DNA from: Bacillota bacterium
GTDB taxonomy: Bacteria; Actinomycetota; Aquicultoria; Aquicultorales; Aquicultoraceae
Direction: 5' to 3'
DNA: 64,000 bases
Assembly: GCA_023511485.1 (NCBI GenBank)
Contig: JAIMBH010000006.1
Location: 22,206-86,205, forward strand
The notes below the pieces were generated by a model, which worked only from the letters and a program-made list of their open reading frames with translations, was not told where the DNA came from and did no database searches. Shown piece by piece: positions 1 through 64,000 of this stretch. The first letter of the stretch is position 1. Every line of letters starts with the position of its first letter. A program made the position numbers and the translations under genes.

Positions 1-184
1 TGGATTGTTTCTATATCTCTTAGCGTAACTGGCACTATTTGGTAGTGTTTAAATTTACGTGTTATAGTCAGTTTTAGCGGTTTTTTAGTCGATATAAGTA
101 GTTAAATGGATTTCAATATTGTTCAGGCAAATATTTGCTGGATAGCGGATAGATTTGGTAGATGGTGAATAAATACTTGGATGA

Positions 185-1480
185 GTGATTATATTGTTAC
201 CACAAATTAAATTAAGTGCAGGCTTTAGTGACGAAGAAGCGCGAAAGTATATAGCGAAGCCGCTTTTCGAAAAACCAGAAGTTGAAGCAGCCGTATACGA
301 AATAGTAAATAACGTAAGGCGTAACGGCGACAAGGCGCTTTTCGAATATACGGAGAAGTTTGACAAGATATCGCTTACTCCTGAAACAATAAAAGTTACT
401 CAGGAGGAGTTTGATGCTGCGTATTCGCTGATAGAAGCCGATCTTTTGGGTGCCATAAAGGATGCCATAAGAAGGATTACCGCTTTTCACGCAAAGCAGA
501 AGGAGAACTCCTGGTTTACAACTGGAAACGGGGCGTTTCTTGGCCAGCTGGTCAGGCCGGTGGAAAGAGCCGGTATATATGTGCCCGGTGGGAGAGCTGC
601 ATATCCATCATCGGTGTTAATGAATGCGATTCCTGCAAAAGTAGCCGGAGTTCCTGAAATAGTAATGGTAGTTCCAGGAGCCATTCGTGCCGAGGTTTTA
701 GTTGCTGCTGCCGAGGTTGGCGTAAACGAAGTCTACAAGATCGGTGGAGCCCAGGCGATAGCGGCGCTTGCATTTGGAACTGAGTCGGTGCCAAAAGTCG
801 ATGTCATATCAGGCCCAGGCAATATCTATGTTACCCTCGCAAAGAAGATGGTCGTTGGCAGCGTAAATATAGATATGTTGGCAGGCCCCAGTGAAATTGT
901 AGTAATTGCCGATGCAAAGGCAAACCCAACCTATATAGCCGCCGATATGCTTGCACAAGCTGAGCACGATCCTGATGCCACCGCGATACTTATAACCGAC
1001 TCGCAACGTATAGCTAAAGAGGTGGCGGTAGCGCTTGACCTGCAGATCAGCCGGTTAGAGCGCAAAGAAATAGCCGAGCAATCCATCAAAGATAACGGTA
1101 AGATATTCGTAGTCGAGTCGATTGCCGATGCAATACGGCTTGCAAATATAATAGCTCCTGAGCACCTTGAGCTAATGATAGAAAATCCGCTTGAGTCTTT
1201 GGGATCGGTCAGAAACGCAGGAGCGATATTTTTGGGTGCATATGCGCCCGAGGCGATAGGAGACTACATAGCTGGGCCAAACCATATCTTGCCGACCAGT
1301 GGGACAGCTCGCTTTTACTCCCCGCTTGGCGTTTATAATTTCTTGAAGAGGTCAAGCGTGTTAAGTTTTTCAAGGCAATCTTTTACAGATGTTGCTGATT
1401 CTGCCATCAGCATAGCCAATAGCGAGGGACTGTCTGGGCATGCAAAGTCGGTGAGATATAGGCTTGAGAGCGGCGATTGA
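185..1480 (+). CDS. hisD: Histidinol dehydrogenase
   Basis: Catalyses the last two steps of histidine synthesis, NAD+-dependent oxidation of L-histidinol to histidine, in the cytoplasm. At 431 residues it has the normal family length. The signature around DMLAQAEHDPDA carries the zinc-binding Gln and His, APEHLEL carries the catalytic Glu-His pair, and the GLSGHAKS C-terminus supplies the last metal His. The start is GTG at 185; the ATG at 181 is out of frame. It is the first visible gene of a his operon whose upstream part, perhaps including hisG, lies outside the window. No clear promoter is seen in the first 184 bases. Confidence 0.96.
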   Translation: MIILLPQIKLSAGFSDEEARKYIAKPLFEKPEVEAAVYEIVNNVRRNGDKALFEYTEKFDKISLTPETIKVTQEEFDAAYSLIEADLLGAIKDAIRRITAFHAKQKENSWFTTGNGAFLGQLVRPVERAGIYVPGGRAAYPSSVLMNAIPAKVAGVPEIVMVVPGAIRAEVLVAAAEVGVNEVYKIGGAQAIAALAFGTESVPKVDVISGPGNIYVTLAKKMVVGSVNIDMLAGPSEIVVIADAKANPTYIAADMLAQAEHDPDATAILITDSQRIAKEVAVALDLQISRLERKEIAEQSIKDNGKIFVVESIADAIRLANIIAPEHLELMIENPLESLGSVRNAGAIFLGAYAPEAIGDYIAGPNHILPTSGTARFYSPLGVYNFLKRSSVLSFSRQSFTDVADSAISIANSEGLSGHAKSVRYRLESGD

Positions 1481-1531
1481 AGGTCCTATTTGCTGGCAAC
1501 GTTGATTTAATGTTAACCTTAAATATTTATT

Positions 1532-2602
1532 TTGAGGCGCGTGAGAACTATTATGATCGGTCCGAGGCCGCAGGTTGCGGCGACAAAACCATACCACATA
1601 CCAGATGTTAAGGCGGATATATTCATGTCTGCAAACGAGAGCCCGTACAACTTACCTGAGGCGATTCTTGAACAAATCAAAGATGCGCTTGACGATATAG
1701 CATACAATAGGTATCCAGATCCACAATCGCTTGAGCTGAGGGAGCTTATCAGTTCACATTTTGGCTTAGAAGCTGGTAACGTATTTGTTGGTAATGGTGG
1801 TGATGAGGTCATACAGAATCTCTATCTCGCATACGGCGGTTCCGGCAGAAAAGCGGTCACCTTTGAGCCCATGTTTGAGGTTTACGGGATAACGGGTCGC
1901 ATGACCGATACCGAGATAGTTTCTATTTTGCGTAACCCCGACGACCTTAAAGCAGACGATTCTATAAAGCAGGCCTACGGGATAGACGCAGCACTCATAT
2001 TTTTATGTAACCCTAACAACCCAACCGGCGATACCGTGCCCATAGATAGAATTGAAGAGCTTCTGCAAAACACAGAGGCCTTAGTGGTGATAGATGAGGC
2101 GTATGGCGAGTTTAGCGGTGAGACTGCACTGCCACTTCTTGCAAAGTACGAAAACCTGGCGATTTTAAAGACGTTTTCAAAAGCGTTCTCTCTGGCAGGC
2201 TTAAGAGCAGGGTATTTGCTTGCAAGCGAAGAGGTTGTCGGGAACCTTATGAAGGTAAAGCTATTCTTTAATTTTAGCAAGCTATCACAGGCAATAGCAA
2301 AAATAGCTTTTGCAAATCGAGCGGTATTTGATAAACAAATACAGGTGATTTTGAGGGATAGAGATAAGCTCTTTGCCGAGATGTCTAAGATTGAGGGGAT
2401 AAAAGTTTTTCCAAGCCGCTCGAATTTTATCTTGTTTAGAACAAACAAGCCGGCAACCGATGTATGGCAGTCTATATTGGATAAGGGAATCCTTATCCGA
2501 AATTGCAGCAATCTGGTGCTTCTTGAGAACTGCCTGCGCGTGACGGTTGGAACGCCGGAGGAAAACCGGGCATTTCTAGATGCATTGCGAGAGAGCGTAT
2601 AG
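1532..2602 (+). CDS. hisC: Histidinol-phosphate aminotransferase
   Basis: PLP-dependent class I/II aminotransferase converting imidazole-acetol phosphate and glutamate to histidinol phosphate. It shows the NPNNPTGD motif and the PLP-lysine region TFSKAFSLAGLRAG. Its length of about 350 residues is typical. The start is uncertain: TTG 1532, GTG 1541 and ATG 1553 are all in frame, and a GAGG at 1534-1537 gives no optimal spacing to any of them. It lies 51 bp after hisD, so it is probably co-transcribed. Confidence 0.94.
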   Translation: MRRVRTIMIGPRPQVAATKPYHIPDVKADIFMSANESPYNLPEAILEQIKDALDDIAYNRYPDPQSLELRELISSHFGLEAGNVFVGNGGDEVIQNLYLAYGGSGRKAVTFEPMFEVYGITGRMTDTEIVSILRNPDDLKADDSIKQAYGIDAALIFLCNPNNPTGDTVPIDRIEELLQNTEALVVIDEAYGEFSGETALPLLAKYENLAILKTFSKAFSLAGLRAGYLLASEEVVGNLMKVKLFFNFSKLSQAIAKIAFANRAVFDKQIQVILRDRDKLFAEMSKIEGIKVFPSRSNFILFRTNKPATDVWQSILDKGILIRNCSNLVLLENCLRVTVGTPEENRAFLDALRESV

Positions 2603-2697
2603 CAGTGTTTGACCGCCGGTTGCGGCGTGCACTTAAGAAAGAACTTATTTAATATTTAAGGTTGTACCGTTTTTACCGGGTGTAACTGGAGGACAAA

Positions 2698-3294
2698 TTG
2701 GATAGGGTATCTAAAGTAGCAAGGAAAACCAAGGAAACGGATATTCGGGTCGAATTGAGCCTGGATGGGCAGGGTAACACTGAAATAAACACGGGCATCC
2801 CGTTCTTTAACCACATGCTATCCGCGTTGGGTAAGCACGGCATTCTTGATCTAAAAGTAATAGCCAAAGGGGACCTTGAGGTAGATGGCCACCATACTGT
2901 TGAAGACGTTGGGATATGCCTGGGCCAGGCGTTAAAAGAAGCCCTGGGTGACAAAAGAGGGATAAGGCGCTACGGAAGCGCTGTTATACCTATGGATGAG
3001 TCTCTCGCGCTTGTTGCGATGGATATAAGCGGTAGGCCATACCTTGTCTATGATGTTAATTTGCCGGTTGAGACAATAGGGACGTATGATACAAATCTAA
3101 CAGTCGAGTTCTTACAGGCATTTGTAGCCAGCGCAGGAGTAACTCTACATGTTAAGATGTTATCAGGCAGAAACGCACACCATATGGTTGAAGCCATATT
3201 TAAAGGATTGGCGCTGGCACTGCAGGCCGCAGTTGAAATCAATCCAAGAGTAGCGGAAATGGTGCCTTCAACAAAAGACATGATTGAAGGATAA
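2698..3294 (+). CDS. hisB: Imidazoleglycerol-phosphate dehydratase
   Basis: Mn-dependent dehydratase forming imidazole-acetol phosphate. It is the monofunctional 198-residue form without the histidinol-phosphatase domain seen in enterobacteria. The metal-binding histidine clusters are visible as FFNHML, GHHTVEDVG and AHHMVEAIFKGLA. The TTG start at 2698 is fixed by a strong GGAGG at 2688-2692. It is the third gene of the his operon. Confidence 0.96.
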   Translation: MDRVSKVARKTKETDIRVELSLDGQGNTEINTGIPFFNHMLSALGKHGILDLKVIAKGDLEVDGHHTVEDVGICLGQALKEALGDKRGIRRYGSAVIPMDESLALVAMDISGRPYLVYDVNLPVETIGTYDTNLTVEFLQAFVASAGVTLHVKMLSGRNAHHMVEAIFKGLALALQAAVEINPRVAEMVPSTKDMIEG

Positions 3295-3357
3295 AGTGTT
3301 GGCGCTATAACGCAAGTTTTAGTTAAGAATTAAAATAGTAAATTGCAACGCAAAACT

Positions 3358-3377
3358 CAGAGCCCTGAGGGGCTCTG
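3358..3377 (+). other. Perfect 8-bp hairpin between hisB and hisH
   Basis: CAGAGCCC pairs with GGGCTCTG around a TGAG loop. No T-tract follows, so it is more likely a processing or stability hairpin than a terminator. The his genes continue downstream. Confidence 0.5.
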
Positions 3378-3421
3378 AATGGGCCGCAGTCTAAGCAAAG
3401 CGGAGAAGGACTCTGGATAGG

Positions 3422-4039
3422 GTGAGACAAAATTTGATAGCCATAATCGACTATGGAATGGGGAATTTGCGAAGCGTTGAGAAGGCTTTTGAGAAGCTAG
3501 GCTTTGAAGTTGCGATATCGAGCGATCCTGGCTTCATTAGCCGGGCTGATGGCGTTATACTGCCTGGCGTCGGTGCATTCGCTGACTGCATGGCAAATCT
3601 TCTCTCAGCCGGTATGGAAAGAGCTGTTAGGGATAGTATAGCAAGCGGCAAACCGTTTCTCGGTATCTGCCTTGGTCTGCAGCTTCTCTTTAGACAGAGC
3701 GAGGAAGACGGCCTGCACGATGGACTTGCTATTTTTGATGGCAGAGTAAGAAGGCTTCCTGAGGGTCAAAAAATCCCTCATATGGGATGGAACCAGGTAA
3801 GATATACAAAGCGAGCACCTATTTTCGAGGGCGTTCCTGAGGGGTCCAATTTTTACTTTGTCCATTCCTATTATGTGGACCCGGATGATAAAGGGATTAT
3901 AGCTACGACTACGGATTACGGCTTGGAATTTACATCCAGTGTGTGGAGTGAGAATATATTTGCCGTCCAGTTTCATCCGGAAAAAAGCGGTGAAGTTGGC
4001 CTAAAAGTATTGGCAAATTTTGGGAGGTTATGCAAGTGA
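3422..4039 (+). CDS. hisH: Imidazole glycerol phosphate synthase, glutaminase subunit
   Basis: Class I glutamine amidotransferase that passes ammonia to HisF. The nucleophilic Cys is in GICLGLQLLF, and the His-Glu pair is in VQFHPEKS near the C-terminus. Its length of 205 residues is normal. The start is GTG at 3422. It overlaps hisA by 10 bases, so the two are translationally coupled. Confidence 0.96.
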   Translation: MRQNLIAIIDYGMGNLRSVEKAFEKLGFEVAISSDPGFISRADGVILPGVGAFADCMANLLSAGMERAVRDSIASGKPFLGICLGLQLLFRQSEEDGLHDGLAIFDGRVRRLPEGQKIPHMGWNQVRYTKRAPIFEGVPEGSNFYFVHSYYVDPDDKGIIATTTDYGLEFTSSVWSENIFAVQFHPEKSGEVGLKVLANFGRLCK

Positions 4040-4776
4040 TAATTTACCCGGCCATCGATATCATGGATGGTAAATGCGTGCGGTTGTATCAGGGACGTGC
4101 AGATAAGGTCACCGTGTATGCGGATGAGCCAGCCGATATGGCTTTGAGATGGCAGAGCGAAGGCGCCGAATTTTTGCACTTAGTTGACCTTAATGGTGCC
4201 TTCGAGGGCTCGCTACGAAATCTGGCCGCTGTTGAAAATATCGTAAATGCCGTAAACATCCCGGTTCAGTTGGGCGGCGGCTTAAGAACTTTAGAAGACC
4301 TGGATAAGGTCTTCAGCGTTGGTATTTCCAGGGCGATACTTGGTACCTCTGTTATCACAAACCCTGAGCTTGTTAAAGCGGCCTGTTCAAAGTATCCGGG
4401 TAAAATAGTTGCCGGAATCGACGCTCGGGACGGCAGAGTTTCTATCAAAGGCTGGGTCGAGGATACCGATATCTTTGCCTCCGACTTAGCTATGCAGCTT
4501 GAGCTGTATGGTATCAGCCGAATCGTATATACTGATATACTGTCAGACGGCACGCAAAAAGGGGTAAACATTTTTGCCACAGAGGAGCTTGCTGAGAATA
4601 TAAACATACCTGTTATAGCGTCGGGTGGCGTATCCACTATAAGTGATATCCATCAACTAAAACCACTGCAGGCCTCCGGGGTCGAAGGTGTGATAATTGG
4701 ACGCGCTCTCTATGAGGGAAAATTTACCTTGGCCGAGGCAATAGAGGCCGCGAGGTGGGATCATGCTAACCGTTAG
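4030..4776 (+). CDS. hisA: ProFAR isomerase (HisA)
   Basis: (beta/alpha)8-barrel isomerase converting ProFAR to PRFAR. The N-terminal catalytic Asp is in [16 protein letters not shown]. The second catalytic Asp is in [12 protein letters not shown], and phosphate-binding glycines are present in GGGLR and ASGGV. It has 248 residues, and GGGAGG-like sequence precedes the ATG at 4030. It overlaps hisH by 10 bases and hisF by 14. In some actinobacteria the HisA homologue (PriA) also performs the TrpF reaction; a dedicated trpF at 17157 makes that unnecessary here. Confidence 0.95.
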
Positions 4777-5521
4777 GGTAATCCCCTGCCTTGATGTGCA
4801 TGCGGGGCGTGTTGTAAAAGGCGTAAACTTTGTGAATCTGCGCGATGCCGGCGATCCGGTTGAGCTTGCCTCGGCCTACGACAAAGAAGGAGCAGATGAA
4901 CTAGTCTTTCTGGACATAACCGCCTCCCATGAAGGGCGCGATACTATCTTTGATGTCGCCTCACGCACAGCCGAGGAAGTGTTCATTCCCTACACCGTTG
5001 GCGGCGGCATTAAGTCGAGCGATGATATAAGGCGTATGTTAAGCACGGGTGCAGATAAAATCTCGATGAATAGCGCAGCCGTTAGAAATCCTGAACTAAT
5101 CAGGGAAACGTCCCGCCGGTTTGGCTCGCAGTGTATAGTTGTTGCGATCGATGCAAGAAAAGTAGGGCCGGATAAATGGGAGGTCTACGTAAATGGTGGG
5201 CGTGTGCCAGTCGGCCTCGACGCAGTCGAATGGGCCAGAAAAGTTGAGGAGCTTGGAGCTGGCGAGATTCTTTTGACTAGTATGGATTGTGATGGCACAA
5301 AAGACGGTTACGACCTGCCGCTTACCAGGGCGATAGTTAATGCGGTCAACATTCCGGTTATCGCATCTGGAGGTGCCGGAAAACTTGAACATTTCGCGGA
5401 AGTTATTGTTGAGACAGGAGCCGACGCCGTACTTGCTGCTTCCCTGTTCCACTATGGCGAGCTATCCATCCGCGAAGTAAAAGAGTATATGGCTAAGCAG
5501 GGAATTCCGGTGAGGATGTAG
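4763..5521 (+). CDS. hisF: Imidazole glycerol phosphate synthase, cyclase subunit
   Basis: Barrel partner of HisH that makes imidazole glycerol phosphate and AICAR. The catalytic Asp residues are in [13 protein letters not shown] and in [13 protein letters not shown]. Its 252 residues match the family. It starts inside the end of hisA, with 14 bases of overlap. Confidence 0.97.
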
Positions 5522-5535
5522 GCCTGGGAGAAAAG

Positions 5536-5558
5536 GGTCCATGGTTAGTCCATGAACC
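5536..5558 (+). other. Hairpin after hisF
   Basis: GGTCCATGG pairs with CCATGAACC across a 5-nt loop with one mismatch. No U-tract follows. It may attenuate or protect the his transcript before the small gene at 5623. Confidence 0.4.
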
Positions 5559-5622
5559 TTAAACTATTATGGGTATCATCTCTAATGTCGTAATATAGTA
5601 AATATCGGGGGAGATGGTACGC

Positions 5623-5820
5623 ATGCTGGAGAGCGATGTCGGAAGGGCTCATATAAAAAGCATTATTGATAAGCATCTGGTTGAGGCGGGATTTGATCCG
5701 TACGAGGGCGAAATGGCAAGAATAATCGATGCTGTTAGCCGGGCGGTTCAAGATATACTAAAGGAGTTTGCTGTGTCGCTTGCAGAACAGGTCAGGCCCA
5801 ACCAACCTGGCGGTTTTTAG
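5623..5820 (+). CDS. Small protein of unknown function in the his operon
   Basis: A 65-residue acidic, helical-looking soluble protein with no signal peptide, membrane segment or recognised motif. It begins MLESDVGRAH and ends with a Pro/Gly tail. ATG 5623 is preferred over ATG 5614 because GGGGGAG at 5607-5613 sits 9 bases upstream of the former but touches the latter. It lies between hisF and hisI, which suggests a link to histidine synthesis, but I do not recognise a family and it lacks the size expected of HisE. Confidence 0.6.
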   Translation: MLESDVGRAHIKSIIDKHLVEAGFDPYEGEMARIIDAVSRAVQDILKEFAVSLAEQVRPNQPGGF

Positions 5821-5851
5821 CAAAAAATCAAGAATGTAAAGGAGAGCGTGA

Positions 5852-6199
5852 GTGCAAGTATTAGATGAGCTGAAATTTGACGACAAAGGGCTTATACCCG
5901 CTGTTATTCAGGAGGTAGGGACTAACGAAGTGTTAATGGTTGCCTATATGGATAAAGAGGCGGTCAAGAGAACTGTTGAATCAGGAAGAACCTGGTTTTG
6001 GAGCAGGAGCCGCCAGGAGTACTGGTGCAAAGGGGAAACGTCTGGAAATATTCAAAACGTCAAAGAAATCCGCTATGATTGCGATCTTGATTGCCTTCTC
6101 GTTCTGGTAGAACAAATTGGCGTTGCCTGCCACACCGGCAACAAAACCTGTTTCTTTCGCGCGATCGATAAGAAAACTGGCGAAAGCATCGATCTTTAG
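5852..6199 (+). CDS. hisI: Phosphoribosyl-AMP cyclohydrolase
   Basis: Zn/Mg-dependent hydrolase opening the purine ring of PR-AMP. The metal-binding run DCDLDCLLVLVEQ and the downstream GVACHTGNKTCFF are diagnostic. At 115 residues it is the stand-alone HisI, not a HisIE fusion; no hisE is seen in the window. The GTG start at 5852 follows AAAGGAG. Confidence 0.96.
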   Translation: MQVLDELKFDDKGLIPAVIQEVGTNEVLMVAYMDKEAVKRTVESGRTWFWSRSRQEYWCKGETSGNIQNVKEIRYDCDLDCLLVLVEQIGVACHTGNKTCFFRAIDKKTGESIDL

Positions 6200-6505
6200 T
6201 TGGTATAGTTGGTCGCCTGCCAATTGAAATTACCAATCATACTGCTAGCCAATAGTGTATGTATTTAGCCTAAACTAAATTAGCCTAAACAAAACAATCA
6301 AATCATCTGCAATAACCTGTGATTAGAACTCAGATACTTCTCTAAAATCGCAAATGGATTTTCCAAGCATAAAAGCAGTACTTGGTTTTGTTTACGTATT
6401 GTGCTTGATGGCGGATTTTTACCCAACCTTAACGCTAAAAAGAGGATACGGGGGTAAAAATACGTATGGGTAGAGCTAAGGCTTATAAATCTGGAGGGAT
6501 TCAAG
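6200..6505. other. 306-bp intergenic region with a short direct repeat
   Basis: It contains two copies of TTAGCCTAAAC at 6265-6275 and 6280-6290, a 15-bp period, in otherwise AT-rich sequence. The copies could be a regulator site for the gene at 6506, but no clear -35/-10 pair is apparent. Nothing else is recognised. Confidence 0.35.
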
Positions 6506-7069
6506 ATGGCCGATATGATGAATAAAACGGTGCTGTTCTTAGCAGTTAATGGATTTGAGGCAAGGGCATTTGAGACGCTATGGAGCTGCTTTGGAAATCT
6601 TAACGCATCCACGCGCATTGCCAGTTTTAACGCTGATGACGAGATAAGGAGTGTTGACGGTATTGTCAACACTCGCAGCGACATGTCGTTTAATGATGCC
6701 GCTGTGCGGATGCCCGGCGATCAACCGTTCCCCGATGTTGTTGTTATAGCGGATAATAAGACAGCTGAGGCAATTATGAATGATGATGATGCGTTAACTA
6801 TTATAAGGGATGCAAACGACCGTGGGGCGGCAGTTGTAGCAATCGATGATGGCGTGAAAGCTCTTATCGCCGCAGATGTTATAAGCGGGCGAACGGTTGC
6901 AGCACCACGGGAACTAAGCGATGAACTGCAGAAAGTGGGCGCAAAGCTCTCAGAAGTGCCCCTTGCGGTAAGCGATAACATCTTCACGGCGATTTCAGAA
7001 GGTGATTTGATGGCTTTATGTAATCTGGTTTCTGATTACATCACGGGGCTGGAAGAGGAGGTAGCGTAG
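6506..7069 (+). CDS. DJ-1/PfpI-fold protein lacking the catalytic Cys
   Basis: 187 residues that follow the DJ-1/PfpI pattern. The first strand is VLFLAVNGFEARAFE, with the conserved Glu. The central segment is VVAIDDGVKALIAADVISGR, and a DVV-strand core lies between them. In active relatives the nucleophile elbow reads A-I-C-H-G; here it is A-I-D-D-G, so both the Cys and the His are Asp. It is therefore probably not a Cys-dependent deglycase or protease and may be a binding or structural member. A strong GGAGGGA precedes the ATG. It stands alone between hisI and the trp leader. Confidence 0.6.
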   Translation: MADMMNKTVLFLAVNGFEARAFETLWSCFGNLNASTRIASFNADDEIRSVDGIVNTRSDMSFNDAAVRMPGDQPFPDVVVIADNKTAEAIMNDDDALTIIRDANDRGAAVVAIDDGVKALIAADVISGRTVAAPRELSDELQKVGAKLSEVPLAVSDNIFTAISEGDLMALCNLVSDYITGLEEEVA

Positions 7070-7090
7070 GCTCAAAGCGCATTAAGCAAA

Positions 7091-7119
7091 TTGACACCCC
7101 TTCCCCCATGTGATAACCT
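7091..7119 (+). promoter_or_regulatory. Promoter of the trpE T-box leader
   Basis: TTGACA at 7091-7096, a 17-bp spacer ending in an extended -10 TG, and TAACCT at 7114-7119. Transcription would begin near 7126, just before T-box stem I. An identical promoter lies at 12719-12747. Confidence 0.65.
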
Positions 7120-7125
7120 GATACT

Positions 7126-7479
7126 AAATAAATAGCTTAAAGCCATAGATGGGGAAAGTAGGCTAGAGAAGAAGGTAATAAGCGAGCCGGGTTTGGTGAA
7201 AGCCGGTACCGGAAGACTAGCTGAGTGGGCCCCGGAGGCGCAAGGGCGAAATTAGAAATTAGAAAGTAAAAGCTAATATCTAAGAGTAGTCCTGCCGGAG
7301 TCTTCACCGTTAAAAGAAGAGGGATATAAATAGCCTTAAAAGCTATCGTATCCTAAAAGAGGCAGAGTAAAAGATGTTAGAGATTGTTTTTAGATTCTAA
7401 TATCTGGTCTCTGTAAAGTTGGGTGGCACCACGAGAGAGATAACCCTCGTCCCATGATAGGGATTTGAGGGTTTTTTTA
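7126..7479 (+). promoter_or_regulatory. Tryptophan T-box riboswitch (transcription attenuator), copy 1
   Basis: Stem I starts with GGGG (7151-7154) pairing CCCC (7230-7233). Above it is a specifier loop closed by GCTAG/CTAGC. The 3' side of the loop reads TGAGTGGG, placing the UGG Trp codon at 7226-7228. The T-box GGTGGCACCACG is at 7422-7433, and its TGGC bulge would pair with GCCA, the G73-CCA end of tRNA-Trp. The terminator stem is AACCCTC 7442-7448 with GAGGGTT 7467-7473, followed by a T run. Uncharged tRNA-Trp is expected to favour read-through into trpE. Confidence 0.92.
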
Positions 7480-7626
7480 TTTTTATAACTTTTTAGCTAT
7501 CAGCAGTTAGCTAAAGAAGAATAAAAACTAATAGCTGCGAGCTGAAAGCTGAGAGCTAGTAGCTAATAGAGAAAATAGAGCGTTATTAATTAAAAATGAC
7601 CGATATAAAACAGGCGGAGGATTAGC

Positions 7627-9102
7627 ATGTATACACCATCCAGAAGCGAGTTTAAGAAGCTGGCATCAGAGCACAACCTTATTCCGGTTTACAGGGAAAT
7701 TATCGCCGATATGGATACGCCCGTTTCCGCGTTTAATAAGCTGGGGGATGAAGTCGGATCGTTTTTGCTTGAAAGTGTTGTTGGTGGAGATCAGCTCGGC
7801 AGGTATTCATTTTTGGGCAGCGATCCTTATCTGATAATTACTGCGCGCGGGAATAGAGTAACGATTGAAGGCAAGGAAGAGGCTCAGCTGGATAACGTAG
7901 ATGACCCATTAAAAATAGTTGAGGAGAAGGTGCTCGCGTTTAACGCAGCGCAAGTAAACGGCCTTCCCCCTTTTTTTGGTGGTGCTGTCGGGTATATCGG
8001 GTACGATGCTGTTAGATATTTCGAGCGCATACCTAAAACTGCGGTCGATGATTTAAAAATCCCAGAGATGGTATTTCTTTTTACCGATACCGTTATCGCC
8101 TTCGATCACATTAAGCACAAAATAAAGGTGATCGCCAACATGCGAATCAACGGCGGTGATATCAATAAGCTTTACAGCAAAGCTATAGAAAAAATTGATC
8201 ATATAATAAAGAAACTGAGAAATCCACATACTTCCACCCAGCTGGTTGAAATGGCAAGGTATAAAACCAAAGAATTCTCATCCAATGTTTCCGAGGAGCA
8301 ATTTATCGAAATGGTTAAAAAGGCAAAGGAATATATTCACAGCGGCCATATATTTCAGGTGGTTCTGTCGCAGAGGTTCTCAACGCCTTTAAAAATCCCC
8401 CCGTTTGATGTGTACCGTGTCCTGCGGACAATCAATCCATCGCCTTACATGATCTACCTTAAGCTAAAAGATTGCACAATCGCGGGTGCCTCACCTGAAC
8501 CTTTGATCCAGGTGCAGGACGGCGCCGTAACGACAAGGCCAATTGCTGGAACGAGGCCAAGGGGAAAGACTACAGAAGAGGAGCAAAAGCTGGAGCAGGA
8601 CCTTTTGGCGGATGAGAAGGAAAAGGCCGAGCACGTCATGCTTGTTGATCTTGGGAGAAACGATATTGGAAGGGTCTGTAGAGCTGGAACAGTCAAGGTG
8701 GATGACTTGATGTATGTCGAAAGATATTCACACGTGATGCACATTGTTTCCACTGTAAGTGGAAAACTGGCTGAGGGCAAAAGTGCATTTGATGCGCTAC
8801 GAGCTACATTTCCGGCAGGTACCGTGTCGGGTGCTCCTAAAATTAGGGCGATGGAGATAATCGACGAGCTTGAGCCGACTGCAAGGGGACCTTACGCAGG
8901 AATTTACGGTTACTTTGGGTTTAATGGAAGCCTTGATTGTGGAATAACTATAAGAACGATAGTTGTGAAGGACGGACGGGCCTATATTCAGGCCGGTGCC
9001 GGAATTGTGGCTGATTCGGTTCCTGAAAAAGAATACATAGAGACCAAAAACAAAGCCAGGGCACTTTTTGCTGCTGTTGACCAGGCTGGGTATATGATGT
9101 AA
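7627..9102 (+). CDS. trpE: Anthranilate synthase component I
   Basis: Makes anthranilate from chorismate, using ammonia from the TrpG glutaminase. It has 491 residues. The N-terminal feedback site is seen in SFLLESVVGGDQLGRYSFLG and NPSPYM. Chorismate-site motifs are GASPEPL, RPIAGTRPRG, LGRNDIGRV, PAGTVSGAPKIRAMEII and QAGAGIVADS. The ATG follows GGCGGAGG inside the T-box repeat. Unusually, it is separated from trpG by 4.2 kb of unrelated genes and a second copy of its own leader. Confidence 0.97.
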   Translation: MYTPSRSEFKKLASEHNLIPVYREIIADMDTPVSAFNKLGDEVGSFLLESVVGGDQLGRYSFLGSDPYLIITARGNRVTIEGKEEAQLDNVDDPLKIVEEKVLAFNAAQVNGLPPFFGGAVGYIGYDAVRYFERIPKTAVDDLKIPEMVFLFTDTVIAFDHIKHKIKVIANMRINGGDINKLYSKAIEKIDHIIKKLRNPHTSTQLVEMARYKTKEFSSNVSEEQFIEMVKKAKEYIHSGHIFQVVLSQRFSTPLKIPPFDVYRVLRTINPSPYMIYLKLKDCTIAGASPEPLIQVQDGAVTTRPIAGTRPRGKTTEEEQKLEQDLLADEKEKAEHVMLVDLGRNDIGRVCRAGTVKVDDLMYVERYSHVMHIVSTVSGKLAEGKSAFDALRATFPAGTVSGAPKIRAMEIIDELEPTARGPYAGIYGYFGFNGSLDCGITIRTIVVKDGRAYIQAGAGIVADSVPEKEYIETKNKARALFAAVDQAGYMM

Positions 9103-9334
9103 ATAATAAGTATGTCAAAAGTATATCGATTAGTATTCAGGTTGATTTGCTTGTTAAGTTAGCTAACGCTTTGCTGTTGACGTTACCTCTACATGCCCAT
9201 AAAATCAAAGTCGGAATGGTGTCAAAGTTGGAATACTATAAACAGAATAATTTGGAAGACTTCTAAATTACCCTGTTAAAGTCTAAGCATATAGCTACGT
9301 TTATCTCTCCGAACTGCTCTAGGCTGGTTTAGCA

Positions 9335-9353
9335 TAAAGCCTTTTAGGCTTTA
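9335..9353 (+). other. Small hairpin before the RsbW-like gene
   Basis: TAAAGCC pairs with GGCTTTA around TTTTA, immediately upstream of the AGGGG ribosome site. It may affect translation of the next gene. The rest of 9103-9372 shows no recognisable element apart from a near-repeat, TCAAAGTCGGAAT / TCAAAGTTGGAAT. Confidence 0.3.
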
Positions 9354-9372
9354 CAGAAGGGGATTGAATCTT

Positions 9373-9855
9373 TTGCAAAAGCAAAGACTTAAAGGTAGGC
9401 AAAAGAAGTGTGCGGGTTGCGCACTGCATAAGAGCGAGAAAGAGATCGCCATAAGAAGCGAATCCGTAAACCTAGCCACAGTGAGAAATCATATTAGGGA
9501 AATAGGCGAAAGCTGCAATCTCAGTGAAAGACAAATCTTTGATCTTCAAGTCGCAGTCGGTGAGGCGACTGCAAATGCTATTGAACATGGATCTCCGGTT
9601 GGTCCCGATAACATTGTGCTGATTAAGGCACGCTGTGATGGCAAAGCTCTGGTCATAGTAGTCAAGGATCAGGGGAAGTTTAAGCGCCGTATGCCTGACC
9701 CTGGTATAGAACAAACCAACTTCCGAGGGCGTGGCATTCCGTTGATGCTTGCCCTTATGGATCGAGTCACCATTGATGAGGGCAAGGAAGGCACAAGCGT
9801 TATATTGATGAAAAAGATTGTCAACGATGATAGCAATGGCGTTGCTAACGAATAA
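9373..9855 (+). CDS. RsbW-like anti-sigma/serine kinase ATPase
   Basis: HATPase_c_2 (GHKL-fold) protein of about 160 residues. The N-box is VAVGEATANAIEHG, the G1 box is VVKDQGKF, and the lid and G2 region is FRGRGIPLMLALMD. Proteins of this type phosphorylate STAS antagonists and bind sigma factors, or act in partner-switch circuits. The N-terminal 30 residues are basic with two Cys. TTG 9373 has AGGGG 9 bases upstream; TTG 9364 is too close to it. A SpoIIE-type phosphatase at 23362 could belong to the same kind of circuit, but no STAS antagonist is in the window. It lies downstream of trpE, between the two T-box copies. Confidence 0.82.
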   Translation: MQKQRLKGRQKKCAGCALHKSEKEIAIRSESVNLATVRNHIREIGESCNLSERQIFDLQVAVGEATANAIEHGSPVGPDNIVLIKARCDGKALVIVVKDQGKFKRRMPDPGIEQTNFRGRGIPLMLALMDRVTIDEGKEGTSVILMKKIVNDDSNGVANE

Positions 9856-9859
9856 ATAA

Positions 9860-9886
9860 AAAGACCCGATTGACTATCGGGTCTTT
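9860..9886. terminator. Intrinsic terminator
   Basis: AAAGACCCGAT pairs with ATCGGGTCTTT, followed by TTATTT. It has A and T runs on both sides, so it can serve the RsbW-like gene on + and, in reverse, the convergent gene at 9955. Confidence 0.85.
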
Positions 9887-9954
9887 TTATTTATGGTGCG
9901 CTGGTTGCTTAGATCGTGCTCCTTGCTCTTTAGGCTACCTACTTATTCTCATCC

Positions 9955-10632
9955 TTAGAAACCTGCGGTTGAGCTCTCTGTTATTGTGCTGCTCGTCTCG
10001 ATTGTTCCACTGGTCTCTACCGTACCGCTGGTTTCAGCTGTACCTGTTGTTTCAGTGCCGCCCCCGGTATTATTACCAATATCGGTGTATACAGGGCCGA
10101 GGCCAAGCCATGAGGCGAATTTGTTCACAACGGTTTTTAGAGCATCTACTGCGCTGATCGTTCCATTGGCAATTTTTCTCTCAATATTTCGCATGATTTT
10201 GCTCATCGCTTTGGCAATACCCTTGCCCCTGTGCGTGCCACCATTGGCACTTTCGCTATCTTCAGCGCTCGCGTTAATTCTTTTGTTCTCTTTAATCTCT
10301 TTTATCTTTTTGTGCTCGTTTGCCTTCTCCTTGCCCCATGCTTTGTTCTCAGCAGTATCGCTATCGTTATTAGTGTCCTCTGCCTCTTTGATACCTTTTT
10401 CCTTGAACTCTTTGCTTTTCTCTTTCTTTTCTCTGTGCTTTATCCGGGCTGCGGCGTTATTGCCAGCGTTATCTGCTTCACTTTGCCCAATGTCCTCATT
10501 AGCATCTGCGTCCTGTTCGCTATAGACCTGTGTTTGAGATTGCCCGGAAAATCCCCGCTCGTTTTTTGCAAGTACAGTAGCAGGCGCTACAAGCATTGCT
10601 ACTATTAGTAGGGCCAAAAGTTTCTTTAACAT
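9955..10632 (-). CDS. Secreted, highly charged low-complexity protein
   Basis: 225 residues with a clear N-terminal signal peptide (MLKKLLALLIVAMLVAPATVLA, cleaved after A-L-A). A long Lys/Glu/Asp-rich central region rich in predicted helix follows. A short amphipathic segment comes around residues 140-175. The C-terminal tail is of repeated T-x-E-T-S-G-T units (about residues 190-220). AGGAGG precedes the ATG. I recognise no family. It is divergent from the sigma factor at 11006, so it may be a target of that sigma factor; this is inference. Confidence 0.75.
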   Translation of the reverse strand: MLKKLLALLIVAMLVAPATVLAKNERGFSGQSQTQVYSEQDADANEDIGQSEADNAGNNAAARIKHREKKEKSKEFKEKGIKEAEDTNNDSDTAENKAWGKEKANEHKKIKEIKENKRINASAEDSESANGGTHRGKGIAKAMSKIMRNIERKIANGTISAVDALKTVVNKFASWLGLGPVYTDIGNNTGGGTETTGTAETSGTVETSGTIETSSTITESSTAGF

Positions 10633-11005
10633 GTTTATTCCTCCTCATATTCAGAAATTTAACCTGATAAAGCAAGTTTTCGTACCAATTGCTTTTAAGG
10701 GATTTTTAATCCTTAAAAGCGTTTGCCGCAGCAGCTTTCAATATCTAAAACGGAGATAGTCTTTCGGAGTTACGGCTAAATTTAAAATTGCTTATAGATA
10801 TTCCTATTGTTAATTATCATGGCGGTAATTACCTTAGTTTTGGCCTGTTTGTGGTTTATATCGGAATAAAGTTAAAATAAAAAGAGTAATCTATAATCTA
10901 TAGAGCTGGCGCAAATTATTAAGTAAGAGCAAGCCGGTTCCTTTTCCTTTTGGGCGATATTTAGCGGTTTTGCGTTACCTTAGGATTGTTTTTCCGTTTA
11001 TATAA
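10633..11005. promoter_or_regulatory. Divergent regulatory region with a perfect 10-bp inverted repeat
   Basis: It separates the exported-protein gene (-) from the sigma gene (+). GCTTTTAAGG at 10691-10700 and CCTTAAAAGC at 10711-10720 form a perfect inverted repeat with a 10-nt loop, in the 5' leader of the minus gene. No U-tract follows on either strand, so an operator or leader hairpin is more likely than a terminator. The remaining AT-rich sequence shows no confident -35/-10 pair. Confidence 0.4.
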
Positions 11006-11584
11006 ATGAAAGCACTAGAGGCTATGGATAACAATGAGCATTTAAAACAGTTAGTAGAGCGAGCTAAGAATTACGATTCTGAGGCCTTTGGGCAACTGTA
11101 CGATATGTACTTTGACAAGGTGTTTGGATATGCCTACTACAAAGTAGGTAATCGTTATGAGGCTGAGGACATAGCTGAACAGGTGTTTTTGAGAGCCTTG
11201 GAGAGCATATCGGGGTTCGAATGGAGAGGTATTCCGTTTTCAGCCTGGCTGTTCAGGATAGCATCCAACCTGGTTGTCGACTACTACAGGTCAAACAAGT
11301 ACAAGATGGTTGACATTGGGGAGGAAGCAGACCTTGCGCTAGATGATAGTCACGACCCAGAGCACACGGTGCTGAAGGAATTGGACCGCAAAGAGGTTGT
11401 AAGTGCGATACGCAGTTTAACCGACGAGCAACAACAGGTGATTATCCTGCGATTTATCGTTGGGCTATCAAACGAAGAGGTTGCCAAGGCCATCAATAAA
11501 AATATTGGTGCGGTTAAGGCTCTGCAGCATCGGGCAATTGGGGCCCTAGGCAGAATACTGGATGGGATTAGCGATGAAGCCTAA
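11006..11584 (+). CDS. ECF-type RNA polymerase sigma factor
   Basis: 192 residues with only regions 2 and 4. Region 2 runs from about residue 25 to 95 and includes EAEDIAEQVFLRAL and PFSAWLFRIASNLVVDYYR. Region 4 is at about residues 130-185, with LTDEQQQVIILRFIVGLSNEEVAKAI and the helix-turn-helix NIGAVKALQHRAI. The start is ATG 11006; ATG 11024 is also possible. It overlaps the next gene, which encodes a DUF5667-like membrane protein, the usual partner of this kind of sigma factor. Confidence 0.9.
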   Translation: MKALEAMDNNEHLKQLVERAKNYDSEAFGQLYDMYFDKVFGYAYYKVGNRYEAEDIAEQVFLRALESISGFEWRGIPFSAWLFRIASNLVVDYYRSNKYKMVDIGEEADLALDDSHDPEHTVLKELDRKEVVSAIRSLTDEQQQVIILRFIVGLSNEEVAKAINKNIGAVKALQHRAIGALGRILDGISDEA

Positions 11585-12569
11585 CATTAATGAGATATTC
11601 GATAAGTGCATAGAGGCGATAGAGGGCGGGCAAAGTACGGTTGAGGATTGCTTGAGCACGTACTCTGAAATCCGGGCAGAACTCGAACCCATGTTAGCTG
11701 CTGTCATCAAGCTTAACAAAGCGGGCAGAATTGCACCTGATGCAAGGAGAAAACAGGATGCCAGGGCTAGGCTGATGGAAGCAGTAGAGCAGAAACGCTG
11801 GGAAGCAGGGGTCGAACGCAAAGCGGTGCCAACAGGCTTAAAGCGTTTATCCAAGTGGCGGACTGGGTTTGCCCGGCTGGTTGCAATTACGGCTATTTTT
11901 ATGCTATTAAGCGGCACAACGCTAGCTTTTGCGAGAGAAAGCATGCCTGGGAGCATTTTATATCCGGTTAAAATTGCATTTGAGAAGGCAAAAATTGGCC
12001 TGACAATGGATAGGGTTGCAAAGAGCAAACTTTATCTTAGCGCAGCGCAGGAGAGGATATCCGAGCTAAAGAGGCTTAAAGACGACGATGCGCATTACGA
12101 AGAGCTAGTAGCGGCTGTTGCTGAAAACATTCAAAAAGCTGGCCAGACTTGGGGCCGAGACCATTCGGAAGAATTTGAGGACGTCTTAGCAGATATGGCA
12201 GGTAAAAACAAAGAGGTCTTAAAAAACATACTCGATAAAGTACCACCAAGCGCGAAGCCTGCACTCGAGCGTGCCATTGAAAACTCAGAAAAAGCAAGCG
12301 AAAAACCAGGCAAAGTTGATAAGGATACGCAGGTAGATACCCCTGTGAAGCCAAAGACCGAGCAAAAACCAAAACGTGACAACGGTAATAAGAATAGTAA
12401 TAGTAACGGCAATAGAGGGCGTTCTTACGGTACGACACCTTCAACAAACCAGGAGCGCGAGAATTATCGGAATGATTCTTACGATAGAGATTCTGATGAA
12501 GAGGGCCTCAATAAAGAGGGTCAAGATAGAAGAACTGAAAGCTCGAATACCAAAGGTTATAAGATGTAA
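11574..12569 (+). CDS. DUF5667-like membrane protein, putative anti-sigma factor
   Basis: About 331 residues. The N-terminal 90 residues are soluble and helical (NEIFDKCIEAIEGG, with Glu/Arg-rich helices). One membrane segment follows (LVAITAIFMLLSGTTLAFA, about residues 105-125), then the DUF5667-type motif ARESMPGSILYPVKIAFEKAK with helices. The last 100 residues form a very charged Lys/Asn/Arg/Glu tail. The soluble N-terminus, single membrane segment and outside domain fit an anti-sigma factor for the overlapping sigma gene. ATG 11574 is chosen; ATG 11562 is also in frame. Confidence 0.72.
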   Translation: MKPNINEIFDKCIEAIEGGQSTVEDCLSTYSEIRAELEPMLAAVIKLNKAGRIAPDARRKQDARARLMEAVEQKRWEAGVERKAVPTGLKRLSKWRTGFARLVAITAIFMLLSGTTLAFARESMPGSILYPVKIAFEKAKIGLTMDRVAKSKLYLSAAQERISELKRLKDDDAHYEELVAAVAENIQKAGQTWGRDHSEEFEDVLADMAGKNKEVLKNILDKVPPSAKPALERAIENSEKASEKPGKVDKDTQVDTPVKPKTEQKPKRDNGNKNSNSNGNRGRSYGTTPSTNQERENYRNDSYDRDSDEEGLNKEGQDRRTESSNTKGYKM

Positions 12570-12635
12570 GATGCCATCTACCCTGCCTCCCCCATCGAGC
12601 GTTATATTTTCTATTTCTCGGGCAGTGAATTATTC

Positions 12636-12660
12636 AATGCCGCTACCAGGTAGCGGCATT
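12636..12660. other. Near-perfect 25-nt palindrome
   Basis: AATGCCGCTACC and GGTAGCGGCATT are perfect reverse complements around a single A. No T-tract follows, so it is either a Rho-type or processing hairpin ending the sigma operon, or a protein-binding site. It lies 55 bp before repeat copy 2. Confidence 0.5.
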
Positions 12661-12715
12661 GGCATGTTTGGAGCCAGGGCAAAGGCTAAAATATCCAAAA
12701 TAATACCAAGATAAT

Positions 12716-13255
12716 AAATTGACACCCCTTCCCCCATGTGATAACCTGATACTAAATAAATAGCTTAAAGCCATAGATGGGGAAAGTAGGCTAGAGAAGA
12801 AGGTAATAAGCGAGCCGGGTTTGGTGAAAGCCGGTACCGGAAGACTAGCTGAGTGGGCCCCGGAGGCGCAAGGGCGAAATTAGAAATTAGAAAGTAAAAG
12901 CTAATATCTAAGAGTAGTCCTGCCGGAGTCTTCACCGTTAAAAGAAGAGGGATATAAATAGCCTTAAAAGCTATCGTATCCTAAAAGAGGCAGAGTAAAA
13001 GATGTTAGAGATTGTTTTTAGATTCTAATATCTGGTCTCTGTAAAGTTGGGTGGCACCACGAGAGAGATAACCCTCGTCCCATGATAGGGATTTGAGGGT
13101 TTTTTTATTTTTATAACTTTTTAGCTATCAGCAGTTAGCTAAAGAAGAATAAAAACTAATAGCTGCGAGCTGAAAGCTGAGAGCTAGTAGCTAATAGAGA
13201 AAATAGAGCGTTATTAATTAAAAATGACCGATATAAAACAGGCGGAGGATTAGCA
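12716..13255 (+). repeat. 540-bp perfect direct repeat, copy 2 (T-box leader)
   Basis: Same sequence as 7088-7627, offset 5628, with no difference found. It carries the promoter (12719-12747), the full T-box and the GGCGGAGG ribosome site, here used by trpG. Recombination between the copies would excise a 5,628-bp circle carrying trpE and four unrelated genes. Confidence 0.95.
12754..13107 (+). promoter_or_regulatory. Tryptophan T-box riboswitch, copy 2
   Basis: Identical to the trpE leader. The UGG specifier is at 12854-12856, the T-box GGTGGCACCACG at 13050-13061, and the terminator stem at 13070-13076 with 13095-13101 followed by T7. It controls trpG-D-C-trpB2-F-S-B-A, so both halves of the pathway answer to uncharged tRNA-Trp in the same way. 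Confidence 0.92.
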
Positions 13256-13256
13256 A

Positions 13257-13847
13257 ATGATCGTTATGATCGATAACTACGATTCATTTACGTTTAATTT
13301 GGTGCAGTATCTCTCGGAGATGGGCGAGAGGCTTATGGTTTTTAGAAATGATGAAGTGTCGGTCAAAGATGTTATAGCGATGCAGCCGGATAAGATTGTA
13401 ATATCACCAGGTCCAGGAAGACCTGATGATGCTGGCATCTCGGTTGATTTGATAAAGGAAGCGGCAGGAAAAGTGCCAGTGCTTGGTGTGTGCCTTGGCC
13501 ACCAGTCTATAGGGCAGGCTTTTGGTGGAAGAATTGTACATGCCGGTACATTGGTTCACGGCAAAACATCGCAAATATACCATGACAGAAAAACAATATT
13601 CCAAGACATACCAAACCCGTTTGTTGCAACGCGGTACCATTCGCTGGTGATCGAGAGAGAATCGCTTCCTGCATGCCTTGAGATATCGGCAGAGACGCAG
13701 GATGGCTTGATAATGGCAATAAGGCATCGCGAGCTGCCTATCGAGGGCGTCCAGTTCCATCCTGAATCAATACTTACAAAAGAGGGAAAGGCGATTCTAA
13801 GGAATTTCTTAAAAACAAACCAGCCAAAGAGGGTGGCTATCGGATAG
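13257..13847 (+). CDS. trpG: Anthranilate synthase component II (glutaminase)
   Basis: Class I glutamine amidotransferase that feeds ammonia to TrpE. The nucleophile Cys is in [17 protein letters not shown], and the catalytic His-Glu pair is in [13 protein letters not shown]. It has 196 residues, a stand-alone form. The ATG follows GGCGGAGG from repeat copy 2. It may also serve folate synthesis as PabA, since no separate pabA is visible. Confidence 0.95.
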
Positions 13848-13864
13848 GAGTGAGGAGGAAGGGT

Positions 13865-14896
13865 ATGATAACTCAAGCTATACAAACGGTTATTGAAAAT
13901 AAGCACCTGACGATGGAAGAGGCAGAGCGCGTAATGGATGTCATAATGAGCGGGGACGCTACGCCAGCTCAAATAGCTTCGCTCATAACCGCTTTGAGAA
14001 TGAAAGGCGAAACGGTTGATGAAATTTCCGGTTTTGCAAAAACTATGCGTGAAAAAGCTAGCCGGATAAGTCCGGAAGTTGTGGATATTGTAGACACCTG
14101 CGGCACAGGCGGTGATCAGCTGCACACGTTTAACATCTCAACAACCTCAGCTTTTGTCGTAGCGGGAGCCGGGGTACCTGTAGCAAAACATGGCAATCGT
14201 TCGGTGTCGAGCAAAAGCGGAAGCGCCGATGTTCTAGAGGCATTAGGAGTGCGCATTGACCTGCCCCCCGAAGATGTAAAAAGCTGTATCGAGGAGATTG
14301 GTATTGGGTTTATGTTTGCCCCCAACTTTCATAGCGCAATGAAACATGCGATCGGCCCAAGGCGTGAGATCGGTGTGCGCACTGTATTTAATATTCTTGG
14401 CCCACTAACCAATCCCGCTAATGCGACAGCCCAGCTTTTGGGCGTATATGACCCTTCCTTAACTGCAGTTATGGCTCTTGTACTTGGAAACCTTGGTGTA
14501 AAACACGCTCTTGTCGTTCATGGTGATGGTGGGCTTGATGAACTGTCAAACACGGGCGAGAGTATAATCGCCGAGCTAAAAGATGGTCAGGTTAACACTT
14601 ATACCATTAAACCTGAAGATTGCGGGGTTAGTCGCGCAACTATCGAGGATTTGAAAGGCGGAACAGCAAAGGAGAATGCGGCAATAACACTCGACATCTT
14701 AAGAGGCGAAAAAGGTCCGAAAAGAGACATTGTTTTGATGAATGCGGCGGCCGCGCTTATAGCAGCCGATAGGGCCGTGTCCTTTAAAGATGGGATGAAG
14801 AAAGCGGCAGAATCAATTGATAGCGGCAGCGCACTTGCCAAACTAGAGGCCCTGCGTAATTTCAAAGTAAAACCTGGCGTAGAAGAACTAAAATGA
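13865..14896 (+). CDS. trpD: Anthranilate phosphoribosyltransferase
   Basis: Transfers phosphoribose from PRPP to anthranilate. The motifs are DTCGTGGD, the PRPP loop [21 protein letters not shown], and [24 protein letters not shown] 13865 (343 residues) is chosen over GTG 13850 because AGGAGG at 13853-13858 is 6 bases upstream of it. It overlaps trpC by 4 bases (ATGA). Confidence 0.96.
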
Positions 14897-15690
14897 TACT
14901 TGACCAAATCGTTGCCGACAAGAAAATATACGTTGAAGAGGCCAAAACAAAAAGGTCCGTTGAGGCATTGATATCCGCAAGCAGGGATAACAAGCGCAGT
15001 CTTATTGGTTCTATAAAGGCGCGAAAGCCGGCTATTATAGCGGAGATTAAGAAGCGCTCACCTTCAGGCGGAGAGATGAATTCGGGCTATGGTCTGGCTG
15101 AACTTGCCTCGATATATGAAGCCAACGGTGCCGCAGGCATATCGGTCTTAACCGACGAGAAATATTTTGGCGGCAAACCTGAGGATATGCTTAAAGTAAG
15201 GGAGGTGGTATCGCTCCCTATTCTGCGGAAGGATTTTATCATTGATGAGTACCAGATCTATGAGGCTAAGGCCTTTGGAGCTGATGCTATACTTCTGATA
15301 ACTGCAATTCTTGATGATGGCACGATTGATCGGTTTATCACTCTTGCGCACGAGTTAGGACTTGAGGTCTTGCTTGAATCCCACACCGAGGATGAAATCA
15401 GGCGGTCGGTAACTACCGGGACCAAGCTGCTGGGGATAAATAACCGCAACCTGCATACGCTGCAAACCGATTTAAGAACTTCTGTTGATTTACTGAGGTT
15501 TATCCCGGATGATAGGATTGCAATAAGCGAGAGCGGTATTTCGAGCAGTTCAGATATCAGGAGACTATTTGATGCTGGAGCCGACGGATTTCTAATTGGG
15601 GAGGCGCTATTAAAAAGCGGCAACCCAGGCCGGCAATTGGCCGAGTTTATTAGCGGGGTTCAGGATATAGAGGTCAGTAGCCGGGATTAA
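14893..15690 (+). CDS. trpC: Indole-3-glycerol phosphate synthase
   Basis: Barrel enzyme that closes the indole ring from CdRP. The catalytic Lys and Glu residues are visible in [25 protein letters not shown], and [14 protein letters not shown] with SESGISS. It has 265 residues and is the separate form, not fused to TrpF. The start overlaps the trpD stop. Confidence 0.96.
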
Positions 15691-15772
15691 TAGACTTAAC
15701 AACTAGTAACTTGGCAGCTAAAGCTAAAAACTTAATGGATAAGTTTTAAATAAAACAAAGGAGTGAATCGAT

Positions 15773-17107
15773 TTGGAAACAACAAAATTTATTCTAAGCG
15801 AAAAGGAGATGCCTACCGCGTGGTATAACATCCTGGCCGATCTGCCTTATCCACCGGAGCCTTATCTTCACCCGGTGACGAAAGAGCCGATTGGTCCAGA
15901 TGATTTGGCCCCGCTTTTCCCGATGGCACTGATTGCCCAGGAGGTCAGCACCGAGCGGTATATCGAGATTCCGGATGAGGTGCTCGCTGTCTATAATCTC
16001 TATAGACCGGGAACATTATTTAGAGCACGCAGGCTTGAGAAAATACTCGATACTCCTGCAAAGATCTACTACAAATACGAAGGCGGAAATGCAACAGGTA
16101 GTCACAAGCCAAATACAGCTATCGCGCAGGCGTATTATAACAAACAGGAAGGTATAAAGAGACTTACAACCGAGACTGGCGCGGGCCAATGGGGCAGTGC
16201 GCTATCGATGGCGTGCAGTTTCTTCGGCATGGAATGCGTGGTTTATATGGTTAAAGTGAGCTACAACCAAAAACCATATCGGCGTTCATTGATGGAGGTC
16301 TATGGCGCGACGGTTTACGCAAGCCCGACAACTAATACTCAGGCGGGACGTAAGATACTTGAGGCCGATCCGGATTCCCCCGGTAGCTTGGGTATTGCAA
16401 TTAGCGAGGCGGTTGAGGAGGCCGCAACGAGAGACGATACCCATTATTCTTTGGGAAGTGTACTAAACCATGTGCTCTTGCACCAAACGGTTATAGGTCT
16501 TGAGGCCAAGAAACAGATGGAAATGGCCGGAGATTATCCGGACATTATTATCGGATGTTGTGGAGGCGGCAGTAATTTTGCTGGACTTACCTTCCCATTC
16601 CTTCAGGATAAATTCGCCGGCAGGGATATGAGGGTGATTGCTGTAGAACCAAAAGCTTGCCCAACCTTGACAGAGGGTGAATACAGATACGATTTTGGCG
16701 ACACCGCCGGTATGACACCGCTTACCAAAATGTATACGCTTGGGCACGATTTTGTTCCAGCCGGCATTCATGCAGGTGGTTTGAGATACCATGGTGACTC
16801 GCCCATTGTAAGCTTATTGTACGAGAAGGGTGTAATCGAAGCGGTTGCATATCACCAGACAAGTGTGTTTGAGGCCGCGCTTCAATTTGCAAGAGCAGAA
16901 GGGATTGTACCGGCACCTGAGAGCTCGCATGCAATCCGTGCTGCTATCGACGAAGCCCTGAAGGCTAAAGAAGCTGGTGAGGAAAAGGTAATTCTCTTCG
17001 GTCTGAGCGGAAACGGTTACTTTGATATGACGGCTTACGATAGCTATCTAAAGGAAGGACTCAAAGACTACGATTTCGCGCTCGCCTGCAGCGAAGAAGA
17101 TAGATAA
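15773..17107 (+). CDS. TrpB2-type tryptophan synthase beta-like enzyme
   Basis: 444-residue PLP enzyme of the TrpB2 class, which uses indole and L-serine and usually lacks the TrpA-contact elements of TrpB1. The PLP Lys is in [18 protein letters not shown]. The phosphate-binding loop is [11 protein letters not shown], and [15 protein letters not shown] is also typical. TTG 15773 follows AAAGGAG. A second, canonical trpB at 18996 in the same operon pairs with trpA. TrpB2 may salvage free indole; this is inference from the family. Confidence 0.93.
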
Positions 17108-17156
17108 AGCGCTACGAGACCGGGAGACCGGGCAGTGTAAGGAGCAAGGCAATAAA

Positions 17157-17813
17157 TTGGTAAAAGTAAAAATATGCGGTATCACCAACATAGAAGATGC
17201 CCTTATAGCCGTGGATTTGGGAGCAGATGCTCTTGGATTTGTCTTTGCAGAAAGCCCACGGAAGGTCACTCCCGAACAGGCTGCTAAGATTATTGGCGAG
17301 CTACCGCCGTTTGTGACGACGGTTGGGGTTTTTGTTAACCGTCCCTATGACGAGGTCAAAATGATAGCCGATTTTTGTGGGTTAGATGCTTTGCAGTTTC
17401 ATGGTGAGGAAAATACGTCGTATTGCCGGCTATTCAACCAAAAGGTTATTAAAGCTTTTAGAATGCGCAACTATACCGAAATTGAAGAGTGGATATTTCA
17501 GGAGAACGAGTACGAGGCAAATACATTACTGGATCCAACTAGCAACGTTGTGGCCTTCCTGGTTGATGCGTATGCACGGGGCAAGCATGGTGGAACCGGA
17601 ATTCATCTTAACTGGGATCTGGTTCGGAACTTGGAATCAAGAAAGCCATTGATTCTTGCCGGAGGTCTAAACCACAAAAATGTTGCACTTGCCATAAAGG
17701 TTGTAAAACCGTATGCAGTTGATGTTAGTAGTGGAGTTGAATTAAAACCGGGTAAAAAGGATAGGTACAAGTTGCGTGAATTCATGAAAGTTGTTAAGGA
17801 ATGCGATAGATAG
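17157..17813 (+). CDS. trpF: Phosphoribosylanthranilate isomerase
   Basis: Barrel isomerase acting between TrpD and TrpC. The catalytic Cys is in KVKICGITNIEDA, the catalytic Asp is in LVDAYARGKHGGTG, and phosphate-binding elements are LAGGLNHKNV and AVDVSSGVE. It has 218 residues. TTG 17157 follows AAGGAG. Its presence means the HisA here need not be bifunctional. Confidence 0.95.
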   Translation: MVKVKICGITNIEDALIAVDLGADALGFVFAESPRKVTPEQAAKIIGELPPFVTTVGVFVNRPYDEVKMIADFCGLDALQFHGEENTSYCRLFNQKVIKAFRMRNYTEIEEWIFQENEYEANTLLDPTSNVVAFLVDAYARGKHGGTGIHLNWDLVRNLESRKPLILAGGLNHKNVALAIKVVKPYAVDVSSGVELKPGKKDRYKLREFMKVVKECDR

Positions 17814-17929
17814 CAGCGCGTACTGCAAGAAGTGCTAGAAGCTAATGTAATGTAATGATTGGGGGCCGGATAAGCTGAGCGCAAAATGCTTCTAAAAACA
17901 GGCAAATTGGCTTTCAGCTGTAAATAATC

Positions 17930-18922
17930 ATGAGAGAGCGGTATTTTAGCGGGATACAGCCCACAGGGGCGTTACATATCGGCAATTACCTTGGGGCTAT
18001 CAAGAGCTGGATTGACCTGCAGGATAACTATGAGGGAATATTTGGCATAGTTGATTACCACGCCATAACCGAGCCATATAAACCGGAGGACATGGCAAGA
18101 AGGGTTATCGACGCGGCTCTCGATTATCTGGCGGCTGGACTTGACCCAAACAAAAGCATAATTATGATACAGTCCCTGGTTCCCGAACATACCGAGATGG
18201 CCTGGCTGTTAAACACAGTGACTCCGGTCTCATGGGTTGAGAGAGTGCCGACCTATAAGGAGAAAGCCAAGCGGCTTCGCGTGAGCGTAAATATGGGGCT
18301 TTTAAGTTATCCAGTTTTGATGGCGGCCGATATTGTGCTGTACAAGAGCACAATAGTGCCGGTAGGCGAGGATCAGATTCCGCACCTGGAACTAGCAAGA
18401 GAGATCGTAAGGGCTTTTAACAGTAAGTTTGGAGATATCTTCCCTGAGCCGGTACCCTATTTAGGCACAGGATCGAAAATAATGTCGCTTACTGAGCCAA
18501 CCAAGAAGATGAGCAAGAGTCTTGGCCCGCAAAACTACATAGCAATAGCCGATCCTCCTGATGTCATCCGCGCAAAATTAGCAAAGGCAGTAACCGATAT
18601 AGGGCCGAGGGGCGAAGAGATGAGCCCTGGAGTAAAAAATCTGTTCCAGTTGATGAAAATCTTCTCGTCGGAGGCGACATACAAGCATTTCATGGGGCTG
18701 TATGAGGAGGGGAAAATCCGCTACTTCGATATGAAAGAGAAGCTGGCGGATGACGTAATTAGCGCTCTTGGACCGATAAGAGATCGCAGGCAGGAGTTAG
18801 CACTAAGGCCGGATTACGTAAGAGACCTCCTAATTGAGGGAAGCCGAAAAGCAAGAGAGATTGCCAGACAAACCCTTTTAGAGGCAAAGACTAACATGGG
18901 TCTGAATTATTATATGGACTAA
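17930..18922 (+). CDS. trpS: Tryptophanyl-tRNA synthetase
   Basis: Class I synthetase charging tRNA-Trp. The HIGH motif is [13 protein letters not shown], the KMSKS motif is KKMSKSLG, and [13 protein letters not shown] is typical of TrpRS. It has 330 residues. It lies inside the trp operon, downstream of a T-box that senses uncharged tRNA-Trp, so synthetase and biosynthesis share one signal. The start is ATG 17930, with no strong ribosome site. Confidence 0.96.
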
Positions 18923-18995
18923 AACACTGCATTGCGAGTTATCAGCCAGGAACCCAAAGCTAAGTAATATAGAGCTAAATTTAAGGAGTAAAGCG

Positions 18996-20189
18996 ATGCA
19001 ACGCGTGTTACCGGATGAGCGAGGCCATTTCGGTGAGTTTGGCGGCAGATACGTGCCGGAGACCTTAATGACCGCACTTGAAGAGCTGGAGATGGCATAT
19101 GCCAGGTATAAAGATGATGAGGAATTCAAAGCCGAGCTGGAATTCTACTTTAAAAACTATATCGGCAGACCAACTTTGCTTTATTATGCTGAAAGATTAA
19201 CGAAGCACTACGCCCGTGCCAAGATCTACCTCAAGCGTGAAGACCTGTGCCACGGCGGCGCACACAAGATGAACAATACAATCGGGCAGGCTCTTCTAGC
19301 TAAAAGGATGGGCAAGAAAAGGGTCATTGCCGAAACCGGTGCAGGCCAGCACGGGGTTGCAACTGCGACTGCGGCCGCTCTATTTGAAATGGAGTGTCAG
19401 GTCTACATGGGCGAAGAAGATACAAGACGCCAATCTCTAAATGTCTTCAGGATGAATCTTCTCGGCGCTGAAGTAATACCGGTAACAAGCGGTACTAAAA
19501 CATTAAAGGATGCCATGAATGAGGCCATCCGTGATTGGGTTACCAATGTTGAGACGACCTATTATATAATCGGCTCAGTTGCTGGGCCCCATCCATATCC
19601 GATGATGGTAAGAGATTTTCAAAGCATCATAGGGGTTGAGACAAAATACCAGATGCAGGAGGCGGAGGGACGCAATCCTGATGTGATAATCGCTTGTGTA
19701 GGCGGCGGCAGTAACGCCATGGGTATCTTCTATCCATTTATAGGTACTGGCGTAAGACTAATAGGTGTTGAGCCGGCGGGGCTTGGTATTGAAACAGGCC
19801 AGCACGGAGCGCCGCTAACAAAGGGCTACAAAGGCGTTCTTCACGGTTCGCTCAGCTATCTTTTACAGGACGAGTTCGGGCAGATATTGCCGGCTCATTC
19901 AATATCCGCAGGTTTGGATTATCCGGGTGTTGGCCCCGAGCATAGTTACCTCAGAGATAACGGCCTTGCAGAATACGATTCTGTAACTGATGACGAGGCA
20001 CTGGCAGCATTTAAGCTTCTCTGCCGGACTGAGGGCATACTGCCTGCGCTTGAGAGCTCGCATGCCGTTGCTTACCTAGAGAAAATCATGCCGGAGCTTT
20101 CAAAAGACGACATCGTAGTTGTGAATGTATCGGGTCGCGGTGACAAAGATGTCCAGGTTGCCGCAAACGCTCTGGGGGTAAAGCTATGA
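18996..20189 (+). CDS. trpB: Tryptophan synthase beta subunit (TrpB1)
   Basis: Condenses indole with serine in complex with TrpA. The PLP Lys is in [17 protein letters not shown], the Glu in [13 protein letters not shown], and the phosphate loop in [12 protein letters not shown]. It has 397 residues, the normal length. AAGGAG precedes the ATG. It overlaps trpA by 4 bases, so the pair is translationally coupled. Confidence 0.97.
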
Positions 20190-20992
20190 TTACGACAAAG
20201 TTAAATCGCATAGATGAACTGTTTATCCGACTCAAGAAAGACAATAAGACTGCTTTGATGCCTTACCTGATGGCTGGTTTCCCAGATATTGAAACATCCC
20301 TAAATTTGCTGATAGCTGTTGCGGAGGCCGGTGCAGATTTAGTGGAGTTTGGTATCCCGTATTCCGATCCGTTGGCCGATGGACCGACCATCCAGGCGGC
20401 CGCTGAAAGAGCCCTAAGAAACAATATCAACACGGATATTGTCTTTGATCTGGTTAAGAGGGCCAGAGAAAAGACCGATATACCTGTCGTTATAATGACC
20501 TACTATAATACAATATACCGATATGGGCTTGAGCGTTTTGCTAATAACGCGGCCGGTGCCGGTGTAGACGGCGTTATAGTACCTGATTTACCCCCAGAAG
20601 AGGCCGCTCCATGGAGGGAGGCTGCTATAAAGTACAGTCTGGCTACAGTTATGCTTGCAGCTCCTACCAGCACAGATGAAAGGCTCAAAAAGGTAACCGA
20701 AGCTTCCGAGGGGTTTGTGTATTGCGTATCCCTGACCGGTGTTACTGGTGCCAGGGCTAATCTACCCTCAAATTTGACCGATTTTATTAATAGGGTGAAA
20801 AGAGTTACCGATAAGCCTCTAGCCGTCGGCTTTGGAATTTCTCGTCCCGAGCAGGCCAAACAAATATCACAGGTTGCAGATGGTGTTATTATCGGTAGCG
20901 CTTTAGTAAATCTTATTGCAGATACTGGAGCTCGCTGCATAGAAGCGGCGAAGAAGTACATCTTTGAAATAAAAGCGTCAATGGACAGTTAA
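20186..20992 (+). CDS. trpA: Tryptophan synthase alpha subunit
   Basis: Cleaves indole-3-glycerol phosphate and channels indole to TrpB. The catalytic Glu is in [19 protein letters not shown] and the catalytic Asp in [11 protein letters not shown]. Phosphate-binding glycines are in GFGISRPEQ and IIGSALV. It has 268 residues. Confidence 0.97.
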
Positions 20993-21029
20993 GCTGCAAA
21001 GCGATATACTATATAAGCTATCAGCCATT

Positions 21030-21076
21030 AGCCATCAGCTATCAGCTTGAATTTTAAAGGCTGACAGCTGATGGCT
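21030..21076 (+). terminator. REP-like long hairpin between trpA and accD
   Basis: AGCCATCAGCTATCAGC and GCTGACAGCTGATGGCT form a 17-bp stem with one mismatch, followed after GAAA by TTTTATTTT. It can end the trp transcript. The AGCTATCAGC vocabulary also appears in the T-box repeats (about 7493-7568 and 13121-13196), which suggests a dispersed intergenic repeat family. Confidence 0.6.
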
Positions 21077-21141
21077 GAAAGTTTTATTTTGCAGTTGTTT
21101 CAGCATCAAAGTTAGAGCCAAACGTTGTTTTATGGAGCAAT

Positions 21142-22014
21142 ATGCCGATAGGTGAATGGTTTAGCAAGCAAAAGAAGAAACCGTCCGAGGACCCCATGGT
21201 GGTGAAAAGGGCGGTACCTGATGGTGTTTGGGAAAAATGCAAGGGCTGCAACGAGCCCATTTATATTAAAGAGCTAGAAAGAAACTACAAGGTCTGCCCA
21301 AAATGCGGATATCACTTTCCTATCTCTGCTTTTGAGCGGATTACTTATCTTACCGATCCCGGTAGCTTTAATGAGCTATGGTCCGATTTAAGCTCGGGAG
21401 ACCCGCTGGCGTTTGTTGCGGGCAGAGCTTATACGGATCTGCTTTCTGCCGCAAAGGCAAGAACTGGATTAAACGATGCTGTGATTTGCGGTACCGGCAA
21501 GATAAATTTACACGACGTGGCGGTTGCCGCAATGGATTTTAGTTTTATTGGCGGCAGTATGGGCTCAGTTGTTGGTGAGAAAATAGCTCGGTTAACCGAA
21601 CTAGCAACCGGTGAACAATTGCCACTTATTATAATAAGCAGCTCAGGCGGGGCAAGGATGCAAGAAGGGATGGTATCCCTTATGCAAATGGCAAAAACAA
21701 GCGCAGCGGTGGCGCGCCACCATAAGCGCGGACTTCCATATATATCGGTTCAGGCGCACCCAACAAGCGGCGGCGTGACCGCGAGCTTCGCTACTCTGGC
21801 TGACGTCATTATCGCCGAACCGAATGCTTTTATTGGTTTTACTGGACCACGGGTTATTGAGCAGACGATAAAACAAAAGCTTCCAAAGGGTTTCCAGACA
21901 GCCGAGTTTAACCTTGAGCACGGCATGGTTGATATGGTTGTCGGCAGGCTGGAAATGAAACATACAATATCTAAGCTACTAGATTATCTTGCGGTTAAAG
22001 GTGTAGCAAGATGA
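21142..22014 (+). CDS. accD: Acetyl-CoA carboxylase carboxyltransferase, beta subunit
   Basis: Half of the carboxyltransferase that moves CO2 from carboxy-biotin to acetyl-CoA, for fatty acid synthesis. An N-terminal zinc ribbon has Cys pairs at CKGCNEP and VCPKCGYHF. The crotonase-fold core includes SSSGGARMQEGMVSLMQMAK and HPTSGGVTASFA. It has 290 residues. It overlaps accA by 4 bases. Confidence 0.96.
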   Translation: MPIGEWFSKQKKKPSEDPMVVKRAVPDGVWEKCKGCNEPIYIKELERNYKVCPKCGYHFPISAFERITYLTDPGSFNELWSDLSSGDPLAFVAGRAYTDLLSAAKARTGLNDAVICGTGKINLHDVAVAAMDFSFIGGSMGSVVGEKIARLTELATGEQLPLIIISSSGGARMQEGMVSLMQMAKTSAAVARHHKRGLPYISVQAHPTSGGVTASFATLADVIIAEPNAFIGFTGPRVIEQTIKQKLPKGFQTAEFNLEHGMVDMVVGRLEMKHTISKLLDYLAVKGVAR

Positions 22015-23015
22015 AGCGTTTTGCATTTGACTTTGAGAGACCGTTAATAGAGCTTGAGACCAAACTTGATGAACTCAAGCGGCTACAGCCCGCCGAAAAA
22101 GCGGATATTGCAGCCGAGATCAGATACCTGGAAGAACAGATCCAGAAGCTGCGCATACGAACGTACTCGAACCTTACTCCCTGGCAAAAGGTACAAATTG
22201 CCAGGCATCCTGATAGGCCCCGAACGAGCGATTATATAGAAGCGATATTTACCGATTTCATAGAGCTTCATGGCGATAGGACGTACAGGGACGACCCTGC
22301 GATAATCGGAGGTCTGGCACGCCTTGCAGGCGAGAAGGTGATGGTTATCGGCCACCAGAAGGGTCGCAATACTAAAGAGAACATTGCGCGAAATTTCGGA
22401 ATGCCTCATCCTGAGGGTTACCGCAAAGCAAGGCGGCTAATGAAGATGGCAAATAAATTTGGCTTGCCATTGATTACTTTTGTTGACACCCAGGGTGCGT
22501 ATCCCGGTATCGGGGCGGAAGAAAGAGGCCAGGCTGTGGCAATAGCCGAGAATTTGATGGAGCTTAGTGTACTTGAAGTGCCAGTTATTGTGACGGTCAT
22601 CGGCGAAGGTGGCAGCGGTGGTGCTCTTGCTATTGGGTTTGGTGACCGGATAATAATGCTTGAGAATGCCTACTATTCGGTTATAACCCCTGAAGGTTGT
22701 GCAAGTATTCTTTGGGATGGCGGAGGAGGGGCGGATAAAGCTGCCGAAGCGCTGGGTCTTACCGCCGAAAGGTTGCTCGAGCTTAAGATCATTGATGTTG
22801 TGGTAAAAGAACCCCTGGGCGGAGCACATCATGCTCCCGCACTTGTTGCACGCGATGTTAAAAAAGAGCTTGAAAAAGCACTAGCAGATCTAAAAAATGT
22901 TGATCCAAAGCAACTCGTTGAAAAAAGATATGCAAGATTGCGAAACATCGGAGTGTACACCCAAACAGATCCCAAAGCTATCAACTTAAACACCGGTGAA
23001 ATGGTCAACCACTAA
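22011..23015 (+). CDS. accA: Acetyl-CoA carboxylase carboxyltransferase, alpha subunit
   Basis: Partner of AccD. An N-terminal coiled-coil-like helix pair (about residues 10-50) precedes the core motifs FIELHGDRTYRDDPAIIGG, FVDTQGAYPGIGAEERGQ and VIGEGGSGGALAIGFGD. It has 334 residues, about the usual length. It is likely translated together with accD. Confidence 0.96.
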   Translation: MKRFAFDFERPLIELETKLDELKRLQPAEKADIAAEIRYLEEQIQKLRIRTYSNLTPWQKVQIARHPDRPRTSDYIEAIFTDFIELHGDRTYRDDPAIIGGLARLAGEKVMVIGHQKGRNTKENIARNFGMPHPEGYRKARRLMKMANKFGLPLITFVDTQGAYPGIGAEERGQAVAIAENLMELSVLEVPVIVTVIGEGGSGGALAIGFGDRIIMLENAYYSVITPEGCASILWDGGGGADKAAEALGLTAERLLELKIIDVVVKEPLGGAHHAPALVARDVKKELEKALADLKNVDPKQLVEKRYARLRNIGVYTQTDPKAINLNTGEMVNH

Positions 23016-23361
23016 AACTCAACCACTAAAACAATCCTGAATTTCAAATTGTAAATGGGCTTACTCTCACCCTTTAGGGGTAAATCAATAATTTTCGGAT
23101 TACGGTATGGTGCTTATAGCGCTTAGCTGTTATAATTAATTTGTGATTTCGTGAATCACAAATACACGATTGTGAAGCTAAAAGGCAAGACGAAAAAAAT
23201 TAGAAACCCTAGGAAGGGCTTCTGCAGCGTGGCAATCGCCTTGCCTGACAAAAAAGCCTCCCCATAGTTTGGAGAGGCTTCTATACTTTTAAATATATTA
23301 TTCTGGCCGACCAACGCAGTTACTAGGCAAAACAGGCCTTGAAATGGCCTAAGAAAGGCCA
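23016..23361 (+). promoter_or_regulatory. Leader of the SpoIIE-type gene: -10, operator-like inverted repeat, hairpin
   Basis: A consensus -10 TATAAT lies at 23131-23136 with a poor -35. Directly after it, TTTGTGATT (23140-23148) and AATCACAAA (23154-23162) form a perfect 9-bp inverted repeat over the likely start site, a good repressor position. Further down, AAGCCTCCCC (23254-23263) pairs with GGAGAGGCTT (23271-23280), with one mismatch. An A-run precedes it and a weak T-run follows, so it could terminate on either strand. I could not match the leader to a known riboswitch. Confidence 0.5.
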
Positions 23362-26289
23362 ATGAGCATGCTCCCGGCTGCTTTTGACTTAAATACCGGC
23401 GACAATGATAATCAATATATGAGCATATTGGGCGTATTTAGGTCTCGGAAAGGTATCAGGAAAAAGCTTCTCTTAAGTTATCTTGTGATAACCATACCTT
23501 TAATCTTCGCGATCGTCTTTGCGAACTATAGTTATTACAATGATAAGCGCCAGGCCATCATGACTGCAAGAGTTGCTTTTGCCCGCAATATCGCAAGCAA
23601 CTTTGATCACTTTATAAAAGAGGTTTCGACTACCGAAAAGGCCGTGGGTATTGCGATTACGGAAAATAATTATACGAGCACCGATGCAAGCGGGTATCTA
23701 GCAAGAATAGCAAGTAGATACCCGGTATTTAGCATGGACTATGTAGGGCTTGATGGCCAAATCTATGCATCATCCGACCCCGCTCTTATAGGACATAAAG
23801 AGACGCATAACAGGTTTGATATCAACTCATTAAGCAGTGGCAGAGAATGGGCTGTAACCCCGATTCATCTCCATGAAAACGGGGGGATTGGTTTCGACGT
23901 TGTTACTGGAATATGGCATAACGGGAAGCTAGCCGCTGTTATGGTTGCCTCAATCGATTCTACGAGACTGAATGAAATAATTACCGTTGAAGTTCCCGGC
24001 GGTGGGTATAACATTACAGACAGCAACGGAATGCTTGTTTATCAGAACCAGTATCCCAACAAACCTATGTCTGAGCGTGACTGGAGCAACTATAACTTTG
24101 TTAAAGTGGCACAATCGGGCAAGGAATATACCTCAGACGGATTGATATTTCCGGTAGATGATTCATACCGGATGGGTGCGCAGGTTCCGATACGAAGCAT
24201 AGGCTGGAGTGCGGGTTCCTTCGTGCCGGTTGAGGAAATCCTGGCACCGATTAGGGATGATGTTCTAAGAAGTGCCGTAGCAACAAGTTTAGTTGCTCTG
24301 TTGGCAGTGACCCTTGGTTTTTGGATTAGCGGAAGAATGGTAAAGCCAATGGTTAAGCTTGCAAGTAAAGCACATGCGATCGCCAGGGGCAATTTTGATG
24401 AGGAAATTGGGCCAATTATAACCGGCGACGAGATTGAAGACCTTGCAGAGAGCTTTGACGCGATGCGGGTTAACTTAAAAGAATACGTGGAAGAACTAAG
24501 CGGTTTGGTTAAGGTTGGCGAGCGGATAAACTTAGCACTTAACATCCCATTTGTTGAAAATGCAATTGTCAACGCACTTAAAACCTATTTTAAAGCGGAG
24601 GCAGTCTGGGTCGCGCTCTATGAGGAAAGCACAAAGAGTATAGTTATTGATCACTTCTGGAGCGAGAAGAACGTCAATTTTGCAGGTACAAGGTTAATGG
24701 CTGGGCAGGGAGAGATCGGTAAGGTGCTCATGACGGGCAAACCGTCTATAGTAAGAGATCAGGCTGCGACCGATTTTATTCCAAAAGATGATGCAGTTGA
24801 TATCGGCATAAATACGGCGATAACACTTCCTCTTATATCGGGTAGCGGAGCTTTGGGTGCGATAGGGCTTTATACTCCGTTGCTTAGCCAGGACAAAATT
24901 ACCGAAAAAGAAATGGGTCTACTTATGGCTTTGGCAAATCAGGCGGCTGTAGCGATAGAGAATGCACGCCTGTATGAGGAGACGCGCCAATCCGAACTTA
25001 AACTCAAGGCCTCAAATGAGGATTTGAGAATCTTAAATAAAATCGCTCTGGATATATCATCCGGCTTGGACCTTACCGAGCTTCTTGAAAAGACCGTTAA
25101 GAATGTGGTAGAGCTGGTTGGTGCGGACTTAGGGTCAATCGGGCTCTGTGATGATGAAGAGGGCGGGAAGGTTAAGTGCAGGTATAAGATTATTGCAAAC
25201 CAGCCTGTTGCAAGCGCGAAGTTACCGGAAGATCTAGGTTTGGCTGAATCTGCGGTTAGATTTAAGAAGTCGGTGTTTACCAACGACTACAGGCATGACC
25301 CCAGGGCATCTGCAGATGCGATTGCACTGGGAATAAATGCGGTTGCTGTATCGCCTCTTTTAATCGGGAATCGCATTCTCGGAACAATTCAAGTTGCGAT
25401 GATGGGAAGTAAGATATTTACCGAGGCCGACATATCGCTGCTTGAGGCTGTCGCTAGCCAGGCATCCGTTGCAATTGAAAACGCAAACCTATACAGCAGA
25501 GAGCGAGATGTTGCAGAAACTCTGCAAAATGCTCTTCTAGCTGTGCCGGATAACCTCATGGGTATCAATATTGGCCTGCTTTACCGCGCAGCGACCAATA
25601 AATCCAAAGTCGGCGGAGATTTCTATGATTTCATAGAGTTTATGGATGGCAAAATCGGCATCGTGCTAGGTGATGTGTCGGGTAAAGGCTTGGAGGCTGC
25701 AACAGCCACTGCCCTAGCCAAGATGACTATAAAAGCTTTTGCATATGAGTGCGATTCTCCTGCGGAGGTCCTGGCGCGTGCCAACAGGGTTATAAGCTCT
25801 CAGCTTGCGCCGGGTCATTTTATTACTATAGCTTACATTGTTATCGACCCAAGGACAGGGAAATTGCGTTATGCGATCGCAGGGCATCCGTCGCCAATCA
25901 TTATAAATTATGAGACACTGGCAGTACGGCAGCTCAGTATTGGTTCAACCCCTCTCGGCGTATTGATCGGCGCCGATTATGACGACTTTACCGATTTGTT
26001 GTCACCCGATGAAGTCATACTTCTTTATACCGATGGGTTACTTGAGGCAAGAAAAGGTGCCGACAATTTCTTTGGCGAGGAAGGAATAATCAACACGTCA
26101 CTAAGTGTTGCCCGGCCTAATGTACGAGAGATTCCTGGTATGCTGCTTGAAGCTGCCCAAGAATACTCAGGCGGGAAGCTAAACGACGACGTTGCAATAA
26201 TTGCTGTAAGCTTGGATGGCAAGTTCAAAGCTTCTTCAGAGGAAAGTGAAGCAAAATCCAAGGGCTTTATTAGCGATTGGGTTATCTAG
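23362..26289 (+). CDS. Membrane sensor SpoIIE-type PP2C phosphatase (Cache-HAMP-GAF-GAF-PP2C)
   Basis: 975 residues. A membrane segment lies at about 36-58, an extracellular double-Cache sensor region at about 60-295, and a second membrane segment at about 300-325. A HAMP linker follows (about 325-375), with two GAF domains (about 395-535 and 560-705). The C-terminal PP2C/SpoIIE domain (about 735-955) has KVGGDFYDFI, VLGDVSGKGLEAATA, GHPSPII and LYTDGLLEARKG, which hold the metal-binding Asp residues. Such proteins dephosphorylate STAS antagonists and so release sigma factors from RsbW-type kinases. The kinase-like gene at 9373 is a possible counterpart. It is transcribed alone. Confidence 0.9.
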   Translation: MSMLPAAFDLNTGDNDNQYMSILGVFRSRKGIRKKLLLSYLVITIPLIFAIVFANYSYYNDKRQAIMTARVAFARNIASNFDHFIKEVSTTEKAVGIAITENNYTSTDASGYLARIASRYPVFSMDYVGLDGQIYASSDPALIGHKETHNRFDINSLSSGREWAVTPIHLHENGGIGFDVVTGIWHNGKLAAVMVASIDSTRLNEIITVEVPGGGYNITDSNGMLVYQNQYPNKPMSERDWSNYNFVKVAQSGKEYTSDGLIFPVDDSYRMGAQVPIRSIGWSAGSFVPVEEILAPIRDDVLRSAVATSLVALLAVTLGFWISGRMVKPMVKLASKAHAIARGNFDEEIGPIITGDEIEDLAESFDAMRVNLKEYVEELSGLVKVGERINLALNIPFVENAIVNALKTYFKAEAVWVALYEESTKSIVIDHFWSEKNVNFAGTRLMAGQGEIGKVLMTGKPSIVRDQAATDFIPKDDAVDIGINTAITLPLISGSGALGAIGLYTPLLSQDKITEKEMGLLMALANQAAVAIENARLYEETRQSELKLKASNEDLRILNKIALDISSGLDLTELLEKTVKNVVELVGADLGSIGLCDDEEGGKVKCRYKIIANQPVASAKLPEDLGLAESAVRFKKSVFTNDYRHDPRASADAIALGINAVAVSPLLIGNRILGTIQVAMMGSKIFTEADISLLEAVASQASVAIENANLYSRERDVAETLQNALLAVPDNLMGINIGLLYRAATNKSKVGGDFYDFIEFMDGKIGIVLGDVSGKGLEAATATALAKMTIKAFAYECDSPAEVLARANRVISSQLAPGHFITIAYIVIDPRTGKLRYAIAGHPSPIIINYETLAVRQLSIGSTPLGVLIGADYDDFTDLLSPDEVILLYTDGLLEARKGADNFFGEEGIINTSLSVARPNVREIPGMLLEAAQEYSGGKLNDDVAIIAVSLDGKFKASSEESEAKSKGFISDWVI

Positions 26290-26442
26290 GAAATTTCGAT
26301 TTACGATTTAAGATCGCCGATTGATAGATTTAATTGCAGTGAATCGCAGCGCAAAGTTTTAGCCAACAGAAAAGTAGCGCAGGACTTTAGCCTGCTTACC
26401 TATGCCTATTAAAGGTGAGTTGTTATGCGGGCGATAGGTAAT
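26290..26442. other. Intergenic stretch with a short hairpin-like repeat
   Basis: GCAGGACTTTAGCCTGC near 26379-26395 is a small imperfect palindrome. It resembles CAGGGCTTTAGCCCTG at 34510-34525 after hypF, so both may belong to one dispersed intergenic repeat. Nothing else is recognised before the tRNA terminator. Confidence 0.3.
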
Positions 26443-26472
26443 AAAAAAGACCCGATCCTACGGGTCTTTTTT
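26443..26472. terminator. Bidirectional intrinsic terminator
   Basis: A 12-bp stem of six A's plus GACCCG pairs with CGGGTC plus T's, around ATCCTA, with a U-tract in either direction. On the minus strand it ends the tRNA-Leu transcript directly after its 3' end. On + it can back up the phosphatase gene. Confidence 0.85.
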
Positions 26473-26474
26473 TG

Positions 26475-26558
26475 TGCCGAAGGCCGGGATCGAACCGGCA
26501 TGAGGTTGCCCTCACTGGTTTTTGAGACCAGCGCGTCTGCCAATTCCGCCACTTCGGC
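26475..26558 (-). tRNA. tRNA-Leu (anticodon CAA)
   Basis: Read on the minus strand, the acceptor GCCGAAG pairs with CTTCGGC, with discriminator A. The anticodon stem CTGGT/ACCAG encloses the loop CTCAAAA, giving anticodon CAA, which reads UUG. The T-arm contains GGTTCGATCCC. The 84-nt length and a variable arm after the anticodon stem fit a class II leucine tRNA. CCA is not encoded. Confidence 0.95.
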
Positions 26559-26697
26559 AGGTGACCTTATCTATTTTAAATTTAAAGAATATTTTTGTCT
26601 AGCTGATGAGTTGAGTCTGTGATTATACCACTAAGTTTCTAATCGATAACAAGAGCGCTGCTTTGGGGTGCTACGCAGTCCAACTCACGGTGGTGAA

Positions 26698-27219
26698 ATG
26701 CTTACTACACTTATTATTCTGGCAACTATTTTCTCAGGGTGTGCGCCAACAACGACAACTACAACGACGGCAACACAAAGAGAGCGTATAAGGCGAACAA
26801 CAACTACACAGGCGAGAACTACAACTACGCAAGCAACAACCACAACGACACTGCCTACGACCACGACCCAGGCGCCAACCACTACGACAACTCAACCCGC
26901 ATCAACTACTACTCAGGCTCCAGCTGCACAACTAACACTTGATATAGTTTCTGTTACATCGCCGGTTTCACGTGGTAATGCTGTAACATTGGTAGCAAAG
27001 ACGACGCCGGGTGCAACTTGCAGTATTGTGGTCATGTATAAGAGTGGACCCAGCCGTGCTCAGGGGCTTGGAACCAAAGTAGCCGATGCAAATGGTTATG
27101 TTTCATGGACGTGGATAGTTGGGACAAGGACAACACTTGGAACTTGGCCAATTACTGTAACCGCATCGATGGGTGGCAAAAGTGTTAGCCGAAGCACGAG
27201 CTTTACTGTAGTGGAGTAA
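26698..27219 (+). CDS. Thr-rich lipoprotein with C-terminal Ig-like domain
   Basis: 173 residues. A lipoprotein signal MLTTLIILATIFSGC ends in a lipobox with Cys at residue 15. A Thr/Gln/Ala/Pro-rich linker of about 65 residues follows, built from short TTTTQA-like units and probably extended and glycosylatable. The C-terminal beta-rich domain of about 85 residues has PVSRGNAVTLVAKTTPGATCSI and TWPITVTASMGGKS, resembling bacterial Ig-like folds. ATG 26698 is chosen because the lipobox spacing fits it. The protein would be membrane-anchored outside the cell. Its function is unknown. Confidence 0.7.
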   Translation: MLTTLIILATIFSGCAPTTTTTTTATQRERIRRTTTTQARTTTTQATTTTTLPTTTTQAPTTTTTQPASTTTQAPAAQLTLDIVSVTSPVSRGNAVTLVAKTTPGATCSIVVMYKSGPSRAQGLGTKVADANGYVSWTWIVGTRTTLGTWPITVTASMGGKSVSRSTSFTVVE

Positions 27220-27441
27220 AGGAAATAACGGAAAAACGACTCTTAGCGATAAACTGCAGCAACCACTTGAAAGTATCTACAACAGAAATGCTTATAACTG
27301 CTGTAACCTATTTGGGTACACAAAAAAACGGCCGCTATCAACCAGGGTAAATCTGTATTGGGGGTTTGCAGATTTAATCACATAAATAACGATTGTTAAG
27401 GATCAAATTTCTATGATGGTTAAGGAGGGATAGAAGCGCAT

Positions 27442-28197
27442 ATGTTAAAAGAGCGTGTATATGAGATTATAGAAGTATCACCTCCAGGGGATTTAACCAG
27501 CAGGGTTTTTGTCGTTTTTATAATGACTTTGATTATAGCAAGCACAATTGCGGTAATGTTTGAGACGGTTGAGAGCATCTCATCTCGATATAGAAGCTTC
27601 TTTGTATTATTTGATGCATTTTCGGTGGCAATTTTTACGATTGAATATATCCTAAGGCTATGGACCATCACCGCTAGTGAAAAATACAGAAGACCTATCT
27701 TAGGAAGGCTAAGATATGCTATCACACCGCTGGCTATTGTAGATTTAGTTGCTATTCTGCCGTTCTATATTCCTGCGGTACTGATTGATTTAAGGTTCGT
27801 GAGGGTGCTGCGCCTTTTTAGAATCTTTCGTGTGTTTAAATTAGGTAGGTATTCTGAATCGTTGATGACTCTTGGAAGGGTAATGAGGGCTAAAAGTGCA
27901 GAGCTTGCAATAATCTTATTTGTAATTGCTGTTTTGCTAGTATTTTCCTCAAGCTTGATTTACTACGCTGAACATGATGCTCAGCCTAAGGCTTTTCCAA
28001 ATATCCCTGCCTCTATGTGGTGGGGAGTAGTTACTCTTACGACTATCGGCTACGGTGATGTGTATCCTATTACCCCTTTAGGAAAAATCTTTGGAGCCAT
28101 AGTGGCAATCCTTGGAATCGGCATGTTTGCATTGCCAGCGGGTATTCTTGCCTCTGGGTTTTCTGAGGAGATTCGGAGGAAGCAGGAAAACATATAG
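27442..28197 (+). CDS. Voltage-gated potassium channel (Kv-type)
   Basis: 251 residues with six membrane segments. The S4 voltage sensor has regularly spaced Arg (FVRVLRLFRIFRVFKLGRY, about residues 112-132). The pore helix and selectivity filter follow as MWWGVVTLTTIGYGDVYP, and the S6 segment is GAIVAILGIGMFALPAGILA. The layout matches small prokaryotic Kv channels such as KvAP. A short charged C-terminal tail follows, with no RCK domain. TAAGGAGG precedes the gene. It probably acts in membrane potential or K+ homeostasis. Confidence 0.93.
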   Translation: MLKERVYEIIEVSPPGDLTSRVFVVFIMTLIIASTIAVMFETVESISSRYRSFFVLFDAFSVAIFTIEYILRLWTITASEKYRRPILGRLRYAITPLAIVDLVAILPFYIPAVLIDLRFVRVLRLFRIFRVFKLGRYSESLMTLGRVMRAKSAELAIILFVIAVLLVFSSSLIYYAEHDAQPKAFPNIPASMWWGVVTLTTIGYGDVYPITPLGKIFGAIVAILGIGMFALPAGILASGFSEEIRRKQENI

Positions 28198-28284
28198 ATG
28201 TAAAACATACAGATGTAAATTAGCAGGTGGGGAGGTGCTGAGGGCAGGAAAAGTCGTTGAATTAGTCAATCCTACCATTTCTGC

Positions 28285-29421
28285 CTATGCGCTTTTCAAT
28301 TTAAGCTTGCTTGCGAAGTCAATGAGCAGCCAGGGTTGGTAGATTTCACTGTAGGAGTTGTAGTTTGGGTTGGAGATATATTTATGCAAAGTTGCGTTTA
28401 TGCCGGGTAGCCCGTTGTTTGAGTTGCGGATGGTCGACTGCAGGAATAACGGCACAGAATGGCGAGATTTCTCAACCTGGTCTGCGGCATAGGCGATGAA
28501 TAGAAATGCTGCACCGTAGTTATTGTTTGAATAGGAGAAGCTGTTTGCCAGCTTAACGTTAGGGTTGTTTTTAAAATCGTTTACATAAAGTTTTGGATAA
28601 CCGCCATTTAGGTACTCGGCGTAGACCGCCATGCCCTCATCAAGCCAGGCGATATCTGCACCGCCGCCGACATAATAAAGCAAATGCTCAAACTCATGAG
28701 CAAGCGTGTTATATGCCTCAGAGGGCTCGTTTTTGACAACCTTTGAGTTGAGGTAAAGCATTGTTGTTTGATTCTGGCTGGCAATATCGTTTGGGTCGAA
28801 GTAGCCATCCATCTCTCCTAAATTGGTGATAAGTATACTTATGTGTGAAGCCCGTTTTGCAGCTGTTTCACTTGCAAAGTAGCTGATGTTCTTGGAATAA
28901 ATACGCTCGTCAAAGTGATCCAGGAGGGCAGTTACTGATTTGTTTGGGATTGGAGTTACCTGGTCTATCCATATATCGGTATGTTTTCCCACAGCGACTA
29001 AACTTGCTTTTAGTGTTCTAATTTTGCTCCTTGTGTTGAATTTATATATGCTGAATGAGCGTACTTGTCCAACACGGGCGGTATTTGGGATTGTCTGGGC
29101 CGTGGCAGAAAGATTTGCAGCTGGCTTTGAGATTGCTGCTGTGCTTGATTTGCCATTGCTGGTTGCGGCAATGGCGTTGCTTTTTTCGGCGGATTTTGTG
29201 TTTATAGTCAGTATAGTTGTGTTTCTTGCGGCAAGTTTTATCTGGTTGTGGTCTGCAGCGTTTCTGCTGCCTGCCTGGTGTAAGGCCGGCCATGCACAGC
29301 CAACTACCACTTTATCTATCGCATATATTGAAACGACTAGTGCTACGATAAGCAGTAAGTCAATGAGCTTAGAATACCGCTTATAGCTGCTTGATGATGC
29401 CATAAACACTCGTATGTACAC
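28285..29421 (-). CDS. Secreted or membrane-anchored zinc metallopeptidase-like protein
   Basis: 378 residues. One N-terminal membrane segment or signal anchor (LIDLLLIVALVVSIYAIDKVVVG) is followed by an Ala/Asn/Lys-rich linker. The catalytic region has LAHEFEHLLYYVGGG, an HExxH zinc site, and WLDEGMAVYAEYLNGG, whose Glu is likely the third ligand. This arrangement resembles M30/hyicolysin-like and MA-clan gluzincins. The start is GTG 29421; ATG 29403 is also possible. It probably acts outside the cell. The substrate is unknown. Confidence 0.75.
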   Translation of the reverse strand: MYIRVFMASSSSYKRYSKLIDLLLIVALVVSIYAIDKVVVGCAWPALHQAGSRNAADHNQIKLAARNTTILTINTKSAEKSNAIAATSNGKSSTAAISKPAANLSATAQTIPNTARVGQVRSFSIYKFNTRSKIRTLKASLVAVGKHTDIWIDQVTPIPNKSVTALLDHFDERIYSKNISYFASETAAKRASHISILITNLGEMDGYFDPNDIASQNQTTMLYLNSKVVKNEPSEAYNTLAHEFEHLLYYVGGGADIAWLDEGMAVYAEYLNGGYPKLYVNDFKNNPNVKLANSFSYSNNNYGAAFLFIAYAADQVEKSRHSVPLFLQSTIRNSNNGLPGINATLHKYISNPNYNSYSEIYQPWLLIDFASKLKLKSA

Positions 29422-29444
29422 CTACCGAACTATAGGTTGTCATG

Positions 29445-29460
29445 AACCAGTATACTGGTT
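29445..29460. promoter_or_regulatory. Perfect 16-bp palindrome in a divergent promoter region
   Basis: AACCAGTATACTGGTT equals its own reverse complement. It lies between the peptidase gene (-) and the pdtaS gene (+), an ideal place for a dimeric repressor of one or both. The binding protein cannot be named. Confidence 0.5.
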
Positions 29461-29532
29461 TACTCAGCTCAGAGCAATGACATGCGTAAGCTGTATTGCA
29501 GGCCATATAGTAAGAAGGAGAGAGTCAAATCA

Positions 29533-29661
29533 ATGCATCTGCATGAAAGACATGATAAAATCAAATCAACGATAGGGCTGTTCTTGGATGCAAGTTCCCA
29601 GCTCTATGTGGGGGAAATAGTTTGCAAACAGCAGATCCATACCGCAAGGTGGCTAATTTAG
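29533..29661 (+). CDS. Possible 42-residue leader ORF overlapping the pdtaS start
   Basis: The ATG at 29533 lies 12 bases after AAGGAG (29515-29520) and opens a 42-codon frame beginning MHLHERHDKIK. It ends inside the beginning of the kinase gene in another frame, with about 40 bases of overlap. It could couple translation to the TTG-started kinase gene, or be fortuitous. No homology is recognised. Confidence 0.3.
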   Translation: MHLHERHDKIKSTIGLFLDASSQLYVGEIVCKQQIHTARWLI

Positions 29662-31052
29662 GTGGTCAGGAAATAGAAAAGATCGAAGCGGTAGGCAGAA
29701 ATATCCAGCTTATCGCTGACTTAAGCTATTCGGATATTATCATATATTGTCCGGTAGGCAACGGCCAGATGGCTGTCGTAGCTGCAGCTAAACCCAACAC
29801 TTCAATATCGTTGAGGCCCGATATTGCAGTTGGCCAGATCATTAAAAAACCACCGAAAGCAGTGCTTGAAGCTTTTTCTGATGGCAAACGAGTTGAGGCA
29901 GATGGCAAAGATCCAAATGGTACTCCCATCCGGATTTACGCAATCCCTATAAAGTCTGGCGAACAAGTCATAGCTGTTATGACCAGCGAGCGCCGCTCAC
30001 CTGACGAATGGCGACCGAGTGAAATGGAAAAAATGTATATGGCCTCAGCAGATGACCTAATCCACATGATAGAAGAAGGAGTTGACGTTGGAATCAACTT
30101 CTCGCCTTCAAAAGAAGCAGGCGACGGCCTACTCCGTGTGGATTTTAACGGCAATATTACCTATGCGAGCCCAAATGCCGTCACGATTTATCGGCGGCTT
30201 GGCGTTCAGGATTCGCTGGTAGGTAGCTCGATATATAAACTTGGGCTTGATGAGACACCGATATCGAGCGCTCTAGAGGATCGCAAGGCAATCAGGCGCG
30301 AGGTAGTTGAAAAGGGTGTTACATTAATCAAGCGAGCAATTCCTTTAATTGAAAAAGACAGAGTAAAAGGGGTTGTTGCAATTGTGCGGGATATTACCGA
30401 TGTGCGTGCTCGAGAGCAGCAACTCAAGATAAAAGAGGCTACTATCAGAGAGATACACCATCGTGTTAAGAATAATCTTCAAACGATTGCAAGTCTTTTA
30501 AGGCTGCAATCGCGCAGGATGACATCGCCGGAGGCTCGCCAAGCTCTTTTAGAAAGTGTCGGGCGCATCTCAAGCATAGCCGTTGTGCATGAGGTTTTAT
30601 CGCAAAGCAGGAGCGGCACTTTAGATTTTAAAGAGATTGCTGACAACATTAACGCCATGATTCAAAGCAGTCTGGTTCATCCTGAGAAAAAGATAAGTAT
30701 TATTACCAAAGGGATGGGTGGACAAATACCGGCTCCTGTTGCTACTGCCCTTGCCCTTGTTTTAACCGAGTTAGTTCAAAACGCTGTTGAGCATGGGTAT
30801 GAAAAAAGAAAGGCCGGAAAGATTGTTATTGACCTTATGCGGCGCGGTAAATCGCTTACCATGACTGTTAGCGATGATGGGAACGGGCTACCAAAGGGTT
30901 TCAATATATCTAAAAACAGCAACCTAGGATTGCAAATAGTGCATACACTTGTTTCCGATGAACTTGGTGGTAGCTGGGATATGCAAAGCAACGGTGGGAC
31001 AAAAGTTATAGTGAAGGTACCGGTACCGGATGAGCAAAGTCAGATTCTTTAA
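29622..31052 (+). CDS. pdtaS: PdtaS-type sensor histidine kinase
   Basis: 476 residues, cytosolic. An N-terminal GAF-like kinase_N domain (LIADLSYSDIIIY, AAAKPNTSISLRPD) is typical of mycobacterial PdtaS. A PAS domain follows at about 165-265. The HisKA_2 dimer and phosphorylation helix is IREIHHRVKNNLQTIASLLRLQSRR, with phospho-His in H-H-R-V-K. The ATPase has TELVQNAVEHGYEKR, DDGNGLPKGF and LGLQIVHTLV. It would phosphorylate the adjacent ANTAR regulator at 31071. The start is TTG 29622 after GGGGGAAA. Confidence 0.9.
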   Translation: MQTADPYRKVANLGGQEIEKIEAVGRNIQLIADLSYSDIIIYCPVGNGQMAVVAAAKPNTSISLRPDIAVGQIIKKPPKAVLEAFSDGKRVEADGKDPNGTPIRIYAIPIKSGEQVIAVMTSERRSPDEWRPSEMEKMYMASADDLIHMIEEGVDVGINFSPSKEAGDGLLRVDFNGNITYASPNAVTIYRRLGVQDSLVGSSIYKLGLDETPISSALEDRKAIRREVVEKGVTLIKRAIPLIEKDRVKGVVAIVRDITDVRAREQQLKIKEATIREIHHRVKNNLQTIASLLRLQSRRMTSPEARQALLESVGRISSIAVVHEVLSQSRSGTLDFKEIADNINAMIQSSLVHPEKKISIITKGMGGQIPAPVATALALVLTELVQNAVEHGYEKRKAGKIVIDLMRRGKSLTMTVSDDGNGLPKGFNISKNSNLGLQIVHTLVSDELGGSWDMQSNGGTKVIVKVPVPDEQSQIL

Positions 31053-31070
31053 TCAAGTGAAGGGGTATAT

Positions 31071-31649
31071 ATGTCGAGGCTCAGGGTATTAATTGCTGAA
31101 GATGAAGCGATAATTCGTCTCGATTTAAAAGAGATTCTCGAGGAACTTGGGCATATAGTAGTTGGCGAGGCTTGGGATGGGGAGACGGCGCTAGAGCTGG
31201 CCGAAACATTGAAGCCCGACCTGGCAATTTTGGATATCAAGATGCCGGGGATGAACGGAATTGAGGTTGCACGATTGATAACCGCCGCAGGGATTTGTCC
31301 TGTTGTGATGCTTACGGCATATAGTCAGAAGTCTCTTATTGATGAGGCGATTAAGGCTGGAGCAATGGCTTATCTAGTTAAACCTTTTAACAAATCAGAT
31401 TTGCTGCCCGCTATCGAAGTTGCGCGCAGCCGGTTTTTGGAGATGCAGGAGCTTGAAAAGCAAGTTAGAAACCTGGAAGACAGGCTTGAAACACGTAAAT
31501 TGGTTGAGCGCGCAAAAGGCACGCTTATGAAAAAGCTCGACCTTGATGAAGCGAGTGCATTCAGGCAATTGCAGAAGTGGAGTATGGATAAGCAGCTATC
31601 ACTAAAGCAAGTTGCAGAGTCGATATTGAAGGCAGAAGAACAAATATAG
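31071..31649 (+). CDS. pdtaR: PdtaR-type ANTAR response regulator
   Basis: 192 residues. The receiver domain has the acidic pair in IAEDEAIIRLD, the phospho-acceptor Asp in LAILDIKMPGMNG, the Thr in MLTAY and the Lys in YLVKPF. A coiled-coil linker precedes the C-terminal ANTAR domain (about 135-190: LVERAKGTLMKKLDLDEASAFRQLQKWS). ANTAR domains bind paired RNA hairpins and stop intrinsic termination. It lies 18 bases after its cognate kinase gene. A candidate target leader is at 42320-42394. Confidence 0.93.
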   Translation: MSRLRVLIAEDEAIIRLDLKEILEELGHIVVGEAWDGETALELAETLKPDLAILDIKMPGMNGIEVARLITAAGICPVVMLTAYSQKSLIDEAIKAGAMAYLVKPFNKSDLLPAIEVARSRFLEMQELEKQVRNLEDRLETRKLVERAKGTLMKKLDLDEASAFRQLQKWSMDKQLSLKQVAESILKAEEQI

Positions 31650-31695
31650 GGTTCAGGACCCTGGCTTCTGACCCCTAGTAAGGAAGGTACTCTAG

Positions 31696-32223
31696 TTGAA
31701 GAAAAGTTTTTGGAGTTCTGTAGCAGAGTTTTTAGTCTTGCTTCTTGTTGCATATGTTTTAGCATTGGGAATCCGAATGTTTGTAGCAGAAAGAAGAGAT
31801 GTACCGACAGGTTCCATGGAGCCTACAATTCATGCAGGTGATTCACTTTTTACCGTAAAAGCCCTATATTACTTTAAAAATCCTGAACGTGGCGATATCG
31901 TTGTTTTTAATGTTCCAAAGAGTGTCGATCCGAAAGCAACGTTTCCCTGGGTTAAAAGAGTAATCGGATTACCTGGAGATACCGTTGAAATTCGTGATGG
32001 TAAGGTTTATGTGAACGGTAAAGTGTATAATGTTCCCGGAGCCAGTAAACCGAAGTACTCGTATGGTCCGGTAAGGGTCGAAGATAATATGCTCTTTGTG
32101 TTGGGAGATAACCGCAACCATAGCTTTGACGGTCACTACTGGGGTCAGCTCCCAAGAGAAAATGTTATTGCTAAGGCTGTTTTTGTCTTCTGGCCACCAA
32201 AAGACGCAAAATTGTTAAAGTAA
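31696..32223 (+). CDS. lepB: Signal peptidase I
   Basis: 175-residue type I signal peptidase with one N-terminal membrane segment (EFLVLLLVAYVLALGI). The catalytic Ser is in VPTGSMEPTI, the catalytic Lys in WVKRVIGLPGD, and box E is LGDNRNHSFDGHYWG. It cleaves Sec and Tat signal peptides outside the membrane. TTG 31696 follows AAGGAAGG. Only 17 bases separate it from hypF, so it may be co-transcribed with the hydrogenase maturation genes, whose Tat substrate needs processing. Confidence 0.94.
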   Translation: MKKSFWSSVAEFLVLLLVAYVLALGIRMFVAERRDVPTGSMEPTIHAGDSLFTVKALYYFKNPERGDIVVFNVPKSVDPKATFPWVKRVIGLPGDTVEIRDGKVYVNGKVYNVPGASKPKYSYGPVRVEDNMLFVLGDNRNHSFDGHYWGQLPRENVIAKAVFVFWPPKDAKLLK

Positions 32224-32240
32224 GAGCAATGGAGTAACTC

Positions 32241-34520
32241 ATGGTGCGCTTAGCCCATGAAGAAAGGGCAGTAGAGATTCGCGTTACGGGCATTGTACAA
32301 GGTGTCGGCTTTCGTCCTCATGTTTATAAATCTGCCGTTTCCCTTGGGTTAAACGGTTGGGTGATAAACACTACGGCAGGTGTTACCATAAGGCTCGAAG
32401 GCGAAGCTAGAAAGGTAGCGCAATTTATTGATGATCTCCGTGAGTTTCCGCCACCACTGTCTCGCATCGAGAGACTATCGGTAAAAGATGTAGAGCTGGA
32501 GGGATTTAGCACATTTTTTATCCACGAGAGTCAAAGCGTCTCCGACACCGATGTATCCATCCCTCCCGATGTCGGAACCTGTCCGGATTGCCTGCGCGAG
32601 TTTTGGAATGCAAAAGACCGCCGGTACGGCTATCCATTCATTAATTGCGTCAATTGCGGACCGCGTTTTTCTATAACCCGCGCCGCACCATACGACCGTA
32701 AAAATACGTCTATGCAGGCTTTTAAGATGTGTAAGGACTGCGCTGCCGAGTACAGAGATCCCACCGACCGTCGGTTCCATGCGGAGCCAAATGCCTGTCC
32801 GGCCTGCGGTCCGCAACTGATGCTAACATCTGCAGATGGAGCACCTATTAATGAAGATATCCGCGCTCTTTTAAAGATGGGATACATCTTAGCTATCAAG
32901 GGAATTGGTGGGTATCACCTTGCCTGCAACGCGCACAATTCTCGCGCGGTGCGTCTACTTCGCGAGAGGAAGAGGCGTCATGCAAAGCCTTTTGCACTGA
33001 TGTGCCGAGATTTGGAGACTGTTCGTAGGTATTGCAGGCTATCAGCTCGCGAAGAAGAGGTTTTAACGTCTCCGGCGCGGCCAATTGTGCTTCTTGAGAG
33101 AAGACTCTCAAGCGAACTCTGCGAGGATATAGCCCCGGGTCTTGATACGCTTGGCGTAATGCTTCCGTACACCGCTCTTCACTACGGGCTTTTTGATGAA
33201 GAGCTTTCTATACTGGTAATGACAAGCGCCAATATCAGCGGTGACCCACTCATCATAACCGAAGAAGATGCCTACGCGCACTTAAGCGACCTGGCGGATG
33301 CATTTGTCATACACAAGCGTGAGATAGTAAACAGGGCCGACGATTCGGTTGTCATGCTATTTGATAAAAATCCCTACTTAATACGGCGCTCGCGGGGGTA
33401 TGTGCCCCAGGGTATACGGCTTCCCCTTACCGTGTCTGCAGTTTTTGCGGCAGGTGGCGACCTGAAAAGCGTGTTTGCCTACGCCCAAAAAGACAAGGCA
33501 ATTTTAAGCCAGTACTTTGGGGACCTAGATAATCTTAAGAATCTTGACGCGTATAAAAAAGGTGCCCAGTTTTTTAGCGAGTTTTTAAAAATCAGGCCCG
33601 AGAAAGTTGTCTGCGACCTGCATCCCGACTATGTGAGTGCCAAGTTTGCCCAAGCATATGCCCAAGACCTTAATATGCCGCTTATAAAGGTGCAGCATCA
33701 CAAGGCGCATTTTGCATCAGCCATGGCTGATAACAATTTAAACGAAAAGGTCTTAGGTATTGTCTGCGACGGCACGGGCTATGGAGAAGACGGCACCGTT
33801 TGGGGCTTTGAGTTTTTCTACGGCGATTATTACGGTATTGAGAGGGTTGGCTCACTTATGCCTTTCATCCAGCCTCGGGGTGACGGTGTTATCAAGAACC
33901 CTCTTCAGATGGCCGCAGTTTTGCTTTTTGATATGTGGGAAGATAAAGACAAGGTTCTTGAAGTATTGCCAGACAGCGGTGGGCTTTTGCCCTTTGTCGA
34001 AGCTCAGATAAAAAGCGATTCTTTAGGTATAGCCTCATCAAGCTGCGGCAGGCTCTTTGATGCTGCTGCCGCACTATGCGGTTTTACAGGCAGAGTGACT
34101 TACGAGGGAGAAGCTGCCATGCGCATGGAAGCTATGGCACATAGAGCTTCTGAAGCCAAACCATACGGTTACGAGATAATAGAAGACAAGATGCTTTACT
34201 TATCTTGGAGCTTTGTAAGAGACATGGCTGAGGACAAACTAAGAGGTACCAACGCTGACATGCTTGCAGCGCGTTTTCACCAAACAATCGCAACAGCAAT
34301 CTGCGATATGATAAAAAGACTTGCCGCCCGTTACAGGACAGACAAAGTAGTTTTTTCGGGAGGTACTTTTCAAAATCGCTTTATTGCAAGCAGATTAGCC
34401 AAAGCTCTTCCCAGGTATAGCATAGAGCCCTACTTTCACCGTCAGGTACCAACGAACGATGGCGGAATAGCGCTGGGACAGCTTTTGTTAGCTGCTGGCG
34501 ACAACAGTACAGGGCTTTAG
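32241..34520 (+). CDS. hypF: Carbamoyltransferase HypF
   Basis: 759 residues. It makes the CN ligands of the [NiFe] site by transferring carbamoyl from carbamoyl phosphate to HypE. Domains in order: acylphosphatase (about 8-95, GIVQGVGFRPHVY); two zinc fingers (CPDCLREF ... NCVNCGPRF, CKDCAAEYRD ... NACPACGPQ); YrdC-like (about 200-390, KGIGGYHLACNA); Kae1-like carbamoyltransferase (about 395-755, KVQHHKAHFASAMADN, VVFSGGTFQNR). It is complete. It is followed by hypC-D-E 150 bases later. Confidence 0.96.
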   Translation: MVRLAHEERAVEIRVTGIVQGVGFRPHVYKSAVSLGLNGWVINTTAGVTIRLEGEARKVAQFIDDLREFPPPLSRIERLSVKDVELEGFSTFFIHESQSVSDTDVSIPPDVGTCPDCLREFWNAKDRRYGYPFINCVNCGPRFSITRAAPYDRKNTSMQAFKMCKDCAAEYRDPTDRRFHAEPNACPACGPQLMLTSADGAPINEDIRALLKMGYILAIKGIGGYHLACNAHNSRAVRLLRERKRRHAKPFALMCRDLETVRRYCRLSAREEEVLTSPARPIVLLERRLSSELCEDIAPGLDTLGVMLPYTALHYGLFDEELSILVMTSANISGDPLIITEEDAYAHLSDLADAFVIHKREIVNRADDSVVMLFDKNPYLIRRSRGYVPQGIRLPLTVSAVFAAGGDLKSVFAYAQKDKAILSQYFGDLDNLKNLDAYKKGAQFFSEFLKIRPEKVVCDLHPDYVSAKFAQAYAQDLNMPLIKVQHHKAHFASAMADNNLNEKVLGIVCDGTGYGEDGTVWGFEFFYGDYYGIERVGSLMPFIQPRGDGVIKNPLQMAAVLLFDMWEDKDKVLEVLPDSGGLLPFVEAQIKSDSLGIASSSCGRLFDAAAALCGFTGRVTYEGEAAMRMEAMAHRASEAKPYGYEIIEDKMLYLSWSFVRDMAEDKLRGTNADMLAARFHQTIATAICDMIKRLAARYRTDKVVFSGGTFQNRFIASRLAKALPRYSIEPYFHRQVPTNDGGIALGQLLLAAGDNSTGL

Positions 34521-34525
34521 CCCTG
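34510..34525. other. Small palindrome at the hypF stop
   Basis: CAGGGCT-TT-AGCCCTG overlaps the hypF stop codon. No T-tract follows. It resembles the element near 26379-26395. Confidence 0.35.
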
Positions 34526-34672
34526 TTTAGCAGTCGTAAGGTTGTAAAGGGCTGTACTACTTTTTGTTTGGTGCCTAAAGGGCAGCACTACGGCTTTTAA
34601 TTTCTTGCCAGGTTGGGTATTAACATAGCGCAAGTGCATAACTTTCTAATTAAACCAGGAGGATTACAGCGC

Positions 34673-34903
34673 ATGTGTCTTGCCGTTCCATCAAAGATCG
34701 TCTCGATAGACGAGGGTGGTTTTACCGCCGATGTTGATGTCTTAGGAAACATAAAGAAGGTGGGTATTATCCTTGTTCCAAATGCAAGCGTTGGAAATTG
34801 GGTACTAGTTCATGCTGGGCAGGCGATTAGTGTAGTTTCAGAGGAAGAGGCAAGTGCTTCACTTGAGACGTGGGAGGAAGTACTCCGTGATTACGAAGCT
34901 TGA
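34673..34903 (+). CDS. hypC: Hydrogenase maturation chaperone HypC
   Basis: 76 residues. The essential Cys is at position 2 (MCLAVPSKIVSIDEGG), which fixes the start at ATG 34673 after CAGGAGG. HypC carries the Fe(CN)2CO unit with HypD and delivers it to the large subunit. Its end overlaps the start of hypD by 17 bases. Confidence 0.96.
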   Translation: MCLAVPSKIVSIDEGGFTADVDVLGNIKKVGIILVPNASVGNWVLVHAGQAISVVSEEEASASLETWEEVLRDYEA

Positions 34904-35978
34904 TAAGAAAAGATATTTCCAGCTACTAACAGAGAAATTGCATGAGGTCGCAGCCCGCCCAGTTAAGCTGATGGAGGTATGTGGCACGCACACGATGGCG
35001 ATAGGCAAAGCTGGCATTAGAGGTGTGCTACCGCAGCAGGTCGAGCTTATCTCCGGGCCTGGATGTCCGGTTTGCGTGACCGCCGATGCCGATATCGATG
35101 CCTTTATGCAACTAGCAGAGGATAATAGGGTAACCATTGCAACATATGGCGATATGATGCGTGTACCCGGCACTAAAGGGAGTCTGGCCGAGCTCAAGGC
35201 AAGGGGCGCGGATATAAGATTAGTCTACTCGGCACTGGAGGCGCTGTCATTTGCAAGGGCCGAGCCATCCCGTGAGATAGTATTTCTTGGGGTTGGTTTT
35301 GAGACAACTGCACCTGCTACCGCACATGCCGTTAAAGTGGCGAAGCAGGAAGGCTTAGCAAACTTTAGCATCTACAACCTTCATAAGACAGTACCTGAAG
35401 CTTTAAGGGTTCTGGTCCAAGATAAAGCGACAAGCATCGATGGATTTATACTTCCCGGTCATGTAAGCGTTATTATCGGAGAGGCTCCATACCAGTTTCT
35501 CGCTGAGGAATTCGGAGCGGTGGGGGCTATCGCTGGGTTTGAGCCGCCCGAGATAATGGTTGCGGTATTAAAGCTTGTAAAAGATATAAACGCGGGCAAG
35601 CCGGTAATAACGAATCTTTACCGCAAAGTCGTGCGCTCGGAAGGCAATATAGTTGCACAGCGGTTGCTTGATGAGGTCTTCAAAAAGTCGAGTGCCGAAT
35701 GGCGCGGCCTTGGGGTGATTCCTGGTAGCGGTCTTGCACTTAGAGAAGAGTTTGAGCAGTTTGATGCAGCCCGGAAATTTGCAGTTGAACGAAGAAGCGT
35801 AAAATTTCACTCAGGGTGCCGCTGCGGCGAGATCTTAAAAGGCGTCATCAAACCAAAGCAATGCGCTCTGTTTGGCAGGCGCTGTACTCCTGATAATCCA
35901 GTAGGTCCATGTATGGTGTCAAGCGAAGGAACATGTGCAGCTTATTATCTCTACCATGGGGGCGAAGAAGTTGTCTGA
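34887..35978 (+). CDS. hypD: Hydrogenase maturation protein HypD
   Basis: 363 residues and a [4Fe-4S] protein, the scaffold on which the Fe(CN)2CO group is assembled. The motifs are LMEVCGTHTMAIGKAG, SGPGCPVCVT, LGVGFETTAPATAH, LPGHVSVIIG, and a C-terminal Cys-rich region SGCRCGEILKG through CALFGRRCTPDNPVGPC. GTG 34887 is chosen: GGGAGG lies 9 bases upstream, within the end of hypC. Confidence 0.96.
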   Translation: MITKLDKKRYFQLLTEKLHEVAARPVKLMEVCGTHTMAIGKAGIRGVLPQQVELISGPGCPVCVTADADIDAFMQLAEDNRVTIATYGDMMRVPGTKGSLAELKARGADIRLVYSALEALSFARAEPSREIVFLGVGFETTAPATAHAVKVAKQEGLANFSIYNLHKTVPEALRVLVQDKATSIDGFILPGHVSVIIGEAPYQFLAEEFGAVGAIAGFEPPEIMVAVLKLVKDINAGKPVITNLYRKVVRSEGNIVAQRLLDEVFKKSSAEWRGLGVIPGSGLALREEFEQFDAARKFAVERRSVKFHSGCRCGEILKGVIKPKQCALFGRRCTPDNPVGPCMVSSEGTCAAYYLYHGGEEVV

Positions 35979-36969
35979 AAAGGTACGTTTAGCTCATGGC
36001 AGTGGCGGTGAGATGACTGCGCGGCTTATCGAAGAAGTCTTTTATACTTATCTAGGCGGTGATCTAAAGAGTGCAAATGACTCGGCCATTTTAGAGCTCG
36101 GCGGCAGGGCCGCATTTACCACCGATTCATTTGTTATTAGTCCGCTCTTCTTTCCGGGAGGTGACATCGGAAAACTTGCCTTTTGTGGAACGGTAAATGA
36201 CCTTGCTGCTGCTGGAGCCAAACCGGTTGCTCTATCCGCCTCGTTTATAATCGAAGAAGGGATGGATATTGCAGAGCTTAAGCTTATTGTAATGAGTATG
36301 GGTGAGATAGCTCGCCAGACCGGCATACCCGTAGTTGCTGGAGATACAAAAGTCGTCGATAGCGGGAGCGCGGACAAGCTATTCATTACCACATCCGGTA
36401 TTGGAATAATCCCCGAGGGAGTTGACTATCACCCGCGCTATATCCAGCAAGGTGATAAGATAATTATAAGCGGCACCGTAGGTGATCATGGCTATTGCAT
36501 TACCACTATTCGTGAGGGTATTGATATCCAAAGCTCTGTTATGAGTGACTGCCAGCCACTGCACGGGCTTGTTTCGTTGCTGACTCACTTTGCACGAGAT
36601 GTGCGTGCGGTGCGCGATGCTACACGCGGGGGGCTAGGGACGGTCCTTAACGAGTGGGCTCAGCAAAGCAACCGGGGCATCCTTGTTTTTGAGAATTTAA
36701 TACCGGTAAAAGATGAGGTAAAAGGCGGATGTTCGCTTCTTGGCATTGAGCCCATATATCTTGCTAACGAAGGCAAGATGGTCTTCGCTGTTGCACCTGA
36801 GATAGCCGGCCAAGTCATAGATATTTTAAGAAACCATCCCGCTGGAAGCGATGCCGCCATCATAGGTGAAGTTACTGCCGGAAATCCACAGGTAATAATG
36901 GAAACTGAGTGGGGGACAAAAAGAATAGTGCCTGTACCTCGTGGCGAGATACTGCCAAGAATCTGTTAG
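35956..36969 (+). CDS. hypE: Hydrogenase maturation protein HypE
   Basis: PurM-like ATPase that dehydrates the carbamoyl group on its own C-terminal Cys to thiocyanate. N-terminal motifs are VRLAHGSGGEMTARLIEE and NDSAILEL, the core includes AAGAKPVALSASFIIEEG, and the C-terminus ends P-R-I-C as required. The start is ambiguous. ATG 35956 (337 residues) fits homologues, while GTG 35935 has a GAAGGA upstream. Both overlap hypD. hypA and hypB are not in the window. Confidence 0.95.
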   Translation: MGAKKLSEKVRLAHGSGGEMTARLIEEVFYTYLGGDLKSANDSAILELGGRAAFTTDSFVISPLFFPGGDIGKLAFCGTVNDLAAAGAKPVALSASFIIEEGMDIAELKLIVMSMGEIARQTGIPVVAGDTKVVDSGSADKLFITTSGIGIIPEGVDYHPRYIQQGDKIIISGTVGDHGYCITTIREGIDIQSSVMSDCQPLHGLVSLLTHFARDVRAVRDATRGGLGTVLNEWAQQSNRGILVFENLIPVKDEVKGGCSLLGIEPIYLANEGKMVFAVAPEIAGQVIDILRNHPAGSDAAIIGEVTAGNPQVIMETEWGTKRIVPVPRGEILPRIC

Positions 36970-37074
36970 GTTTAAAGACCATGTTGATAACAATCCACTC
37001 CTTGCCCACCTATTAGCCCAAAGAGGTGATGGCGCAATAAAGAGGTAATAGCGTAATCTTGGTTTTGAGAATTA

Positions 37075-37092
37075 TTTCTCAATGTTTTGGGT
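37075..37092. promoter_or_regulatory. Inverted repeat upstream of the hydrogenase operon
   Basis: TTGAGAA-TTAT-TTCTCAA is a perfect 7-bp inverted repeat 128 bases before the small-subunit start. It resembles Fur-family operators (TGAGAAT...ATTCTCA) with one extra base. The remaining 36970-37219 sequence shows no clear promoter. Confidence 0.4.
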
Positions 37093-37219
37093 AAATAACT
37101 TATTGATTAGTTAACTGAGTCAGAAAGGCGGTGGGGGTATAGGAAAAGCTTCGTTTTTCTCCAGACATGTCCTTTTGTAAAGCAAGACCATGGTGCATAA
37201 GGGGAGGTGTAGATGGTTT

Positions 37220-38305
37220 ATGCTTGAGCTAAGTGAGATCTTTGGAAAAAAGTTCAGCCGAAGGGATTTTCTAAAGTATAGCTCGACCATAGCTGTGTTA
37301 TTAGGGCTGTCGGAAGCTTATGTACCGCGAATTGCCGATGCTTTAGAAACAATCACATCAAAGAAGCAGCCGGTGATTTGGCTAAACGGTTCAGGTTGCA
37401 CCGGTTGCACAGTATCCTTCGCTAATAGCCGCTACCCCACGGTTTCTGAACTTGTTCTCGACACAATCTCGGTTAAATACAACGAAACACTTATGGCTGC
37501 AAGCGGGGAGGTAGCTGAGAAAGCCTTGGAAGATGCTGTTAACCAATTCAAAGGCAAGTATATCATGGTAGTAGAGGGGGCTATTCCCACGAAAGAAAAC
37601 GGCATCTACTGCAAGAGCGGAGGAAAGACTTTCCTGGAAACAGTGAAGATGGTTGCCAAGGGTGCGGCATACAATGTGGCCGTGGGGACTTGTGCATCTT
37701 TTGGTGGGATACCTGCAGCCCAGCCGAATCCCACTGGTTGTAAGGGACTAAAAGATGTTATCGGGGGTACGGTACTTAACATTCCTGGTTGCCCACCGCA
37801 TCCAGACTGGGTAGTAGGTTCTCTAGTTAATATCCTAATGTTCGGTAAAGTTCCTGCTTTAGATGAGCATGGCCGACCGGAGATGTTTTATGGGAAAGTC
37901 ATCCATGAAAATTGCCCGCGCCGCGGAGCGTACGAGCAGGGCAGCTTCGTCAAGAACTTCGGAGTTGCGCTTACTAATATTGAGGGCTGTATGGGAGCCA
38001 AGGGGTGTCGTGGCCCAATCGCTCACGCCGACTGTCCGCAACGTCTGTGGAACAGCGGCGTGAATTTTTGTATTGGGGCCAGTGCTCCCTGTGCTGGATG
38101 TACAGAACCCGATTTCCCCAGAATGTTACTCTTTGAACCTATTCCAGAGGTGACTAAACAGATTGAAGCAGGCAAAGAGGGAGCCGTCGGTACTTTTGGA
38201 GCCAGCCTTGGCGGAGCGGTAGCCGGAGCAGCTGTAGCTGCCGGAGCCATGTATCTGGCCCGCGAGAAGAACAGGCAAAGCTCAGAAGGCAAAAAGGAGG
38301 TGTAG
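37220..38305 (+). CDS. [NiFe(Se)] hydrogenase small subunit, Tat-exported
   Basis: 361 residues. A Tat signal FSRRDFLKYSS (Arg14-Arg15) leads an exported iron-sulfur subunit. Proximal-cluster ligands are Cys60 and Cys63 (GSGCTGCTVS), Cys158 and Cys191. The distal-cluster ligands are His229, Cys232, Cys257 and Cys263. The medial site has Cys272, Cys284, Cys291 and Cys294. Cys284 replaces the Pro that gives [3Fe-4S] in standard group 1 enzymes, so all three clusters are probably [4Fe-4S]. A C-terminal hydrophobic helix (about 326-346) anchors it in the membrane. GGGGAGG precedes ATG 37220. It forms an operon with the large subunit. Confidence 0.95.
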   Translation: MLELSEIFGKKFSRRDFLKYSSTIAVLLGLSEAYVPRIADALETITSKKQPVIWLNGSGCTGCTVSFANSRYPTVSELVLDTISVKYNETLMAASGEVAEKALEDAVNQFKGKYIMVVEGAIPTKENGIYCKSGGKTFLETVKMVAKGAAYNVAVGTCASFGGIPAAQPNPTGCKGLKDVIGGTVLNIPGCPPHPDWVVGSLVNILMFGKVPALDEHGRPEMFYGKVIHENCPRRGAYEQGSFVKNFGVALTNIEGCMGAKGCRGPIAHADCPQRLWNSGVNFCIGASAPCAGCTEPDFPRMLLFEPIPEVTKQIEAGKEGAVGTFGASLGGAVAGAAVAAGAMYLAREKNRQSSEGKKEV

Positions 38306-38308
38306 TAA

Positions 38309-39856
38309 ATGGCGCAGAAAGTCGTTATTGACCCTATTAATAGAATAGAGGGGCATTTAAGCATCGAAGTAGATATCGACGGCGGGAAGGTAGTCGATGC
38401 CCGTGCATCAGGAACAATGTGGCGCGGCTTTGAGGTTATCTTAAGGGGAAGAGACCCGAGGGATGCCGCGGTTATTACCCAGCGTATCTGTGGTGTTTGT
38501 CCGGCAGAGCATGCGCATGCATCAACACAGAATCTTGATGCCGCATTTGGAGCGGAGGTGCCGGATAACGGGCGTATCATCCGCAACCTGGTGTGTGGTG
38601 CAAACTTTATCGCGTCCCACATTCTCCATTTCTATCACCTGTCTGCGCTCGATTATCTGGACATAATGGCCGTAGCCAGCTACACCGGAAATGATCCAGC
38701 TTTGCTGCAGCTCAAAGACAAAATTGTTGCACTTGTAAAAGCAGGCGATACCTCACCGCTAACACCACGATACGAGCCTGACGAATTTAGCGTGAACGAT
38801 CCGGAGATAGTGACATCGGCCGTACACCATTACTTACAGGCCCTGGATATGCGTAGAAAAGCGCAAGAGATGCTGGCTATCTTCGGGGGCAAAATGCCGC
38901 ATCACGTGTCTTTTGTTGCGGGCGGGGTAACCGTTCAGCCAACTGCAGATAGCATCGCGGCATTTCGCAGCCGATTGTTAGAGTTGATCGACTTTATTAA
39001 CAATGTTTACCTCCAGGATGTCCTGACTCTGGGTACAGGACCGCTAAAGCCGATACACGACGCAAAGATAGGTTTCGGTCCTGGTAACTTCCTTGCGTTT
39101 GGCATGTTTGACCTTGGAAAGTCGGGAGATTACAAAAACCGGTTCCTTAAATCAGGGGCGATATTTGGTGGCAACATCAGTAAGGTAAACCCGCTTGACC
39201 CATCTAAAATCGAAGAGCAGGTAAAGTATTCCTGGTATGACGATAGCAACACCGGTAAGCATCCAAGTGAGGTTCAGACAAATCCAAGCCCAAACAAAGA
39301 AGGTGCCTACTCGTGGGTTAAGGCCATGAGATATGATGGAAAACCAATGGAAGTAGGACCTTTGGCCAGGATGTTGGTAACTCAGGATAAGGGATTTATG
39401 GATTTGGTATCCAAAATAGGGGCCTGGCCGTCGGCAGTGGCCCGCCACGCGGCACGTGCCTACGAGTGCAAGATGGTAGCAGAGGGCATGATGAGCTGGC
39501 TTGAACAATTGAAACCGGGCCAACCGGTATGCGATGAAAAGCCTGTTCCCCAGTCAGGCGAAGGCATGGGTTTAGTTGAGGCGGCTAGAGGTGTACTGGG
39601 TCACTTTATGGAAATTGAAAACGGCAAGATCAAGCGTTACCAGTGCACACCGCCAACCAACTGGAATGCGGCGCCAATGGATGATAAGGGTGTAAAAGGT
39701 CCGATTGAGCAGGCCCTAATTGGAACGCCTGTGCCTGATCCAAAGAACCCTCTCAACGTTGTAAGGGTTGTCCGATCATATGACCCGTGAATGGGCTGTG
39801 CGATACATCTGATTCGGTCTGAATCAGACGAAGTCATGAAGTTCAGGGTCATATAG
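38309..39856 (+). CDS. [NiFeSe] hydrogenase large subunit, selenoprotein read through UGA at 39788
   Basis: 515 residues when the in-frame TGA (39788-39790) is read as selenocysteine. L1 is RICGVCPAEHAHAS, with Cys61 and Cys64. After Sec494 the frame gives M-G-C-A-I-H, so L2 is D-P-U-x-x-C-x-x-H (Sec494, Cys497, His500). Then comes a 15-residue tail to TAG 39854-39856, the normal length for a peptide removed after His by the protease encoded next. Stopping at 39790 would remove two of four Ni ligands from an otherwise intact enzyme. A SECIS-like hairpin lies at 39808-39828. The enzyme oxidises or produces H2 on the outer face of the membrane. AAAGGAGG precedes the ATG. Confidence 0.93.
39808..39828 (+). 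promoter_or_regulatory. SECIS-like element directing selenocysteine insertion
   Basis: TCTGATTC (39808-39815) and GAATCAGA (39821-39828) form a perfect 8-bp stem with apical loop GGTCT (39816-39820). The loop begins 25 nt after the UGA. This distance and the G-rich loop fit bacterial SECIS rules, and GGUCU is the apical loop core of the E. coli fdhF SECIS. It lies inside the coding sequence, as in other bacteria. Confidence 0.87.
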
Positions 39857-39884
39857 AATTTGCGGGTAAAAGATAAGGTGGGTT

Positions 39885-40397
39885 ATGGCTGATAATGGAA
39901 GGAATGAAGTTCTAGTTCTAGGCGTTGGCAATATTTTGCTTAAAGACGAGGGCATTGGAGTGCATGTGGTAAAAGCCATGCAGGACGTGCAATTGCCCGA
40001 TAGCGTTACGCTGTTTGATGGAGGAGCTGGAGGGATTGACCTTCTTGAGCAAATAGAAAGGGCCGACCGCCTCATCATAATCGACGCCATCGATGCTGGA
40101 GACGAGCCGGGTACCGTATTTCGGTTTAAACCCGATGAAGTCAAAGCGTTATTGGATGAGCATAAAACATCTCTACATCAAGTCGATCTCTACGACACGT
40201 TGAAACTTGCCAAATTCATCGGTTGCTATCCAGAAACGGTTATTATTGGAATACAGCCAAAAGAGATCGCCTGGGGAACTGAACCAACTCCTGACATATC
40301 TGCTCAGATACCTCGAGTAATCGACCTTGTAACCCGTGAAATACTAGCCATAAAGGGTGAACCTTACTGTGGAGGGAGTGATAAGCAATGGGTATAA
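39885..40397 (+). CDS. Hydrogenase maturation endopeptidase (HyaD/HybD family)
   Basis: 170 residues. It removes the C-terminal peptide of the large subunit after Ni insertion. The Ni-sensing residues are the Glu in LLKDEGIGVHVV, the Asp in IIDAIDAGDEPG and the His in SLHQVDLYDTL. The N-terminus VLVLGVGNILLKDEG is typical of the fold. It must here recognise a Sec-containing substrate. It overlaps the next gene by 10 bases. Confidence 0.95.
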   Translation: MADNGRNEVLVLGVGNILLKDEGIGVHVVKAMQDVQLPDSVTLFDGGAGGIDLLEQIERADRLIIIDAIDAGDEPGTVFRFKPDEVKALLDEHKTSLHQVDLYDTLKLAKFIGCYPETVIIGIQPKEIAWGTEPTPDISAQIPRVIDLVTREILAIKGEPYCGGSDKQWV

Positions 40398-41260
40398 GCC
40401 GGAGAGACTTCATTAAAATTTCCGGTTTAACGGCTGCCGGTATTGCGGCGGGCGGTTTAAATGCAAGCACTCCTGCCCTGGCAGAAACAAGGGGGATTTC
40501 GGGCGTCGCAGAAAAAGCTCTGCTTAACGATCCCTCGAAATGTATCGGTTGTTTAAGCTGTGCAATTGCCTGCAAGAAATCCAACGGTTTGCCAAATGTT
40601 TATAAGTATTCATCATTTACCGACGGCAGTACTTGGACCACCGTCAAACTCAAGAACAGCAGCTTGCAGGGGCAACCAGCTAAATACAACCTAAAAGTTC
40701 AGTGCATGCATTGCAGCAAACCAAGTTGCGCCGCCGTATGTCCGACAGGAGCTATCTATAGGCGAGACGATGGAATTGTCGTTATCGATCAGGAAACATG
40801 CGTTGGATGCAAGTATTGCGTTCAGGCGTGCCCTTTCAATGTGCCGGGGGTAAGTTCTCAAACAGGCACATCGCGAAAGTGTACGCTTTGTGAAAATCGT
40901 TTAAGGGAAGGAAAAATCACTGCTTGCGCAGAAGCCTGCCCATTAGGAGCGATACAGTTTGGTGACCGCGAGGTCCTGCTAACCAAAGCGGAGGCACGCG
41001 TAAATGAGTTAAAGTCAAGCGGTTATACAAACGCGGCTGTGTTTGGCAAGCATGAACTGGGCGGTCTAAAAGTTCTCTACATTTTGCCCGACACTCCAGA
41101 GACCGTTGGGTTGCCGGCAAATCCCAGACTGGCTACCAGCGATTCGCTTTTGAAGTGGGCCGCAGGATTGGCGATGGCCGGTTATTTGGCTGCGTTTCCG
41201 CTGAGAAAGTTATTCCAAGATGAAGGTGACAAGACCGAAAACGCCATGAGGAAGGGGTGA
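40388..41260 (+). CDS. HybA-like periplasmic ferredoxin subunit, Tat-exported
   Basis: 290 residues. A Tat signal MGISRRDFIKIS is followed by four [4Fe-4S] Cys groups (CIGCLSCAIACK; CMHCSKPSCAAVCP; CVGCKYCVQACPF; CTLCENR...CAEACP). A C-terminal hydrophobic segment (LLKWAAGLAMAGYLAAFP) follows, as in HybA. It passes electrons between the hydrogenase small subunit and the NrfD-type membrane protein next to it. Confidence 0.93.
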   Translation: MGISRRDFIKISGLTAAGIAAGGLNASTPALAETRGISGVAEKALLNDPSKCIGCLSCAIACKKSNGLPNVYKYSSFTDGSTWTTVKLKNSSLQGQPAKYNLKVQCMHCSKPSCAAVCPTGAIYRRDDGIVVIDQETCVGCKYCVQACPFNVPGVSSQTGTSRKCTLCENRLREGKITACAEACPLGAIQFGDREVLLTKAEARVNELKSSGYTNAAVFGKHELGGLKVLYILPDTPETVGLPANPRLATSDSLLKWAAGLAMAGYLAAFPLRKLFQDEGDKTENAMRKG

Positions 41261-41266
41261 GGTAAA

Positions 41267-42184
41267 GTGTCTGAGGAGCTGAGATGGGGATTCCCGATAG
41301 CCCTGTACCTATTCGTTGGCGGAATGAGTGCCGCTGCCTATTATGTAGGTGTCTTTGCTGATTTAATTGGTAAAGATAGATACAAAGAGGTTGCCAGGAT
41401 AGGGTCATATATAGTTCTTATCCCGATAATCATCGGATTGCTGATGCTGGTTGTTGACCTGGGCAGGCCTCTAAGGTTTTGGCACTTGATGCTGCAACTT
41501 GGTCCGGTCAACACGGGGATAATAATCAGACCGGGTTCAGTAATGTCGCTCGGCACATGGTTTCTGGTTGCATTTTCAGCAGTTTGCGGCGTAGCCTATC
41601 CGTTGATGTGGCTGGCGAAAGAAAGGTTCGCAAGTAACATTCCAGTGTTATCCGCATTAGCAGAAAAAGATGACATTCGACGGGCGGTCGGGGTGCTAGG
41701 ATTACCCATTGCATTCCTGGTTGCAATCTATACAGGCGTGCTCTTAGCGGTATCATCAAGGCCGATCTGGGCAGATACCGTGCTATTGCCAGTATTGTTT
41801 GTGATATCTGCAACATCAACCGGGATAGCGGCAATAATTCTGCTATTAAGCCTGAGTAAAAGTGGTGCGCACCATGAGGTGCGCCGCCTTGAAAAGGGCG
41901 ATAATTTCATGATTAAATTAGAGCTCGTATTTGTGGCTATACTGGCTATAGCGCTGTTTATATCGCCACGGGCTATAGGGGCAATTAAAAACGTAATGGT
42001 CGGCGATTTTGCTGTATTTTTCTGGCTTGGTTTTATAGCCGCAGGTTTGTTAATACCTTTTAATATACAGAGGTTTGGCCTGCAAAATAGCAGCCTTAGC
42101 ACAAAAGGCCTCGCAGTTACATCGTCTGTACTGGTTCTATTAGGAGGGTTTTTCTTAAGGTTTATAGTCTTAATAGCGGCATAA
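41267..42184 (+). CDS. NrfD/HybB-type quinone-reactive membrane subunit
   Basis: 305 residues with about eight to nine membrane helices. The first is GFPIALYLFVGGMSAAAYYVG, and RPLRFWHLML follows, typical of the NrfD family. It exchanges electrons with quinone, completing an H2:quinone module like E. coli hydrogenase-2 (HybOABC). GTG 41267 follows a GAGG-like site. It is the last gene of the hydrogenase operon. Confidence 0.93.
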   Translation: MSEELRWGFPIALYLFVGGMSAAAYYVGVFADLIGKDRYKEVARIGSYIVLIPIIIGLLMLVVDLGRPLRFWHLMLQLGPVNTGIIIRPGSVMSLGTWFLVAFSAVCGVAYPLMWLAKERFASNIPVLSALAEKDDIRRAVGVLGLPIAFLVAIYTGVLLAVSSRPIWADTVLLPVLFVISATSTGIAAIILLLSLSKSGAHHEVRRLEKGDNFMIKLELVFVAILAIALFISPRAIGAIKNVMVGDFAVFFWLGFIAAGLLIPFNIQRFGLQNSSLSTKGLAVTSSVLVLLGGFFLRFIVLIAA

Positions 42185-42284
42185 AGCAGCAGTACAAGAT
42201 TAGGGCTCGTCTTCTGCAAGCCAAAATTGTGATGCAAAAAGCGGTGTAGTGGATCGGGCTATGCCGCAGGAGGCTATAAAATGT

Positions 42285-42313
42285 TTGACATTGTAACATA
42301 AACTTAATATAAT
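42285..42313 (+). promoter_or_regulatory. Consensus sigma-70 promoter for the glutamate synthase operon
   Basis: TTGACA at 42285-42290, exactly 17 bp, then TATAAT at 42308-42313: a perfect match in both hexamers. The spacer contains TGTAACAT (42292-42299), the same 8-mer that occurs twice before glnA, so a GlnR-type regulator may act here. Such a strong promoter suggests control at the downstream attenuator. Confidence 0.9.
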
Positions 42314-42319
42314 TAGGGC

Positions 42320-42394
42320 ACATAGTGCACTAAATGCACAAAGTTTATCTTTGGCAATGGCGCCAACGGACCAAGTGGTCGTTGGCGTTTTTTT
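42320..42394 (+). promoter_or_regulatory. Attenuator-like leader with competing hairpins
   Basis: An intrinsic terminator (CGCCAAC 42361-42367 with GTTGGCG 42381-42387, inner GACC/GGTC, then T7) follows the promoter by about 50 nt. A competing hairpin TTGGC (42351-42355), loop AATGGC, GCCAA (42362-42366) shares its 3' arm with the terminator 5' arm. A third hairpin, GTGCA/TGCAC with a CTAAA loop, lies at 42325-42339. The hexaloop with A1 and G4 matches what ANTAR proteins bind, but the first loop is five, not six, bases. The rest of 42185-42517 shows nothing else. Confidence 0.7.
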
Positions 42395-42517
42395 ATCGAC
42401 CGAGGTTGAACGGTGAATCGGTTAATAGGTGAACTGGAAGTTATCTTCCTTTGTTGGAGAATAAGACTCGGCTTCTGGTTACCGGATTCTGATTCCTACT
42501 AGTTGGAGGTGCTGGTT

Positions 42518-43657
42518 TTGGAAGGTCGAATACATCGCAGGAATATATCAGGATGTGGTTTGGCTGGCATGATGAGCGAAGAAGGAAGACTTATGAGTGG
42601 CGAAGGCATCATCCGCGCAATGGAAATCCTGCATGATCGCTCAAACGGCCTTGGCGGAGGATTTGCTGCATACGGAATCTATCCGCATAAAAAGGACTAC
42701 TATGCCTTACATATCATGTACGACGACATTAGAGCTAAAGAAGAAACGGATATGCTGCTTGATGAGCGGTTCGATATCGATAGCGAAGAAGTCATCCCGA
42801 CACGAAAGATCGATTCTATCCCAAGAGGTCCGCTACTCTGGAGATACTTTGTAAAGCCAAAGGCGGATTTTGAGGACTGCGGTTTGTGTGAAGAGGATTA
42901 CGTCATCGATGCTGTAATGACAGTGAACTCGGTCGTGGCAGGAGCCTTTATATTCTCATCCGGCAAAAACATGGGAGCGTTTAAGGCAGTAGGCTACCCA
43001 GAGGACGTAGGAAGGTTCTACCGTTTGGATGAGTATGAGGGATACACCTGGATAGGACATGGGAGATTTCCCACGAATACGCCTGGCTGGTGGGGCGGTG
43101 CACATCCGTTTACTATTCTTGACTGGGCAATCGTCCACAACGGCGAAATATCATCCTACGGAATCAACAAACGCTATCTTGAGATGTTTGGATATAAGTG
43201 CACGATGCTTACTGATACCGAGGTAGTAGCCTATCTATTTGATCTCATGTTAAGAAGGCATAAGCTACCGCTTGAGATGGCATGTAAAGCTCTTGCTGCT
43301 CCATTCTGGACAGATATTGATCGCATGCGTGAGAAGGGTGAGTCGAAGGGTGACGTCTACCGGGCCCTCAGGATGGTTTATGGCGGCGGTCTGCTAAACG
43401 GTCCGTTTGCCATTATCCTCGGACATGCAAACGGCATGGTTGGGCTTAGCGATCGCGTGAAATTGCGCCCGCTGACTGCAGCGAGAAAAGATGACATGCT
43501 CTATATCGCAAGCGAAGAAGCAGCAATTCGTGAGGTCTCACCAGAACTTGATATAGTATGGAATCCAAAAGCTGGTGAGCCTGTAGTCGGTGAGTTAAAA
43601 AATCCGGCAAAAAAAGATAGCAATAAAGCTATAGAACTGGAAGGAACGGTGGCTTAA
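42518..43657 (+). CDS. Glutamate synthase, glutamine amidotransferase (class II) subunit
   Basis: 379 residues. It hydrolyses glutamine for glutamate synthase. A 12-residue propeptide precedes the nucleophile Cys in ISGCGLAGMMSEEG, so processing to an N-terminal Cys is expected. Other glutaminase motifs are GHGRFPTNTPGWWGGAHPF and VHNGEISSYG. TTG 42518 is chosen because GGAGGT (42505-42510) lies 7 bases upstream; TTG 42503 overlaps that site. It is the first of a set of split glutamate synthase genes. Confidence 0.88.
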   Translation: MEGRIHRRNISGCGLAGMMSEEGRLMSGEGIIRAMEILHDRSNGLGGGFAAYGIYPHKKDYYALHIMYDDIRAKEETDMLLDERFDIDSEEVIPTRKIDSIPRGPLLWRYFVKPKADFEDCGLCEEDYVIDAVMTVNSVVAGAFIFSSGKNMGAFKAVGYPEDVGRFYRLDEYEGYTWIGHGRFPTNTPGWWGGAHPFTILDWAIVHNGEISSYGINKRYLEMFGYKCTMLTDTEVVAYLFDLMLRRHKLPLEMACKALAAPFWTDIDRMREKGESKGDVYRALRMVYGGGLLNGPFAIILGHANGMVGLSDRVKLRPLTAARKDDMLYIASEEAAIREVSPELDIVWNPKAGEPVVGELKNPAKKDSNKAIELEGTVA

Positions 43658-45175
43658 ATGAAGACATACCAGCTACCTGAGGTAAAAATAGAGCGGGACG
43701 AGGACAGGTGCATAAACTGCGGTGTTTGTGTGCGCCAGTGTGCATTTGAGGCACATAAATTTGACGAAGATGGCGAGGTATATAGCATAGACGAAAAATG
43801 TGTTGCCTGCCAGCGATGCGTTAGCCTGTGTCCAACGAATGCGCTCTACATCAAGGAAAACAACCCCTACGTAAAGGATAATGCTAACTGGACGGCCGAA
43901 ACCCAGAAGTATATCTGGAAGCAGGCCGAGACCGGCGGCGTTCTTTTGACCGGTATGGGCAACCCCAAACCGTATCCAATTTATTGGGACCATATACTTC
44001 TAAATGCAAGTCAGGTTACAAATCCATCTATCGACCCCCTTCGCGAGCCGATGGAGCTTCGTACCTTCTTGGGGAGTAAACCAGATTTTATCGAGATTGA
44101 TATAGTCGACGGCGAGCCGATCCTGAAAACGAGGCTTGCACCACAACTTGAGATGAAGACACCGATCATGTTCTCAGCAATGTCGTACGGTGCGATCAGC
44201 TACAACGCCTGCGAAGCGCTGGCGCGTGCAGCAACCGAGCTTGGGACCTATTGGAACACAGGAGAGGGCGGACTTCACAGGAAGCTGTATAAATACAGCC
44301 CTCATACCATCGTGCAGGTCGCATCAGGCAGGTTCGGTGTACATAGCGAGTATCTTGATACTGCAGCGGCTATTGAAATTAAGATAGGTCAGGGAGCTAA
44401 GCCAGGTATCGGCGGTCACCTGCCGGGTGAGAAAGTTGGCCCGGCGGTAAGCGAGACCAGGATGATCCCGATCGGCTCGGACGCCCTCTCGCCGGCGCCG
44501 CACCACGATATCTACTCAATCGAGGACCTGAGCCAGTTGATCTATAGCCTGAAAGAGGCTACTGAATATACGAAACCGGTATCGGTCAAAATATCGGCAG
44601 TTCATAATGTTGCGGCAATCGCAAGCGGTATCGCCAGAGCCGGGGCCGATATTATTGCAATCGACGGATTCCGCGGCGGCACAGGCGCCGCGCCGACAAT
44701 GATTCGGGACAACGTCGGCATTCCAATTGAACTTGCAATTGCAGCGGTAGATACCCGCCTGCGAGACGAGGGAATTCGTAATAAAGCGTCGGTCGTGGCG
44801 GCGGGCGGCTTTAGAAACAGTGCCGATGTCATCAAAGCAATAGGTCTTGGTGCAGATGCTGTCTATCTTGGCACTGCAGCACTTGTTGCCATGGGGTGCC
44901 ATGTTTGCCAGAAATGCTACACTGGCAAGTGCAATTGGGGTATTGCAACTCAGAATCCGTACCTTGAGAAGAGACTCAACCCTGATATTGCGGCTGAGCG
45001 GCTCTATAATCTGGTACGCGGCTGGTCGCATGAGATATCTGAGATGCTTGGTGGCATGGGCTTGAATGCGATCGAGTCGCTGCGCGGAAACAGACTGCAT
45101 TTAAGAGCGGTTGGCCTGCACAAGGAAGAAATGGATATTCTTGGCCTGCAGGTGGCTGGATCGCCGATGGCCTAA
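43658..45175 (+). CDS. Glutamate synthase, FMN-binding catalytic subunit with two [4Fe-4S] sites
   Basis: 505 residues. An N-terminal ferredoxin domain (CINCGVCVRQCAFEA and CVACQRCVSLCPTN) precedes the FMN barrel (about 80-500). That barrel has FSAMSYGAISYNACEAL, GEGGLHRKLY, KPGIGGHLPGEKV and IDGFRGGTGAAPTMIRDN. The [3Fe-4S]-type Cys run CHVCQKCYTGKCNWGIATQ is also present. It makes glutamate from 2-oxoglutarate and the ammonia supplied by the previous subunit. This is the archaeal/anaerobe form, in which GltB is split into three genes. Confidence 0.93.
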   Translation: MKTYQLPEVKIERDEDRCINCGVCVRQCAFEAHKFDEDGEVYSIDEKCVACQRCVSLCPTNALYIKENNPYVKDNANWTAETQKYIWKQAETGGVLLTGMGNPKPYPIYWDHILLNASQVTNPSIDPLREPMELRTFLGSKPDFIEIDIVDGEPILKTRLAPQLEMKTPIMFSAMSYGAISYNACEALARAATELGTYWNTGEGGLHRKLYKYSPHTIVQVASGRFGVHSEYLDTAAAIEIKIGQGAKPGIGGHLPGEKVGPAVSETRMIPIGSDALSPAPHHDIYSIEDLSQLIYSLKEATEYTKPVSVKISAVHNVAAIASGIARAGADIIAIDGFRGGTGAAPTMIRDNVGIPIELAIAAVDTRLRDEGIRNKASVVAAGGFRNSADVIKAIGLGADAVYLGTAALVAMGCHVCQKCYTGKCNWGIATQNPYLEKRLNPDIAAERLYNLVRGWSHEISEMLGGMGLNAIESLRGNRLHLRAVGLHKEEMDILGLQVAGSPMA

Positions 45176-45274
45176 GCAAAGGCAAGCATTGTACAAAATT
45201 ATTATTTTCCTTCCACAGAGGAGATTTGGTAGGGGAATAAGACCCCAAGGGTTATAAGTTAACTCGGAGGAATT

Positions 45275-45709
45275 ATGAAGAGGATATACGCTAAAGAAGA
45301 GGTTTGTATCGGGTGCAGGTTGTGTGAGATATGGTGTCGCACAGAGCACTCCCGGTCAAAGAATATAATCAAGGCGCATAAAAGCGAGGATCCAAAACCC
45401 GTATCCAGGGTACTTGTCGAGGAAATAATGCCGGTCTCTTTTGCCATCCAGTGCCGTCACTGCGATGAACCTGAGTGTGTTGAATCCTGCATTACCGGCG
45501 CACTGACTAAGCAGGATGATGGCAAGGTTGTCTATAACGAGGAAAAATGCGTCGGCTGCTGGACATGTGTTCTTGTATGTCCGTATGGGGCGCCACAGAG
45601 AGACCTGGCACGCAAGAAAATCGCTAAATGCGACCTTTGCCCAGATCGCGATACGCCGGCCTGCGTTGAGATGTGTCCAAACGAGGCTCTGGTTTATGAG
45701 GAGAGGTAG
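45275..45709 (+). CDS. Four-cluster ferredoxin of the glutamate synthase operon
   Basis: 144 residues with four Cys groups: CIGCRLCEIWC, CRHCDEPECVESC, CVGCWTCVLVCPYG, and CDLCPDRDTPACVEMCP. The pattern is that of HycB/DmsB-like electron-transfer subunits. It probably links the FAD protein encoded next to the FMN subunit. AACTCGGAGG precedes the ATG. It lies 99 bases after the FMN subunit gene. Confidence 0.9.
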   Translation: MKRIYAKEEVCIGCRLCEIWCRTEHSRSKNIIKAHKSEDPKPVSRVLVEEIMPVSFAIQCRHCDEPECVESCITGALTKQDDGKVVYNEEKCVGCWTCVLVCPYGAPQRDLARKKIAKCDLCPDRDTPACVEMCPNEALVYEER

Positions 45710-45718
45710 GGAGATAAG

Positions 45719-46975
45719 GTGAGCTATGTAATCATAGGAAACTCGGTGGCGGCGGTTGGCGCCATTGAGGCGATACGAAAAGTAGATAAAGAGGGCAACA
45801 TAACAGTGATTGCCGACGAGGTTTATTCGGTTTACTCGCGCCCACTTATCTCGGAATATCTAGCTGGTCAGGTTAAAGAAGGTATGATGGGCTACCGCGA
45901 TCCGGATTTTTATGAGAGAAACGGTGTTACAACTAAACTTGGAAAGAGAGCTGTTTCGATTGACCCAGCCAAGAAGTCGGTCAAACTGGATGATGGTGAG
46001 GAGATTGCATATGGCAAGCTTCTTATTGCAACCGGTGGTACTCCGTTTGTCCCCCCGATGAAGGGTCTAGGTAAGGATAGAATCTTCAGCTTTATCAAAA
46101 TGGACGATGCCAAAGCGCTTGATGCGCTAGTGCCTGAGCTAGACCATGTCGTTATAATTGGTGCTGGCCTAATCGGTCTTAAGGCGGCAGAAAGTCTGCA
46201 CCACAGGGGTGTTAAGGTAACAGTTGTCGAGCTTGCCAACCGCGTTATGGCGACCGTACTTGATGTTGAAGCTGGAAGGATTGTTCAAAATGCGCTTGAG
46301 AAAGCCGGAATCAATATCATCACCGAGAATACTGTGGACGAGATACTGGGCGAAAGCCAGGCAAACGGAGTCAAGCTCAAAGACGGTACCACTATCAATT
46401 GCGATGCGGTTATTATCGCAATTGGTGTCGTGCCAAATGCGGCATTTGCTAAGGAGAGCGGTGTTGAAGTAAACAGAGGAATAATAACCGATAAACACAT
46501 GAGGACAAACCTGCCTGATGTTTACGCCGCAGGTGATGTAACTGAAGGCCCGGACTACCTAAATGGAGGAAACCGTGTCATGCCGATCTGGCCAAACGCG
46601 TACATCCAGGGTAAAATCGCAGGTTTTAATATGGCGGGAGTTGAGCGCGAGTTTGCAGGCGGACTTGCCATGAACTCGATTGAGCTTTTTGGCGTGCCGG
46701 TTATCACAGCCGGCCTATCAAATGTTGATTCAGACGACCTTGAAGTTTTGACTAAAGTCGAAGGCGATAGCTACCGCAAGATAGTCTTAAGGGGAAGCAC
46801 CATAGTAGGGTCGGTATTTGTTGGAAAGATCGACAGAGCGGGCATCATAACTGGTCTCATCCGTGACCAGGTAAATATAAGCAGCATGTACGATCGTCTG
46901 CTTGCCGATGACTTTGGCTACATCGACTTTCCAATCGAGCTCAGAAAAGAAAGGCTGGGTGTGGCTCAATGGTAA
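45719..46975 (+). CDS. FAD/NAD(P)-dependent oxidoreductase of the glutamate synthase operon
   Basis: 418 residues of the rubredoxin- or nitrite-reductase-like pyridine nucleotide-disulfide oxidoreductase family. The FAD site is YVIIGNSVAAVGAIEAI, the NAD(P) site is VVIIGAGLIGLKAAESLHHRG, and the second FAD motif is VYAAGDVTEGPD. It likely replaces the GltD small subunit as the NAD(P)H entry point. GTG 45719. It overlaps the next gene by 7 bases. Confidence 0.9.
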   Translation: MSYVIIGNSVAAVGAIEAIRKVDKEGNITVIADEVYSVYSRPLISEYLAGQVKEGMMGYRDPDFYERNGVTTKLGKRAVSIDPAKKSVKLDDGEEIAYGKLLIATGGTPFVPPMKGLGKDRIFSFIKMDDAKALDALVPELDHVVIIGAGLIGLKAAESLHHRGVKVTVVELANRVMATVLDVEAGRIVQNALEKAGINIITENTVDEILGESQANGVKLKDGTTINCDAVIIAIGVVPNAAFAKESGVEVNRGIITDKHMRTNLPDVYAAGDVTEGPDYLNGGNRVMPIWPNAYIQGKIAGFNMAGVEREFAGGLAMNSIELFGVPVITAGLSNVDSDDLEVLTKVEGDSYRKIVLRGSTIVGSVFVGKIDRAGIITGLIRDQVNISSMYDRLLADDFGYIDFPIELRKERLGVAQW

Positions 46976-47712
46976 CGATTGATGCGAAAGGGTTGCTCTA
47001 TCGCGAATTAAACGACAAAGTAAGGGAAGCAGTTAAAAACGGCGAGACTGAGATAAAGCTGGTAAACGTTAACGGGCAACGATATATCGCCGATGCGATA
47101 GACATTCCGGTCAAAATAACAATTGATGGCGTACCCGGTAATGATCTAGGCGCTTTTATGAATGGTCCAATCGTTATAGTTAACGCAAATGGACAGGATC
47201 ATATAGCAAATACGATGAACGACGGCAAGATTGTGATTCACGGTGATGCGGGTGATGTTCTGGGGTACGGAATGAGGGGCGGAAAACTCTTTATTAAAGG
47301 CGATGTCGGATACCGTGTCGGTATCCATATGAAAGAATATAAAGATAAGGTACCTGTTATGGTTATCGGTGGAACTGCCCGCGATTTCTTTGGTGAGTAC
47401 ATGGCCGGAGGCATTCTTATTTTGCTTGGTCTAGATACCGGAAACAACGGAAACGACCAAATTGCTGGCAACTACTTCGGTACCGGCATGCATGGAGGCG
47501 TAATCTATGTCAGAGGCAAGCTTGAGAATTACCAACTTGGTAAAGAAGTAGCAGTTCTTGAGCTTGATGACGATGATCGCGCGACTATAAAAAAATACGT
47601 CACCGAGTTTGCTGACGACCTGGGTCTCGATGCCGATGAGATACTAAAAGGCGACTTCAAAAAGATTAAAGCCGTATCGCACAGGCCGTACGGAAACTTG
47701 TATGCGTATTAG
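46969..47712 (+). CDS. Glutamate synthase GXGXG-domain subunit
   Basis: 247 residues. The right-handed beta-helix with repeated G-x-x-G-x-x-x-G runs corresponds to the C-terminal domain of GltB (GNDLGAFMNGP, GDAGDVLGYGMRGGKLFIKG, YFGTGMHGGVIYVRG). It holds the FMN and glutaminase domains together. ATG 46969 lies inside the stop region of the previous gene. It ends the operon. Confidence 0.93.
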   Translation: MVTIDAKGLLYRELNDKVREAVKNGETEIKLVNVNGQRYIADAIDIPVKITIDGVPGNDLGAFMNGPIVIVNANGQDHIANTMNDGKIVIHGDAGDVLGYGMRGGKLFIKGDVGYRVGIHMKEYKDKVPVMVIGGTARDFFGEYMAGGILILLGLDTGNNGNDQIAGNYFGTGMHGGVIYVRGKLENYQLGKEVAVLELDDDDRATIKKYVTEFADDLGLDADEILKGDFKKIKAVSHRPYGNLYAY

Positions 47713-47865
47713 TTATGCCTGGATGTCTTGGTGTGCCGAAGTGCCAAAATTAGAAAAAGTACTGGAGAACAGGGATAAGGGCCATCAACGAACTCATTCT
47801 TGCTGGAACCGCACTGCAAATGGCAGGTCTATCTAATTAGCAGCCTGTTGCCGATATTATTCCTA

Positions 47866-47882
47866 TAACATTCTGTTACAAT
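47866..47882 (+). promoter_or_regulatory. Inverted repeat and -10 of the glnR-like gene
   Basis: TAAC-ATTCT-GTTA (47866-47878) overlaps a good -10, TACAAT (47877-47882), 21 bases before the ATG. The TAACAT half matches the glnA and glutamate synthase sites, so autoregulation is possible. Confidence 0.45.
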
Positions 47883-47902
47883 AGCCGTATTAGGAGCAAG
47901 AT

Positions 47903-48529
47903 ATGAAAACGGCATCTGTTAAAACGGAAAACATATCATTAAAAGAAAAGCTATTTGCTGATTTAACCGCACTCGACTATGATATCCTGCCAGCAGAGAC
48001 CAACGGCGCAGATGTTATTATTGCTGATTGCCGGGAGCTTGGCAAACTAGTTGGAAGCAATAGGGAATACGCTGCTATCGTCTTACTGTATGATGGAAGC
48101 GTGGATGAAGACGAGGGCCTTTTGCTGAAAGCCCATGAAATCATCTTGATCCCCTATACTATTAATGAGCTGGAGCTCAGGCTTAAGCTTGCCCTTATTA
48201 AACATGGAAACTATGGGCAAGAGCTTAAGCAGCATGGAAATACACTAGTCGTTGATGGTATGACTATTGATTTTGACAATTACGAGGTGGCAATTGACGG
48301 TGTGCCACTAGACCTCACCTTTAAAGAGTATGAGCTTCTTAAGTGCCTTATAAGCCGCAGGGGAAGGGTGTATACGCGTGACCAGCTACTAAGCAACGTT
48401 TGGGGTTACGATTATTTTGGTGGCGCACGTACGGTTGATGTCCATATAAGGCGTTTGAGAGCAAAACTTGGCCGCTATGAATCTTATATCGAAACCATAA
48501 GGAATGTAGGATACAGGTTTAAGAAATAG
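47903..48529 (+). CDS. GlnR-like OmpR-family nitrogen regulator
   Basis: 208 residues. The N-terminal receiver-like domain (about 1-105) is degenerate. GADVIIADCRELGKLV resembles the GlnR segment where the usual acidic pocket is missing. The C-terminal winged helix (about 115-207) has LTFKEYELLKCLISRRGRVY, RTVDVHIRRLRAKL and IRNVGYRFK. No kinase gene is adjacent. The position between glutamate synthase and glnA supports control of nitrogen assimilation, as with actinobacterial GlnR. TAGGAG precedes the ATG. Confidence 0.78.
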   Translation: MKTASVKTENISLKEKLFADLTALDYDILPAETNGADVIIADCRELGKLVGSNREYAAIVLLYDGSVDEDEGLLLKAHEIILIPYTINELELRLKLALIKHGNYGQELKQHGNTLVVDGMTIDFDNYEVAIDGVPLDLTFKEYELLKCLISRRGRVYTRDQLLSNVWGYDYFGGARTVDVHIRRLRAKLGRYESYIETIRNVGYRFKK

Positions 48530-48610
48530 CTAACCACTAAAGCGTTGCTAACATTGGTTTGCTTTAAAGCAAACTGGAATTTCCAGAAAATAATGCTAAA
48601 TTAATAAATT

Positions 48611-48643
48611 TGTAACATATCTGTAACATTCGGCGCTTATAAT
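48611..48643 (+). promoter_or_regulatory. GlnR-box-like repeats and -10 upstream of glnA
   Basis: TGTAACAT occurs twice (48611-48618, 48622-48629), giving GTAAC-N6-GTAAC with an 11-bp period. This is the geometry of actinobacterial GlnR half-sites. It sits where the -35 should be, and TATAAT follows at 48638-48643. The lack of a -35 fits an activator-dependent promoter. Confidence 0.65.
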
Positions 48644-48696
48644 TCGATTAAATATATAGCTGGTATCGATAGATTTTTTCTGAAAGGATGATTTTT

Positions 48697-50037
48697 TTGG
48701 CTAAGATGGTTCTTGACAAAAAGGATGCGGAATATGTCCTGAAGCAGGTAAGGGACAAAAACGTTCAATTTATTCGACTCTGGTTTACCGATGTTTTAGG
48801 GCTTCTAAAAAGCTTCTCTATATCGCCGGCAGAGCTTGAACTTGCTTTTGAGGAGGGAATGGGCTTCGATGGTTCTTCAATAGAGGGTTTCACCAGAATT
48901 GAGGAATCTGATATGGTTGCCAAACCCGATCCGAGCACTTTTACCCTCCTTCCATGGTCTAAAGACGTAAAAGTTGCAAAGATGTTTTGCGATATTCAGA
49001 CGCCTGATGGCAATCCATTTGAAGGTGACCCACGCTACATTTTAAAGAGAAATCTTGAGAGGGCGGCAAAGCTAGGCTACACGATGTATGTTGGCCCAGA
49101 GCTTGAATTTTTCTATTTTAAGGATAGCAATGGAACCGAGGTGTTAGACAGGGGTGGTTACTTTGATCTAACGCCGCTCGATCTGGCCACACCTTACAGA
49201 AGAGACACTATATTTGCTCTTGAAAATATGGGCATTACCGTGGAGTATTCTCACCACGAGGTGGCCCCCAGCCAGCATGAGATTGATTTAAGGTACGCCG
49301 ATGCTCTGACTATGGCGGATAACGTTATGGCATATCGTCTAGCAGTAAAAGAAATCGCTCAGGAGCACGGAATTTACGCTACCTTCATGCCAAAGCCGAT
49401 ATTTGGCGAAAACGGGAGCGGCATGCACGTCCATCAGTCTCTATTTAAAGGCGATAAGAACGCGTTCTTTGACGCAAACGACGAAGCTCACCTTTCAAAA
49501 GAAGCAAAAGGCTATATTGCCGGTGTGCTGAAGCACGCACCTGAGATAACCCTTGTTTTGAACCAGTGGGTCAACTCATACAAGAGGCTTGTTCCCGGCT
49601 ACGAGGCTCCGGTTTATGTATGTTGGAGCCGCCGCAACAGAAGCGCGCTGGTTAGGGTTCCGATGTATAAGCCGGGTAAAGAAGCGGCGACCAGAATTGA
49701 GCTAAGAAGCCCTGATCCAGCATGCAACCCATACCTTGCATTCTCGGTAATGCTTGCGGCAGGTCTTGAAGGTATTGAGAAGGGCTACGAACTTCCAGCC
49801 GAAGCATACGACAACATTTATGAGATGACGGATGCAGAAAGGGAAGCTGCCGGAATCAACATGCTCCCGGGCAGCCTGGCTGAAGCGATAGCTCTAGCCG
49901 AGAAGAGCGATTTGTTAAGAAAGGCTCTTGGAGATCATGTGTTTGAGTACTTCTTGAGGAATAAGAAGGCCGAATGGGATGCATACAGGATCCAGGTCAC
50001 AGAGCACGAGCTAAAGAGATATCTATCGATTCTATAG
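48697..50037 (+). CDS. glnA: Glutamine synthetase type I
   Basis: 446 residues. It makes glutamine from glutamate and ammonia as a dodecamer. The motifs are GFDGSSIEGFTRIEESDM, the metal and ATP sites GPELEFFYF and MPKPIFGENGSGMHVHQS, RRNRSALVRVP, and the glutamate flap region. The adenylylation-Tyr loop of GSI-beta is not present, so it is probably the feedback-regulated GSI-alpha form. TTG 48697 has AAAGGA 8 bases upstream; ATG 48688 overlaps that site. Confidence 0.95.
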   Translation: MAKMVLDKKDAEYVLKQVRDKNVQFIRLWFTDVLGLLKSFSISPAELELAFEEGMGFDGSSIEGFTRIEESDMVAKPDPSTFTLLPWSKDVKVAKMFCDIQTPDGNPFEGDPRYILKRNLERAAKLGYTMYVGPELEFFYFKDSNGTEVLDRGGYFDLTPLDLATPYRRDTIFALENMGITVEYSHHEVAPSQHEIDLRYADALTMADNVMAYRLAVKEIAQEHGIYATFMPKPIFGENGSGMHVHQSLFKGDKNAFFDANDEAHLSKEAKGYIAGVLKHAPEITLVLNQWVNSYKRLVPGYEAPVYVCWSRRNRSALVRVPMYKPGKEAATRIELRSPDPACNPYLAFSVMLAAGLEGIEKGYELPAEAYDNIYEMTDAEREAAGINMLPGSLAEAIALAEKSDLLRKALGDHVFEYFLRNKKAEWDAYRIQVTEHELKRYLSIL

Positions 50038-50097
50038 CAAAAAGGCAGCTGGAAAGCCTAAATATCTGCTTGAATCTGCTTGATGAAAAGAACAAAT

Positions 50098-50169
50098 AGT
50101 TTGGGTAAAGTGATGTAAGAGTAAGGATTTTAAGGGTTTACTCCTCTTGTAAGTCACTTTACCCAAACT
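50098..50169. terminator. Bidirectional terminator between convergent glnA and antiporter genes
   Basis: A perfect 16-bp stem (50098-50113 with 50154-50169) encloses a 40-nt loop that can itself partly pair. T-rich sequence follows on both strands. It separates the two convergent genes. Confidence 0.75.
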
Positions 50170-50177
50170 TTATCTAT

Positions 50178-52163
50178 TTACTCTAGGTTTCGAAACAGCG
50201 ACTCAGCCCTAAAAATATTGTCTCTCATTCCGACAATGACAACTATGTCGCCGGCCTCAAGCTTCGTTTCCCCATGCGGATTCGATAGCATGTCTGATTC
50301 GCGGCGTATCGCCAGCATCGAAACACCATATTTTTTTCTTAGTTCGATTTGCGCCAGCGTTTTTCCGGCTGCTGCAGCTCTTTCGCCGATTCGGAGCGTG
50401 CTGATTTCGATCTCAGGAAGATGAAGCTTAAAGTCAGAATAACTTGCCTTCTTTTTAGAGAGGCTTCTTAACATCTCGTAGCCATCGGACCTTATCTCTG
50501 AGACAAATTCCTCAATCTCATCTCTTGGTATCAGGTACTTCTTTAAGACTCGCGCAAATATCTCGACCGATGTTTCAAATTCCTCCGGGATAACTTCGTT
50601 TGCACCAAGCTCATGCAAAAGTTCTAGTTCCTGGATGTAGCGCGTGCGCACGATTATGTAAATATTCGGGTTGAGCGATCGTATAGTGGCAATAATTCTT
50701 CGGGTTGCAGCCGGGTCAGATATCGCCACTACCGCAACCCTCGCATCCCGGATGTCGGCATGCTCAAGCACTGCCTCATGTGTTGCGTCACCGTAACAGA
50801 TTGGCTCTCCCTTATATTGCTCGTCTCTGACTACTTCGGCGTTCATCTCAATGACCTGGTAAGGGATATTTGCGGCCGAAGCAGCTCTTGCCAGATTTTT
50901 GCCATTAAAGCCAAATCCGATTATGACGAGGTGGTCTTTTCTGCCTGGCTGTTTTACGTGCTTAACAGGGTTGCAGCCAAATCTTAGCCTGTTTGGCATA
51001 GGCAGGCGGGCAATGCCGTCGGCAACTCGCGGTGCAACCGCTATGGCTAATGGGGCTGATGCCATTGTAAGAACAGAAACTGCCAAAAACAGCTGATAAG
51101 CGCTCCTAGAAAGTAGCCCGTAATCAACGCCGGCCTTGGAAAGAATAAAGGAAAATTCTCCGATTTGGCTAACCGCAAATCCTATTAATATAGCTGTACG
51201 GATTGAAAATCCAAGTATAGTAGCCACGGAGCCTGCCAGTATAGCCTTTAGCAATAAGGTGCCAAAGGCAATTAAAATGATAAGCTGGGGCTGCCTAAGG
51301 ATAAAGTTGATGTCAAGAAGCATCCCGACAGAGATAAAGAAGAAGCTTGTAAAAACATCCCTAAACGGTAGCATATTGCCAAGCGCATGATGGCTGTACT
51401 CAGACTCAGATATGATAAGGCCTGCCAGAAACGCACCTAGCGCAAGAGAAAGACCGGCGCTTGAAGTAAGCCAGGCAACGATAATGCCGATTGCTATAAT
51501 GCTGAACAAGAAGAGCTCACGGTTTTGTGTTTTTGCGATTTGATACAGCAAGTTTGGCATAACCCACTTAGCACTGACAATAACCAGCAAAATTATGGCC
51601 ATGGCTTTAAACACAAGCATAAGTAGCGATGCACCGATGTTGTTTGAAATTCCTGCAAGTAAAGGTACTAAAAGCATCATCGGAACAATGGTGAGGTCTT
51701 GAAATATCAATATACCTAGGGAGGCTCGACCGTGTGGGCTATCAATTTCAGCTCTCTCTTGAAAAAGCTTAAGGACAATAGCCGTGCTGCTAAGAGATAT
51801 AAGAAAGCCTATCAGCACAGATTGGCTGGCAGGCCGCCCCAACCCCAGGGCTATTAAAAAGCCCGCCAAGAAGGTTAAAAGTACTTGAAGAGAACCGCCG
51901 ACAACAACCGACCTCTTAACTTGAGAAAGGTCTTTAAACGAGAATTCCATGCCGATAGTAAAAAGCAAAAGTACGATACCGACTTCGGCAAGGTTTTCGA
52001 CCTCATGGACTGCATCTATCAAACCCAAACCGTGTGGCCCTACCAGTATCCCTGTTAACAGAAAAGCCACGACTGTTGGCACGTGAAGGCGATGGCATAA
52101 AAAAAGAATTGCAATAGATAGACCAAATATAACGGCAATGTCTCTTAAAAAGGGCAATTCCAT
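50178..52163 (-). CDS. KefB-type K+/H+ (CPA2) antiporter with TrkA-N and TrkA-C domains
   Basis: 661 residues. About 12 membrane helices form the exchanger (about 1-390, with LLTGILVGPHGLGLI and LALGAFLAGLIISESEYSHHALG). A cytosolic RCK/TrkA-N Rossmann domain follows (about 415-535, HLVIIGFGFNGKNLARAAS), then TrkA-C (about 570-655). It is a ligand-gated monovalent cation/H+ antiporter. A paralogue is encoded at 54174-56165 on the same strand, with the ClC gene between. Confidence 0.92.
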   Translation of the reverse strand: MELPFLRDIAVIFGLSIAILFLCHRLHVPTVVAFLLTGILVGPHGLGLIDAVHEVENLAEVGIVLLLFTIGMEFSFKDLSQVKRSVVVGGSLQVLLTFLAGFLIALGLGRPASQSVLIGFLISLSSTAIVLKLFQERAEIDSPHGRASLGILIFQDLTIVPMMLLVPLLAGISNNIGASLLMLVFKAMAIILLVIVSAKWVMPNLLYQIAKTQNRELFLFSIIAIGIIVAWLTSSAGLSLALGAFLAGLIISESEYSHHALGNMLPFRDVFTSFFFISVGMLLDINFILRQPQLIILIAFGTLLLKAILAGSVATILGFSIRTAILIGFAVSQIGEFSFILSKAGVDYGLLSRSAYQLFLAVSVLTMASAPLAIAVAPRVADGIARLPMPNRLRFGCNPVKHVKQPGRKDHLVIIGFGFNGKNLARAASAANIPYQVIEMNAEVVRDEQYKGEPICYGDATHEAVLEHADIRDARVAVVAISDPAATRRIIATIRSLNPNIYIIVRTRYIQELELLHELGANEVIPEEFETSVEIFARVLKKYLIPRDEIEEFVSEIRSDGYEMLRSLSKKKASYSDFKLHLPEIEISTLRIGERAAAAGKTLAQIELRKKYGVSMLAIRRESDMLSNPHGETKLEAGDIVVIVGMRDNIFRAESLFRNLE

Positions 52164-52431
52164 GCTTTAAATATTCTCCCGGTCTTTGATTAACTGCTAT
52201 TTTAGCAAGCTTAAGGTTTCAATGTTAGAAGTGCCAATACTTTAATTTACCATATCTAAGGATAGTGAATGAAGTTTACCAATCCCATCAGGAAGTAGCC
52301 TGTCACTTAACCTGCAATCTACTTGGCTTAAGATTTCTATTAGCTTATGCTAAATTGTGAGTCGTGCGATTTAGCAATATAATGATTGGCGGCCAGCAAA
52401 TAGCCTTTTGAGTTTTCAAAAGGGAGGTGTA

Positions 52432-54144
52432 TTGGCAGTTAATGCAAAGGTAAAAGAGACGTTTGGCCTGTATCTTTCTAAAACCGCTCATATAAGGGAT
52501 AACTTTAAGAAATGGTTTCTGTTCTCTTTTATTGTAGGCGTGGTTATAGGCCTTGCAGTTGCCGGGGTTCACTTCGTTATATACGATATAATCTGGTTCC
52601 ATGTACGGGGATTTGCCGGAAACGGTATCTTGTGGTTTGTGCTTCCCGCCTTTGGGATACTGGCTGCGGCCGTCCTTGTTAACAAGTTTTCTGTCAACCC
52701 CTGGATCCACAGTACCGAGGAGATAATTCAGGCTTACCATGAGGATAATGGCCGTATTAAACTTGCTTCTTTTCCGGCTAAGGTGGCGGCTTCTGTTCTT
52801 ACTATAGGCTTTGGAGGTAGCGCGGGCATGGAGGGCCCGAGCATCTATATCGGTTCAAGTATAGCTTCCTGGTTAAAGCGTACCTTTGCTCGATCCAGTT
52901 TTACAGATGAAGATACGCGCTGGATGATACTTGCCGGAGGTGCCGCCGGTATTGCCGCTATCTTTAAGGCACCTTTAACCGGCATTGTCTTTGGGCTTGA
53001 AGTGCCGTACAAAGATGACCTTGCCCACAACGCTTTTATACCTTCCCTAATAGCATCGGTTACATCCTATATCGTTTTTGTAAGCATGATCGGCACGGCG
53101 CCGCTTTTTAAGGTTCCTCACGTATTTGCTTTAAATAATCGCGATTTGCTCCTGTCTATTATTTTGGGTATAGTCTGCGGGTTAACCGCACGTCTTTTTG
53201 TTTTTCTCTTCCACTGGTCAGGTTCTTTTTTAAAAAGAGTGACCGGCAATTTCGTGCAGAGAGCCGTACTCGGAAGTACAGTCATGGGGATAGTCGGCGT
53301 TGCGTCGCTTACTATCTTTAAGGCACCCTTTGCCTTGGGCTCTGGCTATGAAGCTATCAACAGCACTTTGGCCGGCAAGATAGCAGCATGGCAGCTACTG
53401 GTGCTATTTCTGCTCAAAGTTGTCGGTACTTCGGCAACATTGGCTGCTGGCGGCGTTGGTGGCATATTTATTCCTATGATTGTCATGGGCGCAACAATTG
53501 GTGGCGCCCTTGGTGGGTTGGTCTCAGCGCGGGGTCCGCTGTACCCAATCCTCGGCATGGCGGCATTTCTTGGCGCCGGCTACAGCACTCCTCTTGCGGC
53601 GGCAACTTTTGTTGCCGAGACAACCGGCAGTCCGGGTTTTATTATACCTGGTTTGATAGCTGCCGCAGTTAGCTATACAGTTTCAGGGCGCCGCTCGGTT
53701 TCGGCGCACCAACGCTTTCACAGGCAAACTGTCCTTCACCGGATAATGGAGAGGCGGGTCGAAGAAGCTATGACATCAGATGTAGTAACGGTACCTGCAA
53801 ATATCAGCATTGAAGAATTTGTCCATGAATATGTCTTAAAATACCGGCATAAAAGCTTTCCTGTCGTAAATGATCACAACCTTTATGGAATGGTTGGTAT
53901 CTGCGACATAAAACGCATACCTACCTGTGATTGGCGGGTGGCTCAGGTTGGCAGTGTTGCCGTAAGGGATGTTGTTACTGCCTATCCAGACCAGAACCTG
54001 GCGGAAGTTTCAGAGCTGATGAGTAGACTTGACATCGATCGCTTGCCTGTAGTTAATCCTGCCCATCCAAAGAAGATCGTAGGGGTAATCGCAAGTACCG
54101 ACATTGTTCGTCTTGAAGAGCTCTCTGAATTAACAGAAATCTAA
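52432..54144 (+). CDS. ClC-family chloride channel/transporter with CBS pair
   Basis: 570 residues. The ClC membrane core (about 20-420) has GGSAGMEGPSIYIGSS, whose Glu is the gating Glu, then KAPLTGIVFGLEV and GGVGGIFIPMIVMGATIGG. The cytosolic C-terminus has two CBS motifs (about 435-565: EAMTSDVVTVP and VRDVVTAYPDQNLAEVSELM). TTG 52432 is chosen, with GGGAGG just upstream. Convergent antiporter genes flank it, suggesting joint control of ion and pH balance. Confidence 0.92.
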   Translation: MAVNAKVKETFGLYLSKTAHIRDNFKKWFLFSFIVGVVIGLAVAGVHFVIYDIIWFHVRGFAGNGILWFVLPAFGILAAAVLVNKFSVNPWIHSTEEIIQAYHEDNGRIKLASFPAKVAASVLTIGFGGSAGMEGPSIYIGSSIASWLKRTFARSSFTDEDTRWMILAGGAAGIAAIFKAPLTGIVFGLEVPYKDDLAHNAFIPSLIASVTSYIVFVSMIGTAPLFKVPHVFALNNRDLLLSIILGIVCGLTARLFVFLFHWSGSFLKRVTGNFVQRAVLGSTVMGIVGVASLTIFKAPFALGSGYEAINSTLAGKIAAWQLLVLFLLKVVGTSATLAAGGVGGIFIPMIVMGATIGGALGGLVSARGPLYPILGMAAFLGAGYSTPLAAATFVAETTGSPGFIIPGLIAAAVSYTVSGRRSVSAHQRFHRQTVLHRIMERRVEEAMTSDVVTVPANISIEEFVHEYVLKYRHKSFPVVNDHNLYGMVGICDIKRIPTCDWRVAQVGSVAVRDVVTAYPDQNLAEVSELMSRLDIDRLPVVNPAHPKKIVGVIASTDIVRLEELSELTEI

Positions 54145-54173
54145 ACCCATGTTTTCACTGTATACTGTAAGCA

Positions 54174-56165
54174 CTAAGCCACTTCTGGGTTACCGAATAA
54201 ACTTTCGGCGACGTTCAGTTTATCCTTTGTTCCAACTATTACCAAACGGTCGCCTGCGTAAAGCCTTGTATCCCCATCTGGGTTCGGTATTGTCTGGTGG
54301 TTGCGATGGATGGCAAGCACGCTCACCCCATACCGTTTTCTTAAACTGAGTTCGGCTAAGGTTTTGCCAGCTGCCGGCGACCCGGCAGCAAGTTTCACTT
54401 CGCTAATTGCGGTCTCTGGAAGCTTAAGCCTAATCTCAGCAGGTACTGCTCGCTTTCTCGATATACTTCTCAACATCTCATAGCTGTATGCCCGCAGCTC
54501 ATTTATAAATTTCTCGATATCCTCTTGAGGCACCAGATAGACGTTTAAAACGCGGGTGAAGATCTCAACCGCAGTTTCATATTCTTCAGGGACAACCTCA
54601 TCTGCACCCAATCTATAGAGGGGCTCAAGCTCGGATATATAGTGAGTCCGTGCGATTATGTAAACATTGGGATTGAGACGGCTTGCAAGCTCGACAATAC
54701 GACGTTCGGCAGCAGCGTCGTGGATAGCTATTACCATTACTCTGGCAGTTTTGATGCCGGCATGCTCGAGCACCGGCTCCTGCGTTGCATCGCCAAAGTA
54801 AATCGGCTCACCAGCCGCCCTTTCTTTTCTTACTATCTCAGGATTTAGATCCAGGATTAGGTATGGGATGTTTGCTGCCGATGCGGCGCGAGCCAGGTTT
54901 CGCCCTGTGAATCCATAACCGACGATTATGAGGTGGTCTCTTTTCTCTTCGATTTTTAACTCCTGCAGGGGAAATCGGCCGACAATTAACGTTTTTGGCA
55001 AGGGAAGCCGTGCTAGCATGCTTACGGCTTGAGGTGCCAGGGCTATCGCAAAGGGTGTTATAAATAACGTTAGGGAAGCGACAGCTAGGAGTAATTGAAA
55101 TGTGCTGGTGGTAAGCAACCCGACCGATAGGCCAGTTCGGGCCAGGATGAAAGAGAATTCGCCGATTTGGCTAAGCGCAAATCCGGTTAGCAGTGATATA
55201 CGAAATGGAAACCCTGCTATCGCGGGTGCAATTGCCGAACTTATTATCTTTAAAATAAGGATGCCAATGGTAAGCGCAAGAACAGTTACAATTTGTTCAG
55301 CAATCTGACTTATATCTATTAGCATGCCGATTGACACGAAGAAGAAACTGCTGAAAACATTGCGAAGCGGCAAGACACTGCCAAGAATATCGCGGCTATA
55401 TTCTGACTCCGAAATGATGAGTCCTGCCAAGAAAGCACCCAAGGCAAGCGAGAGACCTATGGTTGAGGTCAGCCAGGCGATAGCAAAACTCAAAGTAATG
55501 ATGCTTATTAAGAAGATTTCTCGATTACGGGTTCTGGCGATTTGATACAATATAAAAGGAGCGACCCATCTCATGCCTATGATAGCCAGCAGTACAACGC
55601 CGACCGCTTTGAACAAAAACTCGAGCAGTGCCTCGGAAAGGTTGCCGGACCTTCCCGCAAGCAGCGGGATGAGAAGCATCATCGGAACCACAGCGATGTC
55701 TTGAAGGATCAGGATGCCGAGTGCAGTGTTTCCATAAGGAGTATCGATCTCACCCCTTTCTTGAATAATTGCCAGCACAATCGCCGTACTACTAAGAGAT
55801 GTAAGGAGGCCTATTAACAAAGACTCCTCCAGTGGCCGTCCGTACACCAGGGCTAAGGCATAGCCCGCAAATGCAGCTAGCATTATTTGGAGGACTCCGG
55901 CTGTTAAAATCGGTTTACCTAAGCTTAAGAAGCTTTTAGGTGAAAACTCGATGCCTATGACAAACAACAGAAGGATGAGGCCGATGTTTGCAAGGTTATC
56001 GACCTGGCTTGTCTCTCTTATTAAACCCAACCCATGCGGGCCAACCAGCATTCCAGTTAGAATGAAACCAATAATAGTCGGAATCCTAAATCTATGAAAA
56101 AGAAGGATGATTAAAGTTGCCAGGCCGGATATTATAATAATGTTTCTAAGAAACAACAACTCCAT
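54174..56165 (-). CDS. KefB-type K+/H+ (CPA2) antiporter, second paralogue
   Basis: 663 residues with the same architecture as the gene at 50178. The exchanger domain has FILTGMLVGPHGLGLI and LALGAFLAGLIISESEYSRDILG. TrkA-N is HLIIVGYGFTGRNLARAAS, and TrkA-C is at the end. The close resemblance throughout points to a duplication, with both copies still intact. ATG 56165 aligns with the start of the paralogue. The ClC gene converges on it. Confidence 0.92.
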   Translation of the reverse strand: MELLFLRNIIIISGLATLIILLFHRFRIPTIIGFILTGMLVGPHGLGLIRETSQVDNLANIGLILLLFVIGIEFSPKSFLSLGKPILTAGVLQIMLAAFAGYALALVYGRPLEESLLIGLLTSLSSTAIVLAIIQERGEIDTPYGNTALGILILQDIAVVPMMLLIPLLAGRSGNLSEALLEFLFKAVGVVLLAIIGMRWVAPFILYQIARTRNREIFLISIITLSFAIAWLTSTIGLSLALGAFLAGLIISESEYSRDILGSVLPLRNVFSSFFFVSIGMLIDISQIAEQIVTVLALTIGILILKIISSAIAPAIAGFPFRISLLTGFALSQIGEFSFILARTGLSVGLLTTSTFQLLLAVASLTLFITPFAIALAPQAVSMLARLPLPKTLIVGRFPLQELKIEEKRDHLIIVGYGFTGRNLARAASAANIPYLILDLNPEIVRKERAAGEPIYFGDATQEPVLEHAGIKTARVMVIAIHDAAAERRIVELASRLNPNVYIIARTHYISELEPLYRLGADEVVPEEYETAVEIFTRVLNVYLVPQEDIEKFINELRAYSYEMLRSISRKRAVPAEIRLKLPETAISEVKLAAGSPAAGKTLAELSLRKRYGVSVLAIHRNHQTIPNPDGDTRLYAGDRLVIVGTKDKLNVAESLFGNPEVA

Positions 56166-56364
56166 ACTCGTAATATTCCCATTTTCACCATCACCGGTGA
56201 CGGGCACCGGGCAATCTATTAAGCAGGCACTTTAGCATTTGAAAATTGTGAATGTGTAAACACGGCCTCTAAAATATTACGCAAACGTCGTTCCAGTTGA
56301 GCTAAAACTCGGTTAAAATATTATTATTTGCAGTAAAGGGAAAGTCTAAATATGGAGGCGTTAC

Positions 56365-57054
56365 TTGGCTAAGGCAGTTGTGGTAACTGATCTGACTCGC
56401 AGGTATTCTTTGGGAGAGGTTCTAGTTACTGCTCTTGACAGCGTATCTATATCAATTACGCATGGTGAGTTCGTAAGCATTATGGGCACCTCCGGCTCCG
56501 GCAAATCCACTCTTTTAAACCTAATCGGCGGGCTTGATCGCTTTGATTCCGGTAAGGTTATTGTCGATGGCTTAGATATAGCATCCCTAGATGAAAACGA
56601 ACTTGCAAAATATCGCCGTGAGCGCATCGGTTTTATTTTTCAATCCTACAATTTAATCCCTACCCTGACTGCCCTGCAAAATGTTGAGCTGCCACTCATA
56701 TTTGCAGGCGTTCCAAAGGACGAGCGCAGCAGGAGAGCAGAAAGCATGCTACAAGCTGTTGGTCTTGGGCAGAGGGCAAATCATCGGCCAACAGAGCTGA
56801 GCGGCGGTGAACAGCAGAGAGTGGCCGTTGCAAGGGCACTTATCAACAACCCGTCAATAATTCTTGGGGATGAACCCACCGGTAACTTAGATAGTAAAAC
56901 CGGTGAGGAGATAATGAGGCTTCTCACATGGTTAAATAAGGAGAAAGGGCTTACTATTATTATGGTAACCCACGATGCAGAAAAAGCGCGCCATGCAGAT
57001 AGAATTATTCATATAAAAGACGGCAGAATTATAAACCAGATTGAAGGATGGTAA
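56365..57054 (+). CDS. ABC transporter ATPase (MacB/LolD type)
   Basis: 229 residues. Walker A is MGTSGSGKSTLLNLIGG, the signature is LSGGEQQRVAVARAL, Walker B is SIILGDEPTGNLDSKTGEE, and the H-loop is VTHDAEKA. It belongs to the LolD/MacB/FtsE class and would pair with the FtsX-type permease at 57998. TTG 56365 follows ATGGAGG. Confidence 0.94.
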   Translation: MAKAVVVTDLTRRYSLGEVLVTALDSVSISITHGEFVSIMGTSGSGKSTLLNLIGGLDRFDSGKVIVDGLDIASLDENELAKYRRERIGFIFQSYNLIPTLTALQNVELPLIFAGVPKDERSRRAESMLQAVGLGQRANHRPTELSGGEQQRVAVARALINNPSIILGDEPTGNLDSKTGEEIMRLLTWLNKEKGLTIIMVTHDAEKARHADRIIHIKDGRIINQIEGW

Positions 57055-57085
57055 CTAAGTTAGCGCAACTGGCTGGAGGTGCAGG

Positions 57086-57994
57086 GTGACTAGAGGAAAC
57101 AGGATAACCAGGATAGCTAAAGGGATTATCGCTATCATTATATTTCTCATGCATTTACTCATGGCTATGCCCGCGTATGCGGAAGGGCCTATTGTTCTTG
57201 TTAGTGCTGTTACCGAGCCGCAGAATGTGTCTCCCGGCGATAATTTTGACTTAAAGCTGAAGGTAAAAAACAGCGGTGGTTCAAAGGCAAACAACTTGAT
57301 CATAACCCTAGGTGTGGACAGCATTAGCACCTCGACCCCAGCACCTTCTTCCCAAGCGCAGGGTAGCGCCCCGTCTCAAGTACCCATATCGGTAGTCGGT
57401 GAGAGCAATGTCCGCTATCTGGGTACGCTCACTGTAGGTGGCGAAAAAGAAACCGTTTTTAAAATGGTTGCCAATGGGTCTGCTGTCTCCGGCACGTACA
57501 ATATTAACGTAAGGCTTGATTACAATGGTGCTCGGGCACAAAGTCAGATAGTCGGCATAGTGCTTATAAGAGAAGCTGACTTAAGAATCACACGAGTGTC
57601 TATTCCAAGTAGTGTTAAAACAGACCAGCGGTTTAAGCTTACTGCTGATATCGTAAACGGCGGTAATTATCCTGTTAACAGTGTCGCAGTCGAAGTCTCT
57701 GGTGGCGAAGCAAAAATCAAGTCACCAAATTACTTCATCGGAACCCTTGAAGCGGCCGACTCGGATACATACGAAACTGATGTTAGCTTTATTAAGGCAG
57801 GAGAACAAACATTGAGACTCAATGTTAGCTACATAGATGACTTCAATCGCCAGCATACAATAGTTAAAGAGCTAAGAGTAAAGGTTAAGAAAGCTGCTGA
57901 TTACCAAACTAAAGGCAAAGGCTCTGATGGGTTCTTATCCAAGTTGATCAATTTCTTTAAAGCACTCTTAGGTCTTGGTGGAAATCAAGAGTAG
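57086..57994 (+). CDS. Exported CARDB-domain protein
   Basis: 302 residues. A signal peptide (GIIAIIIFLMHLLMAMPAYA, cleaved near residue 32) leads two Ig-like CARDB-type repeats (about 38-155 and 165-275, with VSPGDNFDLKLKVKNSGG and KTDQRFKLTADIVNGGNYPV). An amphipathic Phe/Leu-rich C-terminal helix (FLSKLINFFKALLGLGG) may touch the membrane. It lies between the ATPase and permease genes and may be a cell-surface partner or adaptor. GTG 57086. Confidence 0.78.
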   Translation: MTRGNRITRIAKGIIAIIIFLMHLLMAMPAYAEGPIVLVSAVTEPQNVSPGDNFDLKLKVKNSGGSKANNLIITLGVDSISTSTPAPSSQAQGSAPSQVPISVVGESNVRYLGTLTVGGEKETVFKMVANGSAVSGTYNINVRLDYNGARAQSQIVGIVLIREADLRITRVSIPSSVKTDQRFKLTADIVNGGNYPVNSVAVEVSGGEAKIKSPNYFIGTLEAADSDTYETDVSFIKAGEQTLRLNVSYIDDFNRQHTIVKELRVKVKKAADYQTKGKGSDGFLSKLINFFKALLGLGGNQE

Positions 57995-57997
57995 CCT

Positions 57998-59266
57998 ATG
58001 AATAATTCAGATCTTATATCCTTTATTCTGGTAAATATAAGACGGATGAAGCTCAGGGTGTTTCTTACGGTTTTAGGTGTCGTTGTCGGGACAACGGCGA
58101 TCGTTGCAATGGTGGCCTTAGGGATAGGACTTCAGACGAGCTTTTCAAGGCAGTTTCTTTCCATTGGCAGCTTAAACGATCTTACAGTCCTGCCAAGCAA
58201 TCCCAACACGGGCGGCCCTTTTTCGGAACAAGTCAAAGAAGTGCGGCTCGACGATGACACTATCAGGGACATATCCAGGCTAGATGGAGTAAAATCTGTG
58301 ATACCACAGATCGATATAGGAGGTGTCTCGGCCAAGATACAAAGCCACAAAGTCGACTCTGTTAGGATCCAAGGCTTTAGCAAAGAAAGTCCTGTTGAAA
58401 TATCAAAGGGACGCTTACCAAGAAACGATGCAGAAAAGTCGATTATTGTATCCGGTAAATTTAGTAGCTCGTTTAGGGATGGGGAAGAAGTAAGGCCGGC
58501 TGATCTGCTCAACAGGACAGCGATACTTAAGGTTACAAGGTCGGCCAATGACGGCACACAAGAAATAAGACGCATACGAGTGCGTATTGTCGGAATCGCT
58601 AAAGACAAAGGGACTCAAGAAGATTACGGCAGTATATATATGCCGATTGATTTGGCTAAGGATGTTTGGCTGTGGCAGCGGAATACGCCTAATCTTATTA
58701 AAAGAGAGGGCTACAGCGCTTTAAGAGTTACAGTTAGCTCCCCTACGGAAGCGGATCGTGTGCAAAAGAAACTGGAAGACATGAATCTTTTCGTATTCTC
58801 GATGAAGCAAATACTTGATAGCTTGAATACCTTCTTTAGAGTAATCCAGGCTGTTCTTGGCGCTATCGGCGCGGTTGCGCTGCTTGTGGCGTCTATCGGG
58901 ATAATAAATACGATGATCATGTCTATCTACGAGCGTACGCGCGAGATAGGTATAATGAAAGCGGTAGGGGCAAGCAATAAAGATATAATAAAGATATTTT
59001 TAGGCGAAGCAGGGTTTATCGGTCTGGCTGGGGGGATAGGCGGCACATTTTTAGGCTGGATTCTATCAAAAATATTAAGTCTGCTGGCGGGCTTTTACCT
59101 CAGCGGTGAGGGTGCAGGTGGTGAGAGCCCGATAACGTTTATTGTCCCACTATGGCTTGCTATATTCGCAATTGTTTTTGCTATGGGTATAGGTTTAGCA
59201 GCTGGGATATACCCCGCCTTAAGGGCCGCAAGGTTAAATCCGCTTATCGCATTGCGTCATGAGTAA
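57998..59266 (+). CDS. MacB/FtsX-type ABC transporter permease
   Basis: 422 residues. An N-terminal membrane helix (about 15-40) is followed by a large extracytoplasmic MacB_PCD domain (about 45-275). Three membrane helices form the FtsX domain (about 290-415), with ERTREIGIMKAVGASNKDI and a YPALRAARLNPLIALRHE ending. It works with the ATPase at 56365 as a MacB-like mechanotransmission transporter. The substrate is unknown. Confidence 0.92.
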   Translation: MNNSDLISFILVNIRRMKLRVFLTVLGVVVGTTAIVAMVALGIGLQTSFSRQFLSIGSLNDLTVLPSNPNTGGPFSEQVKEVRLDDDTIRDISRLDGVKSVIPQIDIGGVSAKIQSHKVDSVRIQGFSKESPVEISKGRLPRNDAEKSIIVSGKFSSSFRDGEEVRPADLLNRTAILKVTRSANDGTQEIRRIRVRIVGIAKDKGTQEDYGSIYMPIDLAKDVWLWQRNTPNLIKREGYSALRVTVSSPTEADRVQKKLEDMNLFVFSMKQILDSLNTFFRVIQAVLGAIGAVALLVASIGIINTMIMSIYERTREIGIMKAVGASNKDIIKIFLGEAGFIGLAGGIGGTFLGWILSKILSLLAGFYLSGEGAGGESPITFIVPLWLAIFAIVFAMGIGLAAGIYPALRAARLNPLIALRHE

Positions 59267-59297
59267 ATTGGTCAAGCCCATTAAGGAGGTAGTGTAG

Positions 59298-59981
59298 GTG
59301 GAATCGATAAGGAATCTTGCACGCGTTGTAGTTAAGCCATCTAGGGTGTTTGAATGGATTAAGGAGAATCCGGTTTGGTGGGTGCCAATAATTTTATTGG
59401 TTATCACCTCGGTTATTTTCGCGGTAGTAAGCGTGCCACTATCTATTGAGGTTAGCCAGAAAGCACTATCAAGCAACTCCAACATATCGCCCGAACAAGC
59501 AGCCCAGGCTAAAAAAATGATGGAATCACCGCTTTTTAGTGTCATAGCTGCAGCCTCAGCTTTTATTGGGACTATTATAGCTTTCTTCGTTCAGTCTGCT
59601 TTGTTGCATCTTGGCGCTTACATATTCGGCGGACGTGCTAAATTTTCTGTTGGTTTAGCAACTGTTGGGTATGCCCAGATTCCAATAGTTATCCAGCAGA
59701 TCATCCAATCCGCATATATGGTTGCAAGCGGCAAAATAGTCGTCCCAGGTCTTTCCGCACTGCTCCCCAGCAGCAGGGCAGCAACCCCCCTTGGAGTGAT
59801 GCTTGCCCGCATCGATGTCTTTGGCATATGGTCTATCATTCTCCTTATAATAGGGTTCTCGTTCACATACAAGATAACAAAAACTAAAGCAGCGGCAGTT
59901 ACAGTTGGCTACTGGGCGCTTGGCACGATTTTCGCTGTGCTATCTGTACTGTTAAGCATGTCTTTTAAACCGGCCGGTTAG
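59298..59981 (+). CDS. Yip1-domain membrane protein
   Basis: 227 residues and about five membrane helices, beginning FEWIKENPVWWVPIILLVIT. The Yip1/YIP family pattern includes an N-terminal SIRNLARVVVKPSRVF. GTG 59298 follows AAGGAGG. It is co-directional with the MacB-like set and may be part of it. Its function is not established. Confidence 0.7.
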   Translation: MESIRNLARVVVKPSRVFEWIKENPVWWVPIILLVITSVIFAVVSVPLSIEVSQKALSSNSNISPEQAAQAKKMMESPLFSVIAAASAFIGTIIAFFVQSALLHLGAYIFGGRAKFSVGLATVGYAQIPIVIQQIIQSAYMVASGKIVVPGLSALLPSSRAATPLGVMLARIDVFGIWSIILLIIGFSFTYKITKTKAAAVTVGYWALGTIFAVLSVLLSMSFKPAG

Positions 59982-60008
59982 TCGCCAAGTTATTATCCGC
60001 ATATTTTT

Positions 60009-60042
60009 ATCCAGAATTTATCACGTTCATCCAAAATTTATC
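60009..60042 (+). promoter_or_regulatory. Direct repeats upstream of the padR-like gene
   Basis: ATCCAGAATTTATC (60009-60022) and ATCCAAAATTTATC (60029-60042) match at 13 of 14 positions with a 20-bp period, about two helical turns. They lie 65-100 bases before the PadR-family start and could be its autoregulatory site. Confidence 0.45.
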
Positions 60043-60106
60043 TATTGACTTAACTATCGTCTTGGTTCATGCTTGTTTAAAAATAGTAACTTGTAGAGTA
60101 ATTATT

Positions 60107-60691
60107 ATGTCGGTACGAAATGCATTACTGGGTTTATTAGGTCAGCGGCCCAGACACGGCTATGAGCTCCATGCTGCATTTGAAGCAGTAGTTGGCGGTG
60201 AGGAGATTTGGGATGTCAAGCCTGCCCAAATCTATACAACGCTGTCGCGGTTAAAGGAAGGTGGGCTGGTTATCGAAAAGACTTTGGACCAAGATGGAGG
60301 GCCAGAAAAGCGCATCTATGAAATAACTGCTGAAGGAAAGCATGAGCTGGCAAACTGGCTAAACACGCCGGTTACGGGAGAGCACCAACGTGATGAGTTC
60401 TTCGTTAAGCTAATGATCAGTCTGGCGACTAAAGAAGCAGACCCGCGAACGGTTATCTACACGCAGCGTGCCAGCCTTTATAAAGAGTTGCACGATATCA
60501 CTCTTCAGCGCACCTCATCTGATCCAGCGTCTGAGCTAGCCCATATAATGATGCTCGACAGAGCAATTATGCATCTTGAGGCAGATTTGCGCTGGCTTGA
60601 TATGATCGAGGCGCGTATTGAAGAGATACGAAGGCAGCCGCTTCCCGAACCAGAACCGCGCCCACGCGGACGACCTCGCAAATACCGCTAG
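60107..60691 (+). CDS. PadR-family transcriptional regulator
   Basis: 194 residues. The PadR winged helix is at about 1-85 (LGLLGQRPRHGYELHAAF, KPAQIYTTLSRLKEGGLVIEK, YEITAEGKHELANWL). A helical Vir_act_alpha_C-type dimer domain follows, ending in an Arg/Pro-rich basic tail. ATG 60107 is chosen to match the family start. It lies 22 bases before an ABC ATPase gene and so probably regulates that transporter. Confidence 0.92.
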   Translation: MSVRNALLGLLGQRPRHGYELHAAFEAVVGGEEIWDVKPAQIYTTLSRLKEGGLVIEKTLDQDGGPEKRIYEITAEGKHELANWLNTPVTGEHQRDEFFVKLMISLATKEADPRTVIYTQRASLYKELHDITLQRTSSDPASELAHIMMLDRAIMHLEADLRWLDMIEARIEEIRRQPLPEPEPRPRGRPRKYR

Positions 60692-60713
60692 GCATTCTTT
60701 GGAGGTGCAAACA

Positions 60714-61451
60714 TTGGCAATTGTAGAAACAAAAGATCTCACTAAAATCTATGGCAAGGGTGAAACCGCTGTTACTGCACTTAACAGGGTGAATTTGCAA
60801 ATTGAGACAGGGTCATTTGTTGCTGTTATGGGACCGAGCGGATGCGGCAAGTCAACTTTGCTTCACCTTATCGGCGGCCTGGATAAGCCGACTTCGGGAA
60901 TCGTAGTTGTTGATGGACATGACTTAGCAAAGCTCAACGACACGGAGTTAACCGAACTGCGGAGGCGCAAGATTGGTTTTGTATTCCAGTACTATAATCT
61001 AATACCAGTCCTCAGCGCGCAAGAAAACGCAGCTTTGCCGCTTATCCTAGATGGAGTTAAGCAATCCAGGGCGCTGGCACTTGCAAGGGAATGGCTTAGC
61101 CATGTGGGTCTTAAGGATAGGATTAACCATAAGCCGAGTGAACTATCTGGAGGTCAGCAACAACGCGTTGCAATAGCGCGGGCTCTTGTATCCGAGCCGG
61201 TCCTTATTTTGGCAGATGAGCCAACCGGCAATCTCGACACCCGGGCATCAGACGAAATTGCTGTCTTGCTCAAGCATATATCAAAGCAATGGAGCCGCAC
61301 GGTAGTAATAGTAACCCACGATCCCCGTATAGCAGCTTATTCCGACAAGATAATCTTTCTAAAAGACGGCTCGATAGTTGATGAGACCCAACTGTCACAC
61401 AAAGACCCTGACGAAGAAAATGCCGTGCGCGAAAGGATGGGGCGCCTATAA
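60714..61451 (+). CDS. ABC transporter ATPase (MacB/LolD type), second set
   Basis: 245 residues. Walker A is MGPSGCGKSTLLHLIGG, the signature is LSGGQQQRVAIARAL, Walker B is LILADEPTGNLDTRAS, and the H-loop is VTHDPRIA. TTG 60714 follows GGAGG at 60700-60704; longer in-frame extensions would overlap padR. It touches the permease gene (TAATG), so the two are translationally coupled. Confidence 0.94.
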   Translation: MAIVETKDLTKIYGKGETAVTALNRVNLQIETGSFVAVMGPSGCGKSTLLHLIGGLDKPTSGIVVVDGHDLAKLNDTELTELRRRKIGFVFQYYNLIPVLSAQENAALPLILDGVKQSRALALAREWLSHVGLKDRINHKPSELSGGQQQRVAIARALVSEPVLILADEPTGNLDTRASDEIAVLLKHISKQWSRTVVIVTHDPRIAAYSDKIIFLKDGSIVDETQLSHKDPDEENAVRERMGRL

Positions 61452-63991
61452 TGTTTACGCTAAAGCTTGCATTTCGTTATCTTGCGTCACGCAAGACACG
61501 CAGTGTTTTGACAACACTTGCAATTATCTTCGGCGTTATGATTATCTTTGGCCTTAACGGACTACTACCTTCCTTCGTGAAATCGTTTCAGCAAAGCATC
61601 GCGATTTCAAGCGGACAGGTGGATCTTAGTATAACGAGTGATACGCAGGGCAGCTTTGACAGCACCTTGGTAAACAAGGTGCTCAATATATCGGGAATAG
61701 ACCAGGCAACGCCATTGCTGGTGCGGCCGATAATTATCCCTCCTTCACAGTCGCCGGTTAACAAGGAAGGGCAGCCGGTGAGTAATTTTAAGCTAAATGG
61801 TATTGATCCAGGGACGATCGACCAAGTACGTCCCTTAAGGGTAAAAAAGGGCCGTGCGCTATCGCATGCGGATAATAACCGCATGCTTATATCGAATAAC
61901 CTGGCGAATGCAACCGGGCTAAAAGTGGGCGATACATTTGTATTGCCTTCAGGAACAGGGCAGGTGGAGTTCTCGATAGTGGGCCTTGTTGATGAGCCCC
62001 CTATTCCTGGTTCTGAGAATCTATACGTGCCGCTTAAAGATGCGCAAGACCTTCTAAGCCAGGAAGGAAAAATAAACGTCATTGAGGCTAAATTCGTCGA
62101 TGGCGCAAAGCGTGAAGAAGTGCGAAAAGCTGTTCTTGACGCACTTGATGGCGGTTTTAAATTGGGTGGCGTTGAAGAGGGAAGTGAGTTTTTAGCGAGT
62201 ATTAAGCTAGGACAGGCTATTTTTAATGTGCTTGGCATATTGGCTCTTACGATGGGTGGCTTCATTATCTTCAACACATTCCGCACAATTGTTGCCGAGA
62301 GGCGCAGAGACATTGCCATGCTGCGCGCTGTTGGCGCTACCCGCAAGATGATACTCGGTCTTATCCTTGCCGAGAGTTTGCTACAAGGCGTCATCGGGAC
62401 TGCTATTGGCATGATCGCTGGATATGCTATGGCAGTCGGGGTGACTGCAGCACTAAGGTCGCTATATGTGAGTATGCTGCATCTCCCAGTCGGCGGGCCG
62501 GTATTTTCGCCGGCTACCTACCTAGCCGCAATTGGATTGGGTATCGGGGTAAGTGTCCTAAGCGGTCTCTTGCCCGCGTTTCAGGCAGGTCGTGTATCGC
62601 CTTTGCAGGTGATGTGGGAATCAGCGGTGGAAACGCGTGACAGAGCTATAACGAAGAGCGTTGTTGTTGGGGCAGCCTTGATAGTCATAGCAGTTTTAGG
62701 ACTCATCTCAGGGAATGTAGAGCTGGCGTCGCTTGGCGCAATCCTGTTTCTCATCGGCCTTGTACTTACAGGACCTGCGCTGGTCAAACCAATCTCGCAA
62801 GTTTTTGGGCGGCTACTGGTTGCCGTTTTTACGCGCGAGGGGCAGATTGCTAAGGGAAACCTAACTCGTCATACCAGACGCTCTGCCATTACTGCCTCTG
62901 CGGTAATGATTGGCCTGGCTATTATTATTGCCGCCGTTGGTATGACGACGTCGGTATCCTCAGGCTACTTGGCTTATCTTGATAAAAGCATGCATGCCGA
63001 CTATATCTTGATGCCGCAATCAATGTTACTGGGCGGCGGCAATGTCGGGGCAGGCCCCGATCTTGTGAAGCGAATTCGTGAAGTACCCGGCGTAGATGCA
63101 GTTACTACTATACGTTTTGCCGCATCCAAAACCGGTAAAGCTGATATACAGATACTCGGCATCGATCCGGCTGGGTATCCAACGGTATCCGGCCTTGACT
63201 TCTCAAGCGGTAATCCGGACTCGGCGTATTCTGCGCTTGCCCACGGGCGAGCAATGATTGTTAACGGCATTTTTGCCAGCCAAAATGGTATTAAGGTTGG
63301 GCAGAGCCTAACACTTAAAACACCCCAGGGACTGAAAACATACAGGGTTGCAGGAGTAGGAATGGACTACCTGAATGCTAAGCTCGCCACAGGCTATATT
63401 TCTCAGGATAACCTAAAGCGTGACTTCAACGAGACCGCTGACTTGCTCATTATGGCAGACCGGCAGGAAGGGTCAAATAAAGCCGAGGTGCGGGCTTCCC
63501 TGCAGCATATCGTTCGCAGTTATCCGGCATTTACACTGTTCTCAGGAGAAGAATTTCGAGAGAATGCGATGAAGATGCTTAACAATGCTTTTTTAGGTAT
63601 TGATATGATACTGCTCGTGCTGGCCATCCCCTCATTCATTGCGCTACTTAATACGCTAGGCATCAATGTGCTTGAGCGCACGCGCGAGATAGGGATGCTG
63701 CGTGCTATCGGCGCTACCCGTCGGCAGGTTGGCAACCTGATAGTCGCAGAAAGCCTGCTACTTTCTGCTATCGGAATTGCTTTTGGCATTTTCTCGGGCT
63801 TGTGGTTAAGTTACATCTTGGTTGCGGGATTGGAGGTTAACGGGCTTAAGTTTCCATACTTCTTTCCGTATTGGGGCATCTTGCTAACAATTGCGACCGG
63901 GATTATATTAGGCGTTGTGGCGGCGTTAGGTCTGTCTCTTATACACATAACCGACCCCACGAGACTAAGGCGAATCGAGCAAGCCGACTAA
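61451..63991 (+). CDS. Two-module FtsX-type ABC permease; C-terminus lost to adapter sequence
   Basis: About 827 genuine residues. An N-terminal helix and MacB_PCD-like domain (about 15-245) is followed by an FtsX module (about 255-395, ERRRDIAMLRAVGATRKMI). Two further helices, a second extracytoplasmic domain (about 490-700) and a second FtsX module (about 715-830, ERTREIGMLRAIGATRRQV) follow. From 63932 the DNA is Nextera adapter, so the last 19 codons, beginning LSLIHIT, are artificial. The true end should be a Y-P-A-x-R-A-A-like tail of about 20 more residues. Confidence 0.85.
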   Translation: MFTLKLAFRYLASRKTRSVLTTLAIIFGVMIIFGLNGLLPSFVKSFQQSIAISSGQVDLSITSDTQGSFDSTLVNKVLNISGIDQATPLLVRPIIIPPSQSPVNKEGQPVSNFKLNGIDPGTIDQVRPLRVKKGRALSHADNNRMLISNNLANATGLKVGDTFVLPSGTGQVEFSIVGLVDEPPIPGSENLYVPLKDAQDLLSQEGKINVIEAKFVDGAKREEVRKAVLDALDGGFKLGGVEEGSEFLASIKLGQAIFNVLGILALTMGGFIIFNTFRTIVAERRRDIAMLRAVGATRKMILGLILAESLLQGVIGTAIGMIAGYAMAVGVTAALRSLYVSMLHLPVGGPVFSPATYLAAIGLGIGVSVLSGLLPAFQAGRVSPLQVMWESAVETRDRAITKSVVVGAALIVIAVLGLISGNVELASLGAILFLIGLVLTGPALVKPISQVFGRLLVAVFTREGQIAKGNLTRHTRRSAITASAVMIGLAIIIAAVGMTTSVSSGYLAYLDKSMHADYILMPQSMLLGGGNVGAGPDLVKRIREVPGVDAVTTIRFAASKTGKADIQILGIDPAGYPTVSGLDFSSGNPDSAYSALAHGRAMIVNGIFASQNGIKVGQSLTLKTPQGLKTYRVAGVGMDYLNAKLATGYISQDNLKRDFNETADLLIMADRQEGSNKAEVRASLQHIVRSYPAFTLFSGEEFRENAMKMLNNAFLGIDMILLVLAIPSFIALLNTLGINVLERTREIGMLRAIGATRRQVGNLIVAESLLLSAIGIAFGIFSGLWLSYILVAGLEVNGLKFPYFFPYWGILLTIATGIILGVVAALGLSLIHITDPTRLRRIEQAD

Positions 63992-64000
63992 GTGATTAAA
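63932..64000 (+). other. Illumina Nextera adapter and N701 index read-through
   Basis: 63932-63948 is CTGTCTCTTATACACAT, the transposase mosaic end. CCCACGAGAC then ends at 63964, and 63965-63972 is TAAGGCGA, the N701 index. From 63973, ATC and a degraded copy of the P7 tail run to the A-rich end. It is not genomic DNA. Confidence 0.96.

Follow-up and report, generated by a model that had tools for sequence, protein, structure and literature searches.

A probable [NiFeSe] hydrogenase with HybA- and HybB-like partners, predicted from an in-frame UGA in a likely actinobacterium

A hydrogenase large subunit gene in the window, the 64,000-nucleotide stretch of DNA analyzed here, contains an in-frame UGA (39788–39790) that is very probably read as selenocysteine (Sec) 494, which would make its product the large subunit of a [NiFeSe] hydrogenase. 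A Sec reading is likely on the basis of the codon, the conserved tail encoded beyond it, and the complete set of Sec genes in the same genome. Read conventionally, the open reading frame (38309–39790; all features of the window described here lie on the forward strand) ends with VVRSYDP at the TGA. Read through with U as residue 494, it continues as U-M-G-C-A-I-H-LIRSESDEVMKFRVI to a TAG at 39854–39856, yielding a 515-residue protein (38309–39856) in which PF00374 spans residues 39–500. A first-pass annotation had described both the R-S-Y-D-P end at 39788 and the extension by U-M-G-C-A-I-H and 15 further residues to the TAG, and the sequence and its translation confirm them.

The UGA takes the place of the first ligand in the second Ni motif, DP-C/U-x-x-C-x-x-H, which resumes downstream with the codons of C497 and H500 (39797–39808). 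The first Ni motif, RICGVC, contributes C61 and C64, whose codons lie at 38489–38500. When the extended frame is aligned with the Sec enzymes of Desulfovibrio and with Cys homologues, residue 494 falls in the Sec/Cys column; the UGA is aligned with the TGC or TGT of the Cys homologues and with the Sec (written X) of PDB entries 5jsh and 4kl8. The proposal that read-through restores the motif with Sec in first place holds, the frame being colinear with seven Cys relatives of 74–81% identity. In alignment with Cys relatives, the 21 codons past the UGA retain C497, H500, the exact length, and the KFRV ending, and tail length and the Cys and His ligands equal those of the seven near Cys loci (L052–L058). 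This tail is a stronger sign of a Sec reading than the hairpin discussed below. The 15-residue C-terminal peptide past H500 (39809–39853, its length given by the sequence) is the predicted substrate of a maturation protease, whose cleavage at this point is suggested by family resemblance.

The gene lies in an intact operon. Upstream is the hydrogenase small subunit (37190–38305; PF01058 and PF14720), whose N-terminal Tat-type leader (RRDFLK) aligns with the leaders of the small subunits in PDB entries 1h2a and 2wpn. The NiFe large and small subunit domains (PF00374, PF01058, and PF14720) and the R-x-C-G-x-C motif (RICGVC) are all present. Downstream are a HycI-family maturation protease (39885–40397; PF01750, 105 bits), a HybA-like Fe–S protein with a Tat signal (40388–41260; PF13247 and PF10518), and a HybB/NrfD-like membrane subunit predicted to face the quinone pool (41267–42184; PF03916, 154 bits). 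The latter two genes bear out, at the Pfam level, the earlier claim that the enzyme is joined to a HybA/HybB quinone module. Putative hypF (32241–34520), hypD (34854–35978), and hypE (35935–36969) genes for cofactor assembly were recognized by reading their translations. In the small subunit, the Cys of an NFC sequence aligns with that of the D. vulgaris NWC, and hydrogenase-1 has a Cys in the same column; a medial [4Fe-4S] cluster in the small subunit is a feature of [NiFeSe] hydrogenases according to passages of PMC10779653. The G+C content of the operon genes (0.46–0.505) is close to that of neighboring genes (0.48–0.52), and composition thus shows no sign of recent transfer.

The slot between hypD–hypE and a gltB-like cluster is common to the window and two further genomes, G007 and G009, in both of which hypD and hypE homologues also adjoin the hydrogenase. 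It holds the Sec-type operon with HybA/HybB in the window (37190–42184) and a different, Cys-type hydrogenase operon in G007, which belongs to the same genus (L141, 13074–16799).

The genome comprises 2.37 Mb in 58 contigs and is rated 100% complete. The four genes that the first-pass annotation had named for a search are all found on contig C47: selA, selB, and selD, each above its curated cut-off, and selC, the tRNA-Sec with anticodon UCA. The selD gene itself contains an in-frame TGA, in the codon of U in GUAAK, and two fdhA genes carry an in-frame TGA before H (U-H). A second hydrogenase of the same genome, of the type 2 described below, reads DP-U-MACAVHVIEP. This gene (G000, contig C1, 6871–8516; L037, L046, and L139) has the TGA at the same codon and a putative cytochrome b gene after it; a single break in its reading frame, about halfway along and upstream of the TGA, reflects a real frameshift or an assembly error. 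Across the phylum, selA is found in 22 of 23 TGA genomes searched, that of the window included, the exception being G001, which is 77% complete (the search covered 23 of 25 TGA genomes, G075 and G264 standing outside it). The presence of selA does not discriminate between Sec and Cys, since it is also found in 17 of 18 genomes sampled through a Cys-type hydrogenase.

A predicted SECIS hairpin (39808–39828) starts at +18 after the UGA. It is a perfect 8-bp stem, UCUGAUUC-GGUCU-GAAUCAGA, with its loop at 39816–39820, 25 nt from the UGA, and its energy is −8.7 kcal/mol bare and −9.3 kcal/mol with dangling ends. In the portions of a 2026 review that were available (PMC13188914), the bSECIS model is given as a loop of 3–9 nt, a stem of 4–16 bp, a G in the first two loop positions, a spacing of 16–37 nt, and an energy of −7.5 kcal/mol or lower. 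With a loop of 5 nt, 8 bp, 25 nt, and −8.7 kcal/mol, the hairpin falls within every one of these constraints. The bare hairpin energies of the two fdhA genes and selD are −7.4, −6.3, and −6.4; the classical selenoprotein genes of this genome, measured bare, therefore miss the −7.5 cut-off themselves. GGUCU also forms the hairpin apex in both fdhA genes, the first G being scored as paired in the second of them, leaving the loop GUCU. The SECIS of E. coli fdhF has the same GGUCU loop.

An equal or stronger bSECIS-type hairpin follows 26 of the 1877 TGA trinucleotides on the two strands of the window. Random synonymous recoding of the tail reaches the strength of the hairpin in 385 of 20,000 cases, or 366 of 20,000 with a second seed, which places the hairpin alone near the 2% level. 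A GGUCU-loop hairpin at −7.4 kcal/mol or better appears in 5 of 20,000 recodings.

The position and folding of this hairpin are less regular. Its loop is at +25, whereas the loops of the other Sec loci, and those of the fdhA and selD genes of its own genome, lie at +17 to +19 (L034 is counted in this range by a hairpin scored without the G rule). With +4 as the 5′ end, the pairing probability falls from 0.98 for RNA ending at +42 to 0.78 at +52 and to 0.01–0.02 at +62 and beyond, while folding from the UGA or +1 to +57 gives 0.92–0.98; the result thus depends on the chosen RNA ends. In most longer RNA contexts the hairpin is not the favored fold. When the first 9 or 12 nt are omitted as ribosome-covered, rival structures of RNA ending between +52 and +72 outdo the bare hairpin by 2–3.3 kcal/mol, a difference that the binding of SelB might plausibly make up. 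The hairpin does not stand out when the whole region is folded, the z score of the full 73-nt fold being an unremarkable −0.93, and an Rfam scan of 39600–40000 at a permissive threshold returned two weak, irrelevant matches. Of the SECIS element proposed at first pass, the geometry and the GGUCU loop stand; the unusual spacing and the competing fold leave it less secure than was implied.

Of the 396 genomes sampled from the phylum, 25 have a TGA at this first-ligand codon, and the enzyme of the window is therefore no lone oddity. The suggestion that it is unusual in its lineage has to be narrowed accordingly: this copy is an outlier within the set. The 26 TGA loci, of which 25 have the motif tail, belong to two hydrogenase types (9 of type 1 and 17 of type 2), type 2 being only about 40% identical to the enzyme of the window, whose genome is the one genome with both. 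Type-1 TGA genes occur in 9 of the 36 genomes of the class, namely that of the window, seven with a complete tail, and G009 without a tail. Three of the 26 loci are irregular: G009 lacks the tail, the G001 gene is interrupted by a TAA, and the type-2 gene of the window's genome is frameshifted. Among database proteins, the 17 ranked right after the window's own (P0003–P0019, 67–82% identical) are all Cys enzymes. Among the best 120 of 7852 above-threshold proteins, 16 stop directly behind the DP, as is expected of truncated gene calls. They comprise the protein of the window, that of the decayed G009 operon, and 14 others, whose stop is probably a TGA and is seen to be one where a protein coincides with a class genome read as DNA. 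The large subunit of G033, from the same class, is identical over the tree columns to P0026 from Candidatus Oleimmundimicrobium sp., a genus assigned to Candidatus Aquicultoria within the Actinomycetota; the window probably comes from Aquicultoria as well.

Hairpins accompany these codons. With loci sharing an identical 90 nt entered once, a bSECIS-type hairpin that reaches −5.7 kcal/mol follows 22 of 23 distinct Sec loci versus 2 of the 60 Cys loci with 35% identity or more, and one that reaches −7.5 follows 15 of the 23. In the exception, L034, a hairpin at +17 has its first loop G replaced and reaches −8.1 without the G rule. If Cys loci of lower identity are included, 2 of all 72 pass −7.5 kcal/mol, both being distant paralogues. 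L154 and L155 (G075 and G264) have the TGA and tail but stand outside the 23-locus hairpin and Gly counts, and the tailless G009 is absent from all hairpin counts. In the 22 other Sec loci the pairing probability of the hairpin is mostly 0.8–0.99, and in 18 of them it never drops below 0.7 over the five lengths tried; it dips to 0.66 in L037 and is low at one length each in L035 and L097, and the value for L034 was computed on the wrong hairpin.

The TGA hydrogenases of the phylum (type 1, L093–L099; type 2, L027, L129–L136, and L154) share with the window the TGA codon, the tail, and a SECIS-like hairpin. They differ from it in the position of the hairpin (+17/+18) and in its loop, which is CGUGAU, GUG, or GUU (CUUGAU in L034). 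The four CGUGAU-form type-1 loci share an identical 18-nt hairpin core with 9 of the 10 type-2 loci in the comparison. The segment from +10 to +30 is 95% identical in DNA between the types, versus 71% before and 64% after it, in 40 pairs drawn from 4 of 8 type-1 and 10 of 15 type-2 Sec loci that were chosen for their CGUGAU-type hairpin, with the GUG/GUU-form loci and the window left out; such a pattern is indicative of selection on the RNA or of segment transfer between paralogues. In L027, L093, and their kin, with proteins about 40% identical, the near-identical segment could be a travelling SECIS cassette.

Two positions after the Sec (U+2), 8 of the 23 Sec loci have a Gly that is seen at this place in none of the 60 Cys loci and none of the 102 Cys database proteins (the two Cys sets overlap in part); the majority of Sec loci thus manage without it. 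The Gly is present in the enzyme of the window, in D. vulgaris, and in the 4kl8 chains. Since Sec is residue 489 in D. vulgaris in the accessible text of PMC10779653, U+2 corresponds to residue 491, and passages of PMC7497094 report that the G491A and G491S variants change O2 access.

Other loci of the survey are of separate interest. The in-frame TGAs of G020 and G038 were considered as Sec codons and rejected as ordinary stops following a Cys motif. L133, L131, and L134 (G155, G204, and G185) are type-2 TGA hydrogenases in small high-G+C genomes outside the class, and the G155 assembly is a single contig of 1,838,614 bases with about 66% G+C around the gene. In G030 (L061, 5001–11542), a TGA-type hydrogenase is followed by a putative formate dehydrogenase split at an in-frame stop and then by HybA- and NrfD-like genes, possibly a formate–hydrogen module with two selenoenzymes.

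The best solved-structure matches of the large subunit are the D. vulgaris [NiFeSe] enzymes (429 and 425 bits). HysAB of D. vulgaris Hildenborough and its kin (PDB 5jsh, 4kl8, and 1cc1) likewise have Sec first in the second Ni motif, Gly at U+2, and a large and a small subunit. The window differs from HysAB in that its operon includes HybA-like and NrfD/HybB-like genes, its host is likely an actinobacterium, and its nearest relatives are Cys enzymes. Partner genes of this kind are not known to accompany hysAB. At the Pfam level, the HybA- and HybB-like partners are shared with E. coli Hyb (hydrogenase 2), although the large subunit fits the [NiFeSe] structures better than that of Hyb (304 versus 429 bits). 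E. coli Hyb uses Cys.

The closest operons are those of Thermincola-type Bacillota, which are Cys type (L052–L058). The order small subunit–large subunit–HycI–HybA–HybB is the same in 6 of these 7 loci, L057 ending before HybB, and the large and small subunits are 75–82% and 71–74% identical to those of the window. In contrast to the window, all 7 have TGC or TGT for the TGA and Ala for the Gly at +2, and none of the 7 has a bSECIS-type hairpin below −2.3 kcal/mol.

A separate Cys-to-Sec conversion in the lineage of the window is likely from the sequences compared. Such conversions are known in other families, as passages of PMC1794560 describe. In a tree of 52 of the 82 rows of a quicker one, with motif and tail excluded and HysA sequences not among the rows, the window and G009 are the only TGA rows of the two clades around the window, one of 10 rows (support 100/99) and one of 20 (100/100). 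The tail of the window differs from those of 8 Cys relatives at 8–13 of 21 sites, compared with 83–101 of 493 in the body (Fisher p 0.00005–0.03, the tests not being independent). As a control, the Cys relatives differ among themselves at a mean of 5.1–8.6 of 21 tail and 67–93 of 493 body sites, and with 5–9 of 21 sites differing, the tail evolves fast regardless. When three Cys-type tails were recoded 20,000 times each, such a hairpin arose 0 times, whereas the peptide of the window gave 366. The divergence of the tail and the absence of the hairpin from recoded Cys tails are evidence for a separate conversion.

A fuller account can be offered tentatively, its parts taken together having somewhat less than an even chance of all being right. 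The Actinomycetota may hold at least two [NiFeSe] lineages hidden by gene calling, with the window close to the origin of one of them, in which a Thermincola-type Cys operon was converted. The Cys codon would have become UGA, and a new SECIS would have arisen with the GGUCU apex of the genome's fdhA genes at the unusual +25. Replacements in the disposable C-terminal peptide would have paid for the RNA structure, and the Gly at U+2 would be convergent with Desulfovibrio.

Alternatively, Sec may be ancestral in this branch, the Thermincola-type Bacillota having reverted to Cys and the SECIS of the window having moved from +17 to +25. This is a real possibility, although less likely than not. Consistent with it, all 7 tree rows of the sister group are Sec type (3 seen in DNA and 4 database proteins ending at DP), and AU tests do not reject a single clade of the 18 Cys rows without the window and G009 (p 0.39) or, with five genes, of the 7 Cys rows (p 0.35). 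However, both the 10-row and the 20-row clade that enclose the window are otherwise Cys, apart from G009, and the hairpin of the window is unlike those of the sister group in both position and sequence. A topology that joins the window to the sister Sec rows is weakly rejected (p 0.048, or 0.033 with G009 added), and one that unites the window and G009 in a clade is not (p 0.287). The fewest changes on the tree are five, and the five-gene tree does not settle the placement of the window among the Bacillota rows.

The strongest single fact in favor of the UGA being a real stop is G009, a genome of the same family. Its large subunit (L059, 72% identical) ends at the same TGA with unrelated DNA beyond, a frame change breaks its small subunit, and the protease, HybA, and HybB are absent; around the decayed operon (L059/L140), the hypD, hypE, and gltB-like neighbors remain. 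The behavior of the closest relatives past this codon, which the first-pass annotation had taken as decisive, is therefore divided: the nearest full-length ones continue with Cys and the same tail, and G009 ends there. On the stop reading, the gene of the window would be in early decay like G009 and would encode an inactive 493-residue large subunit; the displaced and rivalled hairpin and the broken frame of the genome's second hydrogenase gene could be seen in the same light. This is improbable given that the 21 codons after the UGA still encode C497, H500, and the KFRV ending at the exact length, that the operon of the window is intact, and that the tail can form a GGUCU hairpin, as the three recoded Cys tails did not. 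It is also at odds with a dN of 0.12–0.17 to five Cys relatives while dS is saturated (dN/dS is thus not computable, and dN alone is used). We read G009 as a relic that by chance broke at the UGA or immediately beyond it.

That the TGA is a misread or misassembled TGC or TGT in an ordinary Cys [NiFe] hydrogenase of the Thermincola type is the least probable reading and very unlikely: the next 17 database proteins are all Cys, such that a single base error could yield the TGA, but the separate genome G009 also has TGA at this codon in a syntenic locus, the downstream hairpin has the GGUCU apex of the genome's two fdhA genes, and the Gly at U+2 is found in none of the Cys loci or proteins counted.

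On the Sec reading, SelB carrying Sec-tRNA-Sec would recode the UGA by binding to the GGUCU hairpin, and the Hyp proteins would insert the NiFe(CN)2CO center. The selenium of Sec494 would be one of four Ni ligands, together with C61, C64, and C497, and the adjacent protease would cut after H500, removing the 15 residues. The Tat leader of the small subunit would export the pair of subunits to the outer face, where H2 would be oxidized and electrons passed to HybA, HybB, and the quinone pool. By analogy with Desulfovibrio, selenium may provide fast reactivation and oxidative protection. With less certainty, the operon would be of Thermincola type, its Cys codon having turned to Sec in this lineage and its hairpin having arisen through amino-acid replacements in the tail.

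The view that [NiFeSe] hydrogenases are known mainly from sulfate reducers and methanogens, voiced at first pass, agrees with the 2026 review, whose available portions place them in these groups only (PMC13188914), and it needs the qualification that a paper on Asgard archaea reports, in the text accessible, VhuU beyond them (PMC11291895). Among the titles and abstract starts of the literature matches listed, with supplements and most subscription journals outside the coverage, there is no [NiFeSe] hydrogenase in Actinomycetota. In two papers on related Actinobacteria, a term search of PMC7325909 finds selenocysteine, NiFeSe, and selenoprotein all absent, and PMC9686372, which describes the group 1i hydrogenase of Parvivirga hydrogeniphila (1.84 Mb, 67.7% G+C), contains "selen" four times, the passages shown concerning selenate or selenite and making no mention of Sec. 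Sulfate-reducer [NiFeSe] genes have also been annotated short at the opal codon, as part of PMC4730141 notes. Because gene calling cuts them at the UGA, such enzymes resemble defective large subunits and would escape surveys of H2 metabolism.

The enzyme class is already known; what would be new is its host, its genetic setting, and its probable route of origin. If the Sec reading is true, this would be a selenium hydrogenase outside the sulfate reducers and methanogens. It makes testable the question of how an enzyme can pass from Cys to Sec when its SECIS has to fit within coding sequence, and the coding sequence of 15 residues discarded by a protease would give the SECIS free room. The natural Sec/Cys pairs, with about 80% identity and Gly or Ala at U+2, would be good material for hydrogenase engineering.
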